A stretch of DNA of 35,052 nt. It comes from Alcanivoracaceae bacterium. Its GTDB lineage: Bacteria; Pseudomonadota; Gammaproteobacteria; Pseudomonadales; Alcanivoracaceae. The first letter of the stretch is position 1. Every line of letters starts with the position of its first letter. The notes beneath the pieces are model-generated. The model worked only from the letters and a program-made list of their open reading frames with translations. It was not told where the DNA came from and ran no database searches. The position numbers and the translations under genes were made by a program. Location of the stretch: assembly GCA_027324795.1 (NCBI GenBank), contig DAHVSB010000012.1, positions 1-35,052 on the forward strand, in the 5' to 3' direction. Below, in pieces: positions 1 to 35,052 of this stretch.

Positions 1-39
1 TGCAATAAGTTTGCTAATATGAAGCGTTTAGCATATGTA

Positions 40-67
40 GGCGTTGCCGCTGTTGTTGTACAACGCC
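40..67. repeat. short inverted repeat at the window edge
   Basis: A 7-base stem (GGCGTTG at 40-46, CAACGCC at 61-67) encloses a 14-base loop, 23 bases beyond the stop of the minus-strand DUF389 gene. It has no T-tract on the minus-strand side, so it is a weak terminator candidate at best. The next gene on that side lies outside the window. Confidence 0.25.
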
Positions 68-89
68 TTTGTGCGCTGTGCTCATTTTG

Positions 90-2030
90 CTAGAGCTTTA
101 GCCTTGGCAAAAGCTCTAAACTGACATCTTTGTCATAAAGAGACTCAAGTTGAGATTTTAATGCCGCCATGTCTTCAAAGGTGATGGTTTTAGCCGAGCT
201 ACCTTCTACTTTGAGTTGTACAGTATTGCCGCGTAATGATACTCGCGGGTTAAATAGCTGCAGTTTCTTATTATTTACTTCAAACACCTGTTCTGACACT
301 AAACGTTCTAGTTGCCAATGTTGGTACATATCTTTAAAAGAGATACTTAGCGGGACGCTGATGAGTAGCAATATTAAAGCGATCACTGCTAGCCCTTTTT
401 GCGCACGCTCGATAGGTGAATAGCCGAGGATGAGAAACGTAAAAGAGGCAGCAATGCTAATACCGAAAAGGTTCGTTAGAAACAACAGCATAGCACCACT
501 AAAAACACTCCAGTCCCACCAACCTATGCCGATACCGGCAACAGAGAGCGGGGGCACTAAGGCCACGGCAATAGCAACGCCAGGCATGCTTTTCATGTCG
601 GATTCACGTGCAAGGGCATACGCCCCCGCAGCGCCAGATGCTACTGCTACTCCCAAGTCAATAAGGTTAGGCTGTAAGCGGCCTGCGATCTCACTCGTGA
701 TTTTCTCAATGGGAATAAGCAGGGCTAACAATGAAGCGGTACTTAAAGCTAATAGCATTCCGTAGGCAATGGTCATGCTGGATTCTTTGAGAAGAAGCAT
801 GTCGCGACGCAGTACAGCCATGGCAAAAGACGAAATTGGTGACATTAGGGGAGCGATAACCATTGCGCCAATAATCACAGCTGGGCTAGATAGAAACAAG
901 CCGAATGAAGCGATAAACACGCTTAAAACCATCATAATCAGGTAATTGTTGCTAGCTTTGGCATTATCTCGGAGGCGCAAGAATAGCTCTCTAAAGTCGT
1001 CCTCCATGGCGCGCGTAAAGAATGGTAAGTGGCTCTGTATCATAGCGATACGTGTTTCATTTACCGGCAAATTATCCAAACGCATGGTATCTTTTTTTGT
1101 TTGGGTAGAGGCATTACGCGACGTATATTCATCACTTACATTTATTTTTGCCGCTTGGGGATAGAGTTCGAGCTCTATTTCAGTGTCACTGCGTCTCTTG
1201 CCATCAATATAAAATGCTAGCTCTTTATTGGCGCTAATTTTCAGTTCGCGACTTTTAATATAGCTCACGGAAGAAGGAAGCTTGCTTACAGCTCTTTTTT
1301 TGCTACGTAAAGCTGTAATCAGAAACGATAAATAAGCAGCAATGGACTTTGGCGCAATTAAGATGGTGGAGACTTGGCCATCTTGCACAGAGAGGCTCGT
1401 ATTGATTAGTTTCGCTGCTGCTGAGTTTACGTCATTTTCTATTGAGACTAATCCCGTTATCGCCGTACTTATGTTTTTGCCTTTACCCGTGGTAATGGTA
1501 ATAGGAAAAGGCTTGATTATAAAAAGATTTTTAAGGCTCACACGGATTAAAGTAAACCAATAGAGAAGGTTGCTCCATAGGTTGTCCGCTCTGCGTTGAT
1601 AAGTTTTGCTTCGTTGGTCTAGGAACGGTGTTTCTCCGAGCATCATCATCCCCAGCACGACTTCATTGTTGCAGCGAAGCACGTCAATAGGCTTGGGTTC
1701 CGCTTTGAAAGCAATGGCGATCGCATCTTCAAACTTCCGAGGAATGTGGAACCATGTATTGATGCGGTTCTTTGGGTCAGTGGAAACAACACCGAGTGAA
1801 AAATTTAATGTTTTTGCTAAATCCACATAATGACTCATGTTGTTGTCATTACAGATGGCAACAACATGGTCAGAGTAATCTAAACATCGCCCAGGCTCGC
1901 TAAGAAATTCGTTTTCACTAAAAAGTGTAAGCAAAATACCATTTTTAGCGGCAAACATGCGTATGCGCTCAACGAGCTCGTTGCTTTGAAGAGGGTGGAT
2001 TAATAGCGCTTTGCTAGTGTATGTGCTCAT
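90..2030 (-). CDS. DUF389 (TIGR00341-type) membrane protein with degenerate lipid-kinase-like N-terminus
   Basis: A 646-residue protein in two parts. Residues about 365-560 form a hydrophobic multi-helix region with the small-residue patterns of DUF389 (IIGAMVIAPLMSPI at about 386-399, then ALVPPLSVAGIGIG near 490-503). DUF389 proteins are membrane proteins of unknown function. Residues about 1-300 resemble a diacylglycerol/sphingosine kinase (YegS/DagK-like) fold. The segment DHVVAICNDNN (54-64) sits where kinases carry the GGDGT nucleotide loop. It is followed by IPRKFEDAIAIAF (96-108) and KPIDVLRCN (113-121), which match the family's IP..EAL..I and IDV.R.N elements, and a late YIDGKRR (274-280) matches the usual VDGE strand. 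The glycines of GGDGT are missing, so kinase activity is doubtful. The kinase likeness is my reading and not a database hit. A soluble tail of about 75 residues follows the membrane part. The gene is preceded by a terminator-like hairpin 22 bases before its start. Confidence 0.85.
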   Translation of the reverse strand: MSTYTSKALLIHPLQSNELVERIRMFAAKNGILLTLFSENEFLSEPGRCLDYSDHVVAICNDNNMSHYVDLAKTLNFSLGVVSTDPKNRINTWFHIPRKFEDAIAIAFKAEPKPIDVLRCNNEVVLGMMMLGETPFLDQRSKTYQRRADNLWSNLLYWFTLIRVSLKNLFIIKPFPITITTGKGKNISTAITGLVSIENDVNSAAAKLINTSLSVQDGQVSTILIAPKSIAAYLSFLITALRSKKRAVSKLPSSVSYIKSRELKISANKELAFYIDGKRRSDTEIELELYPQAAKINVSDEYTSRNASTQTKKDTMRLDNLPVNETRIAMIQSHLPFFTRAMEDDFRELFLRLRDNAKASNNYLIMMVLSVFIASFGLFLSSPAVIIGAMVIAPLMSPISSFAMAVLRRDMLLLKESSMTIAYGMLLALSTASLLALLIPIEKITSEIAGRLQPNLIDLGVAVASGAAGAYALARESDMKSMPGVAIAVALVPPLSVAGIGIGWWDWSVFSGAMLLFLTNLFGISIAASFTFLILGYSPIERAQKGLAVIALILLLISVPLSISFKDMYQHWQLERLVSEQVFEVNNKKLQLFNPRVSLRGNTVQLKVEGSSAKTITFEDMAALKSQLESLYDKDVSLELLPRLKL

Positions 2031-2052
2031 GGTCGGTTCTCTACGGCCATAT

Positions 2053-2096
2053 AAGAAAAAAGTTTCGACCCATATAGCGTTATGCGGACCGAAACT
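2053..2096 (-). terminator. intrinsic terminator or attenuator upstream of the DUF389 gene
   Basis: Read on the minus strand, a stem of up to 11 pairs (AGTTTCG against CGAAACT, 2090-2096 with 2061-2067, extended by four further pairs including two G-U) is followed directly by TTTTTCTT. It lies 135 bases after the stop of the MFS gene and only 22 bases before the DUF389 ATG. It can serve as the MFS terminator, but transcripts entering the DUF389 gene from upstream must read through it. Confidence 0.65.
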
Positions 2097-2109
2097 AGTA
2101 ATAATGTTG

Positions 2110-2198
2110 ACTTGGCTGATGCTCTAAATAATAAAACGAACAGAAATAAAATGCTCTGCTCTTTATTAATTCTTTGCCAAAGATGTGTTTAGCCAAGT
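2110..2198 (-). promoter_or_regulatory. candidate structured leader: long-range inverted repeat
   Basis: ACTTGGCT (2110-2117) and AGCCAAGT (2191-2198) are perfectly complementary and extend by two more pairs inward (one G-U). They enclose about 70 AT-rich bases with a second inner repeat, TAATAAA (2129-2135) with TTTATTA (2162-2168). The terminator hairpin at 2053-2096 follows immediately. A closing stem followed by a terminator and then a start codon resembles riboswitch or attenuator architecture. I recognise no known class. Confidence 0.35.
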
Positions 2199-2231
2199 AT
2201 TAGCGTTCGATTTGCTGTAAGTATGTCATAT

Positions 2232-3611
2232 TTATGTGCGCTCAGTTTTGCGTAGAAGACTAATAAAAGTTGCCAAAAATGCTAGCCCCGCCGCAAGGTA
2301 TAAGCTTAGGTTAGCTGCATTGTTTGGCCAATTGAGCAGCATAACTCCTGCTAGAGCGGCTCCTAAAGACTGACCTAGTAATCTTGCTGTGCCAAGCATA
2401 CCGCTAGCACCGCCACTGCGATGGACGGGTGCAGAGGTCATTATGGCTCTATTATTGGGGGATTGAAAAATAGCAAAGCCAGCTCCGCTGAGGGCCACAC
2501 GCCAAACAATCTGCCAGTGCGTCGGCTCAATAGGTAATAATGCCAAAAACAATAGACCTAGGCAGAGCACGCTGAGCCCAATGACCCCTAGCACACCCGC
2601 AGGGTAGCGATCTGCAAGCCTACCTGCAATGGGGGCTATAACACCAATCATTAATGGCCAGGGTGTGATTAAAAGGCCTGTTTCCATGGCGCTTTTCCCT
2701 AGTGTGTCGAATAGATAGAAGGGCATCGCTACGAAAGCTAGCATTTGCGCGCAGAATGCTAGTACAGAGGTGATTACGGATAAGCGGAACATGGTAATAC
2801 GCAGCAAGTCTAAGGGTAATAGCGGCGCAGGGTGATGCCATAGACGTCGATAAAGAATGTAGCCCATGGTTGTTGTGATCAGGGTTTTGATTAACCAAGG
2901 GTAGAGCTGGCCCTCATGGCCAATGTCTGAAATAGCGCTAATAAGGGCTACAAACAGTGCCGAAGTAAGTATAGCGCTTAGCCAATCAAAGGGATGCTGC
3001 GAAAGCGGTACGTGGGGAAGAAAGCGGAAGCCAAGTAGGGTTGCTAGGATGCCGAAGGGCACATTCATGGCAAACAACCAGTGCCAGCTAGCCATAGCAA
3101 GCACAGCAGCGGCTACTGTGGGGCCTGAAGCGGCAGACACGGCTACTACCATAGCAATGATGGCGATGCCTTGGCCTAAGTGGTTTGCTGGGTAAATATG
3201 GCGAACTAGCGCTGCATTGATACTCATAATAGCGCCTGCCCCTATTCCTTGAAGGCTGCGGGCAATAATAAGCGTTGTTAAATCCTGAGCGAGGGCGGCC
3301 ACCAGTGCCATGCCACTGAAAGTGATAAGCCCAAAAAGATACACATTGCGAAAACCAATACGTTCAGCAAGTGAAGAATAAGGCAGAAGGGTGCTAATGA
3401 TGGCGAGCTGGTAAGCGTTAATAATCCATACCGCCTGGTGCCCTGGCACGCCAAGCTCTTTGGCAATACTTGGCAGCGCCACGTTAATAATAGTGCCATC
3501 AAGCACAGCCATAAAGATGCTGAGCACAAGGGTGAACATAGCCCAGTGCCGTAACGGTTTTGGTAAACCAGTGTGGCTAGATACGGTTGTTTGCGATGCA
3601 GGCACACTCAC
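2232..3611 (-). CDS. MFS multidrug exporter, DHA2 (EmrB/QacA-like) family
   Basis: A 459-residue, strongly hydrophobic protein. After a short polar N-terminus the first helix carries LDGTIINVALPSIAKELG (about 38-55), the diagnostic first-helix motif of the 14-helix DHA2 drug:proton antiporters. A second hallmark is RSLQGIGAGAIMSINAALV around 118-136, the G/R-rich motif of helix 4. The substrate cannot be read from the sequence; family members export dyes, quaternary ammonium compounds and antibiotics across the inner membrane. The length is at the short end for 14 helices. It lies 31 bases downstream of the CopD-like gene on the same strand, so the two are probably co-transcribed. No regulator gene is adjacent. 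Confidence 0.9.
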   Translation of the reverse strand: MSVPASQTTVSSHTGLPKPLRHWAMFTLVLSIFMAVLDGTIINVALPSIAKELGVPGHQAVWIINAYQLAIISTLLPYSSLAERIGFRNVYLFGLITFSGMALVAALAQDLTTLIIARSLQGIGAGAIMSINAALVRHIYPANHLGQGIAIIAMVVAVSAASGPTVAAAVLAMASWHWLFAMNVPFGILATLLGFRFLPHVPLSQHPFDWLSAILTSALFVALISAISDIGHEGQLYPWLIKTLITTTMGYILYRRLWHHPAPLLPLDLLRITMFRLSVITSVLAFCAQMLAFVAMPFYLFDTLGKSAMETGLLITPWPLMIGVIAPIAGRLADRYPAGVLGVIGLSVLCLGLLFLALLPIEPTHWQIVWRVALSGAGFAIFQSPNNRAIMTSAPVHRSGGASGMLGTARLLGQSLGAALAGVMLLNWPNNAANLSLYLAAGLAFLATFISLLRKTERT

Positions 3612-3642
3612 TCCAAATACAACGAGTTAGAAAGCAGTGACA

Positions 3643-4092
3643 TTAAATACCGCCGTAACGTACAAAAGTACCAAGGACCATCATGGTAATAGCTAAGACA
3701 GTGACAGCCGCCGCATGTGCCGCCATGCTAGGAAGCTTAGCAGGGGAGCTGCTAAGTGTAGGTATAACACGTGTTTGTGCGCTAATAGCAAAGCCAATGG
3801 TAGCTAAGAGTAAAAGTAACTTGAGAGAAACAACCCGCTCAATGGGGCTGCTAAATGAAAATATATCACTCAGGGCAATATTGTATTGTGTGGCCATCCA
3901 TATGCCGGTAATAGCAAGTACTACAAGGGCGCTCATTCCTAAGGGTTCATAGCTTTTTTCAAAAGCTAATAAAGCCTCAGTGTCTTTGTGTTTGAGTACG
4001 TTGGGAAACACGCGGATGACCAAATAAGTGTGCCCTCCTACCCAAATAGTGGCAGCAAAGAGATGCAAAATTAACAGTAGGTGGTGGCTCAT
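3643..4092 (-). CDS. CopD-like small integral membrane protein
   Basis: A 149-residue protein with four predicted membrane helices (about 4-24, 52-70, 84-104, 125-145). The N-terminal HLFAATIWVGGHTYLV (10-25) and the two-helix repeats with conserved His and Trp resemble the CopD/PcoD copper-resistance domain and related small haem- or copper-associated membrane proteins. The function is unproven. It is the first gene of an apparent two-gene unit with the DHA2 exporter. A TATTAT box (4115-4120 on the plus strand, read minus) about 23 bases before the ATG could be its -10, but no convincing -35 accompanies it. Confidence 0.65.
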   Translation of the reverse strand: MSHHLLLILHLFAATIWVGGHTYLVIRVFPNVLKHKDTEALLAFEKSYEPLGMSALVVLAITGIWMATQYNIALSDIFSFSSPIERVVSLKLLLLLATIGFAISAQTRVIPTLSSSPAKLPSMAAHAAAVTVLAITMMVLGTFVRYGGI

Positions 4093-4217
4093 AACTGCTT
4101 GACCGCGAGAATGAATAATACGACCGTAAGTGAAAACTCACTAGATGGCAATGTGCAGTGAGTAAAGAAGATGATTTGGATTAAGAGTCGTTGTGTGGAG
4201 CTTAAGAAAAGAAAAAT

Positions 4218-4294
4218 TGGTGGGCCCAGCTGGACTCGAACCAGCGACCAAAGGATTATGAGTCCTCTGCTCTAACCAACTGAGCTATAGGCCC
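4218..4294 (-). tRNA. ileX: tRNA-Ile2 (anticodon CAU, lysidine-modified)
   Basis: A 77-base cloverleaf read on the minus strand. The acceptor stem is GGGCCTA/TGGGCCC (one G-U), the D arm contains AGCTCAGTTGGTTAGAGC, the anticodon loop is CTCATAA with anticodon CAT, the T arm is CTGGTTCGAGTCCAG, and the encoded end is ACCA. The anticodon stem and variable region (GGACTCATAATCC then TTTGGTCGC) resemble the AUA-decoding isoleucine tRNA rather than elongator Met. The position beside rpoD matches ileX in enterobacteria. The CAU anticodon alone cannot exclude Met. TilS would convert C34 to lysidine. Confidence 0.9.
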
Positions 4295-4323
4295 TTTTTT
4301 AGAAAGTGCAAGGCTAGCAGCCA

Positions 4324-4361
4324 TTGCAAGCAGAGGCAGATTATTATGCCTTTGCTTGCAA
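4324..4361 (-). terminator. strong hairpin after rpoD, before tRNA-Ile2
   Basis: A 15-base stem (4324-4338 with 4347-4361) with a single imperfect pair and an 8-base AT loop begins 14 bases after the rpoD stop. It lacks the T-tract of a standard intrinsic terminator. It may stabilise the rpoD 3' end, act in rho-assisted termination, or be a processing site that frees the tRNA 5' leader. Confidence 0.4.
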
Positions 4362-4374
4362 TATGCAAGTACCT

Positions 4375-6246
4375 TTAATTATCACCGTCTAAGAAGCTGC
4401 GCAAATGCTCGCTGCGCGAAGGGTGGCGCAACTTGCGTAGCGCTTTAGCTTCAATTTGACGAATACGCTCGCGGGTAACGTCAAATTGCTTGCCCACTTC
4501 TTCTAAGGTGTGGTCGGTGTTCATATCAATACCAAAGCGCATGCGTAACACTTTGGCCTCACGAGCTGTAAGCTTTGCAAGCACACTGCGCGTTGCTTCT
4601 TCAAGCCCTGTTACAGTAGTTGTGTCGAGCGGGGACTCCATGTTGTCATCCTCAATGAAATCGCCCAGGCTTGAATCTTCATCATCACCAATGGGGGTTT
4701 CCATGGAGATGGGCTCTCGAGCAATTTTTTGAACTGCGCGCACCTTGCTTTCTGGCATGTCGAGGCGCAAGCCGAGCTCTTCAGGCGTGGGTTCTCGTCC
4801 CATTTCTTGCAGCATTTGTCGCTGCACACGGTTGATTTTGTTGATGGTTTCAATCATGTGTACAGGGATACGGATGGTGCGAGCTTGGTCGGCAATGGAG
4901 CGCGTAATAGCTTGTCGAATCCACCAAGTGGCATAAGTTGAAAATTTATAGCCACGACGATATTCAAACTTATCTACGGCTTTCATCAAGCCGATGTTGC
5001 CTTCTTGAATTAAATCGAGGAATTGTAGACCGCGGTTGGTGTATTTTTTAGCAATAGAGATGACTAAGCGAAGGTTCGCTTCCACCATGTCTTTTTTAGC
5101 GCGACGGGCGTCTTTCTCGCCAAGAAAAACCTCGCGGTTAATCTGCTTTATTTCGGCTAGAGATATGCCTGTGTTTTCTTCGATTTGGATAATACGCTGT
5201 TGGGCGCGCTGGAAATCTTCTTTCTGCTCAAGCAGCTTTGTTTTCACATCTTCGTCAAGCTTGGTTGAAGCGATAAAGTTATCGAGCCAGTCCAAGTCTT
5301 GTTCGTTGCCGGGGAAGCTTTCTACAAACTGTTGACGCGTTAACCCGCCTCGGCGGATAGCCGCTGTCATGATGTCGCGCTCATAACGACGAATTTCGGT
5401 CATGGTATTGCTAACCATGTCGCGAATATGATCATAAACCCTTGGAACTAGCTTAAATAGCGTAAAGTGATCCGCCATTTCAGCTAACGCAGCTTGAGCA
5501 TTCTTGTGATCACGGCCGTGCTTTTCAATGGCCTTTTCAGCGGCAGCTAGCAGGTCGCGCAGCTGCTGAAAGCGCTCTTCGGCAAGCGCGGGATCGATGG
5601 TTCCATCGAACTCTTCTTCGTCCTCGTCTTTTACATCAAGATCATCGTCTTCATCGATGCTGCTATCATCTTGGCCTTCTTCCACTTCAGCTTGGGCTGT
5701 GGTAGGTGCGGCTGCGCCATCGTCATTAGGATCGAGATAGCCTGCAATGATATCCGTGAGTCGACGTTCTTCTTCGATAATACGGTCGTAATCATCGAGA
5801 ACAAACTGAGCAGCGCCAGGCCAATAAGCAAGTGAGCGTAACACTGCGCGAATGCCAGCCTCAATGCGCTTTGCAATTTCGATTTCGCCTTCGCGGGTCA
5901 GCAAATCCACGGTTCCCATTTCACGCATGTACATGCGTACGGGGTCTGTGGTGCGGCCGGGCTCAGCTTCTACCGCTGCTAAGATAGCAGCAGTTTCTTC
6001 GGCTGCCACTTCATCTGGAGCACCTGTCTCTTCGCCACTCATCATCAACTGTTCGGCATCGGCGGCTTTCTCCACCACATGAATGCCCATTTCGTTGATC
6101 ATCTGAATGATATCTTCAATTTGATCAGACTCGGTGATGGATTCTGGTAAGTGGTCATTCACTTCGGCAAAAGTGAGATAACCTTGCTCTTTCCCTAGAG
6201 CTATCAGCTGCTTTAGCTGTGATTGTTGCTCTTGCTGTGAACTCAT
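4375..6246 (-). CDS. rpoD: RNA polymerase primary sigma factor sigma-70
   Basis: A 623-residue housekeeping sigma factor that directs core RNA polymerase to -10/-35 promoters. Region 1.1 occupies about 1-80, region 1.2 about 100-132 ([11 protein letters not shown]). An acidic non-conserved insert follows, with a Glu/Asp-rich stretch near 190-215. Region 2 is at about 385-457, including the aromatic core-opening segment [15 protein letters not shown] (433-447). Region 3 is about 460-535, and region 4 about 555-615 with the -35 helix-turn-helix [20 protein letters not shown] (580-599). The length is close to the 613 residues of the E. coli protein. It is the last protein gene of the rpsU-dnaG-rpoD unit, with 172 bases between dnaG and its ATG that could house a separate promoter. 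Confidence 0.99.
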
Positions 6247-6418
6247 AGATGTGCAGGCCTGTGGTTAATTAATCGCTAAATAGCAAAGCATCCAATACTA
6301 CTAAAAAATCGTTGTATTTTCCATGCCTTACCCTTGAGCTTGAAGTTGCGCTTTGGGTTTTAGGGCTAAGATGTTTGCGGTTAAATAGTAAACCCTATAT
6401 GGGGTCGTTTGCGCGCTA

Positions 6419-8242
6419 TTACAAGGGGGCGCCAAGTTGTGTTCGTCGTTCGTCTAACTGTTTGTGCAAGTGTAAAAGATGCTTGGTATCAGGTGTAGGC
6501 TTGTTGGTTTCGTCAATAATGTGCTGTTCGATAATACGTATTTCAAGTTGTAGCAGGGCGTCCCTACAAAAACGTTCTGTGGTGCTCTTATCCATGGGAG
6601 CGGTATGGGCTGTGCGTAAGAGTTGGCTTAAGTGTTGATCTTTGTCTTGCGCCATTAAGCGCCCAAGCAAGGCTGCAGGACTCAATTCAGGTGAAGCCTT
6701 GAGCTGCTGGTAAACAGTGCTGAGCAAATCAATGTGGGGCAAATCAAGCTTGTTAAGCTCTTCAGGTAGCGGGAACTGCTGTGTGCGCTCTGGCTCATTA
6801 ATCAAGACTACAATTAGCTGTTCGGCCAAGGTAAGTGTTTGTGTTCGCTGCGAAGAGGTAAAGCGCGTTGGCAGCTTCTTGCGATTGGGTACCAGTTGTT
6901 GCGGTGGATTTGGCTGCTGTGCCGAGATGGATTGTTGCGGTGCTTGGTAAATCAACACCTCGAGCTCATCCTCGGTGAGGCGCGTGCGTTGAGCCAGCTC
7001 CCGTCGAAGCAAATGACGATAAAAATCACCACGCACCTGCTGTAAATACGGCGAAGCTGCTCGCGCTAGAGCTGCCCGGCCATCCACTGTGTCAAGATTG
7101 TAGGGTTCACTTAAATGTGTAAGCAAAAACTCTGAAAGCGGCATTGCTTGTTCGGCTTCAACCAAGAAACCCTCTCGGCCTTGGGTGCGAACTAAAGAGT
7201 CTGGATCCTCGCCTTCAGGTAGAAATAAAAACAACGCTTGCTTGCCATCTTCTAGTGCCGGCAGCGCAGTTTCTAGCGCGCGCCAAGCAGCACGTCTGCC
7301 TGCCTCGTCGCCGTCAAAGCAAAACACCACTCGGTTTACCATTTGAAATAAGCGCCGTAGGTGGTGCTCACTAGTGGCAGTACCTAGGGTGGCCACAACA
7401 TTGGGCACTTGGTGCTGAGCAAGGGCGATAACATCCATGTAGCCTTCCACGACAAATACGGAGTCTGAGTTGTCGCGGCTTTGGCGCCACTCCCAAAGGC
7501 CGTATAGCTCTCTTCCTTTGTGAAACAGTGGTGTTTCGGGTGAGTTTAAATATTTGGGCTTTCCCTCGCCGAGCAAGCGTCCACCAAAGGCAATGGTTTC
7601 GCCCCTGCTGTTGCGAATAGGAAAAATAATACGGTGGCGAAACTTATCGTAAATACGGCCACTGTCGTCGCGTTTAACTAAAAGCCCTGCAGACACTGCA
7701 TGGGCTAGCCCTTCGCTGTTAAGGGATAGGTGCGACATGAGGTTGTCGTAACCAGGCGGTGCAAAACCTAGACCAAATTTAGCTGCTATTTCGCCGCTAA
7801 TGGCACGGGATTTGAGGTAATCCACAGCCGCCTGCCGTTCTGCAGCACCGCGTAGTTGCTGGCGGTAATAAAGATCCGCTCTCTGTGTGAGTTCCAATAG
7901 GGTGTTGGAGTGCTGGCGGCGGGCTTTGTCTTCGCGGCTTTCTTCTTCCTTGGGTACTTCCATTCCTGCTTGTTGGGCCAATACTTCGATGGCCTGGGGG
8001 AAAGCGATACCATCGTATTCCATGAGAAAAGTCACTGCATTGCCACTCGCATTGCAGCCGAAGCAATAAAAGAACTGTTTATCGGCATTCACCGTGAATG
8101 AAGGTGTCTTTTCATTATGGAAAGGGCAGCAGGCACTATGGTTGCGGCCAGTTTTTTTGAGTGGAACACGGCTATTGATTAGCTCCACAATGTCTGTGCG
8201 CTGAATCACTTCTTGAATAAAGCTTTCAGGAATTCGTGCCAT
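6419..8242 (-). CDS. dnaG: DNA primase
   Basis: A 607-residue primase that makes RNA primers at the replication fork. The zinc-binding domain shows Cys39-x2-His42-x17-Cys60-x2-Cys63. The Toprim catalytic core has VVEGYMD with Glu266 and FCFDGDEAG with Asp310 and Asp312. The C-terminal part is the DnaB-binding region. I chose the ATG at 8242 (MARIPESFI), the universal N-terminus of DnaG. An in-frame TTG at 8257 would add five residues but has no better ribosome binding site. It lies downstream of the rpsU terminator hairpin. A TTAGCA-16-TATAGT pair upstream could be an internal promoter, at low confidence. Confidence 0.98.
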   Translation of the reverse strand: MARIPESFIQEVIQRTDIVELINSRVPLKKTGRNHSACCPFHNEKTPSFTVNADKQFFYCFGCNASGNAVTFLMEYDGIAFPQAIEVLAQQAGMEVPKEEESREDKARRQHSNTLLELTQRADLYYRQQLRGAAERQAAVDYLKSRAISGEIAAKFGLGFAPPGYDNLMSHLSLNSEGLAHAVSAGLLVKRDDSGRIYDKFRHRIIFPIRNSRGETIAFGGRLLGEGKPKYLNSPETPLFHKGRELYGLWEWRQSRDNSDSVFVVEGYMDVIALAQHQVPNVVATLGTATSEHHLRRLFQMVNRVVFCFDGDEAGRRAAWRALETALPALEDGKQALFLFLPEGEDPDSLVRTQGREGFLVEAEQAMPLSEFLLTHLSEPYNLDTVDGRAALARAASPYLQQVRGDFYRHLLRRELAQRTRLTEDELEVLIYQAPQQSISAQQPNPPQQLVPNRKKLPTRFTSSQRTQTLTLAEQLIVVLINEPERTQQFPLPEELNKLDLPHIDLLSTVYQQLKASPELSPAALLGRLMAQDKDQHLSQLLRTAHTAPMDKSTTERFCRDALLQLEIRIIEQHIIDETNKPTPDTKHLLHLHKQLDERRTQLGAPL

Positions 8243-8332
8243 GCCAACCCCAAGCAATAAAGAGGAGTGTAACTTAGAGTTGCACTATAGAGAAAACTCG
8301 CTGGTTGCTAAAGTTTTATTGCCACGACAAGA

Positions 8333-8361
8333 AAACCGGAGACTATAATAAGCTCCGGTTT
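8333..8361 (-). terminator. intrinsic terminator between rpsU and dnaG
   Basis: AAACCGGAG and CTCCGGTTT form a perfect 9-pair stem with an 11-base loop. On the minus strand it is followed by TTTTC. It lies about 50 bases beyond the rpsU stop, where the E. coli operon also has an internal terminator that reduces dnaG expression relative to S21. Confidence 0.75.
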
Positions 8362-8367
8362 CTCATT

Positions 8368-8387
8368 GCTTTCGCAGAATCGAAAGC
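8368..8387 (-). other. second hairpin in the rpsU-dnaG gap
   Basis: GCTTTCG (8368-8374) and CGAAAGC (8381-8387) form a 7-pair stem with a 6-base loop between the rpsU stop and the terminator. With no T-tract of its own, it is more likely a 3'-end stabiliser or processing element than a terminator. Confidence 0.45.
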
Positions 8388-8409
8388 GCGCTAAGAGTAG
8401 TATCTAAGC

Positions 8410-8625
8410 TTAGTAGAGACGCTTACGGTGCAACTGCTCGCGTGATACTTTTTTCATATGACGCTTAACAGCAGCAGCGCGTTTACGCTTGCGCTCTTGG
8501 GTAGGCTTCTCGTAAAACTCGCGGCGGCGAACTTCAGCTAGTACACCTGCTTTTTCGCAGGAACGCTTGAAGCGACGTAGTGCTACGTCAAATGGTTCGC
8601 CTTCTTTAACTCGTACTTGCGGCAT
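8410..8625 (-). CDS. rpsU: 30S ribosomal protein bS21
   Basis: A 71-residue, very basic protein that matches S21 in full. It begins [20 protein letters not shown], has the central [10 protein letters not shown] segment, and ends in a Lys/Arg-rich tail terminating in RKRLY. S21 sits near the anti-Shine-Dalgarno end of 16S rRNA and helps start translation. AAAGGTG lies 7 bases upstream of the ATG as the ribosome binding site. It is the first gene of the rpsU-dnaG-rpoD operon and is transcribed from the shared divergent region with tsaD. Confidence 0.99.
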
Positions 8626-8718
8626 GCAAAATCACCTTTTAATTGTCAGCTATCACGATCCATGAGGCGGATAGCAGATAAAAACTTGTCTGTCGCCGTC
8701 ATGACACGGGGATGCAGT

Positions 8719-8746
8719 ATTCTACTTAAACTAAGAAAGAATGCAA
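8719..8746 (-). promoter_or_regulatory. sigma-70 promoter for rpsU operon
   Basis: On the minus strand, TTGCAT (8741-8746) and TAGAAT (8719-8724) are separated by 16 bases, about 95 bases upstream of the rpsU ATG. Both boxes are good matches to the consensus. This is the likely main promoter of the macromolecular synthesis operon. Confidence 0.55.
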
Positions 8747-8748
8747 AT

Positions 8749-8754
8749 TATAAT
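8749..8754 (+). promoter_or_regulatory. -10 box for tsaD, abutting the rpsU promoter
   Basis: A perfect TATAAT lies on the plus strand 95 bases before the tsaD ATG and two bases from the rpsU -35 box. The matching -35 is poor (CTTAAA or TTAAAC), so strength is uncertain. Confidence 0.4.
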
Positions 8755-8849
8755 CCGCGCAGCAGCGCTTCGTGGCGCAAGGATATAAAACTTATCCATG
8801 GCTAACAAGGTTTAATGCTTTTCGCTATGATGCGCCCAAGGAGAAAATC

Positions 8850-9884
8850 ATGCGTGTACTAGGTATTGAGACAAGTTGTGATGAAACTGGCGTGGCTATT
8901 TACGACAGTGAACAAGGTTTATTAAGCGAAGCGCTGTATAGCCAAATTGCGATGCATGCGGAGTTTGGCGGTGTGGTGCCAGAGCTTGCTAGCCGAGACC
9001 ATGTGCGCCGTTTGTTGCCTTTAATTGATGAGGCGCTAGCTAAGGCGAATTGTAGCGCTCAAGAAATTGATGCGGTGGCTTATACCGCAGGGCCAGGTTT
9101 AGCGGGTGCTTTGCTGGTGGGAGCGAGTACGGCGCGAGCTTTGGCGTGGAGCTGGGGGGTGCCGGCTGTGCCTGTGCATCATATGGAAGGGCATTTGCTA
9201 GCACCGTTGCTAGAAGAGGATGCGCCCGATTTCCCTTTTACCGCTTTGTTGGTAAGCGGCGGCCACACACAGTTATTGGCGGCTGAAAACTTAGGTGATT
9301 ATCGCTTGCTTGGTGAATCATTGGATGATGCAGCGGGCGAGGCCTTTGACAAAGCCGCAAAAATGATGGGGCTTGGCTACCCTGGCGGGCCTAATATTGC
9401 CGCCTATGCTGAGCGTGGCGAAGCGGGTCGTTTTGTGTTCCCGCGGCCCATGGTGGATAGACCAGGTTTGGATATGAGTTTTTCAGGTTTAAAAACCTAT
9501 TGCTTAAATACAGTAATGGACTGTGGCGGCGCCGAAGCCATGTCAGAGCAAGATAAAGCGGATATCGCCCATGCATTTCAAGAAGCGGTGGCAGAGACCT
9601 TGTATATTAAGTGTCGCCGCGCTATGCAGCTTACCGGTCATAACACGCTAGTTATGGCGGGGGGAGTGAGTGCTAACCTGCGCTTGCGTGAACGCTTAGC
9701 CGAAGGGCTGGGTGCGCAAGGCGTGCGCGTGCATTATCCACGTCACAATCTATGCACTGATAATGGCGCCATGATTGCTTATGCAGGGTGCTTACGCTTA
9801 ATGGGTGGGGAGCAGCAAGAGGATTTGCACATTCGAGTACGCGCTCGTTGGCCACTAACGGAGCTTGCGCCTATCGCTTCTTAA
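8850..9884 (+). CDS. tsaD: tRNA N6-threonylcarbamoyladenosine transferase
   Basis: A 344-residue TsaD (YgjD/Gcp) that transfers the threonylcarbamoyl group to A37 of ANN-decoding tRNAs together with TsaB and TsaE. It begins [19 protein letters not shown], the family signature. The iron-binding His111 and His115 lie in HHMEGHLL, and the nucleotide-binding elements include [11 protein letters not shown] and LLVSGGHTQ. The ATG at 8850 is preceded by AAGGAGA six bases upstream. A longer in-frame start at 8772 would add residues that the family lacks. Its 3' end overlaps the convergent plsY by 14 bases, an arrangement in which neither gene can have a separate terminator. Confidence 0.98.
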
Positions 9885-10482
9885 AACCGAGTTCTTCACC
9901 TTGCACTAGGTTGCGAATATTGCTGTGGTGGCGAGCCAGCAGGGTGGCAGACAATAAAGCCATAGGGAGCGTGGCTTCTGGGAGAAGCCACCAACAGCTT
10001 AACGGCGCGGCAACGAAGGCTAGCATGGAGGCAAGTGATGAAATCCTGCTAATACCAAAAACACTGAGCCATACCAAACCGCTAATCACACCCAAAGGCC
10101 AGTAAAGGGCAAAAAGCACGCCAAAAGCAGTGGCTACCCCTTTGCCTCCTTGGAAGCGAAAAAACACAGGCAGCAAGTGGCCAATAAAAGCAGCCAACCC
10201 TATCCAGGTAGCAGCCGCAGCACTAAAGCCCAAGGCACTAGCCGCTAAGACAGGCAGTATGCCTTTCAAAACATCGCCAATAAGCGTTAATAAGGCGGGG
10301 CCTTTTCCAGCGATGCGCATCACATTAGTGGCGCCAGGGTTACTTGAGCCTTGAGTTCGCGGATCTGGAAAACCCAGCAAAGCACATACCACAATAGCAC
10401 TGGAGATGGACCCAAGTAGGTAGGCGGTAGTCACCAAGCCAAGAAAAACTCCAACGGGCTCTGTAAATACGTTAAACTCCAC
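9871..10482 (-). CDS. plsY: glycerol-3-phosphate acyltransferase PlsY
   Basis: A 203-residue inner-membrane enzyme that acylates glycerol-3-phosphate with acyl-phosphate, the first step of phospholipid synthesis. The three family motifs are visible: [12 protein letters not shown] in the first helix, [11 protein letters not shown] and [14 protein letters not shown], with a HHSNI segment near the C-terminus. I set the start at the GTG at 10482 because GGAGGA lies seven bases upstream of it. The in-frame ATG at 10503 has no ribosome binding site and would place that GGAGGA inside the coding sequence. It is divergent from folB. Confidence 0.95.
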
Positions 10483-10551
10483 CGATTGTTCCTCCAAGTG
10501 CATTTGTAGTAGTTATTGTAGCAGCATACATCGAAAGAATAGGGCATAAAA

Positions 10552-10911
10552 ATGGATATCGTCTACATTCATGATTTAAAAGTCGATACAGTAATCGGCA
10601 TCTTTGATTGGGAACGAAAAATTCGCCAAACCGTGAGCTTAGATATTGAAATGGCCACGGATATTCGCCCCGCTGCAGCCACCGATGACATCGACAAAAC
10701 CTTGGATTACAAAGCTGTGGGCAAGCGGCTCATCCACTTTATTCGTGAATCGGAGTTTCAGTTGGTGGAAACCCTTGCCGAAGAATGTGCCAACATTATT
10801 TTGAACGATTTTGCCGTGCCTTGGGTGCGTTTGCGTCTTTCTAAACCGGGTGCATTGCGCGGTTCTAAAGATGTTGGTGTGATTATTGAACGAGGACAAC
10901 GGAGCGCATAA
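10552..10911 (+). CDS. folB: dihydroneopterin aldolase
   Basis: A 119-residue protein of the FolB family, which cleaves 7,8-dihydroneopterin to 6-hydroxymethyl-dihydropterin and glycolaldehyde in folate synthesis. It shows the GIFDWERKIRQ segment (the usual GI...ER..Q signature), LDYKAVGKRL in the middle, VETLAEECANIIL with the catalytic/pterin-binding Glu, and the C-terminal LSKPGAL. Its stop codon overlaps the ATG of folK (TAATG), so the two folate enzymes are translationally coupled. Confidence 0.97.
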   Translation: MDIVYIHDLKVDTVIGIFDWERKIRQTVSLDIEMATDIRPAAATDDIDKTLDYKAVGKRLIHFIRESEFQLVETLAEECANIILNDFAVPWVRLRLSKPGALRGSKDVGVIIERGQRSA

Positions 10912-11414
10912 TGGTTGAACCCGCTCGGGTTTATTTGAGTTTGGGCTCAAATATTAATCGCCAACAGAATATTACATCTGCACTAAATTCCCTCGCCACG
11001 CATTTTGGCGAGGTGAGAATTAGCCCGGTTTACGAGAGCGAATCGGTGGGGTTTGATGGCTCGCCTTTTTATAACTTAGTGGCACTAATCCATACCACCT
11101 TGGGAGTGGGAGACTTGGTGGATACATTGCACGCTATTGAAGAAGCCCATGGGCGCACTCGTCAAGAGAAAAAATTTGCTAGCCGCACCCTCGATATTGA
11201 TGTGCTCACTTATGGTGAGCTCACCGGTGTCGTAGATGGAGTGGAACTGCCTCGCGATGAAATAGAACACCATGCCTTTGTGCTTAAACCCTTAGTGGAT
11301 ATGGCGCCCGAGGAGCTTCATCCAGGCTTGAAAATTAGCTACCGCCAGTTGCTGGCAGAACGCGATTTAAGCGAGCAAAAGCTCCATCAGATACCATTCC
11401 AGTGGCCACACTAA
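10911..11414 (+). CDS. folK: 2-amino-4-hydroxy-6-hydroxymethyldihydropteridine pyrophosphokinase
   Basis: A 167-residue HPPK, which transfers pyrophosphate from ATP to 6-hydroxymethyl-dihydropterin, the step after FolB. The N-terminus has VYLSLGSNINRQQNI. The signature RTLDIDVLTYG provides the two Asp residues that bind magnesium, and HHAFVLKPLVDMAPE closes the fold. Its ATG overlaps the folB stop. Its TAA stop (11412-11414) overlaps the TAG stop of the convergent pteridine-reductase gene (11411-11413). Confidence 0.97.
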   Translation: MVEPARVYLSLGSNINRQQNITSALNSLATHFGEVRISPVYESESVGFDGSPFYNLVALIHTTLGVGDLVDTLHAIEEAHGRTRQEKKFASRTLDIDVLTYGELTGVVDGVELPRDEIEHHAFVLKPLVDMAPEELHPGLKISYRQLLAERDLSEQKLHQIPFQWPH

Positions 11415-12151
11415 TTGCCCGCGATGGTGAGGCTGCGCCCGCCATCCACCGGTAGTATATGGCCAGTGATAAAACTCGCTTGCGTAGCTAGCCAGTAAAC
11501 AGCCTCAGCAATTTCTTCAGGTGTGCCGCAGCGCATAAGCGGTGTGGCATCTACTATGCTGCTGGCATTATCTTGACCGCCTTCTGGCCATAAAATAGCC
11601 CCCGGAGCTACGCCGTTAACGCGAATTTTGGGGCCTAAGTCGCGTGCTAAGTTGCGGGTAAGCGCGGCAAGGCCTGCCTTGGCTGCGCAATAAATTGCGT
11701 GCTCGGCGAGGGTGCGTTCTGCATAAATATCAATCATGTTGACGATGCTTGCCACAGGGCTTTGCGCCAATAAAGGAGCAAAAGCCTGAATCAATAAGAA
11801 AGGCGCCTGAAGGTTGCTACCCATGAGCTCGTCCCATTCCTGAGCAGTAGCACTAGCCAAGGGGGTGGGGTAAAACTGCGATGCATTGTTAACGAGCACA
11901 TCGAGCTGGCGGTGTTGCGCTGTTATCTCGGCGGCGAGGGCGCGGATTTCTTGAGGGCGTGTTATATCAGCGGCGTAAACAAAGGCGGAGTGTGCACGCT
12001 CTTGGTTAAACTTTTCAGCAAGGCTATCCGCCGCTTGGCGGCTACTGTGGCAATGGATGAGCACGGTAAACCCTTGGCGATGAAACAGGGTGGCGCTCGC
12101 CGCACCTAAGCGTTTGGCACCGCCGGTGATTAGGGCAATTTGTCGGGCCAT
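11411..12151 (-). CDS. SDR-family pteridine reductase (FolM/PTR1-like)
   Basis: A 246-residue short-chain dehydrogenase/reductase. The nucleotide motif is TGGAKRLG (9-16), with the Arg that typifies the NADPH-dependent pteridine reductase branch. The catalytic Asp141 (NMIDIY) replaces the usual SDR Ser, with Tyr154 and Lys158 (YCAAK) downstream. This Asp-Tyr-Lys set is characteristic of PTR1/FolM enzymes that reduce dihydrobiopterin or dihydromonapterin. It lies tail-to-tail with folB-folK, which supports a role in pterin metabolism. The ATG lies within the 3' end of cca (22-base overlap), so its translation probably depends on cca. Substrate preference is inferred, not shown. Confidence 0.85.
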   Translation of the reverse strand: MARQIALITGGAKRLGAASATLFHRQGFTVLIHCHSSRQAADSLAEKFNQERAHSAFVYAADITRPQEIRALAAEITAQHRQLDVLVNNASQFYPTPLASATAQEWDELMGSNLQAPFLLIQAFAPLLAQSPVASIVNMIDIYAERTLAEHAIYCAAKAGLAALTRNLARDLGPKIRVNGVAPGAILWPEGGQDNASSIVDATPLMRCGTPEEIAEAVYWLATQASFITGHILPVDGGRSLTIAGN

Positions 12152-13374
12152 GCTTGTTTAAACTCCTTTAGTTTGTGGATGCGCGCCTGCCCAATGGCAG
12201 CGCCAAGTTCGGGGCCTTCAAAGCGTTCCCGTAGCGCGGGGATATCAATGTTTTGTGCGGCAGCTAAGGCTAAGCGTAAATAGTCTGCTTGAGGATAAGG
12301 CCGCTCCTCGTAGCCCGTGCGGCCGCGGGCGTCGGCGGTGCAGGCCACTAGCAGTTGCTCAAAACGTTCAGGGCGGCGCAACGCATCCGTGCCTTTAAAA
12401 AGCTTATGGATGGTGTTGGGCCTAAGTTCTAGGGCACGATGCACATGGGTGTGCCATTGACTCATGGTAAGCCCTAGTTCTAGATATTGCCGTGGCACTC
12501 GGAGGCGTTTGCCAAGCTGCTTAATTAAAGGCAACCCTTTGATTTCATGGTTGATGTGCTGTGGCCAGGCGGATTCGGGGGTTAAACCTTTGCCTAAATC
12601 ATGCACCAACACGGCAAAACGAGTGGGGGTATCGGCGTTGAGCTGCGCTGCAATTTTGAGCGCAAGATATTGATGCTCTAAGGTATCGATTTCAGGGTGA
12701 TATAGCTTGGGCTGCGGCACACCGCGAAGCGCAGCAAGTTCAGGAAAAAGAATGCGTAATGCGCCGCAGTCTTCGAGCACTTGGAAATACACCTGCGGGT
12801 CTGGCTCTGTGAGGGCTTTTTGGGTTTCTTGCCATAAACGTTCAGGGGCTATGCTGAGCAACTCGGTGGCGGTGCTAAGTGAGCGCATCAGAGCTACGGT
12901 CTCTGGCGCTACACGAAAACCAAGCCAATGAAAACGCGCAGCAAACCGCGCCACTCGTAATACACGCAACGGGTCTTCTGCAAAAGCAGGACTCACATGG
13001 CGTAAAATGCGCGCTTTCAAATCTTCAAGGCCGCCATAAGGGTCCACCAAGGCACCACCAGGTGTGCGAGCCATGGCATTAATAGTCAGGTCGCGCCTTA
13101 ATAAATCCTCTTCAAGGCTGACAGAAGGATGAGCGTGGATTTCAAATCCATGGTAACCGTGGCCCGCTTTGCGCTCTGTGCGGGCTAGGGCATATTCGTC
13201 CTTCGTTTTTGGGTGAAGAAAAACAGGAAAATCTTTGCCCACAGGAGTGAAACCAAGGGTAAGCATCTCTTCGGCAGTATGGCCCACCACTACCCAGTCT
13301 TTTTCATGTACGGGGAGCCCTAATAGCGCATCGCGTACCGCGCCGCCTACAAGGTAATGTGTCAGCTGCTTCAT
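12130..13374 (-). CDS. cca: multifunctional CCA tRNA nucleotidyltransferase
   Basis: A 414-residue class II CCA-adding enzyme that builds or repairs the 3' CCA of tRNAs. The N-terminal polymerase head shows YLVGGAVRDALLGLPV and KDWVVVG. The template-binding region includes RRDLTINAMA, and the C-terminal HD phosphohydrolase domain is marked by VLVHDLGKG. The first of the two metal-binding acids is Glu24 instead of the Asp of the E. coli enzyme, a conservative change. I chose the ATG at 13374 (MKQLTHYLVGG), which matches the family; an upstream in-frame start would add 13 unrelated residues. It overlaps the pteridine-reductase gene by 22 bases. Confidence 0.97.
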   Translation of the reverse strand: MKQLTHYLVGGAVRDALLGLPVHEKDWVVVGHTAEEMLTLGFTPVGKDFPVFLHPKTKDEYALARTERKAGHGYHGFEIHAHPSVSLEEDLLRRDLTINAMARTPGGALVDPYGGLEDLKARILRHVSPAFAEDPLRVLRVARFAARFHWLGFRVAPETVALMRSLSTATELLSIAPERLWQETQKALTEPDPQVYFQVLEDCGALRILFPELAALRGVPQPKLYHPEIDTLEHQYLALKIAAQLNADTPTRFAVLVHDLGKGLTPESAWPQHINHEIKGLPLIKQLGKRLRVPRQYLELGLTMSQWHTHVHRALELRPNTIHKLFKGTDALRRPERFEQLLVACTADARGRTGYEERPYPQADYLRLALAAAQNIDIPALRERFEGPELGAAIGQARIHKLKEFKQAWPDKLP

Positions 13375-13430
13375 GGTGTGTTTCTCTTTGATCGGTGGCA
13401 GGCACTTTAGCATACCTTTCGAGGGAAATA

Positions 13431-13459
13431 ATTATATAAGGCGGTCTTAATATTGTCGG
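13431..13459 (-). promoter_or_regulatory. candidate sigma-70 promoter for cca
   Basis: On the minus strand, CCGACA (13454-13459) and a perfect TATAAT (13431-13436) are 17 bases apart, placing the transcription start roughly 50 bases before the cca ATG. The -35 matches four of six bases. Confidence 0.5.
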
Positions 13460-13502
13460 TTTATATTGCCGCTACTGCCGCTTTTTATTGTAGGAGTCAG
13501 TT

Positions 13503-14678
13503 ATGCCGTTTACCGTTTGGGGGTTGGCACTCGCCCAAGCCTTGCTAACCACAGGAAATATTTTATTGGTGTCTGTGGCCGCCTTAATTGGTAAGCAGCT
13601 TGCGAGCCATCCTGCATTAATTACCTTGCCCATTGCGTTGCAATTTACCGGAACAATTTTATCCACCTTGCCGTCGGCGCATTTGATGCAACGTTTTGGG
13701 CGTAAATTTGGTTTTGTGCTAGGCAACGTGGTGGGGATTGCAGGCACCTTGGTGGCGCTTAAGGGATTGCAAGCGGAAAGCCTAGCAGGATTTGCCTTTG
13801 GTACTTTTTTGATTGGTATGGCGGTGGGTACGGCACAGCAATACCGGTTCGCTGCCATTGATGCAGCCTCTGTGGCGCAGCGCCCACGAGCCATCAGCAT
13901 GGTAATGGCGGGCGGTATAGTGGCCGCTGTTTTAGGGCCCAACCTCGCCATTTGGGCACAGAACTGGGCGCCTGATAATGTGTTTGTTGGGGCTTTTTAT
14001 GGGTTGCTTGCACTTTATATTTTAGCGCTTTTGGTGATTTTTTGGTTGCCCCTAGCTAAGCCATCAGCACAACAACAAACCCAAACAGGGCGCTCTTATG
14101 GTGAGTTATTCAAGCAGCCTTTGTTAGTAGGTGCTGTGTTGTCGGGCATGATTGGGTACGGCGTTATGGTGCTGCTCATGTCGGCAACACCGGTGGCCAT
14201 GGATGATATGAACTTTGCCTTTCCTGCTATTGCCAGTGTGATCCAGTGGCACGTGCTAGGTATGTTTGCCCCTTCCTTTTTCACGGGTAATTTAATCCGT
14301 CGCTTCACTAGCCGCAGTGTGATTTTGTGGGGCTGTGGCTTGCTAATTATTAGTGCCTTAGTGAATATGGCGGGCATTAGCTATTGGCATTATTTAATCA
14401 GCATGTTGCTTTTAGGAGTGGGTTGGAACTTTACCTTTATTGGCGCTACGCATTTGTTAGCGTTCACTTACCAGCCTGAAGAGCAAGGCAAGGTGCAGGG
14501 CATGAATGAGTTTTTAGTATTTTCTGCCGCTGCTGTGGGAAGTTTATTTGCAGGGCAAGGGGTGGCTTGGTTGGGCTGGGGCTGGCTTAATGCGTTTGCC
14601 ATCGTGTTGGTCTTGATTGTCACCGTAGTGATTTGGCGTTTGCAGGACCCTAGCCAAAGGGCCGAGGCTGCGAAGTAA
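13503..14678 (+). CDS. MFS transporter, 12-helix type
   Basis: A 391-residue hydrophobic protein with about 12 membrane helices. The loop between helices 2 and 3 has HLMQRFGRKFGFVLG (about 60-74), the G-x-x-x-D/R-R-x-G-R-R-like motif A of the major facilitator superfamily, and helix 4 has AFGTFLIGMAVGTAQQYRFAA. The N-terminus starts directly in a helix with almost no cytoplasmic leader. AGGAG lies six bases before the ATG. It is divergent from cca, and no enzyme or regulator neighbour suggests a substrate. I cannot assign a transport specificity. Confidence 0.88.
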   Translation: MPFTVWGLALAQALLTTGNILLVSVAALIGKQLASHPALITLPIALQFTGTILSTLPSAHLMQRFGRKFGFVLGNVVGIAGTLVALKGLQAESLAGFAFGTFLIGMAVGTAQQYRFAAIDAASVAQRPRAISMVMAGGIVAAVLGPNLAIWAQNWAPDNVFVGAFYGLLALYILALLVIFWLPLAKPSAQQQTQTGRSYGELFKQPLLVGAVLSGMIGYGVMVLLMSATPVAMDDMNFAFPAIASVIQWHVLGMFAPSFFTGNLIRRFTSRSVILWGCGLLIISALVNMAGISYWHYLISMLLLGVGWNFTFIGATHLLAFTYQPEEQGKVQGMNEFLVFSAAAVGSLFAGQGVAWLGWGWLNAFAIVLVLIVTVVIWRLQDPSQRAEAAK

Positions 14679-14681
14679 GCA

Positions 14682-14705
14682 CTCACCCAGCCTTGGCTAG
14701 GTGAG
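14682..14705. terminator. hairpin between convergent genes
   Basis: CTCACC (14682-14687) pairs with GGTGAG (14700-14705), and an inner AGCC/GGCT adds four pairs across one mismatch. It sits in the 35-base gap between the convergent MFS and flavoprotein genes and could serve both. Neither side has a T-tract. Confidence 0.4.
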
Positions 14706-14713
14706 GGGCAAGA

Positions 14714-16132
14714 TTACAGAGCGCTTAACCCCAAGGGCAAGCCATGGGCTTGGGGTATTTTGCGGGCAATATCCTGCAGGGCGGTTTGTAGCATCTCTTC
14801 TACCGTGGGGTGGTAAAAAGGCAGCTCCATTAGGCTGTGTGCCGTTTCGCCCCTATCGATGGCTAAGGCGAGTAGGTGGGCGAGATGCTCAGCGCGTTTG
14901 CCTAGCATGGCAGCGCCTAGCAGTTTACCGTTGTGAGCATCCGCATAAAGGCGCAATATATCGTTGTCTCCATGTAGGATGCGGTTGCGACCGTTGTGCT
15001 GCCCTAAGGCGGTGCCCACTAAAATATCGCTGCCGTTTAAACTGTTAAAACTTGCTCCCACCGTGATGATGTCTGGGTCGGCAAAGGCAATGCCAATACT
15101 GGTTTTGCGTTTAAAAGCCACGGGTGTTTCGTGGCTAGCATTGTAGCCTGCCATGGCACCTTCAGCGGCAGCTTCATGCATTAGGGTTCTGTCGCTGTTA
15201 GCATCGCCTGCGATATAAATGGGTGTGTCGCCCACTTGCATGGTGTGGGGATTGAAGCTCAAAGAGCCTCTTTCGTTGAGCGCAATGTCTGCATTTTCTA
15301 GCTTGAGCTTATCAAGATTACTGCGGCGACCAAGAGCGGCAAGCAGCAAATCCACGTCGTGGGTGTGGCCTTGTACTTGCATGCTAAGGCCGTTTTCCTG
15401 GGGTGTGAGCTCTGCTGTTGCCCCCAAATAAAATGTAAAGGCTGATTCAAATTCTTTAAGCGCCGCATTACTAATCTCAGGGTCTTGAATGCCGCCAATG
15501 GTGTGCCCCACATCCGCCGCCACCACAGAAATACCCATGCGAGAAAGGGCTAAACCCATTTCTAAGCCGATGGCACCCAAGCCTAAAACGCCAAAGCGCT
15601 TGGGTAGCTTATCTAGCTCAAACAGTTGGTCAGTGGAAATGGTGTTGTGAGCCACAGGCTGCAACCATTGAGGAATAATGGGGCGTGAACCCACGGCGAG
15701 AATAATGCGTTGCGCGTTGACTAAGGTGCGCTTGCCGTCTGCGCCATGCACAGCCAGTTGCTGGGGGCTAATAAACTCTGCTTTGCCCATGAGTAAGTGC
15801 TCGCCAGCAGCACGTTTGGTGTTGTTAGCGGTACCGCCGGCAAAACCATCCCGTTGGCGTTTTACTTCGGCCCAGGCTAAGTCCGGGTTAATGGCCAAGT
15901 GCTCAGCGCCGGTGATGCCGAATTGAGTAAAATGCTGTTGTATGTTCCAGTTAGCGCCAGCATGCAGCGCTACTTTTGATGGCATGCAGCCCACTCGTGC
16001 ACAGGTGGTACCTAATGGGCCTTGGTCAATTAGGAGGTAGGATTTCTTAGCGCGTTTTACTTCACGTAAGGCATAGAGGCCGGCGGTGCCAGCACCAACT
16101 ATCGCCACATCAACGTTAATGGTTGTTGCCAT
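14714..16132 (-). CDS. dihydrolipoyl-dehydrogenase-like flavoprotein (class I disulfide oxidoreductase)
   Basis: A 472-residue FAD/NAD(P)-dependent enzyme. The N-terminal FAD site is VAIVGAGTAGL (9-19). The redox-active pair is Cys44-x4-Cys49 in GTTCARVGCMPSK. A second dinucleotide motif is GLGAIGLEMG, and the second FAD segment is YIAGDAN. The C-terminal dimer interface carries His441 and Glu446 (HPTVEE), which form the proton-relay dyad. These features fit the dihydrolipoamide dehydrogenase family. The context TTCARVGCMPSK differs from the GGTCLNVGCIPSK of classical E3 enzymes. No pyruvate, 2-oxoglutarate or glycine-cleavage complex gene is adjacent, so the physiological disulfide or quinone substrate is unknown. 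Gene symbol withheld for that reason. Confidence 0.85.
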   Translation of the reverse strand: MATTINVDVAIVGAGTAGLYALREVKRAKKSYLLIDQGPLGTTCARVGCMPSKVALHAGANWNIQQHFTQFGITGAEHLAINPDLAWAEVKRQRDGFAGGTANNTKRAAGEHLLMGKAEFISPQQLAVHGADGKRTLVNAQRIILAVGSRPIIPQWLQPVAHNTISTDQLFELDKLPKRFGVLGLGAIGLEMGLALSRMGISVVAADVGHTIGGIQDPEISNAALKEFESAFTFYLGATAELTPQENGLSMQVQGHTHDVDLLLAALGRRSNLDKLKLENADIALNERGSLSFNPHTMQVGDTPIYIAGDANSDRTLMHEAAAEGAMAGYNASHETPVAFKRKTSIGIAFADPDIITVGASFNSLNGSDILVGTALGQHNGRNRILHGDNDILRLYADAHNGKLLGAAMLGKRAEHLAHLLALAIDRGETAHSLMELPFYHPTVEEMLQTALQDIARKIPQAHGLPLGLSAL

Positions 16133-16210
16133 GCTTGCTCCTTAGGAAAAGAGTTTCAATCAATCCTAATATAAACAAGCCAAGATAGCAGCCTCGTTTT
16201 GGTTAAAGCG

Positions 16211-16648
16211 TTAAATTGGCCAAGTGGCAATAATGTGTTGTGCCATGCGCCGCTTAGGTACTTGGCCATGGGGAACTGCATAGTGATTTACGGTAATGCC
16301 TTTTCTTCGCATGGCATCTTGGTTACCACTGATGAGTGGGTGCCATGAAGCTAACGGCCGGCCCTCGTGTACGCGACGGTAGGCACAGGTATCGGGTAAC
16401 CAGTTGTATTTTGGCACATTGTTGGGAGTGAGCTTGTGGCAGCTAGGCACTCGCTTTAAGCGGTTGCGATAGTCCTGGCAACGATTGTTTTCGATATCTA
16501 ATAGTTCGCAGGCAATGTTGTAAACCGTCACTTGTTGGTTTTCCACATAGCGGGTTAGACAACACTGGGCACATCCGTCGCACAGAGCTTCCCATTCTTT
16601 GGCGTTAAGTTCGCCGAGGGAGAAACGCTCCCAAAATTTTTCGCGCAT
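16211..16648 (-). CDS. YcgN/UPF0260 family cysteine-cluster protein
   Basis: A 145-residue protein that matches the UPF0260 (YcgN) family over its length. It begins with the aromatic-rich FWERF segment, then has CDGCAQCC (residues 23-30), which belongs to the CxxCxxCC-type cluster that defines the group and probably binds a metal or Fe-S centre. Further cysteines lie in NNRCQDY, PSCHKL and PDTCAYR, and the C-terminal half has the conserved WHPLISG. The function of the family is not established. It is divergent from the small lipoprotein gene, and a TATATT box is present upstream. Confidence 0.9.
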   Translation of the reverse strand: MREKFWERFSLGELNAKEWEALCDGCAQCCLTRYVENQQVTVYNIACELLDIENNRCQDYRNRLKRVPSCHKLTPNNVPKYNWLPDTCAYRRVHEGRPLASWHPLISGNQDAMRRKGITVNHYAVPHGQVPKRRMAQHIIATWPI

Positions 16649-16751
16649 GTTTCTGGTTTTTAGCTGAATGATGGGTGAAATATAAAGAATTTAACTGCAT
16701 TTTCGGCGAAGAATGGTAGCTTTTATAAATGTAAAAGGCTAGCTAACTTGC

Positions 16752-16780
16752 TTGTTATTCTGTGACCACGGCTGTGCAAT
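16752..16780 (+). promoter_or_regulatory. candidate promoter for the small lipoprotein gene
   Basis: TTGTTA (16752-16757) and TGCAAT (16775-16780) are 17 bases apart, 51 bases before the ATG at 16832. Both boxes are moderate matches. Confidence 0.35.
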
Positions 16781-16831
16781 AAAGCACTGGTGAGGTAATC
16801 TCCTAGAGAAGATGCTTGAAGTGAGGTTGGT

Positions 16832-17242
16832 ATGAATAAAAAGTTACTGCTATTGGCACTATCGTTATCGGGAATGCTGGCAGCATGCAGTGAAACAGCT
16901 AATGATTCAGCAGCTATTCCTGATTTACGTGCCCAGGGCAATGAACCCTTTTGGACTATTACCACAAACCAAAACGCAGGGAGTTTGCGTTATCAAACAC
17001 CGATGAATATTGAAGGAGAAACTTTTGCTATGTCGGCGAAAACGGTCGCTGATGGATGGCATTTTGAAACCACAGAAGGGGAGTCCATGGAGCTCACAGT
17101 GACCAAGCAAGAATGCCAAGACGACATGTCCGGCTGGATTTTTCAGTATTCAGCAACTTTAAAGATGGCGGGGGCTACACATTTTGGTTGTGCAAACCCT
17201 GAAGGCGCTAAACCACAGGAGCCGGACTTTGTCCAACCTTGA
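16832..17242 (+). CDS. small lipoprotein, COG3650-like domain
   Basis: A 136-residue protein with a lipoprotein signal: KK at positions 3-4, a hydrophobic stretch and the lipobox LAAC with Cys19. The residue after Cys is Ser, which favours sorting to the outer membrane. The mature part has RAQGNEPFWTI (33-43) and, near the end, CQDDMSG and FGCANP. These match the pattern (A.GNEPFW ... C.D.MSG ... GCA.P) of the COG3650 family of periplasmic or lipoprotein domains, which often accompany META-type domains. The two conserved Cys of the mature domain could form a disulfide. No function is known. The ogt start follows 20 bases after its stop. Confidence 0.8.
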   Translation: MNKKLLLLALSLSGMLAACSETANDSAAIPDLRAQGNEPFWTITTNQNAGSLRYQTPMNIEGETFAMSAKTVADGWHFETTEGESMELTVTKQECQDDMSGWIFQYSATLKMAGATHFGCANPEGAKPQEPDFVQP

Positions 17243-17261
17243 ACCAAGCCACAGCTTCCGA

Positions 17262-17723
17262 ATGAACACCGACTTTGGTGAAATAACAGGATGGGTGCGG
17301 GGCAATGCTTTGATACGCTTAAAAATCAATGCAAAAATAGCGCCTAACCTACCTTTGCTAACAGCCCAAGAGCAAGCACCGTTCGACGCTGCTATTCGTG
17401 TTATTTTGCGGGGCGAGGAGCCCAAGTGGCTGCCTGAGCTTGCTCCACAGGGTAGTGAATTTCAGCGTAAGGTGTGGCAAGGGTTATTACAGATACCGAA
17501 GGGAAAGGTATGGAGCTATGCGGATTTAGCGCTTCATATTGGTAAATCGCCCCAAGCGTCACGAGCTGTAGGTTCGGCTTGTGGGGCGAATCCTATTGCT
17601 CTATTCATTCCTTGCCACCGAGTGGTGCGTAAAGATGGTGGCTTAGGTGGTTTTGCTTGGGGGCCTTCTCTGAAGCGCCATTTATTGCATAAAGAAGGTG
17701 TGGAGTTAGCTAGCGACCAGTAA
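17262..17723 (+). CDS. ogt: methylated-DNA--protein-cysteine methyltransferase
   Basis: A 153-residue suicide repair protein that takes alkyl groups from O6-alkylguanine or O4-alkylthymine onto its own cysteine. The active site is PCHRVV with Cys118. The DNA-binding helix-turn-helix includes FQRKVWQGLLQIPKGKVWSYADLA (two overlapping halves near 67-90) and the Arg finger RAVGSACGANP. I chose the ATG at 17262, which gives the normal family length; there is no clear ribosome binding site, and translation may be coupled to the lipoprotein gene 20 bases upstream. Longer starts overlap that gene. The 3' end overlaps the convergent bacteriohemerythrin gene by 14 bases. Confidence 0.95.
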   Translation: MNTDFGEITGWVRGNALIRLKINAKIAPNLPLLTAQEQAPFDAAIRVILRGEEPKWLPELAPQGSEFQRKVWQGLLQIPKGKVWSYADLALHIGKSPQASRAVGSACGANPIALFIPCHRVVRKDGGLGGFAWGPSLKRHLLHKEGVELASDQ

Positions 17724-18156
17724 GCCGGCTCCAAAAACCTTTTTTCTTTTTTTGGCTGCCCACCAAATTTTCTTTCACAATGGTGCTGTAATCAGCATCA
17801 TCGCGGCGAATATGGTTAACTAACCATGTTTTGAGCAAAGTGATTAGTTGCTCAGCCACGTCTTCGCCCAAAGAGTAGCGTTGTTGAAACTCAGTCACCC
17901 GACGTGCAAACAATTCATGAACACGCTTGTGCGCCTTGGTAAAAGGGTAGCCCGCCTGTTCAATCATTTCTTCTTCAAAGGTGAAGTGCGAGAGGGTGTA
18001 TTCGATTAGCTGTTCAATCACTGCGCCCACTTGCTCCCGGTCTTGAGTCTGGGTGGCATCGTAGAGGGCATTAATGTAATCCACTATACGTTGATGTTGA
18101 TGATCGATGACATCGATACCAGTATTCAAATCACTGGTCCATTTGAGATGCCCCAT
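17710..18156 (-). CDS. bacteriohemerythrin
   Basis: A 148-residue single-domain hemerythrin. All seven expected diiron ligands are present: His21, His57, Glu61, His76, His80, His115 and Asp120. Such proteins reversibly bind O2 and have been linked to O2 delivery, sensing or buffering against oxidants. The start MGHLKWTSDLNTGIDVID is standard. Unusual is the short C-terminal tail after the fourth helix, GSQKKKKGFWSRLTGR, strongly basic with an aromatic pair, which could hold the protein at the membrane or on another partner. It lies tail-to-tail with ogt (14-base overlap) and downstream of the porin gene on the same strand but behind that gene's terminator. Confidence 0.95.
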   Translation of the reverse strand: MGHLKWTSDLNTGIDVIDHQHQRIVDYINALYDATQTQDREQVGAVIEQLIEYTLSHFTFEEEMIEQAGYPFTKAHKRVHELFARRVTEFQQRYSLGEDVAEQLITLLKTWLVNHIRRDDADYSTIVKENLVGSQKKKKGFWSRLTGR

Positions 18157-18231
18157 TATTTAACTCCATTTTTGTGATAGAACTCACAAAGAGCATTGCA
18201 TAATGGATGAAAAAAGGGGTTGATTTGAATC

Positions 18232-18268
18232 AATCGAAAAGAATATGGCCACCCCGTGGGGCGGCCAT
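18232..18268 (-). terminator. intrinsic terminator of the porin gene
   Basis: On the minus strand, ATGGCCGCCCC and GGGGTGGCCAT (18258-18268 with 18245-18255) form an 11-pair GC-rich stem with a 2-base gap, followed by ATTCTTTTC. It starts 6 bases after the porin stop. Confidence 0.75.
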
Positions 18269-18274
18269 TGTCGG

Positions 18275-19333
18275 TTAGAACTTGAAGATGGTACCAACGG
18301 AAACGGCGTAAGGGGATTCGTCACCTTTACCATCAGCGAGTTTGATTTGCGCTGAACGTCCTGCATTGGTGGGTGCACGATAAATACCATCAGCATCCAC
18401 CTGCGCATAGTTCACGTAAAAAGTGAGGTTGGGAGCGTATAAGTAGTCTGCGCCTACCGCGTATTGAGTGGCTTTGTCGTTTGCATCGTTATCGCGGCGC
18501 ACTTGGTGTATTTGGGTTTTTAACGCAACTTTGGCAGTGGCTAAGTAGCGTAAACCAAGGCCGTAGGTGTCGCTGTTGTCAGGGCTGGGTTCAGCGCCTA
18601 AGCTGCTTTTGTGCGCGTGGTTATAGAAGGCACGAATACTCACTGTGTCCCAATCGTATTTAGCTGCTGCGCGATAGGCTTTGACGTTATTATTATTGAG
18701 CTCCTTATTTTCATCATAAGCCAGTGCTGCCCAGAAACCGCCTTGGTTGTATTCTAACGACGCACTATAAGCGGGTGCCTGCGCATCTTGAGTGCCGCCC
18801 GTACTCTCTGAGTTGGCAGAATACTGTAAGCGCGCGGTAACGCCGTAATATTCAGGTGAGGTATAAAATACGCTGTTGCGGCGCCAGTTATCTTGGCCGT
18901 CAGTACCGGTAATGTTGCCCGCCGCACCCACTTGTGAGGTGAATAAATCGGTGCGAATACGCAGCAATTTGGTGGGGCTATTCATGTTACCCACACGCAA
19001 AGAACCCCAGTCCCCTTGAAAGCCAAAGAAGGTGTCGCGGTCAAAGGTGAACTTTCCGTCAGCACCATCGGTGGCATACAGAGTGGCTTCAGCCTGATAA
19101 ATCGCCTTCAACTGCGGGTCAAAGCTATGAGAGCCTTTCACGCCCAAGCGGCTAGTGTTGGTGGAGGTATTAAAAGCGGCGGAATTACCTTCGATATCAC
19201 TATCAATTTGGTCTAGGGACACATGCAACAAACCGTACACGGTGGGGGGTGCCACCTGTTGTGCTACGGCAGCGCCAGAAGCAAGCAAGCTAGAGACGAG
19301 TAGGGGCGCTACCCAGGTAGACTTTTTATACAT
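18275..19333 (-). CDS. Gram-negative general porin
   Basis: A 352-residue outer membrane beta-barrel. A signal peptide with KK at 3-4 and a hydrophobic core ends near ASGAAVA-Q (about residue 24). The mature protein opens with VYGLLHVSLDQID and has alternating beta-strand patterns, the LGVKGSHSFDPQLKAIYQ element, GFQGDWGSLRVGNMNSP in the constriction-loop region, and ends in SVGTIFKF with the C-terminal Phe needed for BAM-mediated assembly. This fits the Gram-negative porin 4 family (16-stranded trimeric porins). The specificity of the channel is not readable. A TGGAG ribosome binding site precedes the ATG. Confidence 0.9.
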   Translation of the reverse strand: MYKKSTWVAPLLVSSLLASGAAVAQQVAPPTVYGLLHVSLDQIDSDIEGNSAAFNTSTNTSRLGVKGSHSFDPQLKAIYQAEATLYATDGADGKFTFDRDTFFGFQGDWGSLRVGNMNSPTKLLRIRTDLFTSQVGAAGNITGTDGQDNWRRNSVFYTSPEYYGVTARLQYSANSESTGGTQDAQAPAYSASLEYNQGGFWAALAYDENKELNNNNVKAYRAAAKYDWDTVSIRAFYNHAHKSSLGAEPSPDNSDTYGLGLRYLATAKVALKTQIHQVRRDNDANDKATQYAVGADYLYAPNLTFYVNYAQVDADGIYRAPTNAGRSAQIKLADGKGDESPYAVSVGTIFKF

Positions 19334-19354
19334 AACAACTCCATAAAGTAATAA

Positions 19355-19382
19355 AGCATATAAAAATAGTTTTTAATTACAA
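19355..19382 (-). promoter_or_regulatory. candidate porin promoter
   Basis: On the minus strand, TTGTAA (19377-19382) and TATGCT (19355-19360) are 16 bases apart within a very AT-rich stretch, about 22 bases before the ATG. The rest of the 209-base gap to arfB shows nothing else I can name. Confidence 0.35.
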
Positions 19383-19542
19383 CGCGCAATACTAACGGTA
19401 ACCAAGAGTTATTGTGAACCCTGTAATTAGATTAAATTCGCATAGTAATATTGAAGAAAAACTATAAGAGCTAGTAGCTATAGTAGTGTAAGGAATAAGG
19501 AGGGATATATGACGTGATGCTAATCAAAGGAGAGTAAAAAAA

Positions 19543-19968
19543 TTAAAATTTAGGAGATTGACGCAAACGTTTTAGCTCGCCGCGATGCTTTTTATTGTCT
19601 AAACGTTTAGCTTTTGATGCTTTGCTCGGTTTGGTGGGGCGGCGTTTTTTGGGGGGTTCAGCCACACTTAGTAATAATTCGCGTAAGCGCTCGAGGGCAT
19701 CCCTGCGGTTGAGGTGCTGATAGCGAAAGTTTTGCGCTTTAATGGTAATGATACCCAGAGCACTAATGCGCTGATCGGATAGTGCAAGCAAGCGTTCACG
19801 CATATCAGCAGGCAAAGGGGCCGCGTTAATATCTAGCTTAATTTGTACGGCTGTGGCCACGCTGTTAACGTTTTGCCCGCCGGCACCTTGAGAGCGCACA
19901 GCTTGTTGCTCAATCAAGCGTAAAGGGATACGTAATCGTGGCGTGATTGTAAGGTAATTGTCATTCAT
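19543..19968 (-). CDS. arfB: alternative ribosome-rescue factor ArfB (YaeJ), peptidyl-tRNA hydrolase
   Basis: A 141-residue class I release-factor-like protein that frees ribosomes stalled on non-stop mRNA. The catalytic GGQ motif is at 30-32 in SQGAGGQNVNSV. The long basic C-terminal tail (about 105-141, rich in Lys/Arg) is the part that enters the empty mRNA channel. The size is almost that of the E. coli protein. I chose the ATG at 19968; longer forms run into the coding end of the upstream gene. Its first bases overlap the end of the UPF0104 gene by 8 bases, so the two are translationally coupled. Confidence 0.95.
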   Translation of the reverse strand: MNDNYLTITPRLRIPLRLIEQQAVRSQGAGGQNVNSVATAVQIKLDINAAPLPADMRERLLALSDQRISALGIITIKAQNFRYQHLNRRDALERLRELLLSVAEPPKKRRPTKPSKASKAKRLDNKKHRGELKRLRQSPKF

Positions 19969-20947
19969 TATTGTTGTGGGCGTTTTGGGTATTACGTCTT
20001 TGTAAACGTTTAAGGCTAAACAGTTTAATGAGTTGATTGCGTTCAAAAACAAGAATGATGATTAGAGAAATAGCAAAGGGGATAAGCAGATAAAACAATC
20101 GAAATACTAGCAAGGCAGCGATAATATCTGCTGGGTTCACTTCGGGTAATGCAAGCAAAAACAAGGCTTCTAATACGCCTAAGCCGCCGGGCGCATGGGA
20201 GAGAAGGGCAGCTGAAAAAGATGCTAAGAACACCCCTAGGACCACTAAAAATCCGGGGTTGTTAGCGGCGGGAAGAGCAAAGTAAATAATGGCAGCAGCG
20301 CCAATTAATTCTAAGGGGCCAATAAGCAGCTGTTGTTTTACTATGGGGATGGCTGGATAATGCACTTGAAAACGGCCGAATTTAAAACTGGGTAATCCCA
20401 ATAGGCTGCTTATTACATATAACAAAACGAGACCTAAGAAAAAGGCGCTTAAGGCGTACGGTACCCAAGGTGAGGGGTCGTCGTAAAGGAGTTGAAGCAA
20501 GTCTGGTTTGATGAGTAGCACCAAGCCGGCGAGTAAAATGGTCCCTAGAGCGAAGGTGAAAGAGCAAAGTGCCACTAACACACCAACTTCACCGCCACTT
20601 AACCCTTTTGAGGTGTAAGCGCGATAGCGCACGACGGCACCAGAAGCCACAGAAGCACCAATGTTATGCGCTAGCGCATAGGTGGTGAAAGAGGTGGCGG
20701 CAACAAAGGGCCAAGGGATGTCTTTCTCGAGATGTTTGAGGGCAATATTGTCGTAGCCTGCAAGAGCCTTGTAGGCTACAGCGGTGGCAATAGCCGCTAA
20801 AAACCAGCGGTGCATGGGAATAGCATCAAGGCTAACTAAAATATCATCGAACGATATGTTTCGAAGTTGGTGCACCAATAACCAAGCAGAAAATAATACG
20901 GCCACCAGTCCTACAATAGGCCAGATATGTTCCTTGTTAAGCCTCAC
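19961..20947 (-). CDS. UPF0104 (YbhN/AglD-like) integral membrane protein
   Basis: A 328-residue polytopic protein with about eight membrane helices. The family pattern is visible in YALAHNIGASVASGAVVRYRAY (around 90-111) and in the C-terminal SHAPGGLGVLEALFLLALPEV, where APGGLGVLEA is the signature of the UPF0104/lysylphosphatidylglycerol synthetase membrane-region superfamily. No soluble aminoacyl-transferase domain is attached, so this is not a full MprF. Related proteins are suggested to act as lipid flippases; that is family-level speculation. It ends in a polar, Asn/Arg-rich tail and overlaps arfB by 8 bases. Confidence 0.88.
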   Translation of the reverse strand: MRLNKEHIWPIVGLVAVLFSAWLLVHQLRNISFDDILVSLDAIPMHRWFLAAIATAVAYKALAGYDNIALKHLEKDIPWPFVAATSFTTYALAHNIGASVASGAVVRYRAYTSKGLSGGEVGVLVALCSFTFALGTILLAGLVLLIKPDLLQLLYDDPSPWVPYALSAFFLGLVLLYVISSLLGLPSFKFGRFQVHYPAIPIVKQQLLIGPLELIGAAAIIYFALPAANNPGFLVVLGVFLASFSAALLSHAPGGLGVLEALFLLALPEVNPADIIAALLVFRLFYLLIPFAISLIIILVFERNQLIKLFSLKRLQRRNTQNAHNNNE

Positions 20948-21007
20948 TAATTGTTCTTCCTATAAACAAAACATACGGTGCCGAAATAACAACCATAAAT
21001 ATAGCCT

Positions 21008-21982
21008 TTATTTTTCTTTAACGCCTACATTAACGCCTTGATGCTGTAGATCTGCATGATAAGAGCTTCGTACCATAGGGCCTGAGGCAATGGAACTAAA
21101 TCCAAGCTCTCGAGCTAGCTCAGCATACTGGTTAAACTCATCAGGATGTACGTAGCGTGCCACAGGAGCATGATGGGGGCTAGGTTGTAAGTACTGCCCT
21201 ATGGTAATGCGGTCCACTTGGTGCGCACGCAAGTCTTGCAAAGTGCTCTCCACTTGAGATTGTGTTTCACCAAGGCCCACCATGATGCCGGACTTGGTGG
21301 GTAGATGTGGGTTATGTTGCTTGAAAACTTCTAACAGTTTGAGCGAGTGTTCGTATCGAGCCCCAGGGCGCACGGTTTTATAAAGTTCTGGCACAGTTTC
21401 GATATTGTGGTTAAAAACATCGGGTGCCTCTGCGCTTAAGAGTGCCACTGCCTCATCGAGACAGCCGCGGAAGTCGGGCGTAAGTATTTCAATGCTGACT
21501 TTGGGCGTGCGCTGGCGGATGGCTTGAATGCAATCCACAAAATGTTGTGCGCCCCCATCTTTGAGGTCGTCCCTGTCAACTGAGGTTATCACTACGTAAT
21601 TCAGCCCCATATTCTCTACAGTTTCCGCGAGGTTGGCGGGTTCTTCTGGGTCAAGGGGATTGGGACGGCCAAAGGCCACATCACAAAAGGCGCACCGGCG
21701 AGTACAAATATCACCCATAATCATAAAGGTGGCTGTGCCGTGGCTAAAGCATTCTGGGAGGTTGGGGCAAGCGGCTTCTTCACAGACAGAATGCAGCTTT
21801 TGTTGGCGCAGCATGTTTTTTACTTTTTGAATTTTCCCGCCAGCGGGTACGCGTACTCGTATCCAGTCGGGCTTGCGCAGGGGGGCGTCTTCGTTCACGA
21901 GGGGGATGGTACGCACTTTGCTCTCGCCACGGAGTTTCTCACCGATGGCAACTTTACGGCGTGAGGGGTGCGGCTGAGTCAT
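21008..21982 (-). CDS. lipA: lipoyl synthase
   Basis: A 324-residue radical SAM enzyme that inserts two sulfurs into protein-bound octanoyl groups. The auxiliary cluster is bound by Cys67, Cys72 and Cys78 ([12 protein letters not shown]), the SAM cluster by Cys93, Cys97 and Cys100 (CTRRCAFC), and the C-terminal RSSYHAD provides the serine ligand of the auxiliary cluster. I chose the ATG at 21982, which overlaps the lipB stop (ATGA). Longer starts run into lipB. It is the last gene of the long minus-strand operon. No convincing terminator follows in the 60-base gap to the UPF0104 gene. Confidence 0.99.
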
Positions 21983-22686
21983 TTTGAGTCCTCGCTTAAA
22001 CGTTGAGTTGGTGCCTGATTGTAGCATTCAATATCCACTTGTGGTGGCAGTGTTGACGAAACTTCTGTGGCCAACCCAAGGTTGAGATGCTGCTGTAATA
22101 GTTGCACTAAGCTATCTTCGGTGCTTTTTCTATGAGCGCTTGCCTTTTCTTGCTCAAGGCTTGTCATGGCTTGGTTTGCGTAGCCGCAAGGATTAATGCC
22201 TAAAAAAGGCGATAAATCCATGGCGCGGTTAAGGGCTAGGCCGTGATAGCTTCGTCCTTGGCGAATCCGTAAACCTAACGATGCTATTTTGCGATGCTCA
22301 ATATACACCCCCGGCGCTCCTTCTTTGAGATGAGGGCTTAATCCCACACTTTCTAAGAAAGACATAATGGCGCTTTCGATGTTTGAAACCAGCTCGCGCA
22401 CCCCTAAATTTTTACGATGCAAGTCGATTAATAAATAAATCACGGTTTGGCCAGGCCCATGATAGGTAACTTGCCCACCGCGATCACACTTAACCACTGG
22501 GATTTGGTGGGGATTAAGGATGTGCTCCGCTTTTCCCGCCTGGCCTAAGGTGTACACAGGTGGGTGCTCTAAAATCCAGAGTTCGTCGGGTGTTTCTACG
22601 GTGCGCCCTGTAGTGAAAGCGCGCATTGCCTGCCAACTGGTTTGGTAAGCAATGGTGTCGAAATAGCGCAGCCGTAATGTGTCCAC
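21979..22686 (-). CDS. lipB: octanoyl-ACP:protein octanoyltransferase
   Basis: A 235-residue LipB that moves octanoate from acyl carrier protein to lipoyl domains, the step before LipA. The motifs are [11 protein letters not shown] (70-80), the catalytic Lys133 in [11 protein letters not shown] and the thiol Cys167 in GINPCGYA. The start is GTG at 22686, two bases after the ybeD stop. The C-terminal end is about 20 residues longer than the E. coli enzyme and Gln/Glu/Thr-rich. The ATGA overlap with lipA keeps the two products in step. Confidence 0.98.
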
Positions 22687-22688
22687 AG

Positions 22689-22961
22689 CTAGAAAATAAC
22701 TTTCACGTGGGGCGAGCTGTTAAGGGCACCATAAATGGCGCGCACTTGCTCGGCGTTGTCCACCGTGACCTTGGCATTAACAGAGATAAAAGTACCTTTG
22801 CTGCTCGGCACTGTGTGCAGGTCTTCATTAGGATCAAAACTATGGACATGCTCACTAATAATAGCCGTAACAACAGCTTCTAGGGGGCTATCCGCCGCTC
22901 CCATGATTTTTAAGGTCATGGTATGTGGAAATTCCCATAGGTGTTCGTTTACTAAGCTCAT
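22689..22961 (-). CDS. ybeD: YbeD/DUF493 family protein
   Basis: A 90-residue protein of the DUF493 family. It has the beta-alpha-beta sandwich pattern reminiscent of ACT domains, with EFPHTMTLKIMG at the N-terminus and SSKGTFISVNAKVTV in the middle. It always sits between a D-Ala carboxypeptidase/aminotransferase and lipB in related bacteria, which points to a role in lipoate metabolism or its regulation; the role is unproven. The ATG at 22961 overlaps the stop of the aminotransferase gene (ATGA). Confidence 0.93.
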   Translation of the reverse strand: MSLVNEHLWEFPHTMTLKIMGAADSPLEAVVTAIISEHVHSFDPNEDLHTVPSSKGTFISVNAKVTVDNAEQVRAIYGALNSSPHVKVIF

Positions 22962-23827
22962 AAGGGCTCCAAGCCGCATAGTTGGCGGCGAAACTGAGTG
23001 TACTGAATGGCGACTTTTTGCCAAAAAGGGCCAGGCTTGCCTTGGCCCACGGGTTTGTCATCTAGCATAACAATAGGCACCACTTCTCGAGTGGAACTGG
23101 TTATCCAAATTTCATCCGCATTGCGTAGTTCGGCCTCGGGGATTGAGCGTTCCTCAACGGTGAGCGTTAGCTGCTGGCACAGTTCGATAATAACATCACG
23201 GGTAATCCCCCCAAGAATGTCTGGCCCCAAGGGAGCTGTGATAATAACACCGTCGTTCACAATAAATAAATTACTTGCAGCGCCTTCCACTGCGTTGCCA
23301 TGCTTTAATAAAATAGCTTCTGTGGCATTTTGGTTGGCAGCTTGTTGGCGCATTAAAACATTAGGTAGCAAAGCGATGGACTTAATGTCACAGCGTGCCC
23401 AACGCAAATCAGCTAATGTGATAGCACGATACCCTTGGTTGTCTTGGGGGCTGGCGGTGGGGATTGTCATGGCATGAACCATGGCAAAGACAGTGGGCGG
23501 TGTTTCGTTATGGGGGAAGGTGTGGTCCCGAATCAGCGGAGTGCCGCGAGTCACCTGCAGATAAAGACTAAGATTGCCGCCACCATTTAAATCTATCAAT
23601 GTGTGGCAAATGCTAGCCCATTCATCAGTGGTAAAAGGGTTGTTGATGGACACCTCTCCGAGGGAGTAAGCAAGCCGCTGTAAGTGCTCCACCAGCCTAA
23701 AAGGACAGCTAGCGTATACAGGAATAATCTCGTAGATACCATCGGCAAACATAAAGCCGCGATCTAAAGGCGATACTTTGGCTTCTTCAAGCGGTAGGTA
23801 ATCGCCATTTAGATACGCAATGGACAT
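22958..23827 (-). CDS. dat: D-amino-acid (D-alanine) aminotransferase
   Basis: A 289-residue PLP enzyme of aminotransferase class IV. The N-terminus YLNGDYLPLEEAKVSPLDRGFMFADGIYE is typical in layout of D-alanine aminotransferases. The PLP lysine is Lys149 in CDIKSIALLPNVL, and EGAASNLFIV follows. It probably interconverts D-Ala and 2-oxoglutarate with pyruvate and D-Glu, both peptidoglycan precursors. Branched-chain aminotransferase or aminodeoxychorismate lyase are less likely alternatives in the same fold. The neighbours (PBP5/6 upstream, YbeD downstream) fit a cell-wall setting. Start and stop codons overlap both neighbours. Confidence 0.92.
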   Translation of the reverse strand: MSIAYLNGDYLPLEEAKVSPLDRGFMFADGIYEIIPVYASCPFRLVEHLQRLAYSLGEVSINNPFTTDEWASICHTLIDLNGGGNLSLYLQVTRGTPLIRDHTFPHNETPPTVFAMVHAMTIPTASPQDNQGYRAITLADLRWARCDIKSIALLPNVLMRQQAANQNATEAILLKHGNAVEGAASNLFIVNDGVIITAPLGPDILGGITRDVIIELCQQLTLTVEERSIPEAELRNADEIWITSSTREVVPIVMLDDKPVGQGKPGPFWQKVAIQYTQFRRQLCGLEPL

Positions 23828-24987
23828 CAGAATAGGCCTTTAATAAAGAGAATTAAGTGGTGCCATAAACGCTTAAAGATGCTGGCTTTCTCCACATCAT
23901 ATTGGGCCACTAAGGGGGCTTCTGCGATGAGGTCGTCTTCTAGCGTAATCAGTAGTGTGCCGAGAACGTCGCCTTTCTTGAATGGGGCACGCAGGTATTT
24001 ATCCATATCCACCTCTAGTGCTAGCGCATCGCGCTTGCCTTTGGGGATAGTGAGATTAAGGGTTTCAGCGAGAGCCAAGCTGGTACGGTTTCTCTCGCCG
24101 AGCCAAACATCCACTTCGGCTACTGTATCGCCTTCAGCAAAGGGACTGTAGTTTTCAAAGTTACGAAAACCATAGCTGAGAAGCTTTTGTGACTCGGTGG
24201 CACGGGCTTGCTCAGATTTAGTGCCCATCACCACAGCGATTAAACGCATACCATCACGTTCTGCCGAGGAGATTAAGCTATAACCCGCTTCGTCTGTGTG
24301 GCCTGTTTTTACGCCATCAACGGATTTGTCTTGCCATAACAATAGGTTGCGATTGGGCTGGCGGATGCCATTGTAAGTAAAGTACTTTTCTTTGTAGTAA
24401 GCGTAGTTTTCTGGATAGTTTTCAATAAGTGCGCGAGTCAAAATCGCCATATCACGTGGGCTACTATATTGCTCGGGGTGTGGCCAGCCCGTGGCATTAG
24501 CAAAATTGCTATTAGTCATACCAAGGCTTTGGGCGTGCTGGTTCATAATGTCGGCAAATGCACTTTCGCTACCTGCGATATACTCAGCTAGGGCCACGGC
24601 AGCGTCATTTCCAGACTGCACCACAATGCCTTTAATAATGTCTTCCACATTCACCTGAGTGCCTTCTTGGATGAACATGCGTGATCCGCCCATGCGCCAT
24701 GCTTTCACACTTACTGGCAGGTTTTCCTCAAGGCTTAGGCGGCCTTGGCTAATCTCGTAGGCTGCCACATAATCTGTCATAACCTTGGTGAGGCTGGCTG
24801 GAGGCAGGGGTTCATCTGCATTGTGTTCAGCCAAAGAGTGCCCGCTCGCTGCGTTAATTAAGATATATCCAGAAGCTTCCACGGTGGGAGGCTGGGGAAT
24901 GGCTGCGCTAACGTATACAGGCACGAAAAATAAGGCGGAAAGGAAGAACCATCGGCGAAAAACAAGTGAAACGGGATTCATAATCAC
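23827..24987 (-). CDS. dacA: D-alanyl-D-alanine carboxypeptidase, PBP5/6 family
   Basis: A 386-residue low-molecular-mass penicillin-binding protein that removes the terminal D-Ala of stem peptides in the periplasm. The signal peptide spans about 1-29. The catalytic motifs are Ser65-Leu-Thr-Lys68, Ser125-Gly-Asn127 and Lys227-Thr-Gly229. The C-terminal FKRLWHHLILFIKGLF is an amphipathic helix that anchors PBP5-type enzymes to the inner membrane. The start is GTG at 24987, with AAGGA five bases upstream; an ATG two codons later is possible. An 80-base gap separates it from rlpA, and a short CGCTTT/AAAGCG hairpin lies there (25030-25046). Confidence 0.97.
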   Translation of the reverse strand: MIMNPVSLVFRRWFFLSALFFVPVYVSAAIPQPPTVEASGYILINAASGHSLAEHNADEPLPPASLTKVMTDYVAAYEISQGRLSLEENLPVSVKAWRMGGSRMFIQEGTQVNVEDIIKGIVVQSGNDAAVALAEYIAGSESAFADIMNQHAQSLGMTNSNFANATGWPHPEQYSSPRDMAILTRALIENYPENYAYYKEKYFTYNGIRQPNRNLLLWQDKSVDGVKTGHTDEAGYSLISSAERDGMRLIAVVMGTKSEQARATESQKLLSYGFRNFENYSPFAEGDTVAEVDVWLGERNRTSLALAETLNLTIPKGKRDALALEVDMDKYLRAPFKKGDVLGTLLITLEDDLIAEAPLVAQYDVEKASIFKRLWHHLILFIKGLF

Positions 24988-25067
24988 GGTTGTCCTTTAA
25001 TGACGAGTTGCAATAAGTGTCGCTATTAGCGCTTTATTCTAAAGCGATTTACACAAAAAAGAAGAGC

Positions 25068-25943
25068 TTATGGCGTCGCATTAACGGTGTTGGGGTATCC
25101 CATATTGATAAGTTCTTCTTTGGTGCGCGTACGGCTGTTTTCTGAGGTAAAAGGGCCCACCCACAAACGATACAGGCGTTCGCCTTGCCTATCATAGGGG
25201 CGAATGGAAACAGGGTGGCTTAAAGATTGTAAGAGTTTTGATTGCAAGCCTTGTGCGCTATGAGCTTCGCGGAAAGCGCCAACTTGCAAATATAATTCAG
25301 CTGGTGGCGGCGGGCTCTCGGCCGCAGCATGGACACCGATTGCAGAAATATTTTTATTGGTGGGGTTTGCTAGGGTGCCCTTGTTCCCAGCGATGGTTTC
25401 CACGCGCACTCGGCCTGTGCCCTTGTCATTGATTTCTAGCGCCTTTGCAGCCGCCCAAGAAAGGTCGATTTCTCTATCCTCGTGGAAAGGGCCGCGGTCG
25501 TTAATGCGCACAATGATGGATTTATTGTTATCAAGGTTGGTGACTCGAGCAAATGTGGGCAAAGGTAAACTACGGTGTGCAGCGGTGAATTGGTACATGT
25601 CGTAAGTTTCACCGCTTGAAGTGCGATGCCCATGAAACTTGCTGCCATACCAAGAGGCTATACCTTCGGCCACATAGCCTTCGGCAGAAGGGAGCACATG
25701 GTAGGTCTTGCCAAACACCACATAGGGAGAGTGATTGCCGTAGCGGCTTGGCTCTTCCTCAATGGGTTCAGGCTGTGGAATCTTCTTAATATCCACCTCT
25801 TCAGAGGGAGGTGGCCCACTATCTTTTTCTTGCTCATAGCGGTCACTGCCGGGGGTTTCCGTGCTCGGCGGTGCCTCGGGCAACATGCTACATGCACTCA
25901 ACCCGAGGGCTATCACTACCAAAATTAATAGGGGCCAACGCAA
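25068..25943 (-). CDS. rlpA: septal ring lytic transglycosylase RlpA
   Basis: A 291-residue lipoprotein. The lipobox is LSAC with Cys18. A Pro/Glu-rich linker (about 20-75) leads to the double-psi beta-barrel domain with GIASWYGSKFHGHRTSSGE and INDRGPFHEDREIDLS, which holds the catalytic Glu/Asp-His pair of RlpA. A C-terminal SPOR domain (about 210-290) binds denuded glycan strands at division sites. The protein is therefore an outer-membrane-attached enzyme that cleaves peptide-free glycan at the septum. The start is 4 bases past the mltB stop. Confidence 0.96.
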   Translation of the reverse strand: MRWPLLILVVIALGLSACSMLPEAPPSTETPGSDRYEQEKDSGPPPSEEVDIKKIPQPEPIEEEPSRYGNHSPYVVFGKTYHVLPSAEGYVAEGIASWYGSKFHGHRTSSGETYDMYQFTAAHRSLPLPTFARVTNLDNNKSIIVRINDRGPFHEDREIDLSWAAAKALEINDKGTGRVRVETIAGNKGTLANPTNKNISAIGVHAAAESPPPPAELYLQVGAFREAHSAQGLQSKLLQSLSHPVSIRPYDRQGERLYRLWVGPFTSENSRTRTKEELINMGYPNTVNATP

Positions 25944-25947
25944 GGTG

Positions 25948-26958
25948 TTATTTCTCCATTTGTTCTGCTATTGCTTGGCTGAGCTGGAAAACCGCCATGG
26001 CATATAAACGGCTATGATTGTAGCGCGTAATTACATAAAAGTTATGTGTAACGAGCCAAAACTCGTCGCCCTTGGCGCCATCTAAAACTAAGGGCGCTGC
26101 TTTTGCACTACCGGGCAAATCATAGCAGAATTTTTCTCGTTTGGTGGCGCAAGAAATAGGGGGAGCACCTGCAGCCACTGCATCGCTAAGCGTGATGCTT
26201 GGCTCGTAGCTAGTGCTAAAGATACTCTTGTCGGCGTTGTGACGTAATAAGGCTTTTGCCGCCACGGGATAGTCTTTCTGCCAGCGGTGTTTGGCAAAAT
26301 AATTGGCTACACTATGAATCACATCAGCATTGTTGTTAATTAGGTCAATTTTACCATCACCATCGCCGTCCACCGCATAGGCGCGGTAGCTAGAGGGAAT
26401 AAATTGCGGTGTACCAAGTGCTCCAGCATAAGAGCCTTTTACCTCGCTAATATCGATACCCGCTTCTTTTTCTAATAAAAAGAGCTCTTTTAACTCTTTG
26501 CGGAAAAAAGCTGCACGGGGTGGATAATCAAAACCAAGTGTTGCCAATGCGTCTATTGCTTTCCAATTGCCGGCATGGCGGCCATAACGGGTTTCAACAC
26601 CAATAATCGCAGTAATAATAGCGGCTGGTACGCCATACTTTTCTTCCGCGGCCTCTAAAATATCACGGTTTTCTTTCCAAAACTCGACCCCTTGGGCGAT
26701 ACGGTCGGGTTGAATAAAAATCTTTTGATACTCGCCCCATGTCAATGTGCGCTCCGCAGGTTTGGAGATAGCATCGATAATGCGCTGCTGGTATTTTGCT
26801 TCTTTTAGAAGCGAGCGCACACGCTCGGCGTCCACTCCCTCGTTGGCAAGTTCCTGGATAAAAGCTTGGGCGTGCTCGTTGTTTAAATAAGACGCCTGTG
26901 TAGACCCGAAGGCGAAGGCACTAGCAGCTAATATCAAACCTAAAAAACGTTTTTTCAT
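25948..26958 (-). CDS. mltB: lytic murein transglycosylase B
   Basis: A 336-residue peptidoglycan lytic transglycosylase of the MltB type. The catalytic Glu122 lies in GVETRYGR. Further family motifs are GALGTPQFIPSSYRAYAVDGDGDGK in two overlapping parts (about 175-199) and the WGEYQKIF segment. The N-terminus is a Sec signal ending near STQAS-Y with no cysteine, so unlike E. coli MltB this is probably a soluble periplasmic enzyme. It has 8 bases to rodA and 4 to rlpA, in a cluster that builds and trims the lateral and septal wall. Confidence 0.96.
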   Translation of the reverse strand: MKKRFLGLILAASAFAFGSTQASYLNNEHAQAFIQELANEGVDAERVRSLLKEAKYQQRIIDAISKPAERTLTWGEYQKIFIQPDRIAQGVEFWKENRDILEAAEEKYGVPAAIITAIIGVETRYGRHAGNWKAIDALATLGFDYPPRAAFFRKELKELFLLEKEAGIDISEVKGSYAGALGTPQFIPSSYRAYAVDGDGDGKIDLINNNADVIHSVANYFAKHRWQKDYPVAAKALLRHNADKSIFSTSYEPSITLSDAVAAGAPPISCATKREKFCYDLPGSAKAAPLVLDGAKGDEFWLVTHNFYVITRYNHSRLYAMAVFQLSQAIAEQMEK

Positions 26959-26966
26959 AGTTGTTC

Positions 26967-28115
26967 CTAACTTGAGTGAATATGCATTTTGCGGTGAGTT
27001 TTAATGGACATTAGGATGCCAAATCCTGCCAACAGGGTAATAATGGAAGTGCCGCCGTAGCTGACTAAGGGTAATGGAACACCCACTACAGGCAATAGGC
27101 CCGTCACCATACCAATATTTACCACCACATAGACAAAAAAAGTGAGCCCAAGTGCCGCACTGAGCAGACGGGCGAAGTTATCTTGCGCCTGATAGCTGAT
27201 AAGGAGACAGCGCAGCACTATACCTAAATAAAGGGCAATAAGTATGCTGAAGCCAAGAAACCCAAGCTCTTCGCCTAATACTGCAAAGATAAAGTCGGTG
27301 GAGGACTCAGGAAGAAAATCCAGCCGTGATTGTGTGCCATTAAACCAACCTTTGCCACTTAATCCACCTGAGCCAATGGCTGTCTTGGACTGGATGATAT
27401 TCCATCCTGCGCCGAGAGGGTCGGCTTCAGGGTTAAAAAACGTATCCACTCGTCGGCGTTGATAATCGTGCATGGCAAAAAAATAAGCGAGGGGGGCTGC
27501 AATAGCAGTAGTAGTGATTGTTAATGCGATTAGACGCCAAGACAGGCCGGCCATAAATAAAACAATTAAGCCACTGATTGCCACCAGTAATGCTGTGCCT
27601 AAATCGGGTTGTAAAGCAATGAATGCCGCGGGTGTGCAGGTAATGACTAACGCTAGGCAGACATCGCGTAAACGCGCAGGAAGTTGGCGTTCATGAAAGT
27701 ACCAAGCCACCATGGCCGGCACTGCTACTTTAGCGAGTTCGGCGGGTTGAAATTGGGCTAAGCCGGGAATAGTTAGCCAACGTTGGGCGCCTTTTTTTTG
27801 CGTGCCCACAAGCAGCACTAAAAGCAATAGCACTAAGGCGAAGCTGTAAAGCGCAGGAGCCCAAAAACGAAAAACTCTGGGCGGAATTTGAGCCAAAATA
27901 AGAAGCACGGTGAAACCAATACCCACCCTAGTTGCTTGCGTTGCCACGGCATCATAGCTTCCGTTGGTGGCGCTATAGAGAACAAAAAGTCCAAAGCTAG
28001 CGAGTACCAGAAGGTTTAGCAATAGCGGAGTGTCCAAATGAAAGCGCGCTAGAAAACTCGAGTTGCTAGCCTTGAGGCTTTGGCCAGGTAGTTGGTGTAG
28101 GTATTCTCGCTGCAT
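26967..28115 (-). CDS. rodA: RodA, SEDS peptidoglycan glycosyltransferase
   Basis: A 382-residue polytopic protein of the SEDS family, the glycan polymerase of the elongasome paired with PBP2. It has about ten membrane helices. Family sequences visible are LQPDLGTALLVAISG in the middle and GFSILIALYLGIV, with the C-terminal VGVPLPLVSYGGTSIITLLAGFGI. The ATG overlaps the mrdA stop (TAATG), so the polymerase and its transpeptidase partner are made together. Confidence 0.98.
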   Translation of the reverse strand: MQREYLHQLPGQSLKASNSSFLARFHLDTPLLLNLLVLASFGLFVLYSATNGSYDAVATQATRVGIGFTVLLILAQIPPRVFRFWAPALYSFALVLLLLVLLVGTQKKGAQRWLTIPGLAQFQPAELAKVAVPAMVAWYFHERQLPARLRDVCLALVITCTPAAFIALQPDLGTALLVAISGLIVLFMAGLSWRLIALTITTTAIAAPLAYFFAMHDYQRRRVDTFFNPEADPLGAGWNIIQSKTAIGSGGLSGKGWFNGTQSRLDFLPESSTDFIFAVLGEELGFLGFSILIALYLGIVLRCLLISYQAQDNFARLLSAALGLTFFVYVVVNIGMVTGLLPVVGVPLPLVSYGGTSIITLLAGFGILMSIKTHRKMHIHSS

Positions 28116-30001
28116 TATGGCACCTGCGGCTCTTGGGGTGTATTAAGAATGGGGTTTGCCTCCGGAATGGCGAGCTCTCCATCAGTATTGAGTAACCATG
28201 CGTCCATAACTTGGCGTGCGATGGGCGCCGCTGTGGAGCCGCCACCGCCACCGTTTTCCACTAGCACGGCAATGGCGATAGCAGGCTCTTCTAATGGGGC
28301 AAAACCCACAAACATAGCATGATCCCGGAGCCTTTCTTCAATCTCATCTGCGTCATAGATTTGGTCCAGCCCTAAAGAAAATACTTGCGAGGTGCCTGTT
28401 TTGGCTGCAATGCTATAGGGTGCGCTGCCAATCCGCCTAGCAGTGCCTTGTGCGCTTGTCACCACTGCTGCCATGGCGTCGTGCATCTTCTGCCAGTTGC
28501 GTGAATCTTTCAGTGTAATTTGGTGCGGTACTACAGGGCTCTCTAGCTGAGCGACTCTAGGTATGACAGCTTTGCCGTGCCGTGCAATTTGTGCGGTGGC
28601 GGCGGCAAGCTGCAGAGGTGTTGTTAACATATAGCCTTGGCCAATGCTAGTGTTTATGGTGTCACCATGGTACCAGGGCTGGCCTTTGCTAGCGCGCTTC
28701 CATTCTCTCGAGGGTAGAATACCGCGAGACTCTCCAGGCAGATCGATGCCAGTGCGTTCGCCTAAACCAAATTGGCTTAGGAAGGCATGAAGTTTGTCGA
28801 TACCGAGCTTGAACGTCATATCGTAGAAATAAGTATCACAAGAAACTGCCATGGCTGTTTTCATATCAACCCAGCCATGGCCGCCGCGCTTCCAGTCGCG
28901 GAAAGGCCGCTCAACGCCCTCTAGGCGGTAATAACCTGGGTCCCAAATTTTGCGTTGCCAGTTGGTGACACCGTCTTCGAGACCCGCTAGGCCCACCATA
29001 GGTTTGATGGTGGATCCGGGGGCGTACTGGCCTTGTAATGCGCGGTTAAACAAGGGTTGGTCCACATCATCGCGGTATTTGGAATAGTCCGCCACAGAAA
29101 TGCCGGTAACAAATAGGTTGGGGTCGTAACCAGGACGGCTCGCAAAGGCAATGACGCCGCCATTGCGAGGGTCAATGGCCACCACAGCACCGCGGCGCCC
29201 TGTCAAAGCATCCCATGCTGCTTGCTGTACATCGAGATCTAAGTGCAAATAAAGGTTCGCGCCAGGTTGTGGTGATACTTCTTGCAGTGTTCGTAGGATG
29301 CGGCCGCGGGCATTGATTTCTACTTTTTGATAGCCCGCCTGGCCGTGTAAATAGCGTTCATACTCTGCTTCTATGCCTGTGCGTCCATGGAAATGGGTGC
29401 CGCTATAATTGCTTTGCTCCTCTGGCGTCATATTCTCGAGGTCGTTGGTGTTGATGCGGTTCACATAGCCAAGTAAGTGCGCCAGCATAGGGCCGTAAGG
29501 GTAGCGACGAGTGGGGATGGCATTAATGCGAACGCCTGGCAATTGGTGTTGGCGGGCAACAATTTGAGCAATTTGTTCTTCCGTTAACCCGGCCTTTAAT
29601 AGCACGGGCTCCCAAGGACGGCGGTGTGAGGTGCGACGACGCTCAAAACGGCGGATGTCATCGTCATCAAGTTCTACCCACTCGCCTAGCTGTTCAATCA
29701 GAGAGGTTGGATGGGTGGCCTGCTCAGGAATAATAGACAGTGAGAAATTGGGCTGATTGAGTGCTAGTAAGCGCCCGTGGCGGTCGTAAATAAGCCCTCT
29801 TGGTGGCGATACAGCTAATGTTTGTACGCGATTTTTGTCGGAAAGAGTGGTGTATCGTTCGTGCTCAGTGCTTTGTAACCAAAATAAACGCGCTGCTATG
29901 ATAGTGCTTAATGTTGTGACTATGATTAGAGCCCATAGTAAGCGGACAGCAATAATTCGCTGTTCTAAATGGTGGTTTTTGAAGGTGGAAGAAGTGCGCA
30001 T
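28115..30001 (-). CDS. mrdA: peptidoglycan D,D-transpeptidase PBP2
   Basis: A 628-residue class B penicillin-binding protein that cross-links lateral-wall peptidoglycan. A single N-terminal membrane helix lies at about 18-40. The pedestal domain has PPRGLIYDRHGRLLALN (66-82). The transpeptidase motifs are Ser330-Thr-Ile-Lys333, Ser387-Cys-Asp389 and Lys534-Thr-Gly536. The layout matches PBP2 rather than PBP3, as does the pairing with rodA. It has a 39-base gap from rlmH. Confidence 0.98.
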   Translation of the reverse strand: MRTSSTFKNHHLEQRIIAVRLLWALIIVTTLSTIIAARLFWLQSTEHERYTTLSDKNRVQTLAVSPPRGLIYDRHGRLLALNQPNFSLSIIPEQATHPTSLIEQLGEWVELDDDDIRRFERRRTSHRRPWEPVLLKAGLTEEQIAQIVARQHQLPGVRINAIPTRRYPYGPMLAHLLGYVNRINTNDLENMTPEEQSNYSGTHFHGRTGIEAEYERYLHGQAGYQKVEINARGRILRTLQEVSPQPGANLYLHLDLDVQQAAWDALTGRRGAVVAIDPRNGGVIAFASRPGYDPNLFVTGISVADYSKYRDDVDQPLFNRALQGQYAPGSTIKPMVGLAGLEDGVTNWQRKIWDPGYYRLEGVERPFRDWKRGGHGWVDMKTAMAVSCDTYFYDMTFKLGIDKLHAFLSQFGLGERTGIDLPGESRGILPSREWKRASKGQPWYHGDTINTSIGQGYMLTTPLQLAAATAQIARHGKAVIPRVAQLESPVVPHQITLKDSRNWQKMHDAMAAVVTSAQGTARRIGSAPYSIAAKTGTSQVFSLGLDQIYDADEIEERLRDHAMFVGFAPLEEPAIAIAVLVENGGGGGSTAAPIARQVMDAWLLNTDGELAIPEANPILNTPQEPQVP

Positions 30002-30040
30002 TGAATGGCTGTCTCGTTATTAGGCCGACTCGTTAAACGT

Positions 30041-30511
30041 TTAGCGGTGATAGGGATGCCCGTTGAGTAGACTCCAGACACGGTAGACTTGTTCCGCTAT
30101 TACTAGGCGCACCACAGGGTGCGGTAAAGTAAGGTCTGATAAGGACCATTGCTCATGGCATTGTTGCGAGAGTTGAGGGCAAAGCCCATCTGGGCCGCCG
30201 ATTAAAATGATTATATCTTGGCCAATATCGCGCGCCTCGACAATACGCTTTGCTAAACTTTCCGTATTGTGCCTACGGCCTTTGACTTCGAGGGCAACGA
30301 GCTTGGCTTGTGGCCATTTGTGCAGCTGTTTCGTGATAAGCTCTGCCTCTTTTTTTATTAGTGTGCGCACATTAGCACCATTGCGTTTAGGTAGGGGCAG
30401 TTCGATTATCTCAAAACGAATATCGCCAACGAGTCGTTTGCAGTATTCCCTCACCCCTTGGTCCACCCATGCAGGCATTTTGGTACCAAGGCTAATTACG
30501 CGTATATACAA
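30041..30511 (-). CDS. rlmH: 23S rRNA m3-pseudouridine1915 methyltransferase RlmH
   Basis: A 156-residue SPOUT methyltransferase that modifies pseudouridine 1915 in helix 69 of 23S rRNA. It shows IIILIGGPDGL, the SAM-knot glycine loop, and the C-terminal signature LPHPVVRLVIAEQVYRVW with NGHPYHR at the end. It begins MYIRVISLGTKMPAWV. It lies 3 bases after rsfS; both act on the large ribosomal subunit and are neighbours across bacteria. Confidence 0.99.
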   Translation of the reverse strand: MYIRVISLGTKMPAWVDQGVREYCKRLVGDIRFEIIELPLPKRNGANVRTLIKKEAELITKQLHKWPQAKLVALEVKGRRHNTESLAKRIVEARDIGQDIIILIGGPDGLCPQLSQQCHEQWSLSDLTLPHPVVRLVIAEQVYRVWSLLNGHPYHR

Positions 30512-30514
30512 GAC

Positions 30515-30868
30515 TTACTTCTCGATGTTGATAGGCTTTTGGTTGGGATTTTGCCACAAACGCTCTAAATCATAAAACTCGCGCGCGGAGGCTTGCATTA
30601 GGTGCACAATCACATCGCCTAGGTCTACTAGTAGCCATTCCGCACTCTGCTCGCCTTCCGTGCCAATGGGCATAAAGCCGGCCTGTTTGGCCTTTTCTTC
30701 TACCTCTTGGGCTAGCGCTTTCACATGGCGCGAGGAGGTGCCTGTGGCAATCACCATGTAATCAGCAATGCTAGTGAGCTCGCTCACGGGGAGTACGGTA
30801 ACATGTTGTGCTTTTAAATCGTCTAACGCCTGGGTGGCAATGTGTAAAAGGTCGTCCGTAGTGGTCAT
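30515..30868 (-). CDS. rsfS: ribosome silencing factor RsfS
   Basis: A 117-residue protein of the RsfS/Iojap family, which binds uL14 on the 50S subunit and blocks 30S joining under starvation. It has TSIADYMVIATGTSSRHVKALAQ and the C-terminal WLLVDLGDVIVHLMQ with AREFYDLERLW. I chose the ATG at 30868, which has AGGA about 7 bases upstream; an in-frame start six codons earlier lacks one. It lies 41 bases past nadD. Confidence 0.97.
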   Translation of the reverse strand: MTTTDDLLHIATQALDDLKAQHVTVLPVSELTSIADYMVIATGTSSRHVKALAQEVEEKAKQAGFMPIGTEGEQSAEWLLVDLGDVIVHLMQASAREFYDLERLWQNPNQKPINIEK

Positions 30869-30909
30869 AGCAATCCTGTGTGGCAAATAAAACGTTTATA
30901 ATAGCGAAT

Positions 30910-31539
30910 TTATGTGGCGGGGACACCATAAAGCCCCTGTTCTTTAATATAAGCCATAACCTTTGTTGGAAGCGCTTCGCTATAGTGGTGCTGCGCAAGC
31001 TGTTGGCGTATTTGTGTTGAAGAAACAGGGTGTAAATCCATGGGGAGATGGGCACGTAACCCATTGGTGCTTTGATGCAGTTTCGCCACAGGAGCCTGAG
31101 GGAATAATGCCGCAACATCTGCCGTGGGCGGGGCTGCCTCTGAGCGAGGTAACACGGCCAAGTGGCAGAGTTTGGCGAGTTCTTGCCAATGATACCAGAG
31201 GTGCAATTCACCGAGGCTGTCTTCACCAATGACCCATATTAATGGTGAATGCGGGAATTGAGAGCGCCAGTGCTTGAGAGTGTTAACCGTCCAAGAAGGT
31301 GATTCTTGCTGTAGTTCCCAATCGCTAACTGCCAGCTGGGGGTGGCCAGCTATGGCAAGTTTGAGCATGGCCAGACGATGGCTAGCTAGAGTAGCTGAGC
31401 GCGCTTTGTGTGGTGGTTGCGCATTAGGCAGTAAGGTGACCGTCGTAGCTAATTGTTCTGCCACAGCCAAGGCCACCGCAAGATGGCCTTGGTGGACAGG
31501 ATCAAAGGTACCGCCAAAGAGGACTTGTGCAGGGGTCAC
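30910..31539 (-). CDS. nadD: nicotinate-nucleotide adenylyltransferase
   Basis: A 209-residue enzyme that joins nicotinate mononucleotide and ATP to form deamido-NAD. The nucleotide-binding [12 protein letters not shown] is at the N-terminus, PNAQPPHK follows in the substrate loop, and the C-terminal half has SSTQIRQQL, the ISST.IR signature. I chose the GTG at 31539, which overlaps the proA stop (GTGA). Longer starts would sit inside proA and place 11 extra residues before the first strand. Confidence 0.96.
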
Positions 31540-32792
31540 TGGCGGATATGCCCATCGCCGAGCACAATCCACTTTTGGCTCGTGAGCCCATGTAAGCCCA
31601 CGGGGCCGCGCGCGTGGAGTTTATCGGTGGAAATGCCGATTTCAGCTCCGAGTCCGTATTCAAAACCATCAGCAAAGCGAGTGGAAGCGTTCACCATCAC
31701 TGAGCTTGAGTCCACTTCGCGTAGGAAGCGGCGGCTTTTGGTGTAGTTTTCAGTAATAATGCTCTCACTGTGACCGGAGCTATGGCGATGTATGTGTTCC
31801 ATGGCCTCATCAATATCAGCCACTATGCGGATAGCAAGTATCGGTGCCAAATATTCTGCATCCCAATCCTCGGGGGCAGCAGCTTGCACACCAGGAAGCA
31901 GTGTGAGTGTATTTTCACAGCCGCGCAATTCAACTCCTGCTTGCTCATAAGCTTTTGCTAAACGAGGCAAGATATCAGCGGCTATCGGTTGCGCTACTAA
32001 TAGGGTTTCTAGCGTATTGCAGGTGCCGTAACGTTGTGTTTTAGCATTTAGCGCCACGTTGAAGGCCTTGTCTAAATCGGCCTCTTCGTCAATATAGGTA
32101 TGGCACACACCATCCAAATGTTTTATGACCGCCACAGTGGCGTTGCGAGCAATGCGCTCGATTAGTCCTTTGCCACCGCGAGGTACAATGACATCCACGT
32201 ATTTATCCGCTGTAATCAAAGCGCCAACGGCATCCCTGTCTGTGGTTTCTAATACCTGCACAGCGGTATTGGGCAAACCAGCTTCAACAAGACCTTGCTG
32301 TATGCAGGCGGCAATGGCCTGATTGCTCTCGAATGCTTCGGAACCACCGCGGAGGATGGTGGCATTACCGGATTTTAGGCACAGCGCTGCGGCATCGATG
32401 GTCACGTTAGGGCGTGATTCATAAATAATGCCGATAACACCTAAAGGCACGCGCATGTGGCCTACTTGAATACCGCTTGGGCGATAGTTGAGTTGGCTGA
32501 TTTCGCCCACAGGGTCAGGCAGGGCTTGGATCTGTAGCAAACCTTCAACCATATCTTCAAAACGCTCTGGGGTAAGAGCGAGGCGGTCAAGAAGCGCAGG
32601 GTCTAATTGACAGGCGCGGCCGTTTTCTAAGTCTTTTTCATTAGCACTAAGAATAGTATCCTTATGCGCACGTAAGGCGTTAGCGATGTTCTCAAGCGCT
32701 TGGTTTTTTTCGGCTGTGGTGGCTTGAGCCATGCGCCGAGATGCATCGCGGGCTTGCTGGCCCACTTGCTGAATGTAGTGGTTGATATTCAT
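31536..32792 (-). CDS. proA: gamma-glutamyl phosphate reductase
   Basis: A 418-residue NADPH-dependent enzyme that reduces gamma-glutamyl phosphate to glutamate semialdehyde in proline synthesis. The catalytic Cys258 lies in [12 protein letters not shown]. Other family features are the [19 protein letters not shown] cofactor region and [11 protein letters not shown]. It is the first gene of the long minus-strand cluster. proB is not adjacent. The ribosome binding site is weak (GAGAG about 11 bases away), and a GC-rich hairpin lies 20 bases upstream. Confidence 0.98.
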
Positions 32793-32812
32793 AAAGTATC
32801 ACTCTCAAACAT

Positions 32813-32826
32813 CCCTGCGTGCAGGG
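32813..32826 (-). other. GC-rich hairpin in the proA leader
   Basis: CCCTG and CAGGG form a five-pair stem around a four-base loop (CCCTGCACGCAGGG on the minus strand), 20 bases before the proA ATG and downstream of the candidate -10. With no T-tract it is not a terminator. It could affect ribosome access or mRNA stability. Confidence 0.4.
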
Positions 32827-32856
32827 AAAAGGTTAAGCGAGTAGTTAAGAAAGCAG

Positions 32857-32862
32857 AGTATA
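32857..32862 (-). promoter_or_regulatory. -10 box for the proA operon
   Basis: TATACT on the minus strand, 64 bases before the proA ATG. No good -35 at normal spacing (TTGCTA is 22 bases away). If used, the transcript leader contains the 32813-32826 hairpin. Confidence 0.35.
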
Positions 32863-32925
32863 ACGTTTTTGCGGTATTTACGCTTAGCAATATAAACGGC
32901 ATAGTTAGCGACTTTCATGTTCTCA

Positions 32926-32955
32926 TTGAGCAATGATACTTTCTTAGCTGATAAT
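32926..32955 (+). promoter_or_regulatory. candidate promoter for the broken hydrolase-PilZ gene
   Basis: TTGAGC (32926-32931) and GATAAT (32950-32955) are 18 bases apart, about 57 bases before the ATG at 33012. The promoter still looks intact although the gene is interrupted. Confidence 0.45.
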
Positions 32956-33011
32956 GCTGTGTAAGAGATAACTAAAACAAAAAAGGCCCAAGGGCGTTGG
33001 AAAAAAGAACC

Positions 33012-34319
33012 ATGCAATATATTGAATATGACCGTCATGCGATTAAGACGCCGCCGAGCTCCTTATGGTTAGAAGGCTGGCGAGTGGATTATTTGGCCTT
33101 CTCTTCGCCTGAAAATGCGCATAAGCCTCCATTGATGGTGGTGGGTGGTGCCTTTCAGAATTTCACCTCTTATAAATATAGTGTAGAAAGAATCTATCAA
33201 GATTTCCCCGTTATCCTTATCGACTTGCCGTCCTTGGGCAATAACGACCAGCTAGGACCCGAGTTAGGGATGTAGGAATTAGCTGAGCTGCTGCTAAAGA
33301 TGGTGCAAAAACTGGGCCTGCCTAAGGTGCATATGATGGGCTTGTCTTTAGAGTCAGCAGTGGTAAGCACCTTTGCTTATAAATACCCTCAATATATGGA
33401 TAAATTGATGGTGGCGGGCATCGATATTAACCCACGGAAGAGCTGGCGCATGTTGGTGAAAGAGTCGGTACGCGTGCTCGAGCGCGGTGACATGATGGAT
33501 GTGTTCGCTCAAGGCGTAGTGCTGTACTTGGTTAATTATCATAAGCTGCACTAAACAGGCCTAAGACCCACCGCACGGCGTTTGTTTTACCGTCAAATGA
33601 AGCAGCTGAATGAAAATGAGCGTGAGCGCTATAAGATTAATGGTTGGCGTTTGTACGATACTAAAGGGCTGATTGGGTTCCCAGAGTGTGAAACCCTCGT
33701 CATGACGGGCGAGTACGATAGCTTTACCTTGCCTTCTGAAAATGCGGAATTTGCTAGCCGTTGTCCAAACGCTAAGTTTGCGTTGGTGGAAAATGCAGAC
33801 CACTTGCCTCAGCTAGAGCGTCGTGAAGAATCCCTGAACTTGTTTTCGGCATTTTTGCGTGGTGATAGCATCGAGGGTATTGAGGGAGTTCGCGTTCTTG
33901 ACCCTAATGAAGTGCTAGCAGGCGACCGTCGCCGTAGCGAACGTTATGTAGCCACGCATCCTAAAGCACAATGGCGTTTGCTCACCCATGAGGGAGAGCT
34001 GTTAGCACAAAGCGTTGCCGAAATAGTTGATATCAATTTTTTTGGTTGCTTGATCAAGCTAAAAGAGCCGAGCGTGATTAAGGGGTACAATCTAGAAGAT
34101 TTAGATAACCAAATCACATTGCATCACCCCGAGCTTGTGCTTGGTATGTTAGTGTTTGAACAAACGAATGAGGGTTATTTACGCGGTATTTTTAAACACG
34201 GAAATATTGAGGCAGCTGAGCATTTCCGTGAACTTCTTGATAATGAGGATTATTTCGCCCAGATACAGCATCAACGCGATGAGGAGCTGCTGGCATGGGA
34301 GAAAGAACTCGCACTATAG
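33012..34319 (+). pseudogene. alpha/beta hydrolase-PilZ fusion gene with two in-frame stops
   Basis: One continuous reading frame of 435 codons before its terminal stop is broken by TAG (33273-33275, codon 88) and TAA (33552-33554, codon 181). There is no frameshift. Residues about 1-290 are an alpha/beta hydrolase: VVGGAFQNFTSY (oxyanion region), the nucleophile elbow GLSLES with Ser112, then GEYDSFT with Asp236 and ADHLPQ with His264 as the likely acid and His. The fifth position of the GxSxG elbow is Glu114 where Gly is expected. The C-terminal part (about 295-435) resembles a PilZ c-di-GMP domain: RRRSER (306-311), then DINFFG (340-345) for the (D/N)xSxxG motif, with Asn in place of Ser. 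The reading frame after each stop still looks protein-like, so inactivation would be recent. Sequencing error or stop readthrough are alternatives. Partial translation products from 33300 or 33582 are conceivable. Confidence 0.8.
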
Positions 34320-34365
34320 GAGGTGCACAATTGCGCCGTACTTATGGTAGACTTTGCAGCCGTCC

Positions 34366-34387
34366 GCGGTGCCTATCTTGGCGCCGC
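34366..34387 (+). promoter_or_regulatory. structured nhaD leader, possible cation riboswitch
   Basis: GCGGTGCC (34366-34373) and GGCGCCGC (34380-34387) form an 8-pair GC-rich stem (one G-U) with loop TATCTT, flanked by GCCGTCC upstream and TCTTCCGTCAACCGTGTG downstream, 28 bases before the nhaD ATG. No normal ribosome binding site is visible in front of that ATG. Short structured leaders (nhaA-I/nhaA-II motifs, reported as Li+ riboswitches) occur before Na+/H+ antiporter genes. I cannot confirm membership from memory. Confidence 0.4.
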
Positions 34388-34415
34388 ATGTCTTCCGTCA
34401 ACCGTGTGAAAACTC

Positions 34416-35052
34416 ATGCTTAGAAACTTACTACTTCTTGTTACGGCCTTATTGTATTCCACAGGTGCCATTGCAGATACGGCGGCAGCCGAGGAAGCAA
34501 TGGTGTTAACGCATTCGTTGTACGGCTATTTGGCCGTGCTTGTGTTTGTTATCGCTTACTTGCTGGTGATTGGTGAAGAAAAACTGCAGTTGCGTAAATC
34601 TAAACCGGTGTTAGTGGGCGCGGGCCTGATTTGGATTATCATTGGCATTGCTTATACAAAAGCAGGCTTGCAGGATTTAGCGAAAGCAAACTTGCAGGCA
34701 ACACTGCTTGAATTTAGCGAGTTGATGCTCTTCTTGCTAGTGGCTATGACTTATATCAATGCCATGGAAGAGCGTCGTATTTTTGAAGCATTACGCGCTT
34801 GGATGGTACGTAAAGGCTTTAGTTATCAAACATTGTTTTGGCTAACGGGTGTTTTAGCGTTCTTTATTTCGCCTGTGGCGGATAACTTAACCACTGCCTT
34901 ATTAATGTGTGCTGTGGTCATGAAGGTGGCAGAAGGCCAAGGCCGTTTTATTGCCATGAGCTGTATTAATATTGTGGTGGCCGCTAACGCTGGTGGTGCT
35001 TTTAGTCCTTTTGGCGACATTACAACCCTAATGGTTTGGCAGGCGGGTAAAG
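34416..35052 (+). CDS. nhaD: Na+/H+ antiporter NhaD, 5' part
   Basis: The first 212 residues of a protein that continues beyond the window. After a signal-like N-terminus (MLRNLLLLVTALLYSTGAIA) come several membrane helices. Conserved NhaD segments are VFVIAYLLVIGEEKLQLRKSKP, split around a helix end, then SELMLFLLVAMTYINAMEE, FISPVADNLTTALLM and ANAGGAFSPFGDITTLMVWQAGK. These match the IT-superfamily NhaD exchangers of Vibrio and halophilic gammaproteobacteria, which expel Na+ or Li+ at alkaline pH. The signal-like start is typical for this family. It follows the broken hydrolase-PilZ gene by 96 bases. Confidence 0.92.
   Translation, partial: MLRNLLLLVTALLYSTGAIADTAAAEEAMVLTHSLYGYLAVLVFVIAYLLVIGEEKLQLRKSKPVLVGAGLIWIIIGIAYTKAGLQDLAKANLQATLLEFSELMLFLLVAMTYINAMEERRIFEALRAWMVRKGFSYQTLFWLTGVLAFFISPVADNLTTALLMCAVVMKVAEGQGRFIAMSCINIVVAANAGGAFSPFGDITTLMVWQAGK

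Follow-up and report, generated by a model that had tools for sequence, protein, structure and literature searches.

The closest described systems are found in two protein families. The soluble kinases DgkB, YegS and BmrU (PF00781, TIGR00147, PRK00861) form one of them. The other consists of the DUF389 membrane proteins (PF04087; TIGR00271, TIGR00341), which were present in 52 of the 398 sampled genomes of the phylum and also, among the controls, in archaea, a cyanobacterium and Bacteroides. Searching the literature on the function of DUF389 or TIGR00341 yielded nothing useful, two of the hits being to DUF3892/DUF3893 instead, and a sequence search found no solved DUF389 structure. A further comparison is offered by AGK, a DAGK-fold protein whose role in the TIM22 membrane complex is independent of kinase activity (PMC8708263). 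In the protein described here a lipid-kinase-like domain is joined to DUF389. Both parts are known families; no description of their combination was found in the part of the literature that was searched.

The window analysed is a DNA stretch of 35,052 nucleotides from an Alcanivoracaceae bacterium. The gene runs from position 90 to 2030 of the window on the minus strand, as do all its parts given below, and encodes a protein of 646 residues. Its limits were set by an ORF with an ATG start and by full-length homologues; in 14 loci in genome contigs the protein was conserved over its full length with 47-57% identity. An N-terminal domain (residues 1-310) precedes the DUF389 membrane domain. In the AlphaFold2 model of the whole protein (mean pLDDT 72.9) the N-terminal domain was well modelled and the membrane part had low confidence. 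The N-terminal domain comprises an alpha/beta half of the DAGK fold, the N-lobe, which binds ATP in true kinases (residues 1-111, positions 1698-2030), and a beta-sandwich half, the C-lobe (residues 112-310, positions 1101-1697). Both are based on the model and on the match to the DgkB structure, and the C-lobe in addition on a dN/dS as low as that of the membrane part. A linker helix region with a near-invariant L321-P322 follows (residues 311-360, positions 951-1100), recognised in the homologue alignment and the model. Next is the membrane region (residues 361-566, positions 333-950), based on hydropathy and on model helices of low-to-middling confidence. The protein ends in a predicted beta-beta-alpha-beta domain (residues 567-646, positions 93-332); this stretch of approximately 80 residues, which follows the last membrane helix, gave no significant Pfam match. 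Since no clear signal or membrane segment was seen before residue 361, the N-terminal domain is probably cytoplasmic.

The protein clearly belongs to DUF389: PF04087 matched residues 390-525 (positions 456-863) with an E-value of 3.7e-42 and a score of 144.1 bits, against a gathering threshold of 23.9, and the core carries the motifs GAM.IAPL..P and VALVPPL. The score for the hypothetical equivalog TIGR00341 (78.6 bits, cut-off 94.75) and that for TIGR00271 (NCBIfam) were both under their cut-offs. A resemblance between GAM..P and GAM.L, considered as a possible internal DUF389 repeat, was not significant.

With Pfam, DUF389 was the only significant match in the whole protein; DAGK_cat (PF00781) was not matched, and YegS_C matched the N-terminal domain weakly, under the cut-off (E 0.2). 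Ten NCBIfam models matched: the two DUF389-type models with their sub-cut-off scores and, over residues 55-310, eight models of kinases or kinase-like proteins, of which PRK00861 was the best (E 9.4e-13, 47.5 bits, cut-off 293). The N-terminal domain resembles a lipid kinase, yet fails every curated kinase threshold. A profile built from 15 full-length proteins matched the diacylglycerol kinase 4wer in the PDB over residues 5-301 (E 1.3e-8). With a profile of 22 diverse N-terminal domains the E-values were 6.5e-12 for 4wer and 2.5e-9 for YegS, and nothing but DGK/YegS-type kinases was retrieved from the PDB at E ≤ 0.01. Modelled alone, the N-terminal domain reached a pLDDT of 80 and a pTM of 0.77. 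Foldseek placed DgkB on top (E 1.6e-14, probability 1.00), and VIA-align superposed residues 6-310 of the model on DgkB with a Z-score of 21.1 (264 aligned residues, rmsd 3.3). NAD-kinase-like folds matched less well (Z about 13), and AGK was also returned (7cgp_B, Z 16.1).

On the basis of these profiles and the predicted structure, the N-terminal domain is homologous to the DgkB/YegS lipid kinases, and chance is excluded as an explanation of the likeness. The likeness comprises the two-lobe fold across residues 5-310 and, in the same order, the IP..EEA helix, the ID.-CN strand, the DG strand and the late DG motif. The first-pass annotation of this DNA had assigned a DagK/YegS layout to residues 1-300. 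Its ORF and the strings it quoted are all present (CNDNN at residues 60-64, IPRKFEDAI at 96-104, PIDVLRCN at 114-121 and YIDG at 274-277), and the predicted domain, instead of showing an unrelated fold, gave confident matches to DgkB and YegS.

Unlike DgkB, YegS and BmrU, the fused proteins lack GGDGT and GTxND, have mostly replaced the Glu of DGE, have no PF00781 match and are joined to a membrane domain. In alignment with kinases, ICNDNN (residues 59-64, positions 1839-1856) stands at the place of (G)GGDGT in the window protein and DPKNR (residues 85-89, positions 1764-1778) at the place of GTxND. CNDNN had already been read correctly at the GGDGT position, and the loss of a nucleotide loop deduced from it stands; however, two ATP loops are gone, and the second, GTxND, had gone unmentioned. 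Among the 36 fused relatives in which the first loop could be read, none contained GGDG and likewise none contained GTxND. Both loops were also absent from three further N-terminal domain pieces, which were broken or contig-edge copies (L005, L029, L042). In the stand-alone kinases drawn by the same profiles, both GGDGT-type and GTxND loops were found (9/9).

All fused relatives have consistently lost the glycines, and a search for a fused homologue that keeps GGDGT intact found none, so the loss is not local to the window protein. No GGDG[TS] motif occurred in the ORFs surrounding the best 30 DUF389 loci, and the longer DUF389 frames that were checked for an intact kinase fusion did not contain the N-terminal domain. 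In column 62, the Asp of the old GGDGT, Asp was found in 23 of the 36 fused relatives; the glycine after it has given way to D, E, Q, A and other residues without a new conserved motif, and the former ATP-loop columns mostly ranked low in conservation. The genome from which the window was taken also contains a stand-alone kinase (contig C139) with AGGDGTLNE and MGTTNVLA. Enzyme function therefore does not rest on the fusion protein. In one genome (G286) three paralogues were present, with frames of 650, 655 and 654 residues (L077, L078 and L079), all without GGDGT.

Purifying selection on the dead domain is strong, most of all in the C-lobe. In close pairs dN/dS was 0.014-0.054 for the C-lobe, 0.07-0.11 for the N-lobe and 0.025-0.045 for the linker and membrane part; these values come from the four pairs with usable dS, the Aliidiomarina pairs being saturated in dS. 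The low dN/dS indicates that the domain is not decaying and that the C-lobe is constrained like the membrane part. Its conserved residues form two sets, ancestral ones common to the kinases (N121, G132, D217 and D276) and others typical of the fused family (T181, K183, T189, P227, S229 and P252); all of the first set and T181, K183, P227 and S229 of the second rank high in conservation. The Asp of the D-G strand, D217 (positions 1380-1382), is retained in 33/36, as found from profile and column conservation. By the same evidence D276-G277-K278 (positions 1197-1205) occupies the position of the kinase DGE motif, where Asp was present in 35/36, Gly in 32/36 and Glu in 6/36 fused relatives. DGE is retained in some relatives (L028, L030, L032 and L033). 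In sphingosine kinase 1 the Asp and Glu of motif 5 were predicted, by analogy with DgkB, to hold magnesium (PMC4466670). A hairpin, T181-G-K183 (positions 1482-1490), was recognised by column conservation in the fused family (T181: T in 36/36; K183: K in 29/36, R in 5/36); the stand-alone kinases used for comparison do not conserve it.

About 40 loci, spread over different genera and no fewer than two classes, had the same fused architecture. The close relatives are from Marinobacter, Halopseudomonas, Pseudomonas, Alcanivorax and Aliidiomarina, and remoter ones from further gammaproteobacterial families and another class of the same phylum. The fused proteins have the DUF389 core in common with other members of that family and form a clade of their own: in a tree built from the DUF389 part, the 38 fused proteins grouped together (support 99/95), requiring one change in 100% of the bootstrap trees. 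This is most simply read as one fusion event, the ATP site having been lost no later than in the last common ancestor. The protein of the window grouped with those of Halopseudomonas and Marinobacter and not with the copies in Alcanivorax, which is of its own family, and the fused gene was missing from most genomes sampled in that family; this grouping and patchy presence make horizontal transfer or differential loss likely. No plasmid copies of the N-terminal domain were found. In one genome of an Alcanivorax-like genus the fused gene was frame-broken near residue 285 (L005 and L010, G015:C1:1349025-1350948), by mutation or sequencing error.

No conserved operon partner was found around the seven relatives that were scanned. 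Their neighbours all differ, from which we conclude that the fusion protein probably acts alone. The same-strand upstream neighbours in the window encode an MFS transporter and a CopD-like membrane protein (positions 2232-4092, minus strand), and neither was among the neighbours scanned around the relatives.

We are slightly inclined to regard the N-terminal domain as a pseudo-lipid-kinase regulatory domain, of which the C-lobe would bind a ligand or partner and so control the DUF389 module. The domain, a descendant of a DgkB/YegS-type lipid kinase, would no longer bind and use ATP in the usual way and would be a pseudoenzyme. Its preserved C-lobe cleft could take a lipid head group, a lipid-like metabolite or a partner. 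Binding might be relayed through the conserved linker helix with L321-P322, and the relay would make the DUF389 membrane module, presumably a channel or transporter, open, close or assemble. AGK, which the same structure search returned, is a precedent for this reading as well. Lipid or nucleotide sensing had been suggested by the first-pass annotation and may apply; of the two, nucleotide sensing would be less likely, given the drift of both ATP loops and the constancy of the C-lobe. More specifically, a lipid-kinase fold may have become a receptor for a lipid (or its head group) through which a DUF389 channel or transporter is gated. This proposal is tentative; if it is true, membrane lipid state would control permeability within one polypeptide. 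The fusion had also been presented as a lead to the function of DUF389. By itself it does not reveal that function, but it gives a testable handle through the ligand of the C-lobe.

The precedent of AGK in TIM22 makes a purely structural role a serious rival, although we consider it rather doubtful. The pseudokinase domain would then be an assembly module, a scaffold for oligomerisation, folding or membrane insertion that binds no small ligand, much as AGK, with the DAGK fold (7cgp_B), has a structural, kinase-independent role (PMC8708263). AGK resembles the fused protein in fold only; it differs in being eukaryotic, in having been described as an active lipid kinase too, and in being a separate subunit, not a covalent fusion. 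That no operon partner points to a signal also agrees with a scaffold, whereas the retention of D276 (35/36) and D217 (33/36), which in the kinases lie in or near the active site, and of the family-specific T-x-K hairpin exceeds what a scaffold needs, which is not decisive.

The same two aspartates, together with the relatives that keep DGE and the matches to NAD-kinase-like folds (Z about 13), would suit a domain that is still an enzyme, with an altered phosphate donor or substrate or with a reverse or hydrolytic reaction via D217 and D276. The partial conservation of D62 and the minority of DGE beside D276 leave room for such unusual chemistry. We nevertheless judge it improbable, with both ATP loops gone, glycines included, their columns drifting and no new conserved motif. 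A spurious resemblance to kinases, or a fusion that arose by misassembly or as a fused-gene artefact, could be argued from the absence of a DAGK_cat match and from the sub-cut-off YegS_C match in Pfam. Against the profile and fold matches to lipid kinases, and the recurrence of one architecture in about 40 loci of at least two classes within one clade, this is scarcely credible. On the favoured reading of a regulatory pseudo-lipid-kinase, a dead lipid kinase on the widespread DUF389 gives a concrete question, namely what the C-lobe binds. The fused proteins also represent a family-wide bacterial case of a pseudo-lipid-kinase, for which the motif-keeping stand-alone relatives are built-in controls.

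DUF389 proteins outside the fused clade had a short N-terminus, an acidic one or a domain of approximately 80 residues in place of the dead kinase. These varied N-termini indicate that the DUF389 module combines with different N-terminal modules, as would be expected if the regulatory parts were exchangeable. The domain of approximately 80 residues (L006-L009) matched nothing in Pfam or, by sequence, in the PDB; from its alternating pattern we suspect a ferredoxin-like fold. A DUF389 protein from the same order (L074:1175-2992, plus strand) had an acidic, low-complexity N-terminus of approximately 250 residues.
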